From Humisphaera borealis (GTDB taxonomy: Bacteria > Planctomycetota > Phycisphaerae > Tepidisphaerales > Tepidisphaeraceae), in assembly GCF_015169395.1 (NCBI RefSeq), contig NZ_CP063458.1, forward strand, positions 1,116,001 to 1,180,000: a DNA stretch of 64,000 nt, read 5' to 3'. The notes beneath the pieces are model-generated. The model saw only the letters and a list, made by a program, of their open reading frames with translations. It had not been told where the DNA came from and did no database searches. Below, in pieces: positions 1 through 64,000 of the stretch. Numbering within the stretch: the first letter of the stretch is position 1; every line of letters starts with the position of its first letter. The position numbers and the translations under genes are program-made.

Positions 1-108
1 GCCGCCGCCCGCAAACTTCAGGCGGCGCTGGAGCAATTCAAAGACGCCCGGCCGGCCAGCCTGAGTCCGCCGACTGTGCCGGGGGAAAGGAATAAGAAGA
101 CCAAGTGA
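1..108 (+). CDS. C-terminal end of an unidentified protein (partial)
   Basis: An open frame enters from the left edge and stops at TGA 106-108, leaving 35 residues. The visible tail is charged and proline-rich and ends in NKKTK. No domain can be recognised from this fragment, so no function is proposed. The reading frame is inferred from the absence of stops and GC-rich third positions. Confidence 0.5.
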   Translation, partial: AAARKLQAALEQFKDARPASLSPPTVPGERNKKTK

Positions 109-206
109 CTCATCCAGCCACCGATAAACGACTTACGCACGGCCAGTTTGGGCGACAATTACGTCCTACACTCTGAGAAGTAATGACCGGCATCCAGGAG
201 GATTCG

Positions 207-1253
207 ATGAAACACACGCTCGCATTCCTCTCAGCCCTGCTGCTCACACCGCTGGCTGCAATACAAGCTGCCGAAGCCACTAACAGCGTCGAATCCGCCA
301 CACAGCGAGGCTTGGCGCGTGTTATGCAGGCGGCGAGTCGTTGGCAGACGCATAAGACGTGTTTCTCATGCCATCATCAGACGCTGCCAATGCTCGCGGC
401 GCTGGAGGGTGCGCGCGTGGGGATTCCCTTGGATAAGGCGTGGCTGAAGTCGCAGGCGGACACCACGCTGAAGTATTTCGAGGACCGCATCGAGAGCATG
501 GACGATGGCGATCATGTGCCGGGTGGCGCTGCGACCGTGGCATTCGGGCTCTGGGCTTTGGATCTCGACCATCGACCTTCGGACAAGACCACGACGTCGA
601 TGGTGACATATCTGCTTAAGATCCAAGGCGTCACGAGACTGCGCGATGGCAGTAAGGAAATTCCGCTGCCGGAGGCACGGGACGGACACTGGCAGGCATC
701 GTGTCGCCGCGCACCGATGCAGGCATCGCTCATCGGCGATACCGTGCTCGTGCTCATCGGCCTGGAGAAGTACGGGACAAAGGAACAGCGATCCCTCGTC
801 GCTGGGGCGCGAACGAAGGCGGAGCAATGGCTAGCCAATACGCCCCTGCGCGACCAGCAGGATCGCCTCTGGCGTCTTTGGGGGCTGCATCATCTCGGCG
901 GAGCCGAGGCGCTGAAGCAAAACACCCTCGCCGCCGTGATTGCCGCGCAACGCGACGATGGCGGCTGGGCCGAAACGAAAGACCGCGAGAGTGACGCTTA
1001 CTCCACGGGCCAGACCTTGTTCATGTTGTTAAAAACCGGCACCGCCGCCGAACACCCGGCCATTGTTCGAGCGCGAGACTATCTATTGAAGACGCAACGC
1101 GCCGATGGCTCGTGGCTGGCCGAATCGCATGTGAAGTTCAAGGCCCAGCCCTACTTCGACAATGGCGACCCGCATGGCGAGCATCAGTTTCTCTCCATCG
1201 CCGCAACGGCGTGGGCGGTCGCCGGACTTGCGCAATTACGTCCAGCCAAATAG
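207..1253 (+). CDS. Exported alpha/alpha-toroid (prenyltransferase/squalene-cyclase-like repeat) protein with a CxxCH motif
   Basis: 348 residues. The start is ATG 207, chosen over an in-frame ATG at 183 because AGGAGG lies 4-9 nt upstream and a signal peptide follows at once (MKHTLAFLSALLLTPLAA). The mature N-terminus carries CFSCHH (C52, C55, H56), which fits a c-type haem site or a metal site. The rest is helical, with QW-like repeats (RDDGGWAE near 248, RADGSWLA near 298) as in squalene-cyclase/prenyltransferase toroids. Such exported CxxCH-toroid proteins occur in Planctomycetota; their role is unknown to me. It is the first of six same-strand exported genes. Haem attachment is an inference, and a plain terpene-cyclase function is unlikely for an exported protein. 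Confidence 0.7.
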   Translation: MKHTLAFLSALLLTPLAAIQAAEATNSVESATQRGLARVMQAASRWQTHKTCFSCHHQTLPMLAALEGARVGIPLDKAWLKSQADTTLKYFEDRIESMDDGDHVPGGAATVAFGLWALDLDHRPSDKTTTSMVTYLLKIQGVTRLRDGSKEIPLPEARDGHWQASCRRAPMQASLIGDTVLVLIGLEKYGTKEQRSLVAGARTKAEQWLANTPLRDQQDRLWRLWGLHHLGGAEALKQNTLAAVIAAQRDDGGWAETKDRESDAYSTGQTLFMLLKTGTAAEHPAIVRARDYLLKTQRADGSWLAESHVKFKAQPYFDNGDPHGEHQFLSIAATAWAVAGLAQLRPAK

Positions 1254-1304
1254 ATCGCGTCCCTCGCAGCGGTAAGCAGTTATTGAATAATGGAAAACCC
1301 TGCT

Positions 1305-2891
1305 ATGACCATAAAACAGCTCCCCGCGCTCATCGCACTCTTTTTGCTGGCTCCACAAGCACCCCTACTTGCTGCCGACAACGAAGTCCGACCGGATGAA
1401 ATCCAATTTCGCCGACAAGCCGTGGTGCGCATGGTCTTCGATTCCAACCAAGGCATCCCACTGTCTTCCCTCAGACCGGCGAAGGTGACCGACCTCGACC
1501 TGATGCACCCGGAAATGTTGCCAGGTTCCAAAGTCAAATGGGATTTGAAGAACGGTGGGCTCTCGGGGTCATCTCCGGGAGTCTCAGGCGGTTCGCTGCG
1601 ATGGGTCGGCGGATTCAACCCCTTCGCCACTTATGATCTGGTGCTTGAAAATGCACAAGGCGACGGATCGACAGGGATGACGTTTCTCGATTCGACGAAC
1701 GGCGACTCCCTGACAGCCAGCTTGCAGTTCAAAGACGGGAAACCAGATTCGATCACCTGGAATGTTCTCGTGGGTGGCAAGCAGGTCGTCGAGGACAAGT
1801 GGCCGGTCCCCGTAGGGACGGCTACGAAAGATCTGACACTTCGGGCCCAAATGTCGGCCGTGGGGGTGAACCTGCTGCTCGAGTCCTCCGGCAAATCGGT
1901 GCTCGTCGGTTACTCTGACTTCTCAAAGCACTTTGATCTTCGGGAGCGTAAGCGGATCCAACGAATGGATTTCGGCGTCAGGACGGATCTGAAGGCCGGC
2001 GCACAAGTCCTGCTGACTGGAACTTCATCCTGCCTCTCACCCGGCTCAGGCCAGGCCGACATCCGGGCGATCACCGACGAGGAAGGCGCACCCCTTCTCG
2101 ACGACGGCCGTCTCTGGTTCACGATCACGGTGCGGGGACGTGCCCTGCCCCATCCCCTTCAGGGCGTCTTCTCGCTCAACCCCTCGGTGTTCGACCTCCG
2201 CTTCGAGGGGATCATCGTCTTCGACATGGACGATGGGCTGCTCCGCAACGATTTGGCCTCCCACCTGTTCCGAGACTCCAAGTCCGGAGAGTGGCGGGGT
2301 TGGACAACGGGGTTCAGCGCTCTTGGCGGAGCGGGAAAGGCCGAGGAAAAGACGATTCTCGCAGTCACGTCCGTCCGGGATCCACGCCGGGGATTCTCAA
2401 TCATGAAGGCCCGCCCCATCGGGCTCGACGGTGCCCACGAAGATCCCCACGGCGTTTATGACAAGGAGGCGGGCAAGTGGCGGCTTCTTCTGTGCGAACA
2501 CGGCAAGAAGTATCGCGCTGGCATCTGGGAGAGCGATCACTGGGATCGCGGATTCACGAGACTTGCCGGGCCGGTGGAAATGGACAGCACCGGTACGATG
2601 ATTCAGAAATTCGGCAACAAACGCTTTGCGCTCTTCGGCAGTGCCGACCGGAAGATTTACATCCGAAGCTATCCGAATCTCGAGCCAGCCGGTGAACTGA
2701 AGGTGGATCTTCCGCCATGGAACGAAAATCACGGCGGCCGAATCTGGCCCAATGTCATCCCACTGCCCGAAGGATATCCCGCGCCTTACATCGCGCTGAT
2801 GATGGATCGGGTGAACTTCCCGGGAATGCCGAAGCCGAACTGGACCTACGGCGCCCTCTATCTCTACCACGGCCACCCGGCCAAGCCCTGA
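1305..2891 (+). CDS. Exported protein of unknown function, possibly a beta-propeller glycosidase-like fold
   Basis: 528 residues from ATG 1305; an earlier in-frame ATG at 1290 only adds MENPA before a clear signal peptide (MTIKQLPALIALFLLAPQAP). The first half looks beta-rich. The second half has blade-like segments such as DPHGVYDKEAGKWRLLLCEH and KFGNKRFALFGSADRKIYIR, reminiscent of five-bladed propellers of GH43/GH32-type enzymes. I cannot place the catalytic acids, so the fold call is weak. It lies 51 bp after the toroid protein and about 110 bp before a PVC haem protein, in a same-strand run of exported carbohydrate-related genes. Confidence 0.6.
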   Translation: MTIKQLPALIALFLLAPQAPLLAADNEVRPDEIQFRRQAVVRMVFDSNQGIPLSSLRPAKVTDLDLMHPEMLPGSKVKWDLKNGGLSGSSPGVSGGSLRWVGGFNPFATYDLVLENAQGDGSTGMTFLDSTNGDSLTASLQFKDGKPDSITWNVLVGGKQVVEDKWPVPVGTATKDLTLRAQMSAVGVNLLLESSGKSVLVGYSDFSKHFDLRERKRIQRMDFGVRTDLKAGAQVLLTGTSSCLSPGSGQADIRAITDEEGAPLLDDGRLWFTITVRGRALPHPLQGVFSLNPSVFDLRFEGIIVFDMDDGLLRNDLASHLFRDSKSGEWRGWTTGFSALGGAGKAEEKTILAVTSVRDPRRGFSIMKARPIGLDGAHEDPHGVYDKEAGKWRLLLCEHGKKYRAGIWESDHWDRGFTRLAGPVEMDSTGTMIQKFGNKRFALFGSADRKIYIRSYPNLEPAGELKVDLPPWNENHGGRIWPNVIPLPEGYPAPYIALMMDRVNFPGMPKPNWTYGALYLYHGHPAKP

Positions 2892-3004
2892 TGATCGGTG
2901 GTCCTTCGATTGTGGCCAGACCGAGCCGAACCTTGAGTACATCTCCCAGCCTGCAACCGGACTGCGACCGCGAGACTCCAACATCCTCTTTGGAAGAACG
3001 GCTT

Positions 3005-5620
3005 ATGCTGACCCGAACGCTGCTGTGCATTCTGGCTATCGGCTTGTTCTCGCTCGCGGTGCACGCCCAGGCCCCGGCCGTTGGCTCCGATCAGCTGGTG
3101 CTGGATGAAGACACCGGAATCTCGCTTCGGCCGGGTTTTGACGCCGAGTTGATCTACGAAGTGCCCAAGTCCCAAGGATCGTGGGTGGCCATGGCGTTCG
3201 ACCCGAAGGGCCGGCTCATCGTTTCAGATCAGGATGACAAAGGCGTGTTTCGTGTCACGTTGCCGACCGCGACGTCGCGATCGGTCAAAGTTGAGAGCCT
3301 GCCGGGATTCCCTTATGAGCCGATCCCGTGGGGCAAACGAACGGTCGGCGGCGCATTGGGATTCCTTTACGCCTTCGACAGCCTTTACATGTCGAATATG
3401 CGTGGCTTCTATCGCATCCGCGATACCGACGGAGACGACGAGTTCGACGAGTTCACGCTGCTCAAGAAACTCAACGTCGGGTACGAGCACTCGGCCCACT
3501 CCATCATCCAGACCGCCGACGGCAAGGGCTTGTATCTGGTGAGCGGCAACTTCACCCGCACGCCGGCGGGGACTGCATCCGTACAGCCGCCGGTCTGGCT
3601 GGAAGATTCGCTCATCCCGTCCATTCCCGATCCGATGGGACACGCCGTCGGACTTAAACCGCCGGGCGGATGGATCTGCCGAATCTCCCCCGACGGTGCG
3701 GACTGGAAGATGATCGCTTCCAGGTTCCGCAATTCCGTTGATATCGCGCTCAATCGCGAGGGGGAACTGTTTACCTACGACTCCGACATGGAGTTTGACG
3801 TCGGCTGCCCGTGGTATCGGCCAACGCGAATCAATCATGTGACGTCGGGGTCGGAGTTCGGCTGGCGGTCCGGATCGGGCGTGTGGCTGGACTACTTCGC
3901 TGACAGCAACGGCTCGGTGCTCGATATCGGTCCCGGTTCACCGACCGCGATCAGCTTCGGCCATCACTCGAACTTCCCAGCCGAGTTCCAGGACAAGCTT
4001 TTCATCTGTGACTGGACTTTCGGCACGATCTTTACCGTCGAGATGAAGGAAAGCGGATCCACCTACACCGGGACCAAGGCGGAGTTCCTTCACGGGAGCC
4101 CGCTGAACGTCGCCGCGATGCGCTTCGGCCCCGATGGCGCGATGTACTTCCTGACCGGCGGTCGAACAACGGCGTCGCGGCTGTATCGCGTCCGCTATAC
4201 CGGGTCGGCGAAACCCGCGGTCGTGCGAACACCGCCGGCCCCCAACGAACTTCGCGCCCTGCGTCATTCGCTGGAGAAGCTCCACGTTCGCGCCGAGCCT
4301 GGCGACGAAGTCATCGCGACGGCCTGGCCGCACCTTTCGCACGCGGACCGAAACATCCGCTACGCGGCCCGCATCGCGATCGAATGTCAGGACGTCTCGC
4401 TGTGGCGCGAGAAGGTCTTCGCCGAAAGCAATCCACGGGCCGTGATCTACTCGGGCATCGCACTGTGCCGTCACGGCGACAAGTCGCTATCTCGGCGACT
4501 GCTCGACAAACTCGGCGAGGTGCCATTCGCGATACTGGAAAAGGAAGACCGGCTTGCCCTTCTTCGTGCCTATGCCCTGTGCTTCATGCGGATGGACAAG
4601 CCGGCCGGGGAACAGGCGTCGGCGGTGATCGCAAGGCTGGATGCTCATTACCCGTCCGCCGATGACACAGTGAATGCCGAGTTGTGGAATGCCGAGTTGT
4701 GCCGGGTGCTTGCGGCGCTCGACGCGCCTACGGTGGTGAAGAAGACCATCGAGTTGATGAAGTCAACCCGCGCCGAAACGGTCAGCTACGACAAGACCAT
4801 GCTCGAGCGGCACGAGTATGGCGCGGCCATCCTGAAGATGATGGCCAATACGCCCAACGCTCGGAACATTCATTATGCCAATAGCCTGAGCCGCGTGCGG
4901 AGCGGTTGGACGATCGAGGCCAGAAAGTACTACTTCGGCTGGCTGAACGAAGCCCTGGAAAAGGACGGCGGAAAGAGTTTCGCAGGATACATCCGGGCGA
5001 TTCGCACGAATGCAATCGCGCATCTTGAGACGGCAGAAGTCGACCTGTTGGGTGGTTTACTGAGCGACTTCCCCACGTTCGATCTCTCCAAATTGCCGAA
5101 GGCCAGGGGCCCCGGTCAGGAGTGGACGGTCGAGAAGGCAATGAAGCTGTCAGAGCCGGACCTGCGTGGCCGTAACTTCGAGAACGGCAAAAGGATGTTC
5201 TCCGCGGGATTTTGCATCGTCTGCCACCGCGTCGGCGGCGAGGGCGGTCATTCCGGACCCGACCTTGGCTCATTGTCCAGCCGTTACTCGATCCGCGATA
5301 TTCTCGTGGCGATCGTGGAACCCAGCGCGTCGATTTCCGAGCAATACATGGCTCGCACGGTAAAGCTCAAGAAAGGCGACCCTCTCTCCGGCCGTCTGAT
5401 TTACCGGAACGAGAAGGAAATCGGCGTTGCATCGAATCCTTTTGACCTCAACCAGATTACCAAAGCTCCGGCGGACGACGTTCAGAGCATTGAGTTCTCC
5501 AACATCTCCATGATGCCGTCGGGACTGATCTTGGGAATGAACCGCGATGAGTTGATGGACCTGATGGCGTATCTCCTTTCAGGCGGAAACCCTCAACACA
5601 AAGCCTTTGCGAAAGATTGA
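3005..5620 (+). CDS. PVC-type haem-binding CxxCH protein (beta-propeller, helical repeats, cytochrome c domain)
   Basis: 871 residues from ATG 3005. The frame stays open upstream to about 2717, but a signal peptide begins exactly here (MLTRTLLCILAIGLFSLAVHA) after GGAAGAA. An N-terminal propeller resembling sugar/sorbosone dehydrogenases occupies about 35-400 (GSWVAMAFDPKGRLIVSDQD, FTYDSDMEFDVGCPWYRPTR). Helical repeats follow at about 410-690. A C-terminal cytochrome c domain has CIVCH at 737-741 and GPDL downstream. This domain order is the PVC-specific membrane-bound dehydrogenase-like architecture. It is thought to act in periplasmic sugar oxidation, but no substrate is established. A close paralogue lies at 53023-55683 on the other strand. 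Confidence 0.85.
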   Translation: MLTRTLLCILAIGLFSLAVHAQAPAVGSDQLVLDEDTGISLRPGFDAELIYEVPKSQGSWVAMAFDPKGRLIVSDQDDKGVFRVTLPTATSRSVKVESLPGFPYEPIPWGKRTVGGALGFLYAFDSLYMSNMRGFYRIRDTDGDDEFDEFTLLKKLNVGYEHSAHSIIQTADGKGLYLVSGNFTRTPAGTASVQPPVWLEDSLIPSIPDPMGHAVGLKPPGGWICRISPDGADWKMIASRFRNSVDIALNREGELFTYDSDMEFDVGCPWYRPTRINHVTSGSEFGWRSGSGVWLDYFADSNGSVLDIGPGSPTAISFGHHSNFPAEFQDKLFICDWTFGTIFTVEMKESGSTYTGTKAEFLHGSPLNVAAMRFGPDGAMYFLTGGRTTASRLYRVRYTGSAKPAVVRTPPAPNELRALRHSLEKLHVRAEPGDEVIATAWPHLSHADRNIRYAARIAIECQDVSLWREKVFAESNPRAVIYSGIALCRHGDKSLSRRLLDKLGEVPFAILEKEDRLALLRAYALCFMRMDKPAGEQASAVIARLDAHYPSADDTVNAELWNAELCRVLAALDAPTVVKKTIELMKSTRAETVSYDKTMLERHEYGAAILKMMANTPNARNIHYANSLSRVRSGWTIEARKYYFGWLNEALEKDGGKSFAGYIRAIRTNAIAHLETAEVDLLGGLLSDFPTFDLSKLPKARGPGQEWTVEKAMKLSEPDLRGRNFENGKRMFSAGFCIVCHRVGGEGGHSGPDLGSLSSRYSIRDILVAIVEPSASISEQYMARTVKLKKGDPLSGRLIYRNEKEIGVASNPFDLNQITKAPADDVQSIEFSNISMMPSGLILGMNRDELMDLMAYLLSGGNPQHKAFAKD

Positions 5621-5867
5621 TCAAACACAGTGGATCCTTCGCAGCTTGCGGCGGACGTGATCGTCCAGGGCTTTTCTGCGCCGCCACCGCTGATGCTTGC
5701 CCCGGAGCTTCGGATATCCCATTGGAATCGGCGGAGCATGTTGGTGACCTTCGCCCTGGCGGTCGGAGCCACCGTGACTCGAACCAGACGGCGCTAGAGA
5801 CTTTGAGGGCCCGCTGCGACAAGCGGCACCGACGCGTGGTCAGGACCGTCAGGAGGATCGCACCGAA

Positions 5868-8267
5868 ATGAGAGAATCCTCACTCCAATTGCTCGCCCTA
5901 GCCGCCATTCTTGCCTTGCCCTTTTCGGCGTTGGCCGCAGGTAAGCGCGCGATGCCCGATTTCACCCGTGGCGATGCGATTCCCGCCGAGGCGAAGCATG
6001 ACTGGAACCTCGGGCCGACGGGGCTGCGCGAATGGATGTTTTGCGACAAGATGGCGACCTCGGATGCGCGGCAGATTTCGGTCACGAAAGTCGAACGAGG
6101 TTCGCCGGCGGATGGCGTGCTCGCGGTGGGCGATGTGTTGCTTGGCGTGGGCGGGAAGCTGTTCTGGCACGACCCTCGTATTGAGTTGGGCAGGGCAATC
6201 ACCGCGGCGGAATCTGCGGCCGGCGGTGGAAAATTGACGATGAGCGGCTGGCGGTCGGGCCGGACGGAGGAGGTCGTGGTGAAGTTGCCGGTGCAGGGCA
6301 GCTACAGTGCGACGGCTCCTTTCGAATGCGAAAAATCGAGGCGCATTCTGAAGCAGGGGTGCATGGCACTGGCCAAGCGAATGGAAGTGCCGTCAGAGCA
6401 TGAGGATCCCATTGTCCGTTCGCTGAATGCTCTGGCATTGCTGGCGAGCGGGGATGCGACTTATCTCCCGCTGGTGAAGCGCGAGGCGGAGTGGGCATCG
6501 GGTTTTTCGGCGGACTCGATGCAGACGTGGCACTACGGCTACGTGATGATCATGCTTTCGGAGTACGTCATCGCGACGGGCGACCAGTCAGCGATGCCCG
6601 GCCTGCGGCGGCTCGCCATGGAGGCGGCGAAGGGGCAGAGCGCAGTCGGTTCGTGGGGACATGGGTTTGCGCGGCCCGATGGACGACTCGGCGGCTATGG
6701 GATGATGAACTCGCCGGGCGTGCCGCTGACGATTGGGCTCGTGCTGGCCCGGCAGGCTGGCGTGAAGGACGCGGCGGTGGAAGGGGCGATCGAGCGCAGT
6801 GCGAAGGTGCTGCGGTTCTTTATAGGAAAAGGCGCGATTCCCTACGGTGACCATCATCCGTGGATCGAGAATCACGACGACAACGGGAAATGCGGAATGG
6901 CCGCGGTCTTGTTCAATCTGCTCGGCGAGGCGAAGGGCGCGGAGTTTTTCTCGCGAATGAGCGTGGCCTCGCACGGATCGGAGCGCGACACCGGACACAC
7001 GGGGAACTTTTTCAACATGCTGTGGGCGATGCCCGGCGTGGCGCAATCCGGGCCGAATGCGACGGGAGCTTGGATGAATGAGTTCGGCGGGTGGGCTTAC
7101 GACCTCTCGCGTCGCTGGGACGGAGCATTCGCCCACCAGGGTCCACCGGAGCCGGAGAACGACAGTTACGAAGGTTGGGACTGTACCGGCGCCTTCCTGC
7201 TCGCCTATGCGATGCCGCTGAAGAAGGTTTGCCTCACCGGGAAGCGGCCCGGCATGGTCCCGCGGCTCGACGCGACGGCGGCGCAGGCACTCGCCAGCGA
7301 CGGGCGCGGATGGACTGCGAAAGACAAGCACAATGCCTACAACAAGTTCAGCGACAAACAACTCTTGGAGCGGCTCGGCAGTTGGTCGCCGGTCGTGCGC
7401 GAGCGGGCGGCGATGGCACTGGGGCGGCGCAAAGATGCACCTGTTTCGGCGCTGGTGAGCCTGCTGGACGCTCCCTCGCTGGAGGCACGTTATGGCGCGT
7501 GTCAGGCGATCGCCCAGCTTCGCACACGCGGCGCTCCCGCCATGGAACCGCTTAGGAGGTTGCTGGCCGAACCTGATCTGTGGCTCCGCATCAAGGCAGC
7601 CGAAGCGCTTGCCGCTATCGGTGCCCCGGCGATGCCGGCGGTGCCGCAATTGCTCGAACTGCTCGCCCAGATCGACCCGCATACCGACCCTCGCGGAATG
7701 CAACAGCGATATCTGTCCTTTGCACTTTTCGATGAGCAAGACGGAATGCTTGGCCGATCGCTCGACGGCGTGGACCGTATGGCGCTCTATAAAGCCGTGC
7801 GCGTCGGGCTGAAGAGTCAGGACGGACGCGCCCGCGGCAGCATCGGCTCTATCTTTCGCAACCTCTCCGCCAGGGATATCAAACCGCTGCTGCCTGCCAT
7901 TCACCAGGCCGTCATCGAGCCCGCACCGAGCGGCGAGATGTTTGCTGACTCCATCCGCGTCGAGGGTCTCCGTTTGCTGGCCGACCACGGTATCGAGGAA
8001 GGCCTCACCGCCTGCGTGCAATACACGCGCGACCAGAACCCGTGGGAAAGCCAGGTGCGCACGCCTGAGCTGATGAAAATCCTGCTCACCTATGGCACGC
8101 ACGCCAAGGCGGTCATCCCTGAGCTGTTGAAGATTGCAGACTACTTCGAAAAAGACGAAAAGGACTTCCCGCCGGAATTGATGGCGTTGAAAGCCAAGTC
8201 CGTCCGCGAAACGATCCTCGCGATTCAAGCGACGGCCGCCACACCAAAGCTAACTCGACTCAAGTAG
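5868..8267 (+). CDS. Exported DUF6288-like protein with PDZ domain, toroid and HEAT repeats
   Basis: 799 residues. Start ATG 5868 has AGGAGG at 5851-5856 and a signal peptide (MRESSLQLLALAAILALPFS). Domains: a PDZ-like segment at about 68-135 (VERGSPADGVLAVGDVLLGV); an alpha/alpha toroid at about 150-450 with glycine and histidine-rich turns (GSWGHGFARPDGRLGGYG); HEAT repeats at about 505-600 (VRERAAMALGRRKDAPVSAL); and a helical tail. This matches the uncharacterised DUF6288 group as I remember it. The toroid may bind or cleave a glycan, but that is inference from neighbours. The next gene starts 1 nt after this stop, so the two are very probably co-transcribed. Confidence 0.75.
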   Translation: MRESSLQLLALAAILALPFSALAAGKRAMPDFTRGDAIPAEAKHDWNLGPTGLREWMFCDKMATSDARQISVTKVERGSPADGVLAVGDVLLGVGGKLFWHDPRIELGRAITAAESAAGGGKLTMSGWRSGRTEEVVVKLPVQGSYSATAPFECEKSRRILKQGCMALAKRMEVPSEHEDPIVRSLNALALLASGDATYLPLVKREAEWASGFSADSMQTWHYGYVMIMLSEYVIATGDQSAMPGLRRLAMEAAKGQSAVGSWGHGFARPDGRLGGYGMMNSPGVPLTIGLVLARQAGVKDAAVEGAIERSAKVLRFFIGKGAIPYGDHHPWIENHDDNGKCGMAAVLFNLLGEAKGAEFFSRMSVASHGSERDTGHTGNFFNMLWAMPGVAQSGPNATGAWMNEFGGWAYDLSRRWDGAFAHQGPPEPENDSYEGWDCTGAFLLAYAMPLKKVCLTGKRPGMVPRLDATAAQALASDGRGWTAKDKHNAYNKFSDKQLLERLGSWSPVVRERAAMALGRRKDAPVSALVSLLDAPSLEARYGACQAIAQLRTRGAPAMEPLRRLLAEPDLWLRIKAAEALAAIGAPAMPAVPQLLELLAQIDPHTDPRGMQQRYLSFALFDEQDGMLGRSLDGVDRMALYKAVRVGLKSQDGRARGSIGSIFRNLSARDIKPLLPAIHQAVIEPAPSGEMFADSIRVEGLRLLADHGIEEGLTACVQYTRDQNPWESQVRTPELMKILLTYGTHAKAVIPELLKIADYFEKDEKDFPPELMALKAKSVRETILAIQATAATPKLTRLK

Positions 8268-8268
8268 C

Positions 8269-9915
8269 ATGAAAACCATCCTCGCACTCATCGCCGTTCT
8301 CTGCCTCGCACCAGCGCCAGCCCGCGGTGCGGACACCGACACCAAGACGCTGCGCGTCTTCATCTTCGCAGGGCAGTCCAACATGGTCGGCACTCACTCC
8401 AGAGTGGAGCACATCCGGCGTTTCCCGCCTTTCGTCGGGTTGGACAAGCCACAAAAGAACATCCTGCTCTCCTACAACCTTGGGCGAGAGACGAAGCAGA
8501 CCTCCAACGGCTGGATCGACCTCCAAACGACGGGCGACTATTTTGGACCTGAACTCAGCTTTGCCAGACGGGTGTCGCAGAACATCGAAGCACCCATCGC
8601 GATCATCAAATGCGCCGCAGGTGGCACCGCTCTGGGCGATGATTGGAATCCCGATGAACCCGGCGGCTTCAAACTCTACCCGCTGGCCTTGGAGTTGGTC
8701 CGCTCATCCCTCAGGGACCTGGACCAAAAGAAGATCGCCTACCGGATCGAAGGCTTTATGTGGCACCAGGGTGAGAACGACATGTTCAGCAAGGAGTTCA
8801 AGCCGGTCTACGCCAGGAACCTGAGCAACTTCCTGGCGAGTTGGCGTCGTGACCTCAAGACGCCCCACTTGAGGTTCTATATCGGCGAGCTTTGCACCAA
8901 GACCATCTGGGGCATGGACAACCGTGACAACATGCACGCCATTCGCACCGCGCAGAAGGCTGTCGCCGATGCCGATCCTCTGGCGGATTACGTCCCGACA
9001 TCGCATGACGCGGTGGAGATTGGCGGTGATGCCGGTCTTCACTATCACTACGGAACGCTGGGCCAACTGGAGCACGGCGTCAACTACGCCGATGCCTATT
9101 TGCGCACAGTGGGGAAGCTGCCCGCGACCGATCGTCCGCTAAAAGTCTGGCCCTATGCCAAAGGCAGCCCGGTGAAGCTCTTCATCCTCGCCGGGCACCG
9201 CAACATGGAGGGCGAGCGTGCTTTCACTGAGGATCTCAAAACAATGGCGGGACAGGCGGCACTGGCAGCGGACAACGTCAACATCGCTTTCAAATACAGT
9301 CTCGGCGGCGGCTACAAGACCTCGAATGGCTGGGAGCCACTCGGTCCCGCGGGTTTCTATGACACCTTCGGCCCCGAGCTCAGTTTTGGCAGGGCGCTGC
9401 AAGCCAAGGTGCCCGGAAACATCGCCATTGCCAAATTCACGCACAGCGGCTCCCAGATGAACGACTGGACCCCGCAGGGAACCACTGCAAAGGACTGCAA
9501 CCTCTATGCGCCCTTCACTGCCTTCATCAAAGAGTCCATTCGCGAACTCGAGGCCAAAGGTCATACGGTGGAGCTGGCCGGCATCTTTTATCACGTCGGT
9601 GAAAATGACACGGCCTTCAATCCCTACCGGAGAGAGGCCGCCAAATGGTTGCAATCCACCGTCAATCAGAGCCGCCGAGACCTGGCGTTGCCTTCCTTGA
9701 AATGGCACGTCAGTCAGCAACCACCGCCCGTTGAGGAAGGGCTCGCTAAGACAGACATCACCGCCCATCTGGCCGCGATCGCCGCGGCGGACTCCGCGTT
9801 CATCCATCGCAAGGTATTCGATCTTCCCCCGCAGCAGGAGAAACTCGTCCTGAACACTGCGGGAATCATTAAGCTGGGAGAGTCGCTGGCCAAGAGTTAC
9901 CTCGACCGTCCGTAG
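8269..9915 (+). CDS. Two-domain sialate O-acetylesterase-like (SASA/SGNH) exported protein, second domain degenerate
   Basis: 548 residues with a signal peptide (MKTILALIAVLCLAPAPARG). Domain 1 (about 27-285) has the SASA-type nucleophile block FAGQSNM (Ser37), a GG(T) oxyanion block, MWHQGEND, and a late Asp/His segment (GDAGLHYHYG). Domain 2 (about 300-548) repeats the fold, but its nucleophile block reads LAGHRNM, with Arg in place of the serine. It keeps FYHVGEND and lacks an obvious C-terminal catalytic His. Family members deacetylate acetylated sugars on polysaccharides such as xylan. I infer one active and one non-catalytic, perhaps binding, domain. The 1-nt gap to the DUF6288 gene supports a shared transcript. 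Confidence 0.85.
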   Translation: MKTILALIAVLCLAPAPARGADTDTKTLRVFIFAGQSNMVGTHSRVEHIRRFPPFVGLDKPQKNILLSYNLGRETKQTSNGWIDLQTTGDYFGPELSFARRVSQNIEAPIAIIKCAAGGTALGDDWNPDEPGGFKLYPLALELVRSSLRDLDQKKIAYRIEGFMWHQGENDMFSKEFKPVYARNLSNFLASWRRDLKTPHLRFYIGELCTKTIWGMDNRDNMHAIRTAQKAVADADPLADYVPTSHDAVEIGGDAGLHYHYGTLGQLEHGVNYADAYLRTVGKLPATDRPLKVWPYAKGSPVKLFILAGHRNMEGERAFTEDLKTMAGQAALAADNVNIAFKYSLGGGYKTSNGWEPLGPAGFYDTFGPELSFGRALQAKVPGNIAIAKFTHSGSQMNDWTPQGTTAKDCNLYAPFTAFIKESIRELEAKGHTVELAGIFYHVGENDTAFNPYRREAAKWLQSTVNQSRRDLALPSLKWHVSQQPPPVEEGLAKTDITAHLAAIAAADSAFIHRKVFDLPPQQEKLVLNTAGIIKLGESLAKSYLDRP

Positions 9916-10118
9916 CCCGGGCCTGAGGCGAGTTGTCGGATCGGATGGGTACTTTGTGACATGCGCATGTAACCCTGTCCGTGTCCTGGCAGGGTCGCCT
10001 GAAACGGCCACTAGTGCTCGCGCATGCCACTGGACCTCGGCAGCGCAGGATGAGGCCTCAACCGGGCGAGAATCCTGCCCGGCAAACGATATGGGCGCCC
10101 TTGCTGGAATCATACCAA

Positions 10119-12389
10119 ATGAGTCTTCAAAGCACATACATCCGCAACACCACTCCTCGTGTCTCAGTACGGACTTCCGGCGTGATCGTTCGGCTGGCAT
10201 TCCTCAGTTGGATCTTTGCGACTTCCGTGATCGCGGCGAGCCTCGATTTGGCCACCGATCCCGCAGCAGGGAGGCCGGGCAGTTTTGCCGGCGAAGAGAT
10301 ACGGCGTGAAGCAGCAGCAAGGGGCATGTCTTTAAGCAGGGACGCCGATGCGACTCGTATTTCCGTTACCGTCGGAAATGACGACAACGCCACTGCACAG
10401 AGCTATCGCCTTCGCGTGCAAACGCAGGGCCGACGCCGTGTCATCACGGTGCTCGGCGCCGACCCCGTAGGCGCAATGTATGGCGGGCTGGATATTGCCG
10501 AAGCGATCCGCACGGGAACGCTCGATTCGCTGACGGACTCCGACCACAAGCCACACATCGCGAAGCGCGGCATCAAGTTAAATATCCCTCTCGATCTGCG
10601 TACGCCGAGCTACACGGACTGCTCGGATGCGGCACAGGCGAATATCCCGGAGATGTGGGAGCGAGAGTTTTGGACCTCGTTTCTCGATGCCATGGCGCGG
10701 CATCGCTACAACGTGCTTTCGCTCTGGAGTCTCCATCCGTTCCCATCGCTGGTGAAGGTTCCGGAGTTCCCCGAGGTCGCACTGAACGATGTCTGGCGCA
10801 CCCGTGCCAAGCTTGATGACACCTTCAGCTTCTCCGGCTCCGACATGGTCCGCCCGGCGATGCTCGCTAACCGCGAGGTCGTGAAGCGCATCACGATCGA
10901 CGAGAAGATCGAGTTCTGGCGGTGGGTCATGCAGCAGGCCGCAGACCGAGGCATTCAGGTTTATGTTTTTACTTGGAACGTGTTCACGTTCGGTGCCGAA
11001 GGCAAGCACGGCATCACGAACGATCTGGACAACGAGATCACAAAGAAGTACTTCCGCGCCAGCGTGCGCGAGACGGTCAAGACCTACCCGCTGCTCGCCG
11101 GCATGGGCATCACCGCCGGCGAGGGCATGCCGAACAATATGGATTCCAAGGTCAAGGAAGCGTGGCTGTGGGACACCTACGGCGAAGGGGTGCGCGACGC
11201 ATTGAAGGATGATCCCAAGCGCCAGTTCGGCATGATCCATCGCTTCCATTGGACCGCGCAGAGCGACATCCTGGACGCGTTTAAGGAGTACCCGGGGCCG
11301 TTCGAGTTCAGCTTCAAATACTCCGTCGCGCACATGTATTCGATCACGAAGCCCCAATTCATCAAGCCGCTGCTGGAAAACCTGGCTCCCGGCAGAAAGA
11401 CCTGGCTTACGGTACGCAACGACGACATCTACACCTTCCGCTTCGGCGATCCGACGTACGCCCGAGAATACATCCTGAACATTCCCCCGGCGGACAAGAT
11501 CGCCGGCTTCTATATGGGACCGGACGGCTACGTCTGGGGACGCGACTTCCTCGAACGCAATCCCGACCCCGGCACGCGCCCGCTGGTGATGGAGAAGCAG
11601 TGGTACTCGTTCATGCTCTGGGGTCGTCTGGCGTACGATCCGTCGCTGACGGACTCGCACTTCGAGCGACTGCTGGCCGCCCGCCATCCCAAGGCCTCAT
11701 CAACTCATCTTTTCCGAGCCCTCCAGGGAGCATCGCAGGTCATGCCACTGACCACCCGATTTTTCTGGGGCGACATCGATCTCAAGTGGTTTCCCGAGGC
11801 GTGCTGGAGCCATCGAAGGAGCAAAGGTCAGGGCTTCTACACTGCGAGACACTTCATGGAGGGAAGCTCCATGCCAGGCTCTGAGGTGTTGTGCATCCGC
11901 GATTGGCGGGCTCGCCTCGTCGCCCGTAAACCGATGGAGCAGACGACGCCGCTCGAAATCGCCGACGCTCTGGACGGCGCGGCGGCACAGACCTTCGCAT
12001 CGCTCGACGCTCTTCGCGAGGCTGCGACGGCGGACGCCGAGCTCCGCAAGAACATGAACGACTGCGAGGCGCTGGCCTGGCTTGGCCGCTACTACGCGGC
12101 CAAGATCCGTGGCGCGTGCGCGCTGGCGATTTTCGATTCCACCGGCGGCAAGTTCGACCATGACGCGGCGATTCGTCACTTTAACGACGCCCTGTCGCAC
12201 TGGAAGCGATACGCCGCCGTTCGCGACGCTCACTACGTTCCCGCGCTCTACAACCGCTTGGGCTATGTGGACGTGACCGCGTTGACCACTCAGGTCGCCG
12301 CCGATCTGGATATCGCACGGGAATGGAAGCCGGGCACGCTCAAAGACGACGGTAAACGCTCCGGCACTGAGAAGGGCTTCCGCAACTAG
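10119..12389 (+). CDS. Exported glycoside hydrolase-like protein (GH20/GH67-type organisation)
   Basis: 756 residues from ATG 10119. The frame is open from 9981, but that stretch lacks secretion features, whereas a hydrophobic signal (RLAFLSWIFATSVIAAS) lies 25 residues after 10119. The N-terminal domain (about 50-145) has the alpha/beta make-up of the non-catalytic domain of hexosaminidases and alpha-glucuronidases (YRLRVQTQGRRRVITVLGAD). A TIM-barrel-like region begins at RGIKLN near 149 and includes FLDAMARHRYNVLSLWS and the acidic segment GITAGEGMPNN. The exact GH family is not certain. It ends the plus-strand carbohydrate cluster and faces the minus-strand operon tail to tail. Confidence 0.7.
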   Translation: MSLQSTYIRNTTPRVSVRTSGVIVRLAFLSWIFATSVIAASLDLATDPAAGRPGSFAGEEIRREAAARGMSLSRDADATRISVTVGNDDNATAQSYRLRVQTQGRRRVITVLGADPVGAMYGGLDIAEAIRTGTLDSLTDSDHKPHIAKRGIKLNIPLDLRTPSYTDCSDAAQANIPEMWEREFWTSFLDAMARHRYNVLSLWSLHPFPSLVKVPEFPEVALNDVWRTRAKLDDTFSFSGSDMVRPAMLANREVVKRITIDEKIEFWRWVMQQAADRGIQVYVFTWNVFTFGAEGKHGITNDLDNEITKKYFRASVRETVKTYPLLAGMGITAGEGMPNNMDSKVKEAWLWDTYGEGVRDALKDDPKRQFGMIHRFHWTAQSDILDAFKEYPGPFEFSFKYSVAHMYSITKPQFIKPLLENLAPGRKTWLTVRNDDIYTFRFGDPTYAREYILNIPPADKIAGFYMGPDGYVWGRDFLERNPDPGTRPLVMEKQWYSFMLWGRLAYDPSLTDSHFERLLAARHPKASSTHLFRALQGASQVMPLTTRFFWGDIDLKWFPEACWSHRRSKGQGFYTARHFMEGSSMPGSEVLCIRDWRARLVARKPMEQTTPLEIADALDGAAAQTFASLDALREAATADAELRKNMNDCEALAWLGRYYAAKIRGACALAIFDSTGGKFDHDAAIRHFNDALSHWKRYAAVRDAHYVPALYNRLGYVDVTALTTQVAADLDIAREWKPGTLKDDGKRSGTEKGFRN

Positions 12390-12439
12390 CGATTGTGTCC
12401 CCGGTTCTGCCTACACCCGACACTCATCGGACGGATTTT

Positions 12440-12713
12440 ATGAACCGACTCACCTCGCTGCCCTGTTAACGGCTTTCGCGCTGACCATCGGACCGCGCGC
12501 ACTTTAGCAGCCGATTCGGCAGCGCCGGTAGCTGCTCCCGATCTCGTCGTCGACGAGGTGGACGGCCGCTGCCTTGTGCCTTGGCAAGAATCGTTCCGAG
12601 ACGCCACACCGATCAAAGCTCCAGAACCCCGGTGCTACATCCACGGCTATTGTGGTATTGCACGGGTGACGTCACCGAGTGGACCCGGGCTTGGAGTCTG
12701 CTGGGCTGATTGA
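12440..12713 (+). pseudogene. Probable decayed fragment of an exported protein gene
   Basis: The 282-bp gap between the convergent genes holds no intact frame. Joining three frames by two small shifts within about 90 nt gives MNRLTSL, then LLTAFALTIGPRA, then LAADSAAPVAAPDLVVDEVD, which reads like a signal peptide and mature start. The last frame runs to TGA 12711-12713, overlapping the 3' end of the WD40 gene on the other strand. I infer a gene remnant; a chance resemblance in GC-rich DNA is possible. Confidence 0.25.
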
Positions 12714-13715
12714 GCCCGATTTGTCGATCTTCCATATCACGACATCGCCCGCCCATCCCCCGGTAGCGAACGATCGGCCGTCCGGGCTGACGGCTATCGC
12801 ATATCCCCAGTCGGCGTGGGCCGGGACGCTCCGCAGGATCTGATCGCCGTCGCATTCGATGGCGCGGACGATGCCCTCCGTGCCGAGTGAAAGGAGCGTC
12901 TTGCCGTCCGCGGCCCATGCTACGGCGAGCACCGGGCCTTCGTGTCCTCGGACGATGCGGACCATTCGCCCGATGCCCGGCTGCCAGATGCGAACCGTTC
13001 GGTCATCGCTGGCCGAGGCGATCGTCCAAGGCGCTTTCGGATCCGAGTGTGATCGGCCGGCGATTGCATGGACGGAATCGGTATGGTTCGAGAGCGTGCG
13101 GAGGAGTGCCCCATCGGTGACGGTCCAGACTTTGATCGAGCGGTCGACGCTGGACGTCGCGATGAGCTTGCTGTCGGGGCTGAAGACGACCGAAGTCACC
13201 GCCCCGCCGTGGCCGACGAGCACGCCGGCCGACCTGGTCTGCAGCGCGTCGCGTTTGCGATCAATTCGCGTCAACCTGACCGTACGATCGGCGCTGCCGA
13301 CGGCCAACAGCGATCCGTCCGGGCTGAACGCGACGGCGGTCGCCAGATCGGTCATGCCCTCGACTTTCGCAAGCGACTTGCTTGCCTTGAAGTCCCAAAG
13401 GATGACCACTCCTGACTCACCCGGCGTTCCGCCTGCAACGGCTAGGAGCTGGCCGGTGGGGTCGAACGCAATCGCGGCGGCACGCGGGATCTTTATATCG
13501 AGCGTGCGAGAATCGCCGGCGAGGACGTTGCGAACTTCCACGCGATCATGGCGGGCAATGACGAGCGATCCGCCGTTGGGGCTGTATGCGCAGGCGACGA
13601 CGGGCGTGGTCCGAGCTCGGGTGGAAGGATCCTGCGCGAACGCGACTGAGAGCGGCATCACCACGAGGGTGGCGAACAGGCCGGCCAGAAGGGAGCCAGG
13701 TTTGTATCGCATCAT
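12672..13715 (-). CDS. Exported WD40-repeat beta-propeller protein
   Basis: 347 residues if ATG 13715 is used; a frame-equal ATG at 13742 adds nine charged residues before the signal peptide (KPGSLLAGLFATLVVMPLSVAFA). Seven WD40-like blades follow, for example AVAFSPDGSLLAVGSADRTV, VVFSPDSKLIATSSVDRSIK and WTIASASDDRTVRIWQ. It is last in a four-gene minus-strand operon after the DUF1501 gene (60 nt gap). WD40 proteins commonly accompany DUF1501 and DUF1549/DUF1553 genes in Planctomycetota. A scaffold role is plausible, but no partner is known. Confidence 0.85.
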   Translation of the reverse strand: MMRYKPGSLLAGLFATLVVMPLSVAFAQDPSTRARTTPVVACAYSPNGGSLVIARHDRVEVRNVLAGDSRTLDIKIPRAAAIAFDPTGQLLAVAGGTPGESGVVILWDFKASKSLAKVEGMTDLATAVAFSPDGSLLAVGSADRTVRLTRIDRKRDALQTRSAGVLVGHGGAVTSVVFSPDSKLIATSSVDRSIKVWTVTDGALLRTLSNHTDSVHAIAGRSHSDPKAPWTIASASDDRTVRIWQPGIGRMVRIVRGHEGPVLAVAWAADGKTLLSLGTEGIVRAIECDGDQILRSVPAHADWGYAIAVSPDGRSFATGGWAGDVVIWKIDKSGSISPADSKPGSTR

Positions 13716-13775
13716 GCCGCGCCTCGTGCTTGATCTGATCACACCGCGGGCATGCCTTCAGACCGTCAGGTCTAC

Positions 13776-15107
13776 TCACACCAGCCCGGGAACCATGCGT
13801 CCGGCATCCAAAATCTTTATGGGCCGCCCGTCGGCGGTGGTGTACTGCCGCGTGGGGTCGATGCCGAGCAGCGTCAGAATGCTGCACGCGAGGTCTTCCG
13901 GACTGACAGGTGTGTCAATCGGCGACTGGCCCCAAGCGTCGGTTGCACCGATCACCTGTCCACCTTTCACACCGCCGCCGGCGAGACAGGCGAAGCCCGC
14001 CCGCGGCCAATGATCGCGACCGGCGCTGCTGTTGATCTTTGGCGTCCGCCCGAACTCGCCCATCAGCACAACCAGCGTGCTATCGAGCAGTCCTCGCTCA
14101 CGGAGGTCGTCGATCAGTGCTGCATAGGCGCGGTCGAGCGACGGCAACTTGCCGCTGCCGGGAAAGCGTGAATCCGGCAGCTCGCGGAAGATCTGCTGGT
14201 GGTTATCCCATCCCTTGTCGATCACGGTGACAAACCCCGCGCCCGCCTCCACCAAGCGACGGGCGAAGAGGCAGCTCGCTCCCAATCGGTTGCGCCCGTA
14301 GCGCTGGCGTACCGCCTGCGGCTCCTGCGAGAGATCCAGCGCTGCCTTGGCAGCCGGCGATGTCATCAAAGTGTATGCCTGCTCGTAGAACGCGTCGCGG
14401 CTAGCAGTAGCCGGGCCCTGTTCGACCTGACGAGAGAATCCGTCAAGCTGGCCGAGCATCTCGCGCCGCCGGTCGACGCGATCGAAAGTCACACCTTCCG
14501 GGGGGATGAGATCGCGAACGCTGTAGTCCGGCTTCGAAGGATCGCCGCCGACGGAGAACGGCGCGAACGCACCGGGAAAGTAACCCGGCCCCGCCGCCCG
14601 AACCGCGCCGGGAATCGCCAGGTAAGGCGGCAGCGCGCCGCCGAAGCCGCGTTGCCTCGCGACGAGGCTCCCGAGACTCGGGAACTCCATCACAGGTGTC
14701 GGCCGATGCCCAGTCAACAGGAAATGGCTGCCGGTGTCGTGATTGCCGAGCTCGTGTGTGACCGAGCGAATAACGGCGACGTCTTTCATGACGCCGGCCG
14801 TCAACGGGAGATGTTCGCAAATGCGAATGCCATCGACCGCGGTGGAAATCGCCTTGAAGTCGCCACGAACTTCGGCCGGGGCATCGGGCTTGGGGTCGAA
14901 GGTGTCTATATGGCTCGGTCCTCCGTCAAGCCAGATGACGATGCACGATTTGGCCTTGGCGGTTCGCTTCGCCGGAGAATCTGCCGCGCCTGCCGACCGT
15001 AGCCGCAGGACATCGGCGAAGCTCAGCCCCAAACAGGAGAGCATGCCCAGATGAAGCACGTCGCGCCGGCGGATTCCGTCGCGTCGAGTTGTGGGAGATG
15101 GGTTCAT
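13776..15107 (-). CDS. DUF1501 family Tat-exported sulfatase-like protein
   Basis: 443 residues from ATG 15107; the frame is open to 15188, but that region overlaps the upstream gene end and lacks a signal. The N-terminus has a twin-arginine signal (RRRDVLHLGMLSCLGL). Alkaline-phosphatase-superfamily hallmarks are present: IVIWLDGGPSHIDTFDPK near 57, GSHFLLTGHRPTP near 140, and GEFGRTPKINSSAGRDHWP near 365. DUF1501 proteins are metal-dependent phosphatase/sulfatase relatives of unknown substrate, nearly always paired with DUF1549/DUF1553 proteins as here (64 nt apart). Location should be extracytoplasmic after folding. Confidence 0.92.
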   Translation of the reverse strand: MNPSPTTRRDGIRRRDVLHLGMLSCLGLSFADVLRLRSAGAADSPAKRTAKAKSCIVIWLDGGPSHIDTFDPKPDAPAEVRGDFKAISTAVDGIRICEHLPLTAGVMKDVAVIRSVTHELGNHDTGSHFLLTGHRPTPVMEFPSLGSLVARQRGFGGALPPYLAIPGAVRAAGPGYFPGAFAPFSVGGDPSKPDYSVRDLIPPEGVTFDRVDRRREMLGQLDGFSRQVEQGPATASRDAFYEQAYTLMTSPAAKAALDLSQEPQAVRQRYGRNRLGASCLFARRLVEAGAGFVTVIDKGWDNHQQIFRELPDSRFPGSGKLPSLDRAYAALIDDLRERGLLDSTLVVLMGEFGRTPKINSSAGRDHWPRAGFACLAGGGVKGGQVIGATDAWGQSPIDTPVSPEDLACSILTLLGIDPTRQYTTADGRPIKILDAGRMVPGLV

Positions 15108-15171
15108 GGTGTTCTCCGCGGTACTCTTCCCTGCTCCGGTACCCAGTGGGACGGAGACCTGACAACGCCGC

Positions 15172-17472
15172 TCAATGATTGAAGCCAAACTCTCGCGTGT
15201 TTAACAACACCCAAAGCAAGTCTTCCGCCGCTTCGCGGCGACCCGCGGCCTCGGCAAACTTCTTCAGGCAGTAATCCTTCTCGTTCTTCGTCGGAAAGCG
15301 ACTGAGCGTACGAAGGAAAAGCTCGTCGATCACCGGTTCCACCGCCGTCGAAGCCTTTATCAGGCCCTCAATCGACCCGCCTTTGAGCTTCCCGTTGATC
15401 GACTTTCCATTGATCAAATGCAGCGCCTGCGACAAGCCGCCACCGGCCGACTCCTGGTCACAGCCTGTCTCGCGGGTGCAGCGGCCGAGCACGTCCAACG
15501 TCTCGGACGGCGTGCGCGCGTCGATCAATTGCACCGCGCGGGTTCCGGCGGCGTGGCCCGGATAATCGTCGGGAACGCCGGTCGCCTGGCTGATCGCGTC
15601 GGCCATCACTTGCGGTGCCAGTGGCCGGACGAACGCGTGCGAATGCAGCCGATCGTCGTCTCGGTTGGCGTCGGTCGATATCGACGAAGCCTGGTAGGTG
15701 CGCGACTCGGCGATCGTCTGGATGAGCCGCCGCACGTCGTAGCCGTTGGCGATGAAGTCGGCCGCAAGCGCATCGAGCAGGGCCGGATTCGATGGCGGAT
15801 TGGTCGGCCGAAGGTCGTCCACCGGCTCGACGAGTCCCCGGCCGGTCATGTGCCGCCAGACCCGATTGACCGTCACGCGAGCGAGCATGGGGTTGCCAGG
15901 CGACACGACCCAGTCGGCCAGCGCCACACGGCGGTCGATGCCGGGCGCGTCGGTCAGTGACGCCGCCGCACCCAGAAGTCGCGCCGCGACCGGCTTGTTG
16001 GTCTTCGGGTGCAGGACCTCACCGCGATCGATCGCCGTGACACGATTGCCGGCTTGCTCTGTGCGGGCAAAGAACGCCGCAAACCCGTAGTAGTCGTCCT
16101 GGGTCCAGGCGGCAACGGGATGGGCATGGCACCTGGCGCACGCAATACGCACGCCCAACAAGGTGCCGGCCACGGCTTCGGCGGTATCGCGCGGATCGCG
16201 GGCGATGCGGTGGAAGTTCGCCGGGCCGACCGTCGCCATGTCTCCCTCGGCCGTCAGCAGTTCCCGCACAACGCGATCGAATGGCGTGTTCGTCGCCACC
16301 TGCTCGCGCAGCCATTGGTGATACGTTCGAGCCGGCACATCGCCGAGACGTTTGGAGTCAACCTGTAACAGGTCTGCGAGGCGAAGCGTCCAGAGGTCCG
16401 GCATCTCCGGCTGGGCGAGGAGATCAGCAATGACCTTTCGACGCGAGGCCGGTGTCGAAGGCTGGGCGACAAAAGCACGCACCTCCGAAGGTGTCGGAAG
16501 TCGGCCGATCAGATCGAGATGGATGCGGCGGAGGAATTGTGCGTCGTCCGCCAGCGGCGATGGCGGGACACGCTGCCGCTGCAATTCGGAGAGAACAGCC
16601 TGGTCGATGTAGTTCCGCGGTTCGAAGTCGATATCGGCGGCAGCAAGCGGTGCATCGCGCCGGGGTACGCCTACGCGAACCGCCGCGACCTGACCACCAA
16701 AACGGACCATCACAGCGGTCGTCCCCCGCCGTCGGACCGAAATCTTGCCGCCCACAGAGGCCTCGGCGATCGCGGGATCGTTCGGCGCGTACAAAGCGTG
16801 ATTCGTCACGGCAAGCACCCTGCCGTCGGAAAGTGTCGCCTGCACCTTCAACTGCACCGATTGGTCTGTCGACATCAACAGCACATCGGCGGGCGAGACA
16901 TCGATTGCGGCTACCCGCAAGTCCGGCGGGCCGAAAGACGCACCGCCGGCGATCCATGCTGCTATCGCGGCGTGGTCAGCACTGCCGCTCTCCAACTTCA
17001 TTCCGCCCTTGTGCGGCAAGCCTCGGTCGGGCTTGCGAAGGAGAAGGCTGTCGACCGGCGAGACGAGATCGATCCGCCGACCGGACTGTTCACGGGTGAT
17101 GTTCAGGAAATCCTGTTGTGGATCGTAGCCGAGCAGGCTGAGTCGAAACCCGCCCTGCCCGGTCGCAGCTCCGTGGCACGCGCCGCTGTTACAGCCGGCC
17201 TTTGTGAGAATGGGGAGAACGTGGGTGGCAAATCCAATCGGCTCCTCAGCAGGGCGATTTGCTGGAGTGGACGAAGGGACAGCAAGCGAAGCGAGTAGCG
17301 GGTCGCGTGGCGCAGCCGGAGACCGCGACGTCAACTGGCGTCCGCCGGTCAGGACGGCCAGCAACACGCCGGCGGCGACTAAAGTGGTCGTACCGTTGGA
17401 CATACTCCATCCCACCGACAACATAGTTTGCGACCAGCGTTGTTGACACCGATGTTCACGGGGCGGCGTCAT
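15172..17472 (-). CDS. DUF1549/DUF1553 protein with cytochrome-like N-terminus and Ig-like domain
   Basis: 766 residues. ATG 17472 overlaps the stop of the upstream gene (ATGA at 17472-17469), which points to translational coupling; later ATGs at 17424 and 17403 are alternatives. A membrane or signal segment (TTTLVAAGVLLAVLTGG) is followed by a cytochrome-like domain whose cysteine motif is C94-x4-C99-H100 (CNSGACH) rather than CxxCH. Then come a BIG2/Ig-like domain at about 160-245, DUF1549 at about 280-470 (FLRRIHLDLIGRLPTPSEV) and DUF1553 at about 515-760 (RVTVNRVWRHMTGRGLVEP). This is a family greatly expanded in Planctomycetota and partnered with DUF1501. Function is unknown; surface polysaccharide use has been suggested. 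Confidence 0.92.
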   Translation of the reverse strand: MTPPREHRCQQRWSQTMLSVGWSMSNGTTTLVAAGVLLAVLTGGRQLTSRSPAAPRDPLLASLAVPSSTPANRPAEEPIGFATHVLPILTKAGCNSGACHGAATGQGGFRLSLLGYDPQQDFLNITREQSGRRIDLVSPVDSLLLRKPDRGLPHKGGMKLESGSADHAAIAAWIAGGASFGPPDLRVAAIDVSPADVLLMSTDQSVQLKVQATLSDGRVLAVTNHALYAPNDPAIAEASVGGKISVRRRGTTAVMVRFGGQVAAVRVGVPRRDAPLAAADIDFEPRNYIDQAVLSELQRQRVPPSPLADDAQFLRRIHLDLIGRLPTPSEVRAFVAQPSTPASRRKVIADLLAQPEMPDLWTLRLADLLQVDSKRLGDVPARTYHQWLREQVATNTPFDRVVRELLTAEGDMATVGPANFHRIARDPRDTAEAVAGTLLGVRIACARCHAHPVAAWTQDDYYGFAAFFARTEQAGNRVTAIDRGEVLHPKTNKPVAARLLGAAASLTDAPGIDRRVALADWVVSPGNPMLARVTVNRVWRHMTGRGLVEPVDDLRPTNPPSNPALLDALAADFIANGYDVRRLIQTIAESRTYQASSISTDANRDDDRLHSHAFVRPLAPQVMADAISQATGVPDDYPGHAAGTRAVQLIDARTPSETLDVLGRCTRETGCDQESAGGGLSQALHLINGKSINGKLKGGSIEGLIKASTAVEPVIDELFLRTLSRFPTKNEKDYCLKKFAEAAGRREAAEDLLWVLLNTREFGFNH

Positions 17473-18413
17473 TCCTTCGGCTTCTGTAGACGATCGACCA
17501 GGTCCTTGCCGGCCTTCTGGGCGTAATCGGTGCCGTACTTGAGGTGCAACACACGTACCCAACCGTCGATCGCCTGCTTCTTCAGGGCAGAATCGTCCTT
17601 CACATACGCCTCGACCTCTTTCACAACCTGGTCCACTCGGGCGTCGTCGTTGGCCCGCTGTATGAACGAACGGAGTAAACCCATCAACTTTTCATCGGTT
17701 GGGGCTGCCCCGGGAAGATGGACGGCGGCAGGCTTCGTCGTCGGACCACTGGCCGGTTGACTGACCGCAGGCTGCGTCGCGCCACGACGCATCCCACCGA
17801 TTGCGCCGGTCCGTTTGGCACGCTCGGCCTGTAACGCCTCCGGGGTCGGCGGATTCCCATCACCCGATGCCGCCGCCATCGCCTTGATGACCGTTGGTGC
17901 GTCGGCGATGCCCGGCTGTATCAGGGCGAAGTTCGCAGTCGCGATGTTCTTGCTCGCCACCAGCACCGTCATCAGGCAGGCTTTGTTCAGGCCGTAGTTG
18001 CCGGGACCCTCGGCACCATCGACGGACAGAGCCATCGGGGTATGAAGTTTGATCGATCCGTTCACTGCCGGCAGGCGCTTCTCGGCATCTGCGCGGTCGC
18101 CCGATAGCAGCACGATCACCATGCGTAGCGTCTCGCGGCGTCGGTGGCCGTATTCGTCAAGGGTGGTTAGCAGAGGCAGGATGGACCGTTCGATGCCGTG
18201 CACGAAGATGATCGTGACCGGCGTCTCGTCGGCCGCGGCGACCACCTCGCGCTCTTTACCAGCGTTCCCGCCGACGAAATCGACGATCTTGAATGGGCTG
18301 ACTTTCTCGCCCGCCTGCGGACCGGAAAACACGGGGTCGGCGGCTGTCGCAGCCAGAGTTGAAACGAATGAAACAACGACTCCGAACGCAGCGAGGAGGC
18401 GGCTGATTGGCAT
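17469..18413 (-). CDS. Exported thioredoxin-fold-like protein lacking a CxxC motif
   Basis: 314 residues with signal peptide MPISRLLAAFGVVVSFVSTL. The N-terminal half resembles a redoxin fold (GEKVSPFKIVDFVGGNAGK, TPVTIIFVHGIERSILPLL), but no CxxC pair is present at the expected site (FVHGIERS). A Pro/Ala/Thr linker and a helical C-terminus follow (about 240-314). It is the first gene of the minus-strand operon; its stop overlaps the start of the DUF1549/DUF1553 gene by four bases. Without the cysteines a thiol-redox role is unlikely, so I treat the function as unknown. Confidence 0.65.
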   Translation of the reverse strand: MPISRLLAAFGVVVSFVSTLAATAADPVFSGPQAGEKVSPFKIVDFVGGNAGKEREVVAAADETPVTIIFVHGIERSILPLLTTLDEYGHRRRETLRMVIVLLSGDRADAEKRLPAVNGSIKLHTPMALSVDGAEGPGNYGLNKACLMTVLVASKNIATANFALIQPGIADAPTVIKAMAAASGDGNPPTPEALQAERAKRTGAIGGMRRGATQPAVSQPASGPTTKPAAVHLPGAAPTDEKLMGLLRSFIQRANDDARVDQVVKEVEAYVKDDSALKKQAIDGWVRVLHLKYGTDYAQKAGKDLVDRLQKPKE

Positions 18414-18617
18414 GATTGCCCATCATACCCGAGCTTCAGCGGATAGCGTTCATAAACGGTGCTGAACGTTCATGTCGTTCTCTGCTATCAACAAACAAGT
18501 ACCGAAAGTAGTCTCCGAAAATTTCCTTGTTTCTTCCCGCCATGTGGAATGCGAGTCGAAACTGGGGGATGCTCATGGCGGTATCATCCCCTGTGTAACG
18601 GCAAGTGGGCTTTTGTT

Positions 18618-20188
18618 ATGCAGTTTCGTCCCCTCGGATCCTCCGGCATTCAAGTCTCCTGTGTCGGGTTCGGCACCGCGCAACTGCGTCGTGTACCGCG
18701 GACGCAGGCGATTGATACGCTCCTTGCGGGCTTTGATCGCGGTGTCAGCATCGTCCATACGGCACCGGACTACGAAGGTGCCGATCGCCTTGTGGCCGAG
18801 GCAGTCCTGCGATCGGGTCGGAAAATCATCGTCGCATCGAATGGATACGACACCTCCGGAAATGCGACCGGCAAGGTTCGACATTTTGAGCGGCTCTTCG
18901 AATCCACCTGCCGAATGCTGAAGACCGATCGGCTGGAGCTGTTCGGCATCGCGAGTGTCGAAGACCGGGAGGCGGGCCAGGAGAACATCTGGGGCAAAGA
19001 CGGGATGGTGGAGTTCCTCCAGAAGATGAAGGCAACCGGCCGGCTGGGGGCCATCTTCTGCACCACCCACGGGAAGCCTGAGTTCGCGCGGCGTCTGATT
19101 GAGTCGGGTGCGTTTGATGCGATCATGCTCTCGTACAACGTGCTCGGGTTTCATTCGCTGACGCTGAATCCGCCGGCAAGCTGGCACTTTGAAGACATCC
19201 GCCGAACGCGGGAGGAACTGTTTCCGCTCTGCAAGGCGAAGGGAATGGGACTGATGATCATGCTTCCGCTAGCCGCCGGGATGCTGACGCCCAGCAAAGC
19301 ATTCCCTCCGCCGGACGGCTCAGCGGCGGTCCCTCCGGGCGTAGCCGCCGGCGAGGCCCTTCGTGCGATCCTGGAGAACCCGGAGGTCTCTTGCGTGCTA
19401 CCCGGTACGGCAAGCGTTGAAGAAGCGATCGAGAACGCATCCGCCGGCGTCGCCGAAAGAATCGCAACGCGACCGGAGGCGGGTCCACACGCACTGCGTA
19501 TTGCCGAGATGACGACGTCGCTCTGCAGCCGCTGCGGCGAATGTGAGCCGACGTGCAGCCAGGGGCTGCCCGTGGCTTGGCTATTTCGCGCTGCGTACAT
19601 GGGTGGCGTGTATCGCACCTCGCCTTACGAGACGTGGGAAGACGTGGAGTACTTCCGCCTTCAGCCACAGGGGCCTTCGACGTGCTCTGGATGCGTGCAG
19701 CAGACCTGCCGTTGCCCGGCGCGGATCGACATCCCGATCACGCTCGACAGGCTGCACCAGACCATGCTGCGACGCGTTTCAGAAGGCCGGGTTCAGCCAC
19801 CTCCTGAATTGCGGCTACCACCGCGTGGCGATCGATGGTGTTCGGCACGGCTGGTCACGCGCGAGTTGCCATTGGCGCGATCACTCAAGCAAGTTTGGCG
19901 CGCAGGTCGAGAACACCGGCCGCCGACCGTGGATCAGGTCTGGTATCGGGATCGGCGTGCGCCTTCGATTCCAACTCGGAAACCATGTCGCAATCGCCGA
20001 AGGGCTGCGGTGCGACGTGATGCCGGGGGGAGCGGTGCCATTTCGTGCTGGAATGGCCGCCACCGGCGGTTACCGGCCCCGCGACATCTCTTGCGGTCGA
20101 ACTGCAGTATCAGGTCCGCCCGATCCCATTGTGGCGATCGATCGAACTGTTTCGGCGGGACCTCGCCGACGGGGAGATGTTTGCTTGA
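18618..20188 (+). CDS. Aldo/keto reductase with ferredoxin-like domain and Ig-like C-terminus, apparently frameshifted twice
   Basis: Start ATG 18618 begins a typical AKR N-terminus (MQFRPLGSSGIQVSCVGFGT). The barrel runs to about residue 280. Cysteine motifs CSRCGECEPTC and CSGCVQQTCRC follow, suggesting Fe-S clusters. After about 19890 the coding signal moves to the next frame (AQVENTGRRPWIRSGI), then moves again at the G6 run 20025-20030 (FVLEWPPPAVTG...), ending at TGA 20186-20188. Read this way the tail is an Ig-like domain similar to the one opening the next gene. Without the shifts the first frame stays open to 20411. The TTGA overlap with the downstream TTG start supports the 20188 end. 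The shifts could be sequencing error, decay or phase variation. Confidence 0.6.
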
Positions 20189-21849
20189 GCCAGTCCGCAC
20201 CTCATCTCTACGGCGTCGAATGGGTCGGGCACAATGTGCCATCGCGCTGGCCTCAATCTTCGGCACAAGCGGTCTATGTTCATGTCCGCAACGTCGGCAC
20301 GCGCACTTGGCGCGCGGACGAGCCAAAGGGGCGATCTGTGGACCTGGTCATGCGAGTGGACGGGGCAATTCGCCACATGGTGCGTGTGCCACGCGACATC
20401 CTTCCGGGTGAGGAGACCACTTTCTACGTCCTGCACTCGGTCGAGCCCCGCCTGGGGCTGGGCGGCGCCGTGCAGGACGTTTCGTTTAATCTGGTCGAGC
20501 AGAACGTCACCTGGTTCGAGCATCAGAATGTCGAGTCCCTGGTGGTTCAAGTTGCCGCCGAGCCGGCCGAGGGTTCCAACGCGGCCGGTTACTTTCAGAT
20601 CGGGAGCCTGATCGGGTCGTCGTTCTACTTGCCCAGCGGCGGTGTGACGCGAGGGGCTTCCGACCGTCCCTATCCGTTGTTCCTCCGAGAAGCCGCCGGC
20701 TGCCGCGTGCGCGACGGCGACGGCAACGAATGGATTGATTATGTGATGGGATGGGGATCGGCGCTTCTGGGCTATGCGCATCCGGAGATCCGCGAGGCCG
20801 TCGCCCAATCGCTTTGTAATGGGGCAATCCTCAGCTTGCCGACTGAGTTGGAGATCGAAGTGGCGTATCAGCTTGGCGAGATGATTCCAAACGCCCAGAA
20901 AGTACTGTTCGGAAAGAACGGATCTGACGTCTGCACGGCAGCGGTCCGACTGGCCCGCGTGAAGACCGGACGTCCCCTGATTCTCTTCAGCGGATACAGC
21001 GGATGGCAGGAGCCTTTCGCGCCTGTGTTCGAGAAATCGCTTCACGATCCGTCGGCGACTTGCCGCGCCATCCGATTTGCTCCGAACGACCTGGCGGAGG
21101 TTTCACGGCTGTTCGAACATCATCCGGTGCAGATTGCCGGGGTCATCCTGGAGCCGGCGGCACAGGTCGAGGGTGTCGATGGTCCCGTGCAGGTTGCCGA
21201 CGCTGTGTTTCTGCGATCGTTAAAGTTGATGTGCCAGGCCCATGGCACCGTGCTGATCTTCGACGAGATCATGACCGGCTTTCGGCATCCCGGCGGCAAC
21301 GTACAGAATGCAACGGGTGTCACGCCGGACCTGGCTTGCTTCGGTAAGGCGTTGACCTCCGGCATGCCACTGGCTGCGCTGGTGGGCCAGAGAGAGGTGA
21401 TGGACCACGTCGCGAGGATCTTTTATCACCCGACCTTCAAGAGCGACGCGTACTCCCTCGCGGCGGCGCGTGCTGCACTCCAGATCTATCAACGGGAGGA
21501 TATCCCGGCGAAAGTAGCCTCGTTTGGCGAGCGTCTGCGCGCTGCCGTCGCGGAGTGCAGCGTCGAGTCGGGAATGGACGGCGAACTGGTCAGCCCGCCC
21601 TACCGAATGGTCTACCGATTCAATGAGCCTGACCTCAACCGCAGAACACTGCTTCGCACACTGCTGCACCGGGAGCTGCTGGCCCGAGGCATACTGACCT
21701 TTCGCGGGTTCATGTTGCCCAGTGCCGCTCATGGCGATGCCGAATTGGAGAGAACAGTCGATGGGTTCCGCGGGGCGTTTGCGGCAATACGCCAGGCGGC
21801 CGCGCATCGGTCCCTCGTCAGCTCGCTCGAGATTCCACCGGTGGTGTGA
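20185..21849 (+). CDS. Class III aminotransferase (glutamate-1-semialdehyde aminomutase-like) with N-terminal Ig-like domain
   Basis: 555 residues if it starts at TTG 20185, which has GGGGAG at 20171-20176 and overlaps the upstream TGA. The frame is open much further upstream, but no suitable ATG lies near the domain start. Residues 1-125 form an Ig-like domain (AVYVHVRNVGTRTW, MVRVPRDILPGEETTFYVL) like those fused to polysaccharide-export ATPases and surface proteins. Residues about 130-555 are a PLP fold type I enzyme: GWGSALLGYAHPEI, FGKNGSDVCTAAVR, LIFDEIMTGFR and the Schiff-base lysine K388 in FGKALTSGMPLAA. This relates it to GSA aminomutase and amino-sugar aminotransferases. The substrate is unknown; context suggests a cell-surface or secondary product. 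Confidence 0.8.
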   Translation: MSQSAPHLYGVEWVGHNVPSRWPQSSAQAVYVHVRNVGTRTWRADEPKGRSVDLVMRVDGAIRHMVRVPRDILPGEETTFYVLHSVEPRLGLGGAVQDVSFNLVEQNVTWFEHQNVESLVVQVAAEPAEGSNAAGYFQIGSLIGSSFYLPSGGVTRGASDRPYPLFLREAAGCRVRDGDGNEWIDYVMGWGSALLGYAHPEIREAVAQSLCNGAILSLPTELEIEVAYQLGEMIPNAQKVLFGKNGSDVCTAAVRLARVKTGRPLILFSGYSGWQEPFAPVFEKSLHDPSATCRAIRFAPNDLAEVSRLFEHHPVQIAGVILEPAAQVEGVDGPVQVADAVFLRSLKLMCQAHGTVLIFDEIMTGFRHPGGNVQNATGVTPDLACFGKALTSGMPLAALVGQREVMDHVARIFYHPTFKSDAYSLAAARAALQIYQREDIPAKVASFGERLRAAVAECSVESGMDGELVSPPYRMVYRFNEPDLNRRTLLRTLLHRELLARGILTFRGFMLPSAAHGDAELERTVDGFRGAFAAIRQAAAHRSLVSSLEIPPVV

Positions 21850-22979
21850 AGTTCATGAGCATCGTGCAACTCAAGGTTTTATCCACGTTGCCCACGCTAA
21901 ACGATCCGCCACCGCTGGTGGATCGTAGTCAGCCCTACCACAGTTGCCCCTGGCTGGAACATGGGCTGGCGTTCAACCGGCGGAGCCTGAACGCCTGCCT
22001 GATCGTCCACCATGGAACCGGTTTTCCGCACTTGTGCGACTACAACGGCGGCACACTCGATCTGACCGCGATCGCGGCGGCGCGAACGCGGATCATTCGC
22101 GAGAATCAGGGGGATGGTCATGCCGCGTGCCGGGGTTGCCCGCACTTGGTCAAGCGCGTTTGGAAAACGCCAAACTACCCGATTGCGCTGGTCGCGATCG
22201 CCCACTTCTCTCACTGCAACATCGAGTGCAACTATTGCTTCCTGCAGACGGCCGACCCGGCGGTTTTCCGCGACGGGTTCACGCCGTACCTGGTCCTTCC
22301 CGCACTGCGACAGCTTTCCGCCGCCAGGTTCCTCGATCCCGGTGCGACATTCGACTGGGGCGGCGGCGAGCCAACGATCTATCGGGAGTTCGACCAAATC
22401 CTGACCTTCGCGACTCTGGCAGGTGGGACGACCTGGGTTCACACCAACGGCACCATCCTGCCCCGGGCGATTCGCGAGGGTATCGCTACAAAACGGATCA
22501 ACATCCTCTGCTCGCTCGACGCCGGTTATCCGGCCACTTGGAAAGCAATGAAGGGAAAAGACCTTCTGCCAGTCGTATGGCGAAACCTCGACGAGTTCGT
22601 CCGGACCGGCTGCCGGGTGGTGCTCAAGTACATCATGAAGGAAGAGAATTGCAGTGAGCCTGAGATCGACCAGTTTCTGCACCGCGCTACCGCCACCGGT
22701 GCGCACGAAGTCATCATCGACATCGATTACGACCACCCCAATCCAAGCCCGGCAGTCCGCCGGGGGCTTATACACTTATGGAAATCGGCACTGCGGATGC
22801 GATTCTGGGTCAACCTGGGAGCCACGGGGGCAAACTTCGACCCGGGTGCGTCCGAATGGAGAAATGTCCACGCCGAATTGTCGAAACTCGCCAAACATTC
22901 GGCATTTCGGCAGAAGATTCGAACCGCCTACGTTCGCCATCTTGGGAAAGAGCTGGGGAGACTTCTTCGCGTGGTGTAG
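21846..22979 (+). CDS. Radical SAM protein
   Basis: 377 residues from GTG 21846, which overlaps the aminotransferase stop (GTGA); ATG 21855 is an alternative start. The radical SAM cluster motif is CNIECNYC (CxxxCxxC) near residue 125, with the usual follow-up GGGEPT and HTNGTILPRA. Upstream cysteines (HSCPW, HLCDY, CRGCPHL) suggest an extra metal site near the N-terminus. The C-terminus ends without an evident SPASM domain. It is co-oriented and translationally coupled with the aldo/keto reductase and aminotransferase, so the three probably act on one substrate. I cannot name the product. Confidence 0.88.
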   Translation: MKFMSIVQLKVLSTLPTLNDPPPLVDRSQPYHSCPWLEHGLAFNRRSLNACLIVHHGTGFPHLCDYNGGTLDLTAIAAARTRIIRENQGDGHAACRGCPHLVKRVWKTPNYPIALVAIAHFSHCNIECNYCFLQTADPAVFRDGFTPYLVLPALRQLSAARFLDPGATFDWGGGEPTIYREFDQILTFATLAGGTTWVHTNGTILPRAIREGIATKRINILCSLDAGYPATWKAMKGKDLLPVVWRNLDEFVRTGCRVVLKYIMKEENCSEPEIDQFLHRATATGAHEVIIDIDYDHPNPSPAVRRGLIHLWKSALRMRFWVNLGATGANFDPGASEWRNVHAELSKLAKHSAFRQKIRTAYVRHLGKELGRLLRVV

Positions 22980-22997
22980 CGTCAGCGGCGTCCGGGC

Positions 22998-23025
22998 GGA
23001 TGTTCGGCGCTGTTCCCGAACATCC
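22998..23025 (+). terminator. Hairpin just after the radical SAM gene
   Basis: A 10-bp perfect stem (GGATGTTCGG with CCGAACATCC) and an 8-nt loop begin 19 nt after the radical SAM stop. No T tract follows, so it may be a processing or attenuation hairpin rather than an intrinsic terminator. Confidence 0.3.
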
Positions 23026-23062
23026 AGGCCCGCGCCGACCGAGACCATTGTGTCGGGGTGCA

Positions 23063-23248
23063 TCATCCTTCCAGCAGACGCATCACCAGCCTGCGGGCAT
23101 CGTCGGACAGATTCGACCAGACGGCCACCAGTCGGGTGGGGTCGGAATCGACTGCGCCGCTTTGTGCGCCATTTCTCTTGCCGAGCTTCGAAATCCCCGC
23201 GAAATCAGCACCCTGTTCGGACCCCTCTGAGGCCATTCGGTTACCCAC
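23063..23248 (-). CDS. Small ORF, possibly a remnant C-terminus
   Basis: 61 residues from ATG 23248, ending DPTRLVAVWSNLSDDARRLV-MRLLEG. The pattern of a weakly conserved hydrophilic stretch followed by an amphipathic 'W..L...R' helix is, from memory, like the C-terminal tails of planctomycete integrases and regulators. No catalytic domain is present upstream. It sits in the gap between the radical SAM gene and the giant gene. It may be a decayed mobile-element relic or a chance frame. Confidence 0.3.
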   Translation of the reverse strand: MGNRMASEGSEQGADFAGISKLGKRNGAQSGAVDSDPTRLVAVWSNLSDDARRLVMRLLEG

Positions 23249-23270
23249 CCTCGCTTCGACCCAAGGTTAC

Positions 23271-23306
23271 AGACCACGACGCCGCGACCTTGCGGCGTCG
23301 TGGTCT
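23271..23306 (+). terminator. Strong hairpin, probable terminator of the AKR-aminotransferase-radical SAM operon
   Basis: A perfect 15-bp stem (arms 23271-23285 and 23292-23306) with a 6-nt loop, followed on the plus strand by ATTGCTTTT. It lies about 290 nt after the radical SAM stop, in the convergent gap. The T-rich side favours plus-strand termination; bidirectional action is possible, as the giant gene ends 150 nt away on the other strand. Confidence 0.5.
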
Positions 23307-23456
23307 ATTGCTTTTAGCTTCTTGCAGGGGATCTCACTGGATGGCGTGGTCAGCGTTCGCTGTTGGCGCTGTTGACGAAGTTGCCGGGTTTGAGCGGCTT
23401 CGACGCGATACTCCCATGGAATGACCGTCTCGGCGGTGCGGCCGACGAACCTCTGG

Positions 23457-26400
23457 TCAGCGATGGCATCGGCGACGTCGACGGGAGAGCAGCCCGAGGC
23501 CGGCGAGGGCCATTATGCCAGCCGTCGCGGGTTCGGGGATCGCTGTCAGGACTACGTCGTTGCCTGTTCCGCCGGCGTAGGAGATTGAGAACTCCACACC
23601 GCCGGTAGTGAAACTGGAAAGCTCCGTGAGGCCGACGAACTCGCCTACGACGGGATCGACCTGGTCGTTTGCGATGATGGTGAACGTGGTGCCGATTGCG
23701 GGTGTGAAGCCCAGCGACAGCGCGAGGTTTGCACCGGTCAGGTTGACTGCGCCGGTGACATTCACCTGATCGTATTGCGTTCCGGCCGTGGTGCCGTTGA
23801 GCTCGATGACCAGATCGGAATCTGCGGCCAGCGTAAGAGCTCCCGTACTCAGCAGTCCGGCGCTGAACCCGGGCGACAACGTTCCAGCTGCCGCGATGGT
23901 GACCGGACCGAGCACCGTCCCGGTGCCGCGGAGCGTGCCGTTGTTGACCGTGATACCACCGGTGCGGCCGGCCACAGACACCACATTCTTCAGTTCCAGT
24001 GTGCCGGTGCCTTCCTTGACTGTCGTGCTGCCGGCGACGAGGTCGAGCACGTTTTGAATGCTGACGACATGCGTACCGGCAACCGTCATCGTGCTGGAGG
24101 TGGCGGAAAGGTTTTGCAGCCAGTTGGCGTTGCTGACACCACTGGTGCCAGTGATGTTGATGTGCGCGGCGGCGCCGTTCAGTACCAGCGCTTCCATGTT
24201 TACAAAGCCTACCAGTTTCAGTTCGGCTCCGGCGTCGGCCTGGAGGGTACCGCCAATTTCCGTGGTCCGGAATCGGCTCGACAGCAGTTCGTCCAGTCGC
24301 TCGTAAGTGGTGCCCGCTGCAGTGGTGAGCTTGGCGGGATCGGTACCGTCATAGAACCCGATGCCATAAAAGTTGCTGAAGCCAGTCATTGCGAATGGTC
24401 CACCCCCGCCGGTGCCGTTACCCACGCGAATTTCAAAGTCATGCCATCCGTCGGCCAGCGGCCCCATGCCGAAGTTCGTCGTCCCACCGCTGGCGTTGGC
24501 CCCGGCGGCGGCGGTGCCGGTGGGATTCATGCCCGCGGTCGAACCTGTGGTTGTGGCAACGTTGTAAGTGCCGTTCTGAAGTCGAACGACCCCGTCAATG
24601 CGGATTTGCACGGAATCGTCGATGGTTTCTGCGAAAGCAAAGCTTCCGTCGGCGTCGAAGAACTGTCCGGTGTAGACCCAGGTCGTATTGTCCTGCCAAC
24701 CAGTGTGTGCGTTCTGGGTCACTGCGTTTGTCTGACCCATGCGGGGATAAGACGAAAGGCCGAAGTTGGCAGGATTTGGCGTGGTGAAGTCGGCGGCACC
24801 AGCGAGCCGTCCTTCGCGAAGCTGGCCGGCGACGCCGTTGGCGGTGAAACTTGCGGCACCCTGGATGATGCCGGTGCCGTTGGCGGCCGTCAGGTCGAAC
24901 AGACCGCTGGTAGCACGCAGCGTACCGGTCACGTTGCCCAGGTTCTGGTTGAGCGCCAGCGTGCCGGTGCCCGGATCGGCCTGAAGTGCACCGCTGGTGC
25001 GGATGGAGATGGGATTGCTGTTGAGCGGATTGCCGGCGGCCGTCAGTCGGACGGTGCCGCCGTTGATCGCCCAGCTTCCCGAGTGGGTGGCGGCGATGTT
25101 ACCCACGCTGACGGTGCCGGCGTTGGACTTAACCACGTTCGCACCGCCGACAAGCGACCCGAGATTGATGCTCGCCGCGCTGTTCAGCGTGACGGTCCCC
25201 GAAGCGGGCACCGTGGTCCCCGTAAATGATGCGCCGTATCCGTTGGCGGTGTTTACGGTAAGAGTCGAAGAAGCGCCCAGGTTCAGCGCTCCCAGTGCAA
25301 TGGTGTTGTTGGTATTGGCGTCTACTCGATCGATGTTAATGCTGGGTCTGGCGTTCGCGGCGACGTTGATTGCGTTCCCGTAAGCCAGCGTGCTGTTACT
25401 GCCGGTACCGTTGTCACGAATTCGCAACTCGCCGCTCAGCAGCTCGATCGTCGCGGTTCCGATCGCGCTGCCGACCTTGGTCGCACTCTGCGAGATCAGA
25501 TTGACGTTGGTGTTGACGGTAATCGCGCCGCCGTAGGTGTTGGCCGCGTTGGTGAGGGTGAACGAGTTGTTCTGCCCGGCCACCTCGCTGCCGACGATGC
25601 TCAGTGCGCCCGCACCCGAGACGATGCTGTTTATCACGATCTGCCGGCCGGTCGTCAGCTGATAGAAGTCGTGCAACCTCACTTCCGAGGGGGCAGTGAC
25701 TGCGAGCGTACTGGTCGCGGAACCGATGGTCATCGTATTGGCGACAGTCCCCAGAACGCCGCCGTTGATCGTCGCGTTGAAGATGGGATTGCCGTTGACG
25801 TTGCCAATCAGGGCTGCGCCGGCAGCGACGTTCAGGGTGGAGGTCGCGGCGAGCGTCGTGTTGTTATCGAGACGAACCTGGCCATTGTTCACATTCATTA
25901 CACCGGCAAACTGCGCGACCGAGGCCAGGCCCGGGGCGTTGAGGATGAGCATCGTCGGCCCGGTCTTGTTGAGCGTGACGCCGGCACTGTTGACCATATT
26001 GGCGGTCAGTGCCAATCCGGTGAGGCCGGTGCCCGAGGTATCGATGGTGTGTGCGCCGGGCGTGAACTCGAGCAGGATGTTGGACACGCGGGCGGTATTG
26101 GCGGTCGTGGCGGCGGGAATCGTCGGCGTGTGTGCCAGAACGTCGTTGGTTACGGTGATGTTGCCGCCGACGATCAACTTCGTGGTCAGGGTCGTGTTGT
26201 CGACCAGGGCCTGTGCACTGATGAAGTTATTCGCGCTGGCACCATCCCAGTTCACCGTCAGATTGCCAACCTCGTTGACCGAGTTGTCGACCGCCGGGAG
26301 GTCGAGGAACCCGCCGCCGTTGAAGGTGATATTGATTCCGTTTCGAATCTGCCGGGACGCGTTGAGCTGCAGCGCCGAGCCTGCTGTGCTTCCGCCATTG

Positions 26401-29400
26401 ATGGTGACGTCGGTGGGCACGGCATAAACACTCGTGCCGTCGGCGGCAGTAGTGGTCGCGGCGACGATGCGGCCGCCGTTGATGACGGTCGGGCCTGTGT
26501 ACGTGTTGGTCGCGGTCAGCACGAGGTTGCCGCCAAGCGACTTGACGAGTGCGAGTTTGGTATCGGCGTCGGGATCGGCGACGACCGAATGGATGGTGTT
26601 GGTACCCTGATTGAAGTGAGCGTAAAGCGGGACGGTATCGCCGCTGCCCGCGGCGGCACCACCCGCGGTGAGCACGCCGCGCACTGCGGTCGTTCCGATG
26701 TTCGTTCCGTTGTTGTTGTTGCTGCGGACCAGGCCGCCAGATTCGATGTTGAGGATGTTGCCGGCCGCGGCGAAGGTGACGTCGCGCGTTGTATTGCCGC
26801 TGAGGCGCATGGCGCCGACGAAGTTGTTTCCCGCGGGTAGAGCGAAGCTGGCACTGACGTCAACAATGTTCACGTTGCCCGCGGCGGCTGAGTAACTGGC
26901 AGCGAGCACGCCGCTGACGTAAGCCGGCGACGTCGCCCCGGTGCCGTAGTTGGCTCCGTAGCCGACTACGCCGCCGATGCTCTGCAAGTTGGTCGGCAGC
27001 GGCCCGGCGGGCGGTGTGACGTAAGTGGCAAACGTGTCTTCGTTGACCACGGCCCAGGCCCCGAAGAAGCCGTTGGTGGTGGTCGCGGGGTTGGCCGGGT
27101 TGGCAGTGGGGACTGCACCGCCATTGAGCTGTCCCAGGAGAATGCGGGCGTCCTGATGGAAGAAGCCCTGCGGGCCATAACGGCCCAGGTTTCCGATTCC
27201 GTTATTGCCGCGGAAGTCCACGGTTGTGAAGGTGCCGCCTCGCGACAGGTTTCCGATCGAGAGTTCGGCCGAGCCTGCCCACTGCGGGAAGCTGTTGATG
27301 TAGTTGGCACCCGAAGCGATCGTAATCGAGTTGACGGTCTGCGTGGTCTGGTGGCCGTCAAACCCGCGGAACTCGAGGGTCGAGCCGCGCATGGTGAGGG
27401 GTGCCGCCGCCGGAATGCGATTGGTGACCGGTGCCAGATTGTTCCAGTAGCTCAGGTCGAGGGTCAGCGTGGTCGTTCGAAGATCGATCGCGGTCGTGTT
27501 CAGGAGACGGCCCCGCTCGCGAAGCACCATGCCGCCGCCGCGGACGGTGGTCGTGCCGGTGTAGGCATACTCGTCGAGGACTTCCCAGTTGCCGGTGCCC
27601 GACTTGGTGACGTTGATGTTCCCCGCCACATTCCCCGCGAAACGCTGGCCATTCTGGTAGACGGTGACATTGGCCGGCGTGACCGAGGTGTTCGTCAGCG
27701 TGCCGCCGGTACCGACGTTGAGGTTCGTAGAGTTGCTGCTGATCAGGCTGTTCAACGTCGCGCTGTTGCCCTTGAGATCGAGCGTTCCGTTGGAGAGGTA
27801 GAGCGTCTGGGCGGTCGTCGCGATCGTCGAGGTGCCGGTGTTGGTGAATGGGGCGTTGTTGGCACCCAGTTCGAGGGTGCCCTCGTTAACCGAGAAGTTC
27901 CCGCTGAGGTAGCGGATCGCGCCGTCGCCGAGCGTGAGCTTCCCGCTTCCGCTCTTAGTCAGTCCGCCACCAAGAATCGTCGCGTTAACGGTTGCGGTGC
28001 CAGATGCGCCGTTGACGTGGAAGTAGTAGTTGCTGTTGTCGAGGTAAGCGGCGTTGATCGTCAGCGAGCCATTGTCGCGAACGAGGAAGCCACCCGAACT
28101 GACAACCAATCGGTTGCGGCCGCCGCCGATGTTGCGGCTATCGACTGGGGCGATCGTCGCGGCGACACCGGGCTCTACCGTGACCGAGCCTATCGAGGTT
28201 TCAAAGTTGTTCGTATCGGCGTAGTTGAGGTTATTGAAAAGCGTTGTCGGCGTGAACGTTGTGTTGGACGCAACCAGCAGATGTTCGCGCGCGTCGCCGT
28301 TGCGAACGATGCTCGCATACTCGGACGGCAGCAAAGCTCGGAAGCCGCTCGTGGTGCTCGGCTGGGTGACGAAGGACAGGGGAGCGGTGCCCCCGGTGGA
28401 CGGCGTATCGGTGAGGATGTCGGGCCGGATGGACACTGCACCAAGCCCATAGGCGTTCTGGCCGTTGCCTCCGACGGCGTTGGAGGTGGTCGTAGCTACG
28501 AACGTAGCGACGTTCGCTCCAGGGGTTGCGCCGAGTTGATTGCCGCGGACGATCAGCGTGCTGATGCTTCTTGCACCGAGCGTAACGCTGCTCAGCGTGA
28601 CACCCGCACCGGCCGTCGGATTGAGGTTCAAAACGCCGGCACCACCGCCGTCAAAGCGGAAGTCCACCAGTTCCGAGACGGCGGTGGAGGCATGACCGTT
28701 GACGGTGATCGTGCCGCCGGCGGCACGGACAATCTTGCTGCCCAGGCGGTTGTTCAATGGCGTAGCGGCGTTGTCCAGAAGCAGCGTGCCGCCGCGGTTC
28801 ACCTGATAGTTCGCGAAGAGGCCGGTGCCCAATCCGCTGAATACGATCGTGCCCTGGTTGACGTGCAGATTCGCGGTGGTGGTGCTGACGCCGGTCAGGT
28901 CCTGGCGTCCAGTGCCAGTTTTGTAGAGGTTCACCTGCTGTGCACCCGTGACATACGCACCGGCGAACGTCGCGTCGGAGTTGTCTGCGCCGATGACGAA
29001 CGTGGCTGAGCCACCCGCGCTGCTCAGTACCGTCCCAGCACCCGTCAGCGAACCGACCAGTTCCGTACGGTTGTTCACATCGAGCGTCGATCCCGCCTGC
29101 AGATTCACGCGGGTCACGTTGGGGATGACGAAGTCATTCTCCAACTGAAGCGTCGCGCCAGTGGTTACATCGATCACGCTGCCGAGCAGACCCGTTCCGC
29201 CGCCAGCATTAAAGCTGAGGGTGCCCAGCTTGTGGTTCCCATCGATGCCGTCGTTCAGGCCGATCGTCAGTGTGTTGGCGCCCAGGGCATAGTCTTCCTG
29301 GATTCGGAATCGCGTGCCGCTGCTTGCGGCGAACGTGACACCGCCGGACCCGACAACGATCTGTCCGAAACCGGCACTGGCGGTCCGGTCCGACTGCGAG

Positions 29401-32400
29401 TCGTTCGTGAGAACGCCGCCGTTGCCCAGGATGAGATTCTCGGGCGTCGCCTGGTTCGAAAGCACTCGGTTCGCGTTGTAAGTGACGTAGGTGGCCGAAG
29501 GGGACAGGCGGGTGCTGAGGCCCAGAATGCTATCGGCAACGAGGCGGATCACGGCACGCGGTTCGAACACGAAAGGCTGGGTGCCACGGATCGGGTCGGT
29601 GTTCTGGATCTGCATCACGCCGTCACGCCGAACGGTGACCGTGCCTGCCCCGGTGAGCGATACGTTATCGTTGAAGTTGATGACGCCGCCGGCTTCCACG
29701 ACGACGTTGCCGTTGATCGCCGCTCCGGCGGTCGAGGCCAGATCCACCGTTCCGCCGGCCTGGACCAGGATGTTCGCGTTGTTGGCGGGTACCGCTAGAT
29801 CGGACCCAAGCACGCTGGCCTGGTTGAGGGACAGGAATCCGCCCGGCGTCACCACCCATGTCAGGGAACTGGGCATCGTCGGAGCGACTTCGTTGAGATC
29901 AACGCGGCCGTGCACGAAAGCCTTGACCGGGCTGGCGGTCGCATTCACGTAAGTGAGCGTTCCGTTGGTGGCGCTGGTCCCATCTCCGAGCAGAAGCTGG
30001 CTGTAAGTATTGTTGTTGGGCAGGCCCTGGAAGATGACATCGCTGTTAAGGGTGATAGTGCCCTGGCGGAACTGGCGAGGGGAGGTCCGGTCGGTGCTCA
30101 TGCCCTTCCACGGCGTACCCACGCCCAGCGTAACACCCTGGCTCGCGCCGGCATTGAAGTCGTTGCTGAGACCGAAGAACAAGTCTGCATTGCTGCCGAG
30201 GTTCGCGATCGTGTTGATGATCGTCCCGTCATTGACGCCATTGGACGCACTGTTCAGTGCCGTGTTGTGGCCGACGATCGCATCGGGGGCGAGCAATACC
30301 TGTCCGGCTGCCGGGGTACCTGTGAACGTGGCGCTGTCCACTCGCGTCAGCCCGTTCATACCGGCGTTTGCCGCCGGCACTGCGCCACTGAGCCGGCCGA
30401 TCAGTACTGCGCTCGAACCGAGATCGAACCGTTCGGTCGCGATCGTGGACGGATTGGTGACGTAGTTCAGGAATATCTCGCCGGTGGTCTCGACGGTGTA
30501 TTTGCCGGTCGATCCACTCACCGAGCCGATCTGGTTGAGCGTCAGTCGGCCGTCTTTGACACGGACATCGCCGGAGCCCAGCGACCCGGCGGCTGCGGCC
30601 GTCAGCGTGCCCTTTAGGACATTGGTGCCACCGGTGTAAGTGTTGACTGCCGTCAGGCTGACGCCACCGTCGAGCGACTTTACGACCGCAACGGGTGACG
30701 CGCCGTTGTCGACAATCACCGAGTGGATCGTTGTTGTGTTGCTATTGTTGTGAAGGAACAGTTCGTAAGCGCCCGATGCCCCGGTGGAAGGCCCGGCCGT
30801 CAGCTCGCCGCGGGTCGTGGCGCTGCCGACGTTACGCACGCTGTTGCTCCCGTCGGTCAGCAGGCCTCCGCTGCTGATGTACAGGCGATCGGTGGCGTTG
30901 GCGAACAGCAGATCGCGCACGCCCACCATCCGAAGCGCCTGGATTTCGAAGTTGGCCGGCGTGCCCGCCGTGCCCAGCGTGACGTTGGCCGTCTGGTTGA
31001 CGATGCGTCCGGCCACAAAATCTGTCGCGGCTGCGCCGGCGCCGTACGCGGTGTAACCCGTTGCGCCGTACTGCGCCACGCCAGTGGCGGTGCGGTAGTT
31101 GGCAAAGTCCGTGCTGTTGACCAGCGCCCATCCACCGAGGAACGAGTCGTTCGCTTGCCCGGTGATGAAGATACGGCCGGTGTCGCCGGCCTGGCCCAGT
31201 CCGCCGGTGCCGTCAGTCGAAAAGCGGACCACGCCCGAGCCTTCGGTCGCGCTGGCGGAAGTATGTGTGAGCGACGTGAGTGTCAGGTTCGCGCCGCCGC
31301 CACCCGACCGCTGGGCCCTGATTTCCGACTGTCCGAACTTGAGGGTGACAGCACCGATGGTTTCGTCGTTCTGGCCGGCGGTGGAGGTGTTGCGGCCGAG
31401 GTACATGAAGCGGCCGCCGCGTAGCTCGATCGCGGTCGCGTTGCCGAGGCGGTCGTTGATGGTCGCGGCGCTGGGGAGATAGGCGAGCGTGGAGTTGTTA
31501 TCGACGTTGAAGAAGCTCTGGGCCTCGACAACGATCTTGGAGGCGTTCATCAGGGTGCCGGCACCGCGGACATCCACCTGCCCGCTGTTGTGTCCCAGCC
31601 GTAGTTCGCCGGTGAAGGATGTGTTGGCCGCCATCATGAACAGCCGGCCGCCGCCGGCCTTGGTGAGGACGCCCGCGCCGGTGATCGCGTTGTTGGCGGT
31701 GAGTGTCGCGCCGCCGGAGTTTCCGCCAAACGGCAGTGGACTACCGAGGCTCAACGTGCCGCCGCCTGCCCCGACATTGATGACGTGCGCGAACGTGAAG
31801 AATGCTTCGCCGACCTGGTTCTGCTGGACGTTGGCAAGTTCGAGCCGCCCGCCATTGAGGTTGACCGTGTTCGCCGCCGCGCCGGCGTTAATGTCATTGA
31901 TCACGGTTAGCGTGCCGCTGCTGACCGCGACGTTACCCGAGAACGTGTTGCGACCGGCAAGCACCAGCGTGCCGCCGCCGTCCTTGGTTACACCCGATGT
32001 GCCCTGCAACGCCGACGCGATGGTCGCAGTGGTAAATCCCTGTCCGTAGACCGCGCCGGAGGTTTCGACATTGATCTGCCCACTGGCAAGCGTCAGGTCG
32101 CCGCCGCGCAGGTTGTAGGTGTTGAGAAACTGGAGACGGTCGGCCGTGCGTCCCGACGTCAGCGAGACAAACCCCGAAGCCGGCGTGGTGACCGGATTGA
32201 GCAGGGGGAAGATCGCCCGATCGGCGCTGGTCGGCTCAGCGTCGGTCCAGTTGGTGGAGTCATTCCAGGCGTTGCTGGTCGTGCCGTTCCAGGTCTTGTC
32301 GGCGGCGAGCAGCGATGTCGGCATGGCCCCTGCCACCGCCGCAGACAGCATTGCGATCCGATTGAAAAAACGCGCGCGCCCGCTCAGCTTTTGGACCAAC

Positions 32401-32405
32401 GACAT
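23457..32405 (-). CDS. Giant exported beta-strand-repeat protein with PA14-like domain and PEP-CTERM sorting signal
   Basis: 2982 residues from ATG 32405, chosen because GGAGG lies 8 nt upstream and a long signal follows (about 1-35, ending SLLAADKTWNG); ATG 32435 is less likely. The body is thousands of residues of Gly/Thr/Asn/Ala-rich beta-helix with autotransporter-associated strand repeats (GGGTLVLAGRNTFSGN near 145, LTAVNTYTGGTNVLKG near 600, LVLTATNTYTGPTVINGG near 1970). A PA14-like domain lies at about 2550-2700 (TWVYTGQFFDADGSFAFAET, VQIRIDGVVRL). The C-terminus is PEPATAGIMALAGLGLLSRR, the PEP-CTERM signal read by exosortase. No outer-membrane barrel is visible, so it is not a classical autotransporter. 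Likely a surface adhesin or glycan-binding fibre. The start is preceded by a 730-bp gap with promoter-like DNA. Confidence 0.9.
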   Translation of the reverse strand: MSLVQKLSGRARFFNRIAMLSAAVAGAMPTSLLAADKTWNGTTSNAWNDSTNWTDAEPTSADRAIFPLLNPVTTPASGFVSLTSGRTADRLQFLNTYNLRGGDLTLASGQINVETSGAVYGQGFTTATIASALQGTSGVTKDGGGTLVLAGRNTFSGNVAVSSGTLTVINDINAGAAANTVNLNGGRLELANVQQNQVGEAFFTFAHVINVGAGGGTLSLGSPLPFGGNSGGATLTANNAITGAGVLTKAGGGRLFMMAANTSFTGELRLGHNSGQVDVRGAGTLMNASKIVVEAQSFFNVDNNSTLAYLPSAATINDRLGNATAIELRGGRFMYLGRNTSTAGQNDETIGAVTLKFGQSEIRAQRSGGGGANLTLTSLTHTSASATEGSGVVRFSTDGTGGLGQAGDTGRIFITGQANDSFLGGWALVNSTDFANYRTATGVAQYGATGYTAYGAGAAATDFVAGRIVNQTANVTLGTAGTPANFEIQALRMVGVRDLLFANATDRLYISSGGLLTDGSNSVRNVGSATTRGELTAGPSTGASGAYELFLHNNSNTTTIHSVIVDNGASPVAVVKSLDGGVSLTAVNTYTGGTNVLKGTLTAAAAGSLGSGDVRVKDGRLTLNQIGSVSGSTGKYTVETTGEIFLNYVTNPSTIATERFDLGSSAVLIGRLSGAVPAANAGMNGLTRVDSATFTGTPAAGQVLLAPDAIVGHNTALNSASNGVNDGTIINTIANLGSNADLFFGLSNDFNAGASQGVTLGVGTPWKGMSTDRTSPRQFRQGTITLNSDVIFQGLPNNNTYSQLLLGDGTSATNGTLTYVNATASPVKAFVHGRVDLNEVAPTMPSSLTWVVTPGGFLSLNQASVLGSDLAVPANNANILVQAGGTVDLASTAGAAINGNVVVEAGGVINFNDNVSLTGAGTVTVRRDGVMQIQNTDPIRGTQPFVFEPRAVIRLVADSILGLSTRLSPSATYVTYNANRVLSNQATPENLILGNGGVLTNDSQSDRTASAGFGQIVVGSGGVTFAASSGTRFRIQEDYALGANTLTIGLNDGIDGNHKLGTLSFNAGGGTGLLGSVIDVTTGATLQLENDFVIPNVTRVNLQAGSTLDVNNRTELVGSLTGAGTVLSSAGGSATFVIGADNSDATFAGAYVTGAQQVNLYKTGTGRQDLTGVSTTTANLHVNQGTIVFSGLGTGLFANYQVNRGGTLLLDNAATPLNNRLGSKIVRAAGGTITVNGHASTAVSELVDFRFDGGGAGVLNLNPTAGAGVTLSSVTLGARSISTLIVRGNQLGATPGANVATFVATTTSNAVGGNGQNAYGLGAVSIRPDILTDTPSTGGTAPLSFVTQPSTTSGFRALLPSEYASIVRNGDAREHLLVASNTTFTPTTLFNNLNYADTNNFETSIGSVTVEPGVAATIAPVDSRNIGGGRNRLVVSSGGFLVRDNGSLTINAAYLDNSNYYFHVNGASGTATVNATILGGGLTKSGSGKLTLGDGAIRYLSGNFSVNEGTLELGANNAPFTNTGTSTIATTAQTLYLSNGTLDLKGNSATLNSLISSNSTNLNVGTGGTLTNTSVTPANVTVYQNGQRFAGNVAGNINVTKSGTGNWEVLDEYAYTGTTTVRGGGMVLRERGRLLNTTAIDLRTTTLTLDLSYWNNLAPVTNRIPAAAPLTMRGSTLEFRGFDGHQTTQTVNSITIASGANYINSFPQWAGSAELSIGNLSRGGTFTTVDFRGNNGIGNLGRYGPQGFFHQDARILLGQLNGGAVPTANPANPATTTNGFFGAWAVVNEDTFATYVTPPAGPLPTNLQSIGGVVGYGANYGTGATSPAYVSGVLAASYSAAAGNVNIVDVSASFALPAGNNFVGAMRLSGNTTRDVTFAAAGNILNIESGGLVRSNNNNGTNIGTTAVRGVLTAGGAAAGSGDTVPLYAHFNQGTNTIHSVVADPDADTKLALVKSLGGNLVLTATNTYTGPTVINGGRIVAATTTAADGTSVYAVPTDVTINGGSTAGSALQLNASRQIRNGINITFNGGGFLDLPAVDNSVNEVGNLTVNWDGASANNFISAQALVDNTTLTTKLIVGGNITVTNDVLAHTPTIPAATTANTARVSNILLEFTPGAHTIDTSGTGLTGLALTANMVNSAGVTLNKTGPTMLILNAPGLASVAQFAGVMNVNNGQVRLDNNTTLAATSTLNVAAGAALIGNVNGNPIFNATINGGVLGTVANTMTIGSATSTLAVTAPSEVRLHDFYQLTTGRQIVINSIVSGAGALSIVGSEVAGQNNSFTLTNAANTYGGAITVNTNVNLISQSATKVGSAIGTATIELLSGELRIRDNGTGSNSTLAYGNAINVAANARPSINIDRVDANTNNTIALGALNLGASSTLTVNTANGYGASFTGTTVPASGTVTLNSAASINLGSLVGGANVVKSNAGTVSVGNIAATHSGSWAINGGTVRLTAAGNPLNSNPISIRTSGALQADPGTGTLALNQNLGNVTGTLRATSGLFDLTAANGTGIIQGAASFTANGVAGQLREGRLAGAADFTTPNPANFGLSSYPRMGQTNAVTQNAHTGWQDNTTWVYTGQFFDADGSFAFAETIDDSVQIRIDGVVRLQNGTYNVATTTGSTAGMNPTGTAAAGANASGGTTNFGMGPLADGWHDFEIRVGNGTGGGGPFAMTGFSNFYGIGFYDGTDPAKLTTAAGTTYERLDELLSSRFRTTEIGGTLQADAGAELKLVGFVNMEALVLNGAAAHINITGTSGVSNANWLQNLSATSSTMTVAGTHVVSIQNVLDLVAGSTTVKEGTGTLELKNVVSVAGRTGGITVNNGTLRGTGTVLGPVTIAAAGTLSPGFSAGLLSTGALTLAADSDLVIELNGTTAGTQYDQVNVTGAVNLTGANLALSLGFTPAIGTTFTIIANDQVDPVVGEFVGLTELSSFTTGGVEFSISYAGGTGNDVVLTAIPEPATAGIMALAGLGLLSRRRRRCHR

Positions 32406-32531
32406 GCAGTTATCCTCCAACCTTTCGGTCGACATCCGCCATTGATACGAAGTGAATCACACCCGGCTTCTCGAAGAAACCCGATGCAAAAATGATGGAG
32501 GTGGGACTGCAGTGCGACTTGGTGAGACCGC

Positions 32532-32558
32532 GCATCCGATACCCGTCGGATGCTTTTT
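32532..32558 (+). terminator. Orphan intrinsic terminator in the divergent gap
   Basis: An 8-bp stem (GCATCCGA with TCGGATGC), 6-nt loop, then TTTTT on the plus strand. No plus-strand gene lies just upstream: the nearest sequence is the 5' end of the giant gene on the other strand. It could end a short antisense or small RNA starting within 32.3-32.5 kb, or be a chance hairpin in the giant gene's leader. Confidence 0.5.
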
Positions 32559-32692
32559 CGCATGGTCATTCAGAACTGAGGTATTCCGCCCCAGTGATTT
32601 GAATGACGACAACGCTTTGCGTCTTCTCGCCAGCCGTCTTCAGGCTCCTCGCGGACGGACTGCGTGAGTCCATCCTCTCTCCATCCAAAACT

Positions 32693-32720
32693 GATGTATC
32701 ACAACCGCGATGAAAGTCAA
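32693..32720 (-). promoter_or_regulatory. Possible sigma70-type promoter for the giant gene
   Basis: On the minus strand TTGACT (32720-32715) is followed after 16 nt by TACATC (32698-32693), about 290 nt before the start. It lies in locally AT-rich DNA, and a near-palindrome AGGGGGTCCCCT (32730-32741) sits just upstream of the -35. The -10 match is weak. The rest of the 32.4-33.17 kb gap shows no supportable gene. Confidence 0.25.
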
Positions 32721-33167
32721 TATGAATTAAGGGGGTCCCCTAGCGATGTTTTTGAAAAATCGGCTCAGAATCGGGCGCAGGCTGCTTATCGGGTTACGTC
32801 GCTGCGCGAGCGATCCGGGCGGATGTCCGGGTCATTGCTCCCACAACAGTTCCCATGCAATGATCCTGCAATAGGCGTTGTTGCCTTCGGTGGGCCCTGC
32901 CCTTGACCACTGAAGATGCCGCTGTATTGTGCGACGACTCTGGTCCTACTGCGACCATGAACTCACCGCCGCGCCGCGTTCTCGAAGTTTCTATTCTTCT
33001 CGCCGACAACCTCTTACGGCCTTCACAGGCTGGTCATGTTCACCTGCGAGCATGGCCGGCGCGGTCTTTACCATGCCCTCAGGCCGAAAGGTCTGGCGAT
33101 CGTGGTGCCTCGGCGGAAGCGGTGTATGCGGCCGGCTTCGAGCATCCTTAATTTCGGAGAGCGTCGG

Positions 33168-36662
<3,495 letters not shown>

Positions 36663-36665
36663 TAG

Positions 36666-36729
36666 GTAGGGTCCGCCTTGGCGGACGTGACGGTCTATGG
36701 CGCTTCGCGTCCGCCAAGGTGGACCCTAC
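36666..36729. repeat. Paired palindromic element, GTAGGGT type, upstream of coaX
   Basis: Inverted 22-bp arms (36666-36687 and 36708-36729, one mismatch) flank a 20-nt loop. Each arm starts GTAGGGT and itself contains a small palindrome (TCCGCCTTGGCGGA). The right arm ends 9 nt before the coaX ATG, so the hairpin could affect its translation. It shares the GTAGGGT-plus-hairpin design with the elements near 47.0-47.2 kb and 55.8 kb. Confidence 0.7.
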
Positions 36730-36738
36730 TATAGCGGC

Positions 36739-37527
36739 ATGGAAATCAATCTCGTCGTAGTGAACGTCGGCAACTCCCGCGTGGCCATCGGGTCATTCGT
36801 GGCTGGAGAGTTGACCGGCGATGTCGAACGCATTGCCGTCGTCCGCCGGGAGGAGTGGGCGCAGGCGGTCGAGCGCGCCTGGCAGCGCATCTCGGGGCGC
36901 GAAAACGCCGCCATCGTCGCCGCGGGCGTCAACCCCGACGTGCAGTCGGCCCTGAGCGATGTTGTCTCGGAACGGATCGATCGGCGTGTCGTCTGGGTGG
37001 GCAAAGACCTGGACCTGCCCATCAAGGTGTTGACCGATGAGCCCGAGAAGACCGGCATTGACCGCATCCTGAACGTCGCCGCCGCGTACGAGCAGACGGA
37101 GATGGAAACGGTCGTCGTCGACGCCGGCACCGCCATCACGCTGAGCGCCTGCAACGATGCCGGCGAGTTTCTTGGTGGGGCGATCGCGCCCGGCGTGCGC
37201 ATGCAGCTTGATGCGCTCCACGAACGCACCGCCGCCCTGCCACTGATCACCACCGAAGAGTTCAAGGCCCCCGATGAACCGTATGGCCAGAACACCAAGC
37301 AGGCCATGCTGCACGGCGTGTATCACGGGATTCGAGGCATGGTGAAGGAGATCGTCGAAGCCTACGCCACCCAGATGGGCAAATGGCCGGAAGTCGTCGC
37401 CACCGGCGGCGACGCCCAGGCGCTGTTTTCCGGCTGGGAGATCGTCACGGGCATTACCCCGGACCTTACGCTCTACGGCATCGCCAAGGCGTATGCGGAT
37501 CATCACATCAAGCACGACAGCGAGTAG
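36739..37527 (+). CDS. coaX: Type III pantothenate kinase (CoaX) with altered first motif
   Basis: 262 residues from ATG 36739; an open frame from 36697 runs through the repeat and is ignored. CoaX phosphorylates pantothenate, the first step of CoA synthesis, in the cytosol. ASKHA-type motifs: N-terminal VVVNVGNSR (N9 where the family has the catalytic Asp of DxGNT), GIDRILNVAAAY, VVDAGTAITL, LGGAIAPG, RTAALP and VVATGGDAQ. The rest is well kept and of normal length. The Asp-to-Asn change may be lineage-specific or lower activity. The gene follows the probable PEP carboxykinase by 76 bp, through a palindromic element. Confidence 0.85.
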   Translation: MEINLVVVNVGNSRVAIGSFVAGELTGDVERIAVVRREEWAQAVERAWQRISGRENAAIVAAGVNPDVQSALSDVVSERIDRRVVWVGKDLDLPIKVLTDEPEKTGIDRILNVAAAYEQTEMETVVVDAGTAITLSACNDAGEFLGGAIAPGVRMQLDALHERTAALPLITTEEFKAPDEPYGQNTKQAMLHGVYHGIRGMVKEIVEAYATQMGKWPEVVATGGDAQALFSGWEIVTGITPDLTLYGIAKAYADHHIKHDSE

Positions 37528-37688
37528 ACAGCCGTCTCATGATTGACCCTTTGCTTACGAGGCATTGACCGGACCTTCAAGTTGCGCCGGTAGTGTGCAC
37601 GGGCGTGTTTCCCGAGATCGCGCCGACCGACCGACGCGAGCTTGTTCGGGGGATGCGGTTCCGCTGCCTCGTAACGCAAAGGTTGTCC

Positions 37689-38567
37689 ATGCTTCGTCGT
37701 GCCGTGCGCGCCGGATTTACGCTGCCCGAACTCCTGGTCGTGATCGGGATCATCGGCCTTCTGATCTCGATTCTCGTGCCGGTCGCCGGCCGGGCACGCG
37801 AAGTGGCCAGGCGGACCGCCTGCGTCGCCAACATTCGCACGTTGACCACCGCCGCCATTGTTCGGGCGACCGAACTCACGACCGGCAATGGTGCGCTGAT
37901 CCCGACGGACGGCGGCGGAGCCGATTCGTTCACCTTCTTGTTTCCCAAGTACGTGTCGGATTATCGCGTTACCATCTGCCCGTCGACACAGAACTCGATT
38001 CGGCCGGATGTGCTGTATTCCAAGCCGCCGTTGTATCCGAAGCCAGTCCTGCGAGACCTGGCGTTCGTCGCCGCCAACGGCCAAGCAACGTTCGGACATT
38101 CGTATGAGACGTTTGCCTGGTACAGCGACGGAATCTGGGCGGACGGGACGATCGTCAATTCGCGATCCGTGGGTCGCGTGAATGCACAACGCGGGCTCAA
38201 GCCCGGAGACTTGGAATACGACCCCGCCGATCCTGCCGCCGACGGCGTTCTTAAGCGGATGAACACGCTCATCAAGCCCGAAACGTCGATCTTGATTCTC
38301 GATTCCGACCAGGACGGATCGGCACCGGATCGCATGAACAACTGGCCCGAAGAGTGGAACAACCATGGCACCGCGGGCTTGAACATCGGGTTCTGCGACG
38401 GCCACGTGGAATGGGTGAGCCGGGGGCCGGGCCTCATCAAGACCTACATTGATGGTCATCAGGATCCCGCCCAACCCGATGCCTTCAGCATGGCCCAGTT
38501 TCCGGGCCTGACGATCCAGAACGGCGTCTCGGCCAATGGGCGGACCTTCACCAAGTACACCTATTGA
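37689..38567 (+). CDS. Type IV pilin-like (type II secretion pseudopilin) protein
   Basis: 292 residues from ATG 37689. The N-terminus is a class III prepilin signal: a short basic leader, then the cleavage site AG|FTLPELLVVIGIIGLLIS. A beta-rich C-terminal domain follows, ending with the planctomycete-type FCDGHVEWVSRGPG (H-X9-DG-like) motif. Such proteins are processed by PilD and placed in the inner membrane or periplasm; dozens occur per planctomycete genome. It stands alone between coaX and a TIM-barrel gene on the other strand. Confidence 0.88.
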   Translation: MLRRAVRAGFTLPELLVVIGIIGLLISILVPVAGRAREVARRTACVANIRTLTTAAIVRATELTTGNGALIPTDGGGADSFTFLFPKYVSDYRVTICPSTQNSIRPDVLYSKPPLYPKPVLRDLAFVAANGQATFGHSYETFAWYSDGIWADGTIVNSRSVGRVNAQRGLKPGDLEYDPADPAADGVLKRMNTLIKPETSILILDSDQDGSAPDRMNNWPEEWNNHGTAGLNIGFCDGHVEWVSRGPGLIKTYIDGHQDPAQPDAFSMAQFPGLTIQNGVSANGRTFTKYTY

Positions 38568-38595
38568 GCCGAGGCGGCCGATTGTCGCCAGGATG

Positions 38596-39519
38596 TCATT
38601 TGGTCACCGGGACCGGCTTCTCTCCAGCAGGCTTGCCTTCCAGTTGCGGCAGGAGCCAGTCAAGGCCGCTCAGGTTGTCCTTCAGGCGTTGCTCGGCGTC
38701 ATCCTGGGTGTGACCAAGGATGCCGATCGGGCCGGTGTAGCCAGTGTCGGCGATCAGTTTCAGGATCGACAGGTCAGCGTCCCCCTGCCCGAGCACGACA
38801 ATCTTCTTCCCCTTCTTGTCGCCGCCGGCGACCATGCCGTTGAGATTGATCGCCAGCAGGTGCGGTTTGAGTTTCGGCAGGACGTCCTTCAACCGGTCGA
38901 GGTGATCGTGGCCGTGGTGGAGGTTGTAGACGATGCCGACGTTGGGCAGTTTCAGTGCCTGGACGACGGCGAGCTGGTTCTCCGGTTCGCCGCCCCAGCC
39001 GCCGTGGTTGTAAAGGCCCACCTTGCACCCGATCGCCGCTGCCGCCAAGGCGATCGGCCGCACACCTTCGGCGGCCGCGGTAACTTTTGCCAGCTGGTCT
39101 GTTGATGCTGGCAACCGGTCGGCAAGGGTGATCCACAGCTCGGTCTTGACGTCGTTCCGCTTCAGGATGTCCAGGATCGTTTTCGCGTCGGCGTTGAGGG
39201 ATGTGGGGAACCAGACCGCCTGCAGCGCGATGCCGCGAGACTTCAACTCGCCGATTTCCGCTTCGAACGTCGGCAGATGCTGCGCACGCCAGTCATAGGC
39301 GTATCGTTTGAAGCCCAGTTGCTTGAGCATGTCGGCCCGCTGGCCGGGGGTTCGATTCTTCGCGTCGAACGGCACGATGCACCAGGCGACGAGGTTGTCG
39401 CGGGCATAGACGGACTTGGCAGCCGGCTCTCCGCGGGCCGATGGGACGGCCGCCAGCAGCATCAGCATCGCCAGCAGCGGTAACCCGGAGCGTTGATACC
39501 GCAGGTCTCTCGTGGCCAT
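38596..39519 (-). CDS. Exported sugar phosphate isomerase/epimerase-like TIM-barrel protein
   Basis: 307 residues from ATG 39519; GGAGG lies 6 nt upstream, better than ATGs at 39525 and 39579. Signal peptide in LPLLAMLMLLAAVPSARG. The barrel includes YAYDWRAQHLPTFEAEI, VGLYNHGGWGGEPEN (His and acidic metal-site candidates), VYNLHHGHDHLD and LLAINLNGM, as in the xylose-isomerase-like AP-endonuclease-2 superfamily. Exported members are common in Planctomycetota, often near DUF1080 genes as here. Substrate unknown. Confidence 0.85.
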   Translation of the reverse strand: MATRDLRYQRSGLPLLAMLMLLAAVPSARGEPAAKSVYARDNLVAWCIVPFDAKNRTPGQRADMLKQLGFKRYAYDWRAQHLPTFEAEIGELKSRGIALQAVWFPTSLNADAKTILDILKRNDVKTELWITLADRLPASTDQLAKVTAAAEGVRPIALAAAAIGCKVGLYNHGGWGGEPENQLAVVQALKLPNVGIVYNLHHGHDHLDRLKDVLPKLKPHLLAINLNGMVAGGDKKGKKIVVLGQGDADLSILKLIADTGYTGPIGILGHTQDDAEQRLKDNLSGLDWLLPQLEGKPAGEKPVPVTK

Positions 39520-39660
39520 GATCATCCTCCGTATATGCCTGATGCGGGCGTTGACGTGTACTTGCCCCATGTATCTCAACCGGTTGCGATCGAGTCTGTC
39601 AAATCCGCGATCGAGCGCACGGTGGGTGTAGCGTAGATGTTTTGTATTGGCCTACTTTTC

Positions 39661-39751
39661 GGGTGCCATGGGCTGGCGTACTCGCCTGCCCGTGGCCGTG
39701 AGAGGGTCAGGCGTTGCCACGGGCAGCGGAGTACCGCAGCCCATCGCACCC
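39661..39751. repeat. Long paired palindrome, GGCATGGG type
   Basis: Two inverted 36-nt arms (39661-39696, 39716-39751, about 31 of 36 matching) flank a 19-nt loop. The loop and inner arm share GTCAG..CGTT.GCCACGGGC with the element at 49.56-49.65 kb, so both belong to one family. It occupies much of the 357-bp gap before the sigma factor gene; I see no gene in the rest. Confidence 0.7.
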
Positions 39752-39876
39752 AGAAGTTATCGATGAAATGAGTTATATCCGCGCCCGGCGACGAGCGCCC
39801 CATTGAGACAATCGAGCTGTTCATTTTCCACCAGTGTCATATGAAAGAAGCCGACAAGTCACTCAACTGCAACTGA

Positions 39877-40425
39877 ATGGACGCGGATCTGGCCGAAACG
39901 CTCGAGGCGCTGCACGCCGACTCATTCGGCTGGGCTTTGCATTGCTGTCGCGGCGACCGTTGCCGCGCGGAAGACGTGCTGCAGACCGCCTACCTGAAAC
40001 TGGCCGAAGCCCGCTGCACGCCGCCGGACGATCGGCGGTCGGCCCTGAAGACCTGGTGGTTTGGTGTGATACGGCTGACGGCGATGGAGGACCATCGCAC
40101 GGTCCGGTCGCGGCGATCGCTGCTGGAGCGACTGCTGGGTCGCGCGGCATCGCGGCCCGAGGCGGTCGAGATATCGCCGGAGCCGACGCCGCCGATGTCG
40201 GCCCAGCGGAACGAGCAGGACGATCTTCTGCGACGGTCGCTCGGGCAGTTGTCGCCGCGCCAGGCAGAAGTGCTTCACCTGACGTTCTACCAGGGCATGA
40301 CGATCGGCGAAGCGGCGGATGTGATGGGCGTCGGTATCGGTTCCGCCCGGCAGCACTACGAACGCGGCAAATCGCGACTGCGCGAACTGCTGGAGAAGGA
40401 GGCCTGCGATGCAAACCACGCCTGA
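39877..40425 (+). CDS. ECF-type RNA polymerase sigma factor
   Basis: 182 residues. Region 2 lies at about 10-75 (CRAEDVLQTAYLKLAEA, then WWFGVIRLTAMEDH) and region 4 at about 124-172 (LSPRQAEVLHLTFYQGMTI, IGSARQHYERGKSRLREL). It directs transcription of a small regulon. It overlaps the next gene by 17 bp, and that one overlaps a third by four, giving a tight three-gene operon of sigma factor, single-pass protein and LTxxQ periplasmic protein. No strong Shine-Dalgarno is seen before ATG 39877. Regulation by the next gene product is inferred from arrangement. Confidence 0.9.
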   Translation: MDADLAETLEALHADSFGWALHCCRGDRCRAEDVLQTAYLKLAEARCTPPDDRRSALKTWWFGVIRLTAMEDHRTVRSRRSLLERLLGRAASRPEAVEISPEPTPPMSAQRNEQDDLLRRSLGQLSPRQAEVLHLTFYQGMTIGEAADVMGVGIGSARQHYERGKSRLRELLEKEACDANHA

Positions 40426-40819
40426 TGACGAACTTCGATCCCTCTTTCAGGCCCAGCGGCGTCGCGACCACGAAGTGGTGCCGCCGTGGAAGCCGAGCTC
40501 CACCCGACCGGCCGGTCGACTGCGTGACACGTCGGACGGGACCGGCACCGCGTTGGCGTCCTGGTTCCGCTGGGCGTTTGCGGCGACCTGCGTTGCCGGA
40601 CTGGCGGTCGTCGCGGTCCGATGGTCGGCGCCGCCGCCATCTTCACCCTCTGATCTTGCCTTACGCCTGCCGGTGTTGTTCGACGGCCCGTCACAGCCGT
40701 TGTTCGCGGGCGTGCCCACCGAGAATTTATCGGCAAACGACAGGACTCGATCGCTCCTGGCGTTTCAATCTCCCAGTGATCCGTTCCTGACCTCACCCCG
40801 TTTTCTGGAGTTACCATGA
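40409..40819 (+). CDS. Small single-pass membrane protein, probable anti-sigma factor
   Basis: 136 residues. A charged cytoplasmic N-terminus (about 1-45) precedes one membrane helix at about 50-70 (WFRWAFAATCVAGLAVVAV), then an extracytoplasmic tail. No zinc-binding anti-sigma motif (HxxxCxxC) is present. Its start lies within the sigma factor gene and its stop overlaps the next start (ATGA at 40816-40819). By position and topology it should hold the sigma factor at the membrane; this is inference, as the sequence family is not recognised. Confidence 0.65.
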   Translation: MQTTPDDELRSLFQAQRRRDHEVVPPWKPSSTRPAGRLRDTSDGTGTALASWFRWAFAATCVAGLAVVAVRWSAPPPSSPSDLALRLPVLFDGPSQPLFAGVPTENLSANDRTRSLLAFQSPSDPFLTSPRFLELP

Positions 40820-41730
40820 ATTCGATTCCTGCCAATCGTGTGATGACGACGAAGCTTCGGCCGTTCCGCCGGACTGTCCTGGCAGTGCTGGCGCTGGGGG
40901 CGGCGGTGGCGGCGACGCCGTCGCGATCGTTGGGGGTGGATATCCTCGCCGCCAGCGGTTTGCCGCAGCCCGAAGCGATGCGCGATGCCCGCGAAAAGCT
41001 CGGACTCACGACCGATCAGGAGACGGCGATCGACAAGCTGATGTCCGCCGCCCGCGAGGAAGCCGGCCCGCTCGAAAGGTCGGTCCGGGAACAGCAGGAG
41101 GTGTTCGTCAAACTCGTGCGGGACGGGAACGTAAAGCCGGCGGACGCCGAGGCGGCGCTGGCCAAACTCCTGGATGCCGAAGCCGCCGTCAAGCGACTGC
41201 AGCTCCGCACGCTCATCGAAGTGCGCAAGGTGCTGACGCCAGATCAGGTTCAGAAACTGCAGCCAATGCAGCCGGGCAAGCCCTCAGAGCCGGGGAATCT
41301 GCCGGCGAAGCTGTCGGCGAAGGTCGATCGGTTGCGCAAGGCGATCGATACACTCGGCATTCCGGCGACCCCTGCCCTGCACGAACGGGGTGGCGAGATC
41401 GAGGCGCTCCTGAAGGACGGCAAGGTCGACGCCGCCGAAGCCGCGATCGACAAACTCATTGCCGACACCCAGGTCGACAAACTGGACGCAGCCGCCGAGG
41501 CCCAGGACTTCAGCAAGTTTGAGCCCGGCAACACCGACATCCCCACGCTGCAGGAACGGTTCGAGGCCGTTACCGAGAAGGCCAAGGACGTGATCTCGCT
41601 GCCGCTGCTGCGCGATCTGCTCAAGGCCAAGGACGCGTTCGAAGACGCAAAATCCAACCAGGACGCCACTCGCGTCGGCAGAATCCTGACGTACGCCGAG
41701 CAGAAGCTTGGCATGAAGCCGGCGAAATGA
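40816..41730 (+). CDS. Periplasmic LTxxQ (Spy/CpxP/CnrX-like) helical protein
   Basis: 304 residues with a signal or anchor segment (RTVLAVLALGAAVAATPSRS). The mature protein is almost wholly helical and carries two LTxxQ motifs, LTTDQETAI near 57 and LTPDQVQKL near 138, typical of the Spy/CpxP/CnrX/ZraP superfamily of periplasmic stress or metal sensors. The part after about 160 adds a second helical array (GEIEALLKDGKVDAAEAAID). It is translationally coupled to the membrane protein before it, so it may pass an envelope signal to the sigma factor, as CnrX does for CnrH. No obvious His/Met metal cluster is visible. Confidence 0.7.
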   Translation: MNSIPANRVMTTKLRPFRRTVLAVLALGAAVAATPSRSLGVDILAASGLPQPEAMRDAREKLGLTTDQETAIDKLMSAAREEAGPLERSVREQQEVFVKLVRDGNVKPADAEAALAKLLDAEAAVKRLQLRTLIEVRKVLTPDQVQKLQPMQPGKPSEPGNLPAKLSAKVDRLRKAIDTLGIPATPALHERGGEIEALLKDGKVDAAEAAIDKLIADTQVDKLDAAAEAQDFSKFEPGNTDIPTLQERFEAVTEKAKDVISLPLLRDLLKAKDAFEDAKSNQDATRVGRILTYAEQKLGMKPAK

Positions 41731-41755
41731 TCGGCCGTTCGAAATCCCCGAACAT

Positions 41756-41819
41756 TAAATATCGAGCGTTGAATATCGAACGTGCCCGATGACGGGGCGA
41801 TTTGACTTTCAACGCTCGA
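41756..41819. repeat. Heptamer-phased repeat with inverted copy
   Basis: Alternating 7-mers TAAATAT CGAGCGT TGAATAT CGAACGT fill 41756-41783. TCGAGCGTTGAA (41762-41773) recurs inverted at 41808-41819. It lies between the LTxxQ gene and the next start, and is one of several 7-nt-period intergenic arrays in the window. Confidence 0.6.
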
Positions 41820-41850
41820 AGCTTGATCCCACCGTCACGCGGGCATCGAT

Positions 41851-43311
41851 ATGCGACCCATCCTTATTATTGTATTCACGACGTTCACGGCGATTGTTGC
41901 TTCCACCGCGACGGCAGGTCTGTCGCAGCAGGACGCCGAGGCGCGACTGCGGATGGCGATGCAGATCGCCCGTGAGCGGAATGACAAGTCGCTCGTTGCC
42001 GAAGTAGAAGCGCTGGCCCAGTCGTTCAAGTCCGCCCTTCCAGCCGACTCCGACGGCCGGTTGCGCGATCTGGAGAAGAAGGTGGGCATCGATCCCGGCG
42101 GGTGGTCGATGGCCGGACAGCCACTCGCCCGACCGACGCCGGCGATGGCGGAGCAATCCAGGGTCCTCGCCGTGAAGCTTTCGGATGCGATGAAGTCCGA
42201 CGACCCTGCCCGCGTTCGTGCCGTCACCGCCGACATGCTCGCGGTGCTCGGCGACCAGGCAGGTGTGCCTGATGGCCGGCGGGTTGGTGTGCGTGTCGAT
42301 CCCAAGCCGATGCCCGAAGCCGATGCCACCCGGCTGTTCCTGGCGGCCATTGCCAGTGAGGGCCGCGCCGTCGAGCAGCTATCCGCGGGCCGGCCGTTGC
42401 CCGATCAGATGCTGCGGTTTTACGGATATCTGCTCGACGCGACGACCACCGTCCGCCCCGCCATCGCCCGCCACGCGCCGGACGAATTGCCTCGCCTCGA
42501 CAAGCTTGCCGGCGGATCGGCGCAGATCCTGCTCGGGCTTCAGCAAGCAGATGGGCATTTTCCCTTCCCCGACCTGCGCGGCCGCAACATCCGCTTCGGC
42601 GAGATGATCGACCGTCAGATTGGCGCCGGCACGATCGAGATTCGCGACGGCTGGGTCGTCACCGCCGACCCCGACGGCGGGACGCAGTTCGATACTGGCG
42701 TCTGCGGCGTGGCACTGATCGCCGCCGGGCAGTTGCATAAGAACGACGCCTGGACGAAGGCAGGCCTGAGAGCGGCCGACTGGGCGATCGCCCAGCATTG
42801 CTGTGGGAACTTCAACTACAACGCCTTCTCAGTGTCGCTGCTCTCGCACGCATACCGCGCCAGCGGCGAGGCGAAGTATCGTGACGCCGCGGTCCGCAAG
42901 TTCCGCGTCGGCGTCGCGCCGGGACAGGCCCCCAACGGCCGCTGGCTGGATGCGCACAACGCCCGGACGGTGTATCACGTGATCATACTTCGCGCGCTTG
43001 GCGACCTTGCCGCCGCTTTGCCGCCCGACCGAAAAGCCGAACGTGCCGAACTCGACGCCGTCGCCCGACCGGCGATCAAGGCGACCCTCGACGAGTTCGA
43101 CGCGGCGGGCGTCACCGTCGAAGCGCTCCCCGAGTTGCAGTCCCTGCGCGCAGCCTGGCCCGGCGACGCCCGGCTGAACAAGGCGATCGATCAGATGGCC
43201 GCGATGATCGTCGGCAAGTGTACCGATGGCCGGCGCGTGCGCATGGGATCACAGCCCCACCAACTGGCGGGCGTGGTGATCCCTGGCTCGCTGGCGATCA
43301 CAGTTCCTTGA
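41851..43311 (+). CDS. Exported alpha/alpha-toroid protein of unknown function
   Basis: 486 residues. Signal peptide MRPILIIVFTTFTAIVASTA. The first 170 residues are helical and charged. From about 195 on a toroid-like domain is suggested by GGSAQILLGLQQADGHFPFP and NYNAFSVSLLSHAYRASGEA, as in glycan lyases and hydrolases of the six-hairpin type. No catalytic residues can be assigned. The 3' end overlaps the convergent DUF1080 gene by 14 bp, so no terminator can lie between them. Function unknown. Confidence 0.7.
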   Translation: MRPILIIVFTTFTAIVASTATAGLSQQDAEARLRMAMQIARERNDKSLVAEVEALAQSFKSALPADSDGRLRDLEKKVGIDPGGWSMAGQPLARPTPAMAEQSRVLAVKLSDAMKSDDPARVRAVTADMLAVLGDQAGVPDGRRVGVRVDPKPMPEADATRLFLAAIASEGRAVEQLSAGRPLPDQMLRFYGYLLDATTTVRPAIARHAPDELPRLDKLAGGSAQILLGLQQADGHFPFPDLRGRNIRFGEMIDRQIGAGTIEIRDGWVVTADPDGGTQFDTGVCGVALIAAGQLHKNDAWTKAGLRAADWAIAQHCCGNFNYNAFSVSLLSHAYRASGEAKYRDAAVRKFRVGVAPGQAPNGRWLDAHNARTVYHVIILRALGDLAAALPPDRKAERAELDAVARPAIKATLDEFDAAGVTVEALPELQSLRAAWPGDARLNKAIDQMAAMIVGKCTDGRRVRMGSQPHQLAGVVIPGSLAITVP

Positions 43312-44047
43312 TGCGGATGTTGCGGAACTCCACCTCGGCGCCATGGCCGAGGAAGCCGATGTGCCCCTTGGCGTTCTTCAGCCCGGGGTGCTTCTTGAGG
43401 ACCTTCTCGTCGGTCACGGTCGCCAGATCGACGTCGGTGATGACCTGGCCGTTGACGGTGACCTTCACCTTCGTGCCCTGCACGTGGATCTCTTCGGTGT
43501 TCCACTCGCCGACGGGCTTCTGGCTGCCGCGCTTGGCGGCGAACACGTCGTAGACGCTGCCGTGGTACTGCTCGGGTCGCAGCTTGGTGTACGCCGAGCC
43601 GCTGTCGTCCAGCACCTGGATTTCCATGCCCTGGTACGCAGAGTCGCCGGTCAGCGGGGCGCGGATGCCGATGCCGTTGTTCGCGTTGGCGGTGAGCTTG
43701 AACTCAAAGCGGAACGAGAAGTCGCCGTACTCCTTGGCGGTGTACAGGTTGCCGCCGTCGGACTTGGTTGAGTAGAGAATCCCGCCTTCCCTGATCTGGT
43801 ATCCCTTGCCGGCTTTGTTCTCGCCTTCCTTGCCGTCTTTCCCCTTGGTGATGCCATACCGCCAGCCGGTGAAGTCTTTGCCGTTGAAGAGCTGGGTGTA
43901 GCCCCCTTCGACATCCGACCCCTGGGCATTGGCGATCCCGCCGATCTGGTCGCGGACAGCCTGGTTCTGGGCCAGAAGCGAACTACCCGCGACGCCGAGA
44001 CCGGCGACAACGGCGACAGAGGCGATAAGACGGTGAATGCGCGGCAT
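43298..44047 (-). CDS. DUF1080 (3-keto-disaccharide hydrolase-like, LamG-fold) exported protein
   Basis: 249 residues from ATG 44047, with AAGGAG 7 nt upstream; ATG 44095 would start inside a repeat. Signal peptide in LIASVAVVAGLGVAGSSLLA. The DUF1080 jelly roll starts at YTQLFNGKDFTGWRYG and includes DFSFRFEFKLTANANNGIGI, GMEIQVLDD and FLGHGAEVEFRNIRIKEL at the C-terminus. Some members hydrolyse 3-keto-glycosides; most are untested. It lies beside a sugar isomerase-like gene on the same strand, a pairing that fits 3-keto-sugar metabolism. Confidence 0.9.
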   Translation of the reverse strand: MPRIHRLIASVAVVAGLGVAGSSLLAQNQAVRDQIGGIANAQGSDVEGGYTQLFNGKDFTGWRYGITKGKDGKEGENKAGKGYQIREGGILYSTKSDGGNLYTAKEYGDFSFRFEFKLTANANNGIGIRAPLTGDSAYQGMEIQVLDDSGSAYTKLRPEQYHGSVYDVFAAKRGSQKPVGEWNTEEIHVQGTKVKVTVNGQVITDVDLATVTDEKVLKKHPGLKNAKGHIGFLGHGAEVEFRNIRIKEL

Positions 44048-44091
44048 GGGAAATCTCCTTGATTGGTCCGGATTGTGCATGACTATAACGT

Positions 44092-44189
44092 TCACTTGTC
44101 ACTTGTCACTTGTCACTTGTCACTTGTCACTTGTCACTTGTCACTTGTCACTTGCGGCGCAATCAGGCGTAGACCAGTGACAAGTGACT
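44092..44189. repeat. Perfect tandem heptamer array (TCACTTG)9 with inverted half-copy
   Basis: TCACTTG is repeated exactly nine times at 44092-44154. At 44176-44189 AGTGACA AGTGACT appears, the same heptamer on the other strand. It sits between the two minus-strand genes at 43298 and 44193. Copy number could vary by slippage. Confidence 0.95.
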
Positions 44190-44192
44190 CTC

Positions 44193-45194
44193 TCAACCAA
44201 ACGCTTTGGCGACCGCTTCCTTCATCTTCGCGATGCCGGCCTCGGCGACCTTCGGCGGTGCCTGTTTCCAGTAGTCGCGGTTGAACAGTTCCAGCGACAG
44301 ATACCCGCGAAAACCGGTGTCACGCAGCGTCGTCAGGATCTGCTTGATCGGCGCGACGCCGTCGCCGGGGAAAATCCGGTGGGCATCGGTGATCGTCTCG
44401 CGCGGCGGATCGGCCGGGTAGTCGTTGAAGTGAATGCAGCTCATCGTCGCGCCGTTGATCAGGCGCAGGCCCGCGGCGTCGGAGCCGCCTTTGTACAGGT
44501 GGTAGACGTCGGCCAGCACGCAAGCCTTGGGATGACCGGAGGCGATCGCGACCATCATTGCGTCGGCCAGGCGGGTGAGGGTTTTAGAGAAGCCCCAGAC
44601 CTCCACTTCCGGAATGACGCCGGCCTGGTCGCCGATATTGCAGACCTCTCGATAGCGGGCACCGGCGGCGAGCAGGTCGATCGCAGGGTCTTCCGGCTTG
44701 GTCGCGCCGACCGCCGGGGCGGCGATGTGCGTTCCGCCGATCGCCGCGACCTTGTCCATGTCGCGCTTCATCTGTTCCAGGCCCTTGGCTCGCTCGGCGT
44801 CGTCATTCACGATCCACTTGGCAAACCCGATCGCACTCGGCACGGCGATACCGTTGTCGGCCAGCTTCTTGCCCAGGTCTTTCAGCGAGCCGCCTTTCTT
44901 TTCGAACTCTTCCAGTTCGCTGATCCACGGCTCGATGCCGTTGAATCCCGCGCGGGCCGCGATGTCGACGACGGCATCAATGCCGAGCTTGGCGCCGCGC
45001 ACGGTGCTGGTGTTCAGGCAATAGCCGAAGGGGGCGTTGGCCGGGCGGGCGGCAGGAGCGGGAGATTGCGCCAGCGTCCCAGAGCCCGCGGCCAGCATTG
45101 CCGCCGATGCGGCCGTGGTGGCCATGAACGATCTCCGCGACAGCGACGTACCTGTATGAGAAGCGACAACCTGTTGAGACTGCGTTGGATTCAC
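44193..45194 (-). CDS. Tat-exported sugar phosphate isomerase/epimerase-like TIM-barrel protein
   Basis: 333 residues. A twin-arginine signal (SRRSFMATTAASAAMLAAGSG) is followed by a xylose-isomerase-like barrel: VDIAARAGFNGIEPWISELE, IAAPAVGATKPED, GVIPEVEVWGFSKT, CVLADVYHLYKGG, SCIHFNDYPADPP, HRIFPGDGVAPI and YLSLELFNRDYW. The Glu, Asp and His residues of these segments match the usual divalent-metal site. Tat export suggests cofactor loading in the cytoplasm. It is likely involved in periplasmic conversion of a sugar or inositol, perhaps with the adjacent DUF1080 protein. Confidence 0.9.
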   Translation of the reverse strand: MNPTQSQQVVASHTGTSLSRRSFMATTAASAAMLAAGSGTLAQSPAPAARPANAPFGYCLNTSTVRGAKLGIDAVVDIAARAGFNGIEPWISELEEFEKKGGSLKDLGKKLADNGIAVPSAIGFAKWIVNDDAERAKGLEQMKRDMDKVAAIGGTHIAAPAVGATKPEDPAIDLLAAGARYREVCNIGDQAGVIPEVEVWGFSKTLTRLADAMMVAIASGHPKACVLADVYHLYKGGSDAAGLRLINGATMSCIHFNDYPADPPRETITDAHRIFPGDGVAPIKQILTTLRDTGFRGYLSLELFNRDYWKQAPPKVAEAGIAKMKEAVAKAFG

Positions 45195-45529
45195 CTTCTT
45201 GCCTCCGATGACCGCGTGCCCAATGAATACCCCCGGCGACGGGGAACGTTTGTACCATGAGACACTTACCAGACTACCGACTGGCGTCGATTATGACGGA
45301 CAGTTTGAGGCAGACTCTAATGCCGTGACCCGGCATACCCCACGCATACCTGCGAGGCGCCCGTGCGTTCTTCCCGCGACTTGCAGGCTTTTGTGACGCT
45401 CGCAGGCGTCGTGAATCGTCTGACTGTTTGAAAATCGGAGGCGGAACTCTTCTAATTGTGGTTTGCGAGCCGACGGGCTCATTCGCGGCACTTTCAGTTG
45501 AGGCTGCCGCTGTCGAGACGGAGTTGCAG

Positions 45530-46399
45530 ATGCCGCCGATCCCCAACGACGGGATGAAATTGCACCAGGAAGCGAACGCCCCCAAACCCGAGCGGGAAGG
45601 GATTCCCGAAGGTCTCTGGCTCCGCTGCCCGGAGTGTGGCGACATGCTCTTCCGCAAAGTGGTGGAGGAAGCGCTGAACGTCTGCCCGGGCTGTCAGTAC
45701 CACTTCCGCATCTCGGCGAGCGTCCGCGTCGAACAGCTCTGCGACCCGGGCACGTTCGAAGCGCGGTACACGAATGTTCAGCCGGTCGATCCGATCGGCT
45801 TCACCGACAAGAAAACCTATGCCGACCGCCTGAAGGACGAGCAGCGCAAAACCGGCAACAGCGACGCCGTCATTTGCGGCCGCGGCTTCATCAAGGGCCG
45901 GCCGATCATGCTCGCGGTCATGGACCCCACGTTCATGATGGGCTCGATGGGCAGCGTCGTCGGCGAGAAGATCACCCGCACGATCGAAGACGCGATCGCC
46001 GAGAAACTGCCGGTGCTTGTGGTCTCGTGTTCCGGCGGAGCGCGCATGCAGGAAAGCACGCTGTCGCTCATGCAGATGGCCAAGACGTCCGCCGCCCTGG
46101 CGAGGCTCGACGACGCCAAGCTGCCGTTCATCTCGCTCTTGGCCGACCCCACGACCGGCGGTGTGACGGCCAGCTTCGCGATGCTCGGCGATTTCATCAT
46201 CGCCGAGCCCAAAGCGCTCATCGGCTTCGCCGGCCCGCGGACCATCTGGAACACGATCAAGGTCGAACTGCCCGAAGGTTTTCAGCGGAGCGAATTCCTG
46301 AAAGAGCACGGCTTCGTGGACTTCGTCGTTCACCGCAAAGATTTGCGATCAGAGATCGCCCGTCTGGTGGATTACACAGGCACGAGCGACGAGCAGTAG
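45530..46399 (+). CDS. accD: Acetyl-CoA carboxylase carboxyltransferase subunit beta
   Basis: 289 residues from ATG 45530, which has CGGAG 6 nt upstream; the longer TTG-started frame from 45428 is less likely. AccD joins AccA to transfer carboxyl from biotin to acetyl-CoA, the first step of fatty acid synthesis. A four-cysteine zinc ribbon (C33, C36, C52, C55; CPEC...CPGC) precedes the crotonase-like domain with VVSCSGGARMQEST, DPTTGGVTASFAMLGD and IGFAGPRTI. Length is normal for the family. No accA is in the window. Confidence 0.97.
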   Translation: MPPIPNDGMKLHQEANAPKPEREGIPEGLWLRCPECGDMLFRKVVEEALNVCPGCQYHFRISASVRVEQLCDPGTFEARYTNVQPVDPIGFTDKKTYADRLKDEQRKTGNSDAVICGRGFIKGRPIMLAVMDPTFMMGSMGSVVGEKITRTIEDAIAEKLPVLVVSCSGGARMQESTLSLMQMAKTSAALARLDDAKLPFISLLADPTTGGVTASFAMLGDFIIAEPKALIGFAGPRTIWNTIKVELPEGFQRSEFLKEHGFVDFVVHRKDLRSEIARLVDYTGTSDEQ

Positions 46400-46410
46400 G
46401 AGTAGGAAGG

Positions 46411-46490
46411 GCTGAGTGCTAAGTGCTGAGGTCGCGCAGACCGTCGCAAGTGACCAGTGACAAGCAACAAGTGACAAGTCCTCAGTGACT
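46411..46490. repeat. Two heptamer-phased repeat blocks after accD
   Basis: GCTGAGT GCTAAGT GCTGAGG at 46411-46431, then AGTGACC AGTGACA AGCAACA AGTGACA AGTCCTC AGTGACT at 46449-46490. AGTGACA is a cyclic form of the reverse complement of TCACTTG, the heptamer repeated nine times at 44.1 kb. The rest of the 250-bp gap before the next gene shows nothing I can assign. Confidence 0.7.
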
Positions 46491-46650
46491 ACCCCGTTCA
46501 GGCCCTATAACCTTCGACGCTTCAGCGTGTATAGGTAAGTGACCGAGAATAAGTCGGGCGAACCGCCGGGTTCGCATCGCGTCGGATCATGAGGATCTGA
46601 GTTCGAAAAGCGGGTCGCGTGCGGCATCACGCGAAAGGACGGCGACGAGG

Positions 46651-46983
46651 ATGTTCTTCTGGAAGAAAGCCGAGAAGTGGCATGAAGTCCGCTGGTTCAA
46701 CGGCCAGCGTGACATCTATCTCGCCATGCAGTTCGCCGACGACAACAGCGGCGAAGACCGTCCGACCGTTCAGCGGCTCCCCAGCAAAGACCCCGCCGCC
46801 AACGCCGCCCAGCAGCCGATCGACGAATCGGCGATGCTTGCCGAGATCGAGCGAGCACTCAAAGAATACAACCGGATGAACCTGTGCCAGCTCAGGCTGG
46901 CGGGCGTGAAGTACCGCGTTAAAGGCGGTGCCAACGTTGCCGACCACGGCGCGGCGGCGAAGAAGCTGCTGAACCTTCTGTGA
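46651..46983 (+). CDS. Small hypothetical protein
   Basis: 110 residues from ATG 46651, with GACGAGG just upstream. It begins MFFWKKAEKWHEVRWFNG, is soluble and mixed alpha/beta, and ends with KYRVKGGANVADHGAAAKKL. GC-rich third positions support coding. No family recognised. It stands alone between accD and an intergenic repeat element. Confidence 0.6.
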   Translation: MFFWKKAEKWHEVRWFNGQRDIYLAMQFADDNSGEDRPTVQRLPSKDPAANAAQQPIDESAMLAEIERALKEYNRMNLCQLRLAGVKYRVKGGANVADHGAAAKKLLNLL

Positions 46984-46992
46984 TTTGTCTTT

Positions 46993-47214
46993 GTAGGTGG
47001 GCTTCAGCCCACCAAGCCCCTCTCTGCCACCTGGTGTGTTCGATTTGCGCGAGCGGGTTCGTTGAGCGCTCCCCCTGCCGGCCCCCGTCGATCTCAACTC
47101 TAAACGCCGCTGAAGACTGTGCACCTGCCGTGCGACCGCAAATCAGGCGACGCAACTGCGCAAGGCACACACACCGTCATCGAATGCGATGCGGTGGGCT
47201 GAAGCCCACCCTAC
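46993..47214. repeat. 222-bp element bounded by inverted GTAGG(G)TGGGCTTCAGCCCACC copies
   Basis: Terminal inverted repeats at 46993-47013 and 47193-47214 differ by one base, and each contains the palindrome TGGGCTTCAGCCCA. The 179-bp interior has no open frame I believe. It fills the gap between the 110-residue protein gene and the convergent DUF1552 gene. It may be a miniature mobile element or two facing REP-like copies. Confidence 0.6.
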
Positions 47215-47224
47215 GGTTCACGCA

Positions 47225-48592
47225 TCAACCCATCTTGATCAACCCATCGCTATCACCAAACCGGTCGGCCTTCCCGCCGGCCATGGTGAGCATGCTGAGG
47301 TACAGGTTGCACAGCGGCGTGTTCTTGGGGAACGCGATATGACGGCCGGTTTTCACCTGGCCGCCGGCCCCGCCGGCCCAGACGATGGGCAGATTCTCGT
47401 GGTTGTGCCGGTTGCCGTCGCCGATGCCGCTGCCACACATCAGCATCGTGTTGTCCAGCATCGTGCCGTCGCCTTCCTTCACGCTCTTGAGCTTCTGCAC
47501 GAAGTACGCGAACTGCTGCATGTGGAACATGTCGATCTTCTGGATCGAATCGATCTTCGCCGGGTTGCCGCTGTGATGGCTCAGGCTGTGGTGCCCTTCG
47601 GTGATACCCAGATCGGGGAAGTTCCGGTTGCTGCCGTCACGGGCGACCATGACGGTTGCGATACGCGTCAGGTCCATCTGGAACGCGAGCACCAGCAGGT
47701 CAACCATCAGCCGCATGTGCTCCTGCGTCGTGCCGGGGATGCCCGCCGGGCGATCCATGGTCGGCTTGGCGACGGGGGCGACATCCTTGGCCTTGGCGAA
47801 GTCGATCCGCTTCTCAATCTCGCGGATGCTGGTCGTGAACTCGTCGAGCTTCATCCGGTCGCCGGAGCCCAGCTTCGACTGAAGCCGCTTGGCGTCCTCG
47901 GCGACGTAGTCGAGCACGCTCTTGCGCTGGCGGACGATCTTGGAGTTGTCGGCGGCGGTCGCCTGCGGGCCGTTGGCACCGAACAGCCGATCGAACAGCG
48001 AACGGGGATCGATCTCCTTCGGCATCGGCGACGTTTCCGACCGCCAGGAGATGTTGCTGACGTAGGCGCACGAGTAACCCGAATCGCATTCGCCGGCGAT
48101 CTGCCCTTTATCGAGGCCAAGTTCGAGAGACGGCAGCTTGGTTTTGCTGCCGATCTGCCCGGCGGCGACTTGGTCGATCGACACGCCCAGGCGGATGTCA
48201 CGGCCGGAGGTCTTGTTGGGGTGAGCGCCGGTCAGGAACGCCGCGGCCGACCGGGCGTGGTCGCCGGGGCCGTCGCCCTTAGCGCGGGCGTTGTCGAGCG
48301 TCAGGCCTGAAAGCACGTTGATGTCGGCTTTGACCTTTTCAAGTGGGCTCAGCAGCTTGGACAGCGTGTAGTTCGAACCTTCGCCTTTGGGGAGCCATTC
48401 GGGGTAGTTCACGCCGTTGGGGGTGAACATGAACGCCGACCGAACCGGCGCCCCGGCGACATTCGGCCGGCCGGTGGCGGCGGCCTGCAGGATGCCGTTG
48501 CCGGGGAGCATCGCGTCGAGCATGGGCAGTGCCACCGCCGTGCCAAGGCCACGGAGCAGGGTACGGCGGGAGAGACTTGGCTTGCTCGACAT
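47225..48592 (-). CDS. DUF1552 Tat-exported protein
   Basis: 455 residues from ATG 48592, with AGGAG 6-7 nt upstream; ATG 48640 lacks this. Twin-arginine signal LSRRTLLRGLGTAVALPMLD, then DUF1552 hallmarks: FMFTPNGVNYPEWLP, HARSAAAFLTGAHPNKTSG, GVSIDQVAAGQIGSKTKLPS, EGHHSLSHHSGNP and MLMCGSGIGDGNRHNHENLP. DUF1552 belongs near the DUF1501/alkaline phosphatase-like group and usually sits next to a DUF1592/DUF1587 cytochrome gene. Here the nearest such gene is 15 kb away at the window end. Function is unknown. Confidence 0.93.
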   Translation of the reverse strand: MSSKPSLSRRTLLRGLGTAVALPMLDAMLPGNGILQAAATGRPNVAGAPVRSAFMFTPNGVNYPEWLPKGEGSNYTLSKLLSPLEKVKADINVLSGLTLDNARAKGDGPGDHARSAAAFLTGAHPNKTSGRDIRLGVSIDQVAAGQIGSKTKLPSLELGLDKGQIAGECDSGYSCAYVSNISWRSETSPMPKEIDPRSLFDRLFGANGPQATAADNSKIVRQRKSVLDYVAEDAKRLQSKLGSGDRMKLDEFTTSIREIEKRIDFAKAKDVAPVAKPTMDRPAGIPGTTQEHMRLMVDLLVLAFQMDLTRIATVMVARDGSNRNFPDLGITEGHHSLSHHSGNPAKIDSIQKIDMFHMQQFAYFVQKLKSVKEGDGTMLDNTMLMCGSGIGDGNRHNHENLPIVWAGGAGGQVKTGRHIAFPKNTPLCNLYLSMLTMAGGKADRFGDSDGLIKMG

Positions 48593-48908
48593 GAAGGCTC
48601 CTGTACGGCGGAAGTAAGCGAACGACGGGCCCGACCTCATGCCGAACCCGACACCTCATCATAGCAGACGACAATCTACTTGTTGCACGCGGATCGATAG
48701 GCATTCCATATGCATCGCATAGATCAAAGAGACGTCGATCTACCCTTTGAATGTTCGGACCGATGAAAGTCTTACGCACTGCAATTCGTGAGAAATAGCA
48801 ATGGATCGACATCTAGTCCGCCTTGGTGCTACCACCCGTTGTGATCTGCCCCGACCGAACCACTAACTTTTGCCTTGTGAACGGCATCCCTGTAACCTAG
48901 CGTGGACC

Positions 48909-49544
48909 ATGCGTTGCCCGTTCTGCGCTGCAGAAAAAGAAAGCCTCCAGGTCATCGACTCCCGCACGTGTGACAACGGCAAGTCGATCCGTCGTCGCCG
49001 TAAGTGCGTCAACTGCGGCAAGCGGTTCACCACGTACGAGCGGGTCGAGCAGACCACCCGCATGATGGTCATCAAAAAAGACGGCAGGCGGGTGCCGTGG
49101 GACAAAGATAAGATCATGGCCGGGCTGGAGCGGGCCTGCTTCAAGCGGCCGGTTCCTGAAGAGGAATTGCACCGGATCGCCGATGAGGTGGAGGAAGAGG
49201 TGCGCGGTGCTTATGACCGCGAGGTTCCCTCGACGGAGATCGGCCAACTGGTGATCGACAAGCTCCGCCGGCTGGATCAGGTCGCTTACGTGCGATTTGC
49301 CAGTGTGTACCGGGAGTTTAAGACACTGGAAGACCTCGTCGCCGAGGCCAAGGCGGTCATCGACGCCCGGCACTACGACGACGTCCCCGGGCAGGGGAAA
49401 CTGTTCGTCGAGCCCCCCGCCGCCAAACCGTCGAACGGCCACCCCGCCGCCGACGTACCGGAAGGTAAGCCGGTGCGCAAACCGCGCAAGCCCAGAACCC
49501 CGGCGATCTCGGCAGCGCCCGTGGTGTTGCCGGTTGTCGATTAG
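48909..49544 (+). CDS. nrdR: Transcriptional repressor NrdR with C-terminal extension
   Basis: 211 residues from ATG 48909. NrdR senses ATP/dATP and represses ribonucleotide reductase genes. The zinc ribbon uses C3, C6, C33 and C36 (MRCPFC...CVNCGKRFTTYE). The ATP-cone spans about 49-139 (VIKKDGRRVPWDKDKIMAGL, VAYVRFASVYREFKTLEDL). Typical NrdR proteins are about 150-170 residues; this one adds a Pro/Ala/Lys-rich tail after about 155 (GKPVRKPRKPRTPAISAAP), perhaps a nucleic-acid-contacting extension. No nrd gene or NrdR box is seen nearby. Confidence 0.96.
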   Translation: MRCPFCAAEKESLQVIDSRTCDNGKSIRRRRKCVNCGKRFTTYERVEQTTRMMVIKKDGRRVPWDKDKIMAGLERACFKRPVPEEELHRIADEVEEEVRGAYDREVPSTEIGQLVIDKLRRLDQVAYVRFASVYREFKTLEDLVAEAKAVIDARHYDDVPGQGKLFVEPPAAKPSNGHPAADVPEGKPVRKPRKPRTPAISAAPVVLPVVD

Positions 49545-49557
49545 TGCCTGTACGCAT

Positions 49558-49647
49558 GGGTAGCATGGGCGAGCGTACCCGCTTGCCCGTGTTGCCAGAC
49601 CGTCAGCGTTCGCCACGGGCAAGCGAGTACGCTTGCCCATGCCACCC
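49558..49647. repeat. Long paired palindrome, GGCATGGG type
   Basis: Inverted 33-nt arms (49558-49590, 49615-49647, about 30 of 33 matching) flank a 24-nt loop. Each arm is itself palindromic around GGGC.AGCGTAC.CGCTTGCCC. It is the same family as 39661-39751 and, as a single arm, 51938-51973. It sits between nrdR and the FlgI-like gene. Confidence 0.75.
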
Positions 49648-49762
49648 GAATCTGGTGCTCCATCGAGCGATGTCGAATCCTGCCCGATACCGTGAAGTCT
49701 GATTGATGAAGTTCCGCGACGATGTGAAGTTTTGGGGATGTGTAGTCCGGAGGGTCCCACCC

Positions 49763-51910
49763 ATGATGTGTCTGCCAACGCCCGCGCTGTCGATTCGTCG
49801 CCGATCCGCCGTGCGATCCTTCCGGATCGCCCTGACCGCCGCGACGCTTTCCGTCGCGGGCATCCTGACGACCGGCTGCACCAACCAGACCGAAGCGCCC
49901 AAGCCCAAGGAGCGGTTCACCAAGCTCCCCGACGCGGTCAACCTTCCCGATTTCATGGAAGGGACGATCTATGAGAAAACCGAGCTGATCAATACCCAGC
50001 CGTACAACGTCTCGAGTTACGGCCTGGTCGGCCAGCTCCGGGGTACCGGCGACAGCACCGCGTCGAACGTGGTCCGGCAGTACATGGTCAAGGAAATCGC
50101 TCGCCGCGGGTTTGGCGATGCACTCCTTCCCGGGTTCGAGAAGATCACACCGGGCGACGTTCTGAGTAACCCCAATTACGCGATCGTCCGGGTTGATGCG
50201 TTCATCCCGCCTGGCGCACGCCGCGACGATTTCATCGACGCCCAGGTCACCTGCCTGGCCGGCAACAAGACCACGAGCCTCGGCAACGGCACGCTGTTCG
50301 AAACCGATCTCAAGGAAGGCGGCGCCGACGTCGACAACCCGTCGGGCGCGGTGAACACCTTTGTCCGCGTGAAGGGGCCGGTCGTCGTCAACACGGCTTA
50401 CGCATTGCAGAACCCCGGCGACCTGTCGCCGCAGGCCCGGGCGAGCCTTCGCCAGGGCACGATCATGTTCAATGCGCGGGTGATCAAGGACCGCCCGCTG
50501 ATGCTCCAGCTGCGGCAGCCGCAATCGACGATGTCGCGGAGCATCGAAGCGCTGGTGGACTACCGCTTCCAGAATGACGAGGTCGCCAAGGCGCAGAACG
50601 AAGGTATTGTCGACCTCTACGTTCCCCACAGCTTCCGCGGCGACTGGGCGCACTTCGCGGAAGTTGTCCGCCATATGTATGTGCGGAACGACGCCGACTT
50701 CAACATTCGCAAATCGCGCCAGCTCGCCGAGGCAGCGACGCTCCCTGGCGCGCGGCTCGAGGACATCAGTTACTGCTTTGAAGGCATCGGTTCGCACGCA
50801 CTGCCGGCGCTTCGTCCGCTGCTGAACCACCCCGACCAGGCGGTCGCGTATTACGCGGCCCGGGCGGCGGCGTTCATCCGGGATGACACCGGCGCCGCCG
50901 AGCAACGACTCATTCAAATGGCCCGTGCCAGCGGGCATCCGTTCCAGATCACCGCCATCCGCACGCTGGGCGCGCTGCCCAAGAGCCATTCGCTCAACTC
51001 GATGCTGCGCGAACTGCTGGTCAGCCCGGAGGCGCAGGTTCGGATCGAGGCCTACCTGATCCTGGCTCGCAATAACGACTCGGCGATCATGAGCACGCCG
51101 GTCGCGCCCCTCAGGACGCCCAACAACCAGAAGTTCCTGCTCGACCGCGTTCCCTGCGACGCCCCCCCGCTGATCTACGTCACCCGAACCGGCAAGCCGC
51201 GGATCGCGCTGATGGGCCGAATCCCCGACCTGGACCTGCCGGTGCCTTTCACGACGATGGACAACCGGCTCACCCTGGCGACGCGGCAGCGCGGGCGGGT
51301 GACGATCTTCTTCCGGGACCCGATGCGGCCCGCTCCTGTGGCGGTCGAAAGTCAGCAGGACCTGGACATGGTGATCGCGCGGCTCGGCGGCATGGGCGCT
51401 GAAGACGAGACCCTCAACTTCAGCTACAGCGAGGTCGCCGCCATCCTGCAGACCCTCGCCGACACCTCACGACTGACCGCCCGCAAGAGCAACGGGGAAC
51501 TGATTCGCACGGCATTCCTGATGCAGGAACCGCAGCGGGTGCGTGACGATCTGCAGAACGCCGGCCTGATCGCCAGCGGCGGTCTGCCCGGCGAAACCCC
51601 GCAGTTTGGCCCGCCGGCCGAGGTGGGTCCCGGCGTTTCCGTCCCGGGCACAGATCCGAACAAGGGTGGCGGTACGACCAGTCCGGGCGGTTCGACTGGC
51701 ACGGTTGGCTCGACCGGCACGGGCAGCAATGGCACGTCCGGCACCAATGCCGGCTCGTCGACCGGCGTAAAACCCGTCGGCCCGCCGCAACCCCTGACGA
51801 CCGGCGGCACGCCACAGGTCGGCGCCCGCGATCCCGGCCCCCAGCCCGTACCCGCCCCACAGCAACCGGCCGCCCCGGCCGCGGGTCAGTCGAACGCGCC
51901 GAAGTTTTAG
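49763..51910 (+). CDS. FlgI-like (flagellar P-ring domain) lipoprotein with HEAT-like repeats
   Basis: 715 residues from ATG 49763, with GGAGGG at 49749-49754; ATG 49703 lies before this site. A basic leader and hydrophobic stretch end at LSVAGILTTGC, a weak lipobox. Residues about 60-290 recall FlgI: YGLVGQLRGTGDSTAS, NYAIVRVDAFIPPGARRDDF, TSLGNGTLFETDL. Helical repeats follow at about 330-460 (ALRPLLNHPDQAVAYYAARA). Then comes a beta-rich region and a Gly/Thr/Pro-rich tail (about 615-715). FlgI normally forms the periplasmic P-ring of flagella and is about 370 residues; the lipobox, repeats and lack of flagellar neighbours point to another role. Confidence 0.7.
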   Translation: MMCLPTPALSIRRRSAVRSFRIALTAATLSVAGILTTGCTNQTEAPKPKERFTKLPDAVNLPDFMEGTIYEKTELINTQPYNVSSYGLVGQLRGTGDSTASNVVRQYMVKEIARRGFGDALLPGFEKITPGDVLSNPNYAIVRVDAFIPPGARRDDFIDAQVTCLAGNKTTSLGNGTLFETDLKEGGADVDNPSGAVNTFVRVKGPVVVNTAYALQNPGDLSPQARASLRQGTIMFNARVIKDRPLMLQLRQPQSTMSRSIEALVDYRFQNDEVAKAQNEGIVDLYVPHSFRGDWAHFAEVVRHMYVRNDADFNIRKSRQLAEAATLPGARLEDISYCFEGIGSHALPALRPLLNHPDQAVAYYAARAAAFIRDDTGAAEQRLIQMARASGHPFQITAIRTLGALPKSHSLNSMLRELLVSPEAQVRIEAYLILARNNDSAIMSTPVAPLRTPNNQKFLLDRVPCDAPPLIYVTRTGKPRIALMGRIPDLDLPVPFTTMDNRLTLATRQRGRVTIFFRDPMRPAPVAVESQQDLDMVIARLGGMGAEDETLNFSYSEVAAILQTLADTSRLTARKSNGELIRTAFLMQEPQRVRDDLQNAGLIASGGLPGETPQFGPPAEVGPGVSVPGTDPNKGGGTTSPGGSTGTVGSTGTGSNGTSGTNAGSSTGVKPVGPPQPLTTGGTPQVGARDPGPQPVPAPQQPAAPAAGQSNAPKF

Positions 51911-51937
51911 CGTCTGTCACACCGGCGTTCTTTGATT

Positions 51938-51973
51938 GGGTGGCATGGGTAACGGTACGCCGTTACCCGTGGC
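51938..51973. repeat. Single arm of the GGCATGGG palindrome family
   Basis: GGGTGGCATGGGTAACGG followed by TACGCCGTTACCCGTGGC: one self-complementary arm (GGGTAACGG with CCGTTACCC) and the GTGGC end seen in the paired copies at 39.7 and 49.6 kb. It starts the repeat-filled gap of 51.9-52.94 kb. Confidence 0.6.
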
Positions 51974-52065
51974 GACCGGCGGCCGGCGTTCGCCTGGCGC
52001 AAACGGTTGCACATGCCCGCAACGGTTATCTTGGACCGGTCTTTTGAGTTGGTGAAGTAGCCTTG

Positions 52066-52121
52066 TTGTGGTGCGGGCTTCAGCCTGCACCCGAATGTGC
52101 AGGCTGAAGCCCGCACCACAA
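52066..52121. repeat. Perfect 25-bp inverted repeat
   Basis: Arms 52066-52090 and 52097-52121 are exact reverse complements with a 6-nt loop; the core is GCGGGCTTCAGCC. It resembles the GGGCTTCAGCCC core at 47.0 kb. There is no T tract, so a terminator role is doubtful, though it lies 155 nt after the FlgI-like stop. Confidence 0.85.
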
Positions 52122-52280
52122 GTGCGCCAACCCGCTACACCGTCGTGAGAACGGCTGTAAACGCAGGCACCACCGCATCCGTTCATCTGTCTCTTTCGCT
52201 GACATCCGCACGAAGCGGAATCTCCTTGAACTCAGGCGGCCAATCCGTACAATATGCTAACATTGTATTTCGGGATGCGC

Positions 52281-52306
52281 GGTCGTCAAGCTGATTTTTG
52301 ACGACC
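52281..52306. repeat. 9-bp stem hairpin in the repeat island
   Basis: GGTCGTCAA (52281-52289) pairs with TTGACGACC (52298-52306) across an 8-nt AT-rich loop. Just upstream TACAAT...ATTGTA (about 52247-52266) is a second small inverted repeat. No gene is seen here. Confidence 0.4.
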
Positions 52307-52320
52307 GGTACGCGTGGCGC

Positions 52321-52885
52321 ATCTCGGGTTCGTTCGGCGGCGATAAAGGTCACCCGACGCTTCGCGCCACGGCGCCGGCTCAAGTGATCCGCACGTTCTG
52401 GCGGCCCCGTCAGTGACACGGGCTTCCAGCCCGTGCGGGCGACGTCGGAGTCGAACGATACGCCTCGCGACCGTTTTTAGTGTCTAGTGCAACGAAATAA
52501 CTAACAATCAGAAGGTCATAGAAGGGAGAAGAGATGCGTTTGAAACGGCCGCTTCAAGCATGAGGCATCACACAAGCCCAGCAAACCCATCTTACGGAAG
52601 GGACCCTCGGACGATGCGATTCTCGGGTTCGTTCGGCCAACAAGCCGCGGGCGCAGCGTACCCGCGGAGCCCCCGGTTCGATGACGTGTTCCTAGGGTCT
52701 GATGACGGGTTCTCGGGTTCGTTCGGCGCCCAACGTTTCTGGCGCGACGAGCGATTCTCGGGTTCGTTTGGCAATGCGTGGGAGAGCGTGTCCGCCACAA
52801 CCCCCACCCTAACCCTCCCCCGGAGTACCGGAGGAGGGGACCGTAGCGCGACCGTTGCCGAGGAGCGTTCTCGGGTTCGTTTGGC
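52321..52885 (+). repeat. Five dispersed copies of TTCTCGGGTTCGTTYGGC
   Basis: 18-mers at 52321-52338 (first base changed), 52620-52637, 52710-52727, 52755-52772 and 52868-52885. Spacing is irregular (299, 90, 45 and 113 nt), so this is not a CRISPR array. Between them lies another repeat-like stretch (near 52800-52840, CCCCCACCCTAACCC...GTACCGGAGGAGGGG) and a small palindrome CACGGGCTTCCAGCCCGTG at 52417-52435. Open frames here are by-products of the repeats. Confidence 0.8.
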
Positions 52886-52946
52886 AGTGTGCATCGCGCG
52901 CATCCGACACGATGTCGAGCGATCGGAACGCGATCGGACAGATATG

Positions 52947-52982
52947 AAAAGACCCGCGCCGCGGGTTGCGGCACGGGTCTTT
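52947..52982 (-). terminator. Intrinsic terminator of the PVC haem protein gene
   Basis: On the minus strand a 15-bp stem with one G-U pair (AAAGACCCGTGCCGC / GCGGCGCGGGTCTTT), loop AACCC and a TTTT end, 41 nt after the stop of the 53023-55683 gene. Confidence 0.8.
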
Positions 52983-53022
52983 CGAGACTCCGTCGATCGT
53001 TCAGACCGGTCGTCGGCTCGAC

Positions 53023-55683
53023 CTACTTCTGGAAGACCTCATGCTTCGGATCACCGCGGGCAATCAGATACGCGAGCAGGTCGAAGATTTCTTCTTCCTT
53101 GAGGTAATCCACCAGCCCTTCGGGCATCAGCGACACCTTGGAGGTTTCCATGGACTTGACGTTGTTGCGGTCGACGGCGGTCTGCTGGTTGGGGTCGAAC
53201 AGGTCGGTGTTGACCATCACGCGGTCGCCGTTCAGGTTCACGATCCGCCCGATGACCTGGTCGCCGTCGAGGGTCTTGACGACCGTCGGGGCGAACTGGT
53301 CGGACACTTCCTTGCTGGGCTCGATGATCGAAACCAGGATGTCGCGCGGGCCGAAGCGGGAGGCGAGGGACGTCAGGTCGGGGCCGACCATGCCGCCTTC
53401 ATTTCCGAACCGGTGGCAGGCGAAGCACGCGACCGTGCCGAACATCTTGCGGCCCTGCTCGAAGTTGCGGCCCTTCATCGACTGCTCGGCCTTGCTGGCC
53501 AGATCTTCGACCTTCCACTCCTTGACCTTCGTCCGGCCCTGCAGCCCGGCCGACAGTGCCGCCAGCGGCGACATCACTTCCGGCTTCTTCTCCAGGATAT
53601 CCTTGAGCTGCGTCTTCTCGGCGTCGCTCAGGCTGGCGATGGCGTCGGTGCGGATCATCTGGATGAACGCGACGAAGCTCGCCCCGCCGCGGTAGTTGGC
53701 CGCCCGCAGCAGCCACTCGAACTGCTTGGTGCGAAGCTCAGGCGTCCAGCCGGCCTTGAGCATGCGGAGCGATCGGGCGTACTCAATCTGCTCTTCCTGC
53801 GTGGCGGCGGTCGCCAGCAGCGGAACGGCCTTGGCGGCCAGGCTCGGGTCCTGGAGGTACGACAGCGCCATGCACAAGTCGTAACTGACGGGGATCGTCT
53901 TGGCCGGGAAGTGCGGCGTAAGCTGCGCGATCGCGGCCAGCCGTTGCTCTTCCGTTGGCTTGCCCATGCGGACGAAACAGACGGCGTAGGTGCGGAGCAT
54001 CGCCAGCTTCTGCCACTCGGGGAGCTTGGCGAAGTCGATCTTCTTCAGCGCCGACAGGATCTCGGCCTGAAGCGCCTTGTCTTCGGGGGCGTCGGTCGGC
54101 TTGCGGTGGAAGGGATCGACGCTCGTGGCCCGGACCAACGCCAGCAGTGCCGGGATCTGTCGCTCGGGCTTCTGCTCGGCCAGTGCCTGCTTCTGCCACT
54201 GCTTGACCGGCAGGTGTTCCAGCACGGTGCGGGCGGCCGAGCGGATGGCACGGTCGTCGCTGCCGAGATGATTCCAGGCACCTTCCATCGCGCCGATCTG
54301 CTCGACCTCGGTCAGCTTCTTGCCGTGGAAGCTCTCAAGCTTGTGCCGCAGTTCGCGGGCGGCGACCTGTTCCGGCGTGCCGGGGTTATGGACGGCGGGC
54401 GCCGTGGACTCCGTGCCGGTGTAGGTCACGCGGTAAAGGCCCGACTGGGTCTTGCGGCCGCCGATTGCGAAGTAGAGCGCCCCGTCTTCCTTGCGGACGA
54501 CGCTGTCGGTCAGTGGCAATGGCGAGCCGCTGAGGAACTCTTCCTTCGTCGCGGTGTAGCTGCTGCCGTCGGGCTGCATGTGGATCGCGTACATCTTGCC
54601 CCAGCTCCAGTCGTTGATGAACAACGCGTCCTGGTACTTGGCGGGGAACTTTGCGTCGTAACCGAACGTGACACCCGTCGGCGAACCTGGCCCGATGTTG
54701 ATCACCGCGCCGAAGCTGTCTTCGTACCACTCTGGCCATTTACCGGCGCCGTTGCGCCAGCCGAACTCGGCGCCGCTGATGACGTGGTTGACGCGCGTCG
54801 GGCGGTACCAGGAGGTGTTGAAGTCGTACTCCATGTCGGCGTCGTAGGTGAACAGCTCGCCGTCCTTGTTGAACGCCGCGTCGTACTGGTTGCGGAAGCC
54901 AGTCGCGACAAGCTCCCAGGTTTTGCCATCAGGGGACATGCTGTAGATGTTGCCGCCGGGGGCGAGCTTGTCGCGCATGAAGCCGCGGCCGTCGGGCATG
55001 CGCGGCAGCAGGTGATCTTCTCCCCAGAGCATGGGCACGCGGCTGGAGTCGACCTTGGTCAGTTCGGACTTGTTACCGACGACGATGTAGATCGACTTGC
55101 CGTCGGGTGCGAGCACCGCGGCGTGGGGCGAGTGGTCGCCGCCGCCGGGGATGTTGCGAAGGAACTCGGCCTTGTCGAGGGTGTCGTCGCCGTTGGTATC
55201 GGTGACGCGATAGACGCCGCTCTTGCTCTGGTCGGTGTAGTTATTGACGACGACATAGAGGGCGTCGAACGCCCAGACCAGGCCGTTGGCCGCGCCGACC
55301 TGCGCCGGGATGGGCTCGATCTTCATGCCTTCGGTGGTACCCAGGGCCGGCGGTGTGACGCGATAGAGGGCGCCGTACTGGTCGCAGACGATCAGGCGGC
55401 CCTTGTGATCGGTGCACATCGCGACCCACGAGCCCTGCGTCTCGGCAGGCACGGTGTAGAGCAACTCGACCTTGAAGCCGGGCAGGGCGCGGATCTTGTC
55501 GGCCGGTGTGGCTTCGGCGGCGTTGTTGGTCTTGGGTTTGGGAGCCTCGGGAGCCTTCTTGGGGTTCGCCCTGGGCGCGGGCTTGGAGCCCGCCGGCTTG
55601 GGCTGCTGCTGGGCAAAGATCGCACCGCCCGCCAGCGCGACGGTGGAGGTTAGCACGAGAAGGGTTTTACGAATGGGTGTCAT
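53023..55683 (-). CDS. PVC-type haem-binding CxxCH protein, paralogue of the 3005-5620 protein
   Basis: 886 residues from ATG 55683 (MTPIRKTLLVLTSTVALAGG signal); an open frame to 55764 lacks a signal. A Pro/Lys/Ala-rich linker precedes the propeller (about 65-430: GSWVAMCTDHKGRLIVCDQY, ELFTYDADMEYDFNTSWYRP). Helical repeats follow at about 440-690, then a cytochrome c domain with CFACH at about 753-757 and GPDLTSLASRFGPRDI. Order and motifs match the plus-strand copy, but the proteins are clearly diverged and only this one has the long linker. Likely a periplasmic sugar or alcohol dehydrogenase-like electron donor; the substrate is unknown. Confidence 0.88.
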   Translation of the reverse strand: MTPIRKTLLVLTSTVALAGGAIFAQQQPKPAGSKPAPRANPKKAPEAPKPKTNNAAEATPADKIRALPGFKVELLYTVPAETQGSWVAMCTDHKGRLIVCDQYGALYRVTPPALGTTEGMKIEPIPAQVGAANGLVWAFDALYVVVNNYTDQSKSGVYRVTDTNGDDTLDKAEFLRNIPGGGDHSPHAAVLAPDGKSIYIVVGNKSELTKVDSSRVPMLWGEDHLLPRMPDGRGFMRDKLAPGGNIYSMSPDGKTWELVATGFRNQYDAAFNKDGELFTYDADMEYDFNTSWYRPTRVNHVISGAEFGWRNGAGKWPEWYEDSFGAVINIGPGSPTGVTFGYDAKFPAKYQDALFINDWSWGKMYAIHMQPDGSSYTATKEEFLSGSPLPLTDSVVRKEDGALYFAIGGRKTQSGLYRVTYTGTESTAPAVHNPGTPEQVAARELRHKLESFHGKKLTEVEQIGAMEGAWNHLGSDDRAIRSAARTVLEHLPVKQWQKQALAEQKPERQIPALLALVRATSVDPFHRKPTDAPEDKALQAEILSALKKIDFAKLPEWQKLAMLRTYAVCFVRMGKPTEEQRLAAIAQLTPHFPAKTIPVSYDLCMALSYLQDPSLAAKAVPLLATAATQEEQIEYARSLRMLKAGWTPELRTKQFEWLLRAANYRGGASFVAFIQMIRTDAIASLSDAEKTQLKDILEKKPEVMSPLAALSAGLQGRTKVKEWKVEDLASKAEQSMKGRNFEQGRKMFGTVACFACHRFGNEGGMVGPDLTSLASRFGPRDILVSIIEPSKEVSDQFAPTVVKTLDGDQVIGRIVNLNGDRVMVNTDLFDPNQQTAVDRNNVKSMETSKVSLMPEGLVDYLKEEEIFDLLAYLIARGDPKHEVFQK

Positions 55684-55784
55684 GGAGATCGGCCTCGTAA
55701 GTTTGATGGTCTGTAAGTGGCGGAGATCGCCCGCTGGAGGAATCCTGGACAGTGATCGATGCAACGCCGCTCGCGATACATCGC

Positions 55785-55800
55785 GCCCGCTTCGGCGGGC
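55785..55800. repeat. GCCCGC-TTCG-GCGGGC hairpin next to CCCTAC
   Basis: A 6-bp GC stem closed by a TTCG loop, 10 nt past the sulfatase stop, followed by GCCGGCCCTAC. The hairpin-plus-CCCTAC layout is that of one arm of the GTAGGGT family seen at 36.7 and 47.2 kb. It may also help end or stabilise the sulfatase mRNA. Confidence 0.45.
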
Positions 55801-55810
55801 AGTGCCGGCC

Positions 55811-57268
55811 CTACTTGCGCTTGGGCTTTTCGGCGGCGTTACTCACCCACGGCCCGCCGTACTGGTCGCGCAACTCGGTGGTTCGCTTGCGCAGTGCGTC
55901 GGCGGTGGCGGCGAACGCGGGGTCGGCGATCAGGTTCTTCGTGCAATGGAAGTCGGCTTCGTGGTCGTAAAGTTCCTCGACCAGAGGCTTGGCTTGGAAC
56001 CACCGCACGTAGGTGAACCGCTCGTTTCTGACGCCCTCGCTCTTTGGAATTATGGCACCGGGACCATTGGCGTCCATCAGGTGTTCGTAGAAGAAGTCGT
56101 CGCGCCAGGGAACCTGAGCTTCCCCGGTAAGAAGCGGGAGAAGACTGCGGCCTTGGTAGTGCCTGGGCACGGCAATCCCGGCTCGGGCCAGCATGGTCGG
56201 AGCCAGGTCGAGATTCAATGCCATCTGGTCGATCACGGCACCATGGCGGTCCTTCAAGAGCGGGTCGGCGATGATCAGCGGGACGCGAATCGACTCTTCG
56301 TAGATGTACCACTTGTCGGCCAGCCCGCGGTCGCCGAGGAAGTAGCCGTTGTCGGCCGTGAAAACAATGACGGTGTTGTCGGCCTGCCCCTTGTCGGCGA
56401 CGGCCTTGCGGACGCGGCCGATGGCGCGGTCCACATCGGCAATCATGCGGAAATAGCCTCGGACCATTTCCTGGTACTTCGCCGGCTCATCGAACCGCCA
56501 TTTGAAGCGTTTGCGGCTCTCGCTGTTTTTGATGAAATCGGGCTGACTTTCGAAGAAGGACTCGGCCATCGTCGCCGGCGGCACGAACGTGAGATCCTCG
56601 TAGAGCCCGTCGCTCTCTTTCGCCCAGATGTACTGGCGGGGGTTGTTGTCCTCGGCGTGCGGGGAGTTGAAGCAGAGCGACAGGCACCAGGGCTTGGCGG
56701 GGTCGGAGCCTTCAATGAACTTGATCGCGTTTTCGGCCTCGATGTCCGTCAGATGGCGTTCGGTACCGTCCGGCTGCTTCTTCAGGTACGGGTGACCCAG
56801 GGGCGTGAAGACATCGTACATCGCCTTCTGGCCGGCATCGGCAACCGCGACGCCGAACTTGCCGACATGCCCCGTGCGGTACCCGGCGTCCTTCAGCAGT
56901 CGGGGATAGCTGGCGGCGGCGTGCTCGGCGGTGATGGGCTTGGTGCCGAAGGTGTAGCGATGCGTGCGTTCGTGAAGGCCCGTCAGAATCGTTGCCCGGC
57001 TGGCGGCGCAGATCGCCGTCGTGACGAACATGTTCCTGAACCGCACACCCTCGGCGGCAAGCGCGTCGATGTTCGGCGTTTGAATGCCGAACGCCTTGCT
57101 GTGTCCGACTGCGTCCCAGCGCTGGTCATCGGTGAGGATGAACAGGATGTTCGGGCGCCCAACGGGCTTTTCAATACGGGGCGACGCGGCGGTGTCCGCC
57201 GCGAGCACCAGCCGGCCGAAAGAGCAGACGACTACACAGGTCAGCAGGAAGCGATTCAGCATCGACAA
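55811..57268 (-). CDS. Exported type I sulfatase
   Basis: 485 residues with a signal peptide (LNRFLLTCVVVCSFGRLVLA); ATG 57262 is an equally likely start. Sulfatase signature: metal-binding DDQRWD (D47, D48), the formylglycine site CAASRATILTG with Cys87 (C-x-A-S-R), GYRTGHVGKFG with the catalytic His/Lys region, and TADNGYFLGDRGLADKWYIY. The enzyme removes sulfate from sulfated glycans in the periplasm after Cys87 oxidation by a formylglycine-generating enzyme, not in the window. Planctomycetes carry many such genes. It is upstream of, and co-oriented with, the PVC haem protein gene (127-bp gap). Confidence 0.93.
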   Translation of the reverse strand: MSMLNRFLLTCVVVCSFGRLVLAADTAASPRIEKPVGRPNILFILTDDQRWDAVGHSKAFGIQTPNIDALAAEGVRFRNMFVTTAICAASRATILTGLHERTHRYTFGTKPITAEHAAASYPRLLKDAGYRTGHVGKFGVAVADAGQKAMYDVFTPLGHPYLKKQPDGTERHLTDIEAENAIKFIEGSDPAKPWCLSLCFNSPHAEDNNPRQYIWAKESDGLYEDLTFVPPATMAESFFESQPDFIKNSESRKRFKWRFDEPAKYQEMVRGYFRMIADVDRAIGRVRKAVADKGQADNTVIVFTADNGYFLGDRGLADKWYIYEESIRVPLIIADPLLKDRHGAVIDQMALNLDLAPTMLARAGIAVPRHYQGRSLLPLLTGEAQVPWRDDFFYEHLMDANGPGAIIPKSEGVRNERFTYVRWFQAKPLVEELYDHEADFHCTKNLIADPAFAATADALRKRTTELRDQYGGPWVSNAAEKPKRK

Positions 57269-57550
57269 TCGACCCTCCGCGGTCGCTTGAGACGTTCTAG
57301 TTTCGTCCGGGGCTGGGGAAGAACGCCAGCATCATACCGGTGAACGCCGCAGGGAACAGCAGTATTGCGTTGGCGTCAAAGGATGTTCCGCAACTTTGAA
57401 ATCTGGCTGCTATCGGACCGCTGCCGCGGTGCCCATGCCGGGACGTCCTTCGGAGACAATCGTGTAAGACATTGCCCCCGGTTGTCGACTACCATCATGA
57501 CGGCGGTCGGTCGTCGAAGGACTTTCACTCGGCGTGCGACCCGAGCTCGC

Positions 57551-58126
57551 ATGATCGATTGGGACCGCATCGTCGAAGAGGATGGACCGGCCGTCTGGCG
57601 CATTTGCTGGCGGCTGCTCTGTAACCGCGCCGACGCCGAAGAGGCGTTCCAGGAGGCGTTTATCGCTGCGGTCGAGCTGTCGCGGCGGGAGACGCTCGCC
57701 ACCCCGCGGGCCATCCTCCAGCACCTGGCGACGGCACGGTCGATCGACAAGCTCCGTTCCCGCCAGCGGCGTCGCAAACGGCATGAGCCGGTCGACCACG
57801 AACGGCTGAACGAGGAAGCCTCGGCCGACGTAACGCCGCCGCAGAACGCCGAGGCCGGGGAACTGTCCGATGCGCTACTGAAGGCGCTGGCGACCCTTCC
57901 CGGGAAGCAGGCCGAGTGCTTCACGCTCCACGCGATCGAAGGCTGGGCCTACCAGGAGATCGCCGATCGCCTGGGTCTGAGCATCGATCATGTCGGCGTT
58001 CTGATTCACCGTGCCCGGGGAAAGTTGAAGAAGTCGCTGGCGCACTATGGTCACGACGGTCACAACAGTGCCGTTGAACCACCTGCGGCTGGCGCGACGT
58101 CAGGAAGCAGCCCATCTGGAAAGTGA
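57551..58126 (+). CDS. ECF-type RNA polymerase sigma factor
   Basis: 191 residues from ATG 57551 (MIDWDRIVEEDG); the frame is open to 57365, but the upstream part is Arg-rich and unlike the family. Region 2 at about 10-80 (RADAEEAFQEAFIAAVEL, ILQHLATARSIDKLRSR), region 4 at about 115-170 (LPGKQAECFTLHAIEGWAY, IDHVGVLIHRARGKLKKSL). A His/Ser/Pro-rich tail follows. It ends 49 nt before a membrane-anchored cupredoxin gene, its likely co-regulated partner. Confidence 0.9.
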   Translation: MIDWDRIVEEDGPAVWRICWRLLCNRADAEEAFQEAFIAAVELSRRETLATPRAILQHLATARSIDKLRSRQRRRKRHEPVDHERLNEEASADVTPPQNAEAGELSDALLKALATLPGKQAECFTLHAIEGWAYQEIADRLGLSIDHVGVLIHRARGKLKKSLAHYGHDGHNSAVEPPAAGATSGSSPSGK

Positions 58127-58175
58127 CCGTGCAGGATTGCCGGACCGGAACACCAAGAGTCAGCAGGTATTCGTC

Positions 58176-59201
58176 ATGAAGCCGCCCTTTGAAAGTTTTC
58201 GCGAAGACAACCTGGACCGCGCGGTCCGCGCGGTGATCGACGCGCCGGTTCCCCCGGGACCGTCTCCGATGTTGATGGAGCGCACTCGCGCCGCCATCCG
58301 ACGGGGAGGGAGCGGCGGATCGTGGGTTGTCCGAGGGTCGTGGCGGTGGGCCGCGATCGTGCTGATCGCCGCTTCGGCGGCGACCGTGGTGGCGCTGAAG
58401 GGGCCGGCAGTCGTCGAGCGTATCGCCGGCAACGACAAGCCCGCGCCTGTAGCTCCGGGTTCGGGCGTAGCGGCGCCGGCGCATCTGGCGGTCGTGGGCT
58501 TTGTAAAGCTGGAAGGGGCCGCCCCGCTGCCGCATCTGCTTCCGCAGGCGGGCGGCCCTCACTGCGGACACAACCATGCCCCGCCGCGCGACGAGTCCAT
58601 CGTGGTCGCCGCTAACGGCGGATTGGCCAATGTGATCGTATCAGTGTCGAGCGGGCTTCCCGAGGGACGGAGCTACCAGCGGCCCGCGGCCCCCGCCGTG
58701 CTCGACCAACGCGATTGCAAGTACACGCCTCGGATGGTGGTCATGCAAGTGGGACAAGAACTGGTCGCCAAGAACAGCGACCCGTTCTTCCACAATGTGC
58801 ACACGAACTCGATGCGCAACAAGCCAGTGAACGTCGCCCAGCCGCAGCCCGATCCCGTGGGCCTGAAGCTCAAGTCCGTCGTCACCGCTGAGACCTTCAA
58901 GGTGACGTGCGATCTGCACCCCTGGATGATTGCGTGGGTGGCGGCATTCGATCACCCGTTCTACGGTGTAACGGGGGATGACGGTGCCTTTACGATGCCT
59001 GCCCTGCCGCCGGGCCAGTACACCCTCAAGGCGTGGCACGAACGGCTTGGGGCCATCGAGCAGCAGGTGGTCGTCGGTACCGATGGAAAGCTGCCGCCGG
59101 TGCAGCTGAAGTTTGGGGCAGAGCGACTGGCGGCTGCGTTGGCGGATCGGAACGTAACGGTTGACGCAGGGCACCTGGCCAAACCCGCATGCTGCAAATG
59201 A
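58176..59201 (+). CDS. Membrane-anchored cupredoxin protein, possible transmembrane partner of the sigma factor
   Basis: 341 residues from ATG 58176. A cytoplasmic N-terminus of about 55 residues (FESFREDNLDRAVRAVIDAP) precedes one membrane helix at about 57-78 (WAAIVLIAASAATVVALKG). The outer part has GPHCGHNHAPP near 128, then a plastocyanin-like domain with copper-ligand candidates in FFHNVHTNS (near 205) and TCDLHPWM (near 245-251), and a carboxypeptidase-regulatory-like beta domain (FTMPALPPGQYTLKAWHERL). The end is ACCK. Topology and position after the sigma gene suggest an anti-sigma or sensor role driven by copper or redox state. That is inference; the protein could instead be a plain electron carrier. 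Confidence 0.75.
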   Translation: MKPPFESFREDNLDRAVRAVIDAPVPPGPSPMLMERTRAAIRRGGSGGSWVVRGSWRWAAIVLIAASAATVVALKGPAVVERIAGNDKPAPVAPGSGVAAPAHLAVVGFVKLEGAAPLPHLLPQAGGPHCGHNHAPPRDESIVVAANGGLANVIVSVSSGLPEGRSYQRPAAPAVLDQRDCKYTPRMVVMQVGQELVAKNSDPFFHNVHTNSMRNKPVNVAQPQPDPVGLKLKSVVTAETFKVTCDLHPWMIAWVAAFDHPFYGVTGDDGAFTMPALPPGQYTLKAWHERLGAIEQQVVVGTDGKLPPVQLKFGAERLAAALADRNVTVDAGHLAKPACCK

Positions 59202-59240
59202 CGAACACTCTGTAGTTCGGGCCCCCTTCGAACGCACCCA

Positions 59241-59271
59241 AAAAAAGAAGCGGCCTTCCGATAGGCCGCTT
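59241..59271 (-). terminator. Intrinsic terminator for the ParA-like operon
   Basis: Minus strand: stem AAGCGGCCT / AGGCCGCTT with a 6-nt loop, followed by CTTTTTTT. It lies about 46 nt after the 59318 gene end. The plus-strand side has no T tract. Confidence 0.8.
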
Positions 59272-59317
59272 AAGCGCGTCCTTCCCGAACACGCGAGTTT
59301 CGTTGGTCTCGTCAGGA

Positions 59318-61159
59318 CTATGCCGCTTCGAGTAGCAGCCCGGTCCGACCGGCCCACTTGAGCGTTCGATAGGCGCGGACCATGACGTGATCGGCCTGCA
59401 TCATCGGGCGGAGAAGGTCGCCGGTGATGTCGGCCTGATCGACGAGCAGGATGATCGCCGGAGTTTTGTTGGTGTCGATCGCGAACTGTGGCATTGCCAT
59501 CGCAATCAGCGAGCGGTTCTCCAGCATCCACTGAAACGCCTTGCCGATGGCGCGCAGCTCGGACAGCCCGCGGCTGGCGGCGGCGACGATGGCCAGCCCG
59601 CGATCACGGGTGACGGCGAGCCGACCGTTCGGGCAGGAGGGAACGCCGATCGGGCATTCGACCACGCCAAACTCCGCGCGACGCAGGACCGCCGACAGGA
59701 TGCCGTTGATGTCGTCGGCGTCGCCGGGCAGATCGATGACATCGTCGCTGCTGGAGGTTCGGGCCGGGGCAGAATCGCCGGCGATCGAGAGTCGGGGCAT
59801 GGTGAAGTCCGTGGTTTCGGCCGGCTTTTGCATTGATGGGGCTGGGGCGGGCGTCGGGCGACTCTCACTCACGCCGGACGTCATCACGACCGGCGATTCG
59901 GCGACATCCACCCGGCGGATCGAAGGTTCGATGCTTCGGGGCACGGCAGACTGCGGCGTGCCGACCGGCTCGGCGGTGAGGGCACTGTCCATCGCGGGGG
60001 CGGCAGTGACAGCCGGCTGAGATTTCTCGCCGGAGTCATGCGCGACGGTACGTGTGTCGGGCACATGAGTATCAGCTTGTCCGCGGCGCGGCCGTGAAAG
60101 CATCTCGCTTACCACTGCCCAGTGCGGGGCGGCAGCCAGGTGAGCCTTGTCGCGGGTGACCCGGCAGTTCATGAGCGGGTGCTCGGCGACGCCGGCGGCG
60201 TAGCGGACCGGTGTTTCGGGGTTGATCTCCCAACCGAGGAACTGACGACAGACCCCGGCGAGTTTCTGAAGGACGCGATTGGCCTCGGCGTCGCCGGCGG
60301 CATCGAGCGTGGTCAGACCCAATCGGGTGGATTTGCCGGTTTCGTCGACCCGGGCATCGACAACGCCCTTGAGCGTGCGGTACGCCGAGACGACGCCGTC
60401 ATGGTCGCAGGTGGTGAGCACTGTCCAGGATTCGCAGTCCCGCAGGATCGCCTTGGCTTCGGGCGTTCGGAGGTTCGGAAGCAGCAACAGCCAGTGATCG
60501 ACATCGACATTCAGTTCGGCGATCGCCTCGGCGATCTCGTGGGCCTCACACATGCCGGTGGTCACGTTCTGCCGCGACTCGACTTCGGCGCCAGGTTCGA
60601 TCGCGGGGTCGATGAGATAGAGCCGGAACTCGGAAACGTCCAAGTCAATGAGCCCGACACGATGACCGGATGCGGCCAGGTGACGTGCGTAATCGCGGGC
60701 GCGTTCCAACTGCCGTGCACCGAGGTGCGATGCCAGCAGAGCGGTGACGGGGGCTACGGCGTCGATATCCGAATCCGCCAGTCCGGTTGCCGAAAGCAGT
60801 TGCGCGTCGTCGGTGTTCGCGACTCGGGCCGGTGAAGCGCCGGCTTCAGCCGAGGCATCGCGACGTTGGCCGGTTGCGAAAACCTGCGCGTACTCTTCCG
60901 GCGTCAGGTCGACGCTGGGAATGCCGCCTTCGTCAGACATCGCCGCCGGCTGCGAGGTCCCGTAGGTTGGGATGGATCGGTGTGCTGACTCGGCAACGGG
61001 CGCGGACGTCGGTGCGCCGGGTGTGGCCGGAAGCGAGTGTGATCCTGGCGGCTTGCGCACCGGCCGCGGCATTCCCTGCCCGGCGAGACTGCGGACATTC
61101 GACAGGAACAGGTGACTGATGTCGTTGACGGAGTGCTGCTGTTCGTCTTCCGTGGGCAT
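59318..61159 (-). CDS. ParA/MinD-like protein without a Walker A motif
   Basis: 613 residues from ATG 61159; ATG 61186 is an alternative. Low-complexity Pro/Ser/Ala-rich N-terminus (about 1-120). A Rossmann-like middle (about 140-350) follows ParA/MinD order: ALLASHLGARQLERARDYAR where the P-loop strand-helix should be, then HRVGLIDLDVSEFRLYLIDP, HWLLLLPNLRTPEAKAILRD and VLTTCDHDGVVSAYRTLKGV. No GKGGxGKT is present, so ATP hydrolysis is unlikely. A disordered linker leads to a second folded domain at about 490-613 (GRLAVTRDRGLAIVAAASRG). It follows a true ParA gene by 154 bp on the same strand and may be its regulatory partner. Confidence 0.6.
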   Translation of the reverse strand: MPTEDEQQHSVNDISHLFLSNVRSLAGQGMPRPVRKPPGSHSLPATPGAPTSAPVAESAHRSIPTYGTSQPAAMSDEGGIPSVDLTPEEYAQVFATGQRRDASAEAGASPARVANTDDAQLLSATGLADSDIDAVAPVTALLASHLGARQLERARDYARHLAASGHRVGLIDLDVSEFRLYLIDPAIEPGAEVESRQNVTTGMCEAHEIAEAIAELNVDVDHWLLLLPNLRTPEAKAILRDCESWTVLTTCDHDGVVSAYRTLKGVVDARVDETGKSTRLGLTTLDAAGDAEANRVLQKLAGVCRQFLGWEINPETPVRYAAGVAEHPLMNCRVTRDKAHLAAAPHWAVVSEMLSRPRRGQADTHVPDTRTVAHDSGEKSQPAVTAAPAMDSALTAEPVGTPQSAVPRSIEPSIRRVDVAESPVVMTSGVSESRPTPAPAPSMQKPAETTDFTMPRLSIAGDSAPARTSSSDDVIDLPGDADDINGILSAVLRRAEFGVVECPIGVPSCPNGRLAVTRDRGLAIVAAASRGLSELRAIGKAFQWMLENRSLIAMAMPQFAIDTNKTPAIILLVDQADITGDLLRPMMQADHVMVRAYRTLKWAGRTGLLLEAA

Positions 61160-61203
61160 GTTGATGCGTCCGGTAGGAGCGGGCAAGAGGATCGACGGTG
61201 GTG

Positions 61204-61310
61204 GATGGAGGATGGAAGATCAAGGATGGAGGACGCGTGAGGATCGCGAGCGATGCGACCGATCGATGATCGTCAATCCTCCATCCTCAGTCCTCTATCT
61301 TCGATCCTCA
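61204..61310. repeat. Two inverted blocks of heptamer-phased repeats between the ParA-like genes
   Basis: GATGGAG GATGGAA GATCAAG GATGGAG at 61204-61231 and ATCCTCC ATCCTCA GTCCTCT ATCTTCG ATCCTCA at 61276-61310. The second block is roughly the reverse complement of the first, so the spacer RNA could fold into a long imperfect hairpin between the two genes. Confidence 0.75.
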
Positions 61311-61313
61311 CCC

Positions 61314-62741
61314 TTATTCCACTTCGACGACGTTGTTCAGTTCGCCGAACTGGTTGGTTTCGACGTACTGATTGAACGGGTCGGTCTGCCACTTGCCATC
61401 GACGACAAAGCGATATCGGTAGCGGCCGCGGGAAAGCGGGAGCTTCATCGACCAGCCGACGCCCGGCGTGCGGACCATCGGGGTGCTCATCGGGAGCCAA
61501 TTGTTGAAGTCGCCGGCGATCAGGACCTGGCGTGCGCTGTCAAACCGGGCGGAGAACACGACCCCGTCGTCGAGCTGCTTGACGCCGTAGAAATCAGCGA
61601 GCTTCTGCTCGGTGGAACGAACAGGTTGCTGCATGGCCGCCGGGGCGGTCGCGGTGGTGGCAACGCGTTGAATTCCACCCGCGGTCGGGGCGGACATCGT
61701 CGCGGCCGAAAGCGAGGAGAGCGAAGCGGTAGCGGACATCGAGGCCGCATGACCCGGCGCAGCCGCCAGGGCTGGTGCCATCGCCGGCGCGGCGGTCGTG
61801 GATTGCATCGTGCCGACATTCCCGCCGCCAGCGGAAGGCGTCTGTTGGATGGTCGGCACCGCGTTGCGACCGAACTGGTAGTTGGCCAGCTGCGCCAGTG
61901 CGCGGGCCCGCTGCACCAGTTCCTGCGGACGGCTCATCTTGTCGTGAGCGACTTCCGGCTCGGCCGGCCGGGCACCCATCAGCTCCCGGGCGAGGTTGAC
62001 GAAATCCTTGTAGCCGCGGGAGCCGGGGTCGTACTCGGTGATCGGTTGACCGAAGCTGGCGGCTTCCTTCAGCTTGGTGTTGAAGTTGACCGTGCTGGTC
62101 ATCAGGTAGTCTTTGAACTTGGCGCGCAGCTCGCTCAGCACTTCGCGGGCGAGCTTGGTCCGGGTGTCGTAAAGCGTGGGAAGCACACGAATGACGATGT
62201 CTTTGCCGGCCCGCTCGCGGAGCATCACCAGCGTTTCCATCATCTTGGTCAGGCCGTGCAGGCTGAAGTAGCCGGTCTCGACCGGAACGATTGCTTCATC
62301 GCATGCCTTCAGCGCGTTGAAGGTGATCAGTCCGACGCTGGGCGGGCAGTCGATGATGCACCACTTGTAGTTGTCTTTGACGGCCGACAGTGCGTTGGTC
62401 AGCCGATCTTCGCGACCGGACCGACCCGCGAAAACCTGCTCGAAGGCGGCCAGCCGGATGTTGCTGGGTGCCAGGTCGAAATCGGTGGCGATCTGCCAGA
62501 CGATGTCGGAGATCTTGGGGACGCGGCCGTCGCGGGTGTCCGCCGGCTCGAGCATCGCGTCGTAGATGGTTCGTTCGATCTGCTCTTCCGGCACAGCCAG
62601 CCCGGTGCCGCAATGGCCCTGTGGGTCCATGTCAACCAGCAGCGTTTTCTGGCCGAGTCGGGCCAGGCACGCGGACAGGTTGATGGCGGAGGTGGTCTTT
62701 CCGCATCCGCCCTTTTGGTTGATGATCGCGACCGTGCGCAT
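61314..62741 (-). CDS. ParA-family ATPase fused to a CBM48/AMPK-type glycogen-binding domain
   Basis: 475 residues from ATG 62741, with GGAAGG 8-9 nt upstream; an open frame to 62825 is not protein-like. Deviant Walker A KGGCGKTTS at 10-18, switch motifs LLVDMDPQGHCGTGLA and WCIIDCPPSVGLITFNALKA, and PVETGYFSLHGLTKMMETL mark a complete ParA ATPase (about 1-260). A Thr/Ala-rich linker (about 310-370) follows. The C-terminal about 95 residues are an AMPK1-CBM/isoamylase-N-like domain: VVFSARFDSARQVLIAGDFN, NWLPMS, SRGRYRYRFVVDGKWQTDP. Such domains bind glycogen or starch. No parB or parS is visible next to it. Role inferred: positioning of glycogen or another glucan body, or linking storage to partitioning. 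Confidence 0.85.
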   Translation of the reverse strand: MRTVAIINQKGGCGKTTSAINLSACLARLGQKTLLVDMDPQGHCGTGLAVPEEQIERTIYDAMLEPADTRDGRVPKISDIVWQIATDFDLAPSNIRLAAFEQVFAGRSGREDRLTNALSAVKDNYKWCIIDCPPSVGLITFNALKACDEAIVPVETGYFSLHGLTKMMETLVMLRERAGKDIVIRVLPTLYDTRTKLAREVLSELRAKFKDYLMTSTVNFNTKLKEAASFGQPITEYDPGSRGYKDFVNLARELMGARPAEPEVAHDKMSRPQELVQRARALAQLANYQFGRNAVPTIQQTPSAGGGNVGTMQSTTAAPAMAPALAAAPGHAASMSATASLSSLSAATMSAPTAGGIQRVATTATAPAAMQQPVRSTEQKLADFYGVKQLDDGVVFSARFDSARQVLIAGDFNNWLPMSTPMVRTPGVGWSMKLPLSRGRYRYRFVVDGKWQTDPFNQYVETNQFGELNNVVEVE

Positions 62742-63155
62742 TGTCGTGCCTTCCGTGGAACCCGATGGGACCGCCCGCCGTTCCGTCGGCGTTTGGTGCG
62801 AGGCGACTGCCCGTAGCCCCGGCAACGCTGTGGACTTATCGTGAAATCCGGCAGCGTCTGCTGAAAGATCGGAGTGTGGCGGGGGTTTCCTTTAGCCTTA
62901 TCGGACAGACCTCATTGAAAAGCTGTTTTTCAGTGCTGCTAGCCAGCCGGAGCAGGATGTTCTGTGTTTTGGGTTGCTTAATCAGGCAGATGGTCCGCCG
63001 ACCACCGTAATCGTGAACCTGCGATCCACGCGAGTCAGACTGTGGTGGACAGGGACTAGGCCGAAAACTGACAGCAATTTCGCCGATCGTCGTCAGTTGT
63101 AGGTGGGTACAATCGCAATCGCCTGGTAGCCCTTACATTGATCGTTTTTTCCTGC

Positions 63156-64000
63156 ATGAGCATCCGCCCGCACAGCATCCTTCTGCCGGTTGGCATGACT
63201 ATCGTCGTGCTGTGCGGCATCCGATGGTTCACGCGGTCTGATGTCACGATAGCGGCGAGCCCTGCGAGCGCTGCGATACCTCCGCAGGTGTCGGGCGACG
63301 GTGAGTCTCACCGGCGTGCGGCGCTGGTCACGAAGTACTGCTCGGACTGTCACAACGCCGATCTCAAAAAAGGGGGTCTGAACCTGGATCCCGCCGTGGC
63401 CGGTTCGGTGACCGACCAAGCGGAGGTTTGGGAGAAGGTCGTTCGCCGGCTCGCCACCCGTCAGATGCCCCCTTCGAAAGTGAAGGAGCGGCCGACTGAG
63501 GCGGAGTACAGCGAGCTGCTGAACGCACTTTCAACGACCCTCGACGCTGCCGCGACCGAGCGGCCGCATCCCGGGCGAACGCAGTCGATTCGACGGCTGA
63601 CCCGTGTCGAGTACCAGAACGCGATTCGCGACCTGCTGGCACTTGATGTCGATGCCGCGGCTCTTCTACCTGCGGACGAGGCCAGCCATGGTTTCGACAA
63701 CGTGACCGTCGGCACGCTCTCGCCGACGCTTCTGGACCGCTACGTCAGCGCCGCAGAGCATGTGAGCCGATTGGCTGTCGGGTGTGCCCAGCGAGTTCCC
63801 GGCGGAGAGACCTTCCGCATCAAGCCGGATGTCACACAGGAGGAACAGGTCGAAGGACTGCCGTTCGGCACGCGTGGTGGTGCGCCGATACGCTACACCT
63901 TTCCACGTGACGGCGAGTACGAGGTGACGATTCGCCTGTCGCGGGATCGCAATGACGAAGTGGAGGGGCTCCACGAGCCGCACGATTTGCTCGTCCTGCT
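63156..64000 (+). CDS. DUF1587/DUF1595-type (DUF1592 family) cytochrome protein, N-terminal part
   Basis: The frame opens at ATG 63156 and runs off the window (281 residues seen). Signal or anchor segment (ILLPVGMTIVVLCGIRW), then a cytochrome c-like domain with CSDCH near residue 65 (KYCSDCHNADLKKGGLNLD), MPP in the methionine-ligand region (RQMPPSK), DUF1587 (IRRLTRVEYQNAIRDLLALD) and the start of DUF1595. The missing C-terminus should hold DUF1592, DUF1588 and DUF1585. The family usually pairs with DUF1552 proteins. TACAAT at 63108-63113 might be a -10 element. The 62.84-63.15 kb gap before it has AT-rich stretches but no gene. Confidence 0.88.
   Translation, partial: MSIRPHSILLPVGMTIVVLCGIRWFTRSDVTIAASPASAAIPPQVSGDGESHRRAALVTKYCSDCHNADLKKGGLNLDPAVAGSVTDQAEVWEKVVRRLATRQMPPSKVKERPTEAEYSELLNALSTTLDAAATERPHPGRTQSIRRLTRVEYQNAIRDLLALDVDAAALLPADEASHGFDNVTVGTLSPTLLDRYVSAAEHVSRLAVGCAQRVPGGETFRIKPDVTQEEQVEGLPFGTRGGAPIRYTFPRDGEYEVTIRLSRDRNDEVEGLHEPHDLLVL

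Follow-up and report, generated by a model that had tools for sequence, protein, structure and literature searches.

The locus raises the question of what a membrane-bound blue-copper protein does directly behind the gene of an ECF sigma factor. The window, i.e., the whole stretch of DNA analyzed here, covers 64 kb (1116001-1180000) of G000, a single-contig genome of 7.19 Mb; feature positions below are those of the window. The sigma factor (57551-58126, plus strand, 191 aa) is composed of sigma2 and sigma4 and lacks sigma3. PF04542, PF08281 and PF04545 (Sigma70_r2, r4_2) score above the Pfam cut-offs, and TIGR02937, with a cut-off of 42.9, scores 87.8 bits; by its domains, the protein is an ECF (group 4) sigma-70 factor. 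The tail after residue 165 contains no cysteine, and a CorE-like Cys-rich extension is therefore absent. The second gene of the operon (58176-59201, plus strand, 341 aa) encodes the partner, a proposed cupredoxin-type anti-sigma factor. It starts 50 bp past the sigma stop codon, and in both orthologues its start codon overlaps the sigma stop. The two genes that the first-pass annotation had described, an ECF sigma gene and an adjoining transmembrane cupredoxin gene, are both present.

The structure of the partner was predicted from a 74-sequence alignment. The model has helices at residues 6-21 and 31-43 and a transmembrane helix at about 57-74; behind a linker of low confidence, residues 106-314 are modeled with confidence as a beta domain. 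The first 43 residues (58176-58304, plus strand) form the N-terminal module, a proposed anti-sigma domain, with a PVPPGPSP loop between the two predicted helices, which are modeled with moderate confidence. The flank of the predicted transmembrane helix (taken as residues 58-74; 58347-58397, plus strand) is rich in arginine on the N-terminal side, from which a cytoplasmic N-terminus is deduced. The predicted layout is, hence, a cytoplasmic N-terminal module, a single transmembrane helix and an outer sensor domain. A last beta domain, carboxypeptidase-regulatory-like (residues 261-314; 58956-59117, plus strand), is modeled with mostly high pLDDT, and its match to PF13620 (E = 5.5e-5) lies below the cut-off.

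The outer part had been called plastocyanin-like from the motifs FFHNVH and TCDLHPWM, and the modeled fold agrees. Residues 106-260 (58491-58955, plus strand) form a predicted periplasmic cupredoxin domain of the plastocyanin/amicyanin type. In a Foldseek search of the PDB, the best matches of the model are amicyanins, and VIA-align superimposes it on plastocyanin and amicyanin with Z-scores of 10.6-12.3 over 83-97 residues, mainly 171-258, at an rmsd of mostly 1.6-2.6. The model of the outer domain is thus that of a cupredoxin. The predicted type-1 set of ligands, His-Cys-His-Met, is complete: H206 lies in HNVH (58791-58802, plus strand) and is invariant in the 74 homologues, and C245, H248 and M251 lie in the CxxHxxM loop CDLHPWM (58908-58928, plus strand), which we take to have the length of the amicyanin loop. 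The invariance of CD[IL]HPWM in the same homologues is partly built in, because this was one of the two search patterns. A further His/Cys cluster, GPHCGHNH, had been put forward as an additional feature of the outer domain. Its cysteine, C130, is near-invariant among the 74 homologues and C181 is invariant, but the other residues of the cluster are not conserved. As both cysteines are kept in the stand-alone cupredoxins too, they are a feature of the whole family, and the idea of a special sensor cluster was dropped.

The sigma gene with its full partner occurs in three genomes of two genera: G000, and G002 and G023 (JAQGHH010000275.1, Phycisphaerales RYN_428) from the neighboring genus. The sigma orthologues of the latter two share 55-57% identity with the window sigma factor. 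Because the pair is found in three genomes, the arrangement goes beyond chance. In G001, from the window's own genus, the pair was not detected in an assembly that is about 65% complete; several of the compared genomes are fragmented assemblies. The remaining cupredoxin relatives are stand-alone, secreted proteins without the N-terminal module and, within the family, are mostly found in cytochrome oxidase clusters. Close homologues located away from sigma genes are solely of this stand-alone kind.

The sigma factor belongs to a group that extends over the class: close homologues (E ≤ 1e-20) are present in 55 of 397 sampled genomes. At 43 of the 47 loci inspected, a co-directional gene directly 3' of the sigma gene (from overlapping to 50 bp apart) encodes a protein with the N-terminal module and a transmembrane helix, and these 43 partners have the motif D.L.RAV.ALR..P.P.GP......T...L in common. 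Their outer domains differ. Most are LolA/DUF2092-like, and others are coiled coil, FecR, VIT or TPR, assigned by Pfam for some partners and by eye for the rest. Examples of loci with exchanged outer domains are L069, L181, L187, L214 and L322. One apparent sigma-partner fusion, L190, has neither the module nor a transmembrane helix and was set aside.

Inspecting only the neighbors of sigma genes introduces a bias, which was removed by searching for the module alone across 26 genomes of the family. Each of the nine matches either adjoins an ECF sigma gene or shares a chain with the sigma factor. Seven are strong, one next to each of the group's seven known sigma genes in these genomes; as the query alignment already contained several of them, what is new is the lack of matches elsewhere and the two weak ones. 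One weak match is the gene just 3' of another ECF sigma gene in G024 (L323). The other is a single-chain protein in G041 (L322, G041:C207, ORF 1038-2757), a natural chain of ECF sigma factor, N-terminal module, transmembrane helix and outer domain, and offers a natural test case for an intramolecular sigma/anti-sigma model.

In Pfam, the module matches no recognised family and no known anti-sigma domain. A profile search of the PDB sequences gave nothing meaningful, CnrY included, and a kinship with CnrY is still conceivable. Because it tracks ECF sigma genes, once within the same chain, and is combined with varied outer domains, the module looks like an anti-sigma domain whose sensors can be swapped. 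The partners of the group look like a general family of anti-sigma factors with interchangeable outer domains, to which no Pfam model extends.

These results bear on another explanation, in which the partner, as an electron-transfer cupredoxin anchored in the membrane or as a structural protein, is merely co-transcribed with the sigma gene and does not regulate the sigma factor. The stand-alone relatives, secreted proteins of oxidase clusters and not regulators, would suit this explanation, as would the lack of a recognised anti-sigma domain in the partner. On the contrary, the module and transmembrane helix are common to sigma-linked proteins whose outer domains have nothing to do with electron transfer, the stand-alone cupredoxins do not carry the module, and the module keeps to ECF sigma genes to the point of sharing a chain with one. 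Mere co-transcription is therefore considered very unlikely, and the partner is treated below as a putative anti-sigma factor.

Cupredoxins have also been joined to sigma factors directly. Single-chain proteins consisting of an ECF sigma factor, a transmembrane helix and a cupredoxin were found in four other planctomycete genomes: L050 (G016), L141 (JAEUHX010000022.1), L221 (G482) and L223 (G398). Their sigma factors differ from that of the window, and their cupredoxins belong to the same family. In a tree of 116 cupredoxin domains, inferred with a quick tree search, the sigma-linked ones are scattered. Its well-supported branches require five changes or more, which implies that cupredoxins were recruited to sigma systems at least five times independently. 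The G016 fusion has its sister in a cupredoxin that G016 also encodes as a stand-alone protein. The closest relative of the G482 fusion (L221, 1378-3766) is the lipoprotein cupredoxin gene directly 3' of it, and by their sequences this adjoining pair is a recent duplication. The cupredoxin domain of the putative G023 anti-sigma protein groups in the clade of the family's oxidase cupredoxins; the position of the window's own domain is not firm. In the same tree, the cupredoxin of L120 (CAMBFS010000017.1), a metagenome-assembled genome labelled Klebsiella pneumoniae, groups with sequences of Myxococcota, and the label is probably wrong. G016 encodes, next to its single-chain sigma-cupredoxin fusion (C4, L050), two pairs of a sigma factor and a LolA-type partner (C385, L069; C87, L071), and allows a comparison of sensors within one host.

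The genes that such a system would control can be predicted from its promoter. Most sigma genes of the group in the class are preceded by the motif TGTAA(T/G)A-N15/16-CGACTA, which takes its strict form at 23 of the 47 sigma loci; outside the family, with variable spacing, it is present at 31 of 40 loci, a few of them weak. In the window, it lies at 57463-57491 on the plus strand, with TGTAAGA (57463-57469) separated by a 16-bp spacer from CGACTA (57486-57491). This predicted autoregulatory ECF promoter is the best matrix match in the whole 64-kb window, and the 7.19-Mb genome contains just one other exact match to the pattern. With a conserved promoter before its own operon, the sigma factor bears the sequence signature of autoregulation. 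Genome-wide counts of the pattern are not above those of a reversed-pattern control (13 vs. 16 in G000), so any claim about a regulon depends on position and recurrence. The other one-mismatch matches in G000 are mostly intragenic or absent from G002 and G023 and were not retained.

Position and recurrence point to a cytochrome oxidase. For this scoring, the promoter matrix was trained only on loci outside the family. A promoter match precedes a stand-alone cupredoxin gene in G000, G002 and G023, and in G001, which has two pattern matches genome-wide, the sole exact one also lies upstream of a cupredoxin-cox operon. In front of the cupredoxin-cox operons of all four genomes from the two genera, G000, G001, G002 and G023, the matrix scores 13.3, 18.2, 20.8 and 19.4, respectively; for 18 other cupredoxin genes, the score does not exceed 4.5. 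The promoter in G000 is the weakest (13.3), with one mismatch and a distance of about 280 bp to the start codon. The chance that a 500-bp region of this kind contains a match with no or one mismatch is about 1e-4 to 4e-4 per genome, a figure that serves as a guide and not as a test, since the link between promoter and cox genes was noticed after the scan; the further genomes are consistent with the first. In G000, the operon has the order cupredoxin, coxB, coxA (COX1, E = 1.2e-141), ctaA, ctaB, second cupredoxin, coxC.

The second target shared among the genomes encodes a small exported protein in which a CxxC motif is followed, after 44 residues, by RAPP, 2-3 residues before the C-terminus. 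The CxxC and its 44-residue spacing are kept in all three genomes, with RAPP in two and TGPP in G000. Such a layout, CxxC and a C-terminal RAPP, is a hallmark of the DUF2946/CruR copper-responsive leaders (PMC9426467, PMC9973294). Against PF11162, the G000 copy reaches 14.6 bits at a cut-off of 23.7, and the copies of G002 and G023 are unmatched. The promoters of this CruR-like gene score 20.6-22.6 in G000, G002 and G023. Nine other genomes also have the gene, and there the score is at most 6.2 in eight and 13.6 in one. CopC and CopD genes follow the CruR-like gene in G002 only, and in G023 a YHS-domain gene lies 3' of it. The predicted regulon, as read from these sequences, is thus composed of the system's own operon, a Cu-dependent oxidase and a copper unit of the CruR/DUF2946 type.

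This composition also bears on the role of the copper site. The cupredoxin fold might serve as an interaction scaffold, for example for oxidase assembly or the state of the envelope, without a functional copper site. Other partners of the group do bear LolA/DUF2092-like or coiled-coil outer domains, and in the L223 fusion the ligand loop is altered to CDAGHLWM. The copper ligands are, however, intact in the window partner and its two orthologues, and the predicted regulon contains oxidase and copper genes, which makes a mere scaffold improbable. A copper-binding sensor is preferred.

The gene pairing, shared module, fold, ligands, promoter and predicted regulon come directly out of the comparison; from them, we infer sigma and copper binding, the release of the sigma factor and the sign of the response. 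The locus is likely to encode an ECF/anti-sigma system with a cupredoxin sensor that controls a Cu-dependent terminal oxidase together with copper handling. The suggestion, made from the window alone, of a cupredoxin as the sensory part of an anti-sigma system gains support from the sigma-linked module with other sensors, the recurrent fusions and the predicted oxidase and copper regulon. In the proposed mechanism, the two-helix N-terminal module of the partner would hold the sigma factor at the membrane, as CnrY holds CnrH, and the periplasmic blue-copper domain would sense either the supply of copper or the redox poise of the oxidase branch. A change in the state of the sensor would release the sigma factor through a conformational change or proteolysis. 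Once freed, it would transcribe its own operon, the cupredoxin-coxBA-ctaAB-coxC operon and the CruR/DUF2946-type copper unit.

As for the signal, a variant compatible with this mechanism has the sensor read redox state or electron flow: with copper bound, switching between Cu(I) and Cu(II) via a respiratory donor would gate the sigma factor, and an over-reduced chain would lead to more oxidase. The complete type-1 site suits this variant, as do the oxidase genes in the predicted regulon and the kinship of the domain with the cupredoxin at the head of the oxidase operon, presumably an electron carrier. The third predicted target, a CruR-type leader with CopC and CopD behind it in one genome, speaks instead for copper supply. 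A redox signal is a serious possibility, to which we give somewhat less than an even chance, and the CruR-like and CopC/CopD genes tip the balance slightly toward copper occupancy. Tentatively, an electron-transfer blue-copper protein of the oxidase branch may have been made the sensor of sigma systems repeatedly and independently, with the Cu(I)/Cu(II) state of its type-1 site outside the membrane setting the transcription of the oxidase that is its relative's partner and of the genes for that oxidase's copper supply.

Among the metal-linked ECF systems, a close parallel is that for Co/Ni. Its metal sensor, CnrX, is a separate protein of another fold. Here, unlike in CnrYX, the sensor would be a blue-copper domain on the proposed anti-sigma chain itself. 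In CnrH-CnrY-CnrX of Cupriavidus metallidurans, the two-helix class II anti-sigma factor CnrY embraces CnrH, and a periplasmic metal signal frees the sigma factor (PMC4598750, PMC7406223). Class II domains have about 45 residues; in the module of the window partner, two helices are predicted with moderate confidence, a layout that resembles that of CnrY. CorE of Myxococcus xanthus, a copper-linked ECF factor, works without an anti-sigma factor and detects copper in the cytoplasm through a C-terminal extension rich in cysteine (PMC3107203, PMC8999054), whereas the window sigma factor lacks such an extension and the copper domain would lie outside the membrane. In ECF48, ECF52, ECF53 and IutY, a membrane or sensor extension is fused to the ECF sigma factor (PMC8999054), and L050, L141, L221 and L223 resemble them as single chains of sigma factor, transmembrane helix and outer domain; the described ones, however, carry no cupredoxin (PMC8999054). 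The likeness to CruR/CutF (DUF2946) concerns the third predicted target and lies outside the sigma/partner system itself. Amicyanin and plastocyanin share the predicted fold and the HNVH and CxxHxxM ligand motifs with the window partner; the known ones are soluble electron carriers, whereas the window cupredoxin is on a proposed anti-sigma chain. No system joining a cupredoxin or plastocyanin to an anti-sigma factor was found described in the open-licence papers searched. The parts are of known kinds, and metal-linked ECF systems such as CnrYX and CorE are known; new is the cupredoxin on a (proposed) anti-sigma chain, tied to the oxidase of its own relative.

In all but a few model species, little is understood of how bacteria adjust the synthesis of terminal oxidases to the supply of copper and the flow of electrons. 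The circuit proposed here is small and testable; its putative sensor is related to a product of the predicted target, and a copper site that can be followed by spectroscopy would be part of a transcriptional switch. Moreover, the class-wide combination of one module, exchangeable outer domains and one promoter may allow regulons and signals to be predicted for many uncharacterised planctomycete sigma factors.

Upstream of the sigma operon, the minus strand encodes a large dehydrogenase-like protein of the PVC type, which has a CxxCH haem motif (53023-55764), and a sulfatase (55811-57268). Downstream, a hairpin at about 59250-59269 separates the sigma operon from a convergent gene on the minus strand (59318-61186), another protein with a CpsD-like look. 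Behind it, also on the minus strand, a ParA/MinD-like ATPase (61314-62825) is oddly fused, judging by eye only, to a C-terminus (VLIAGDFNNWLPMSTPM...) that resembles a glycogen-binding domain of the AMPK CBM48 type.
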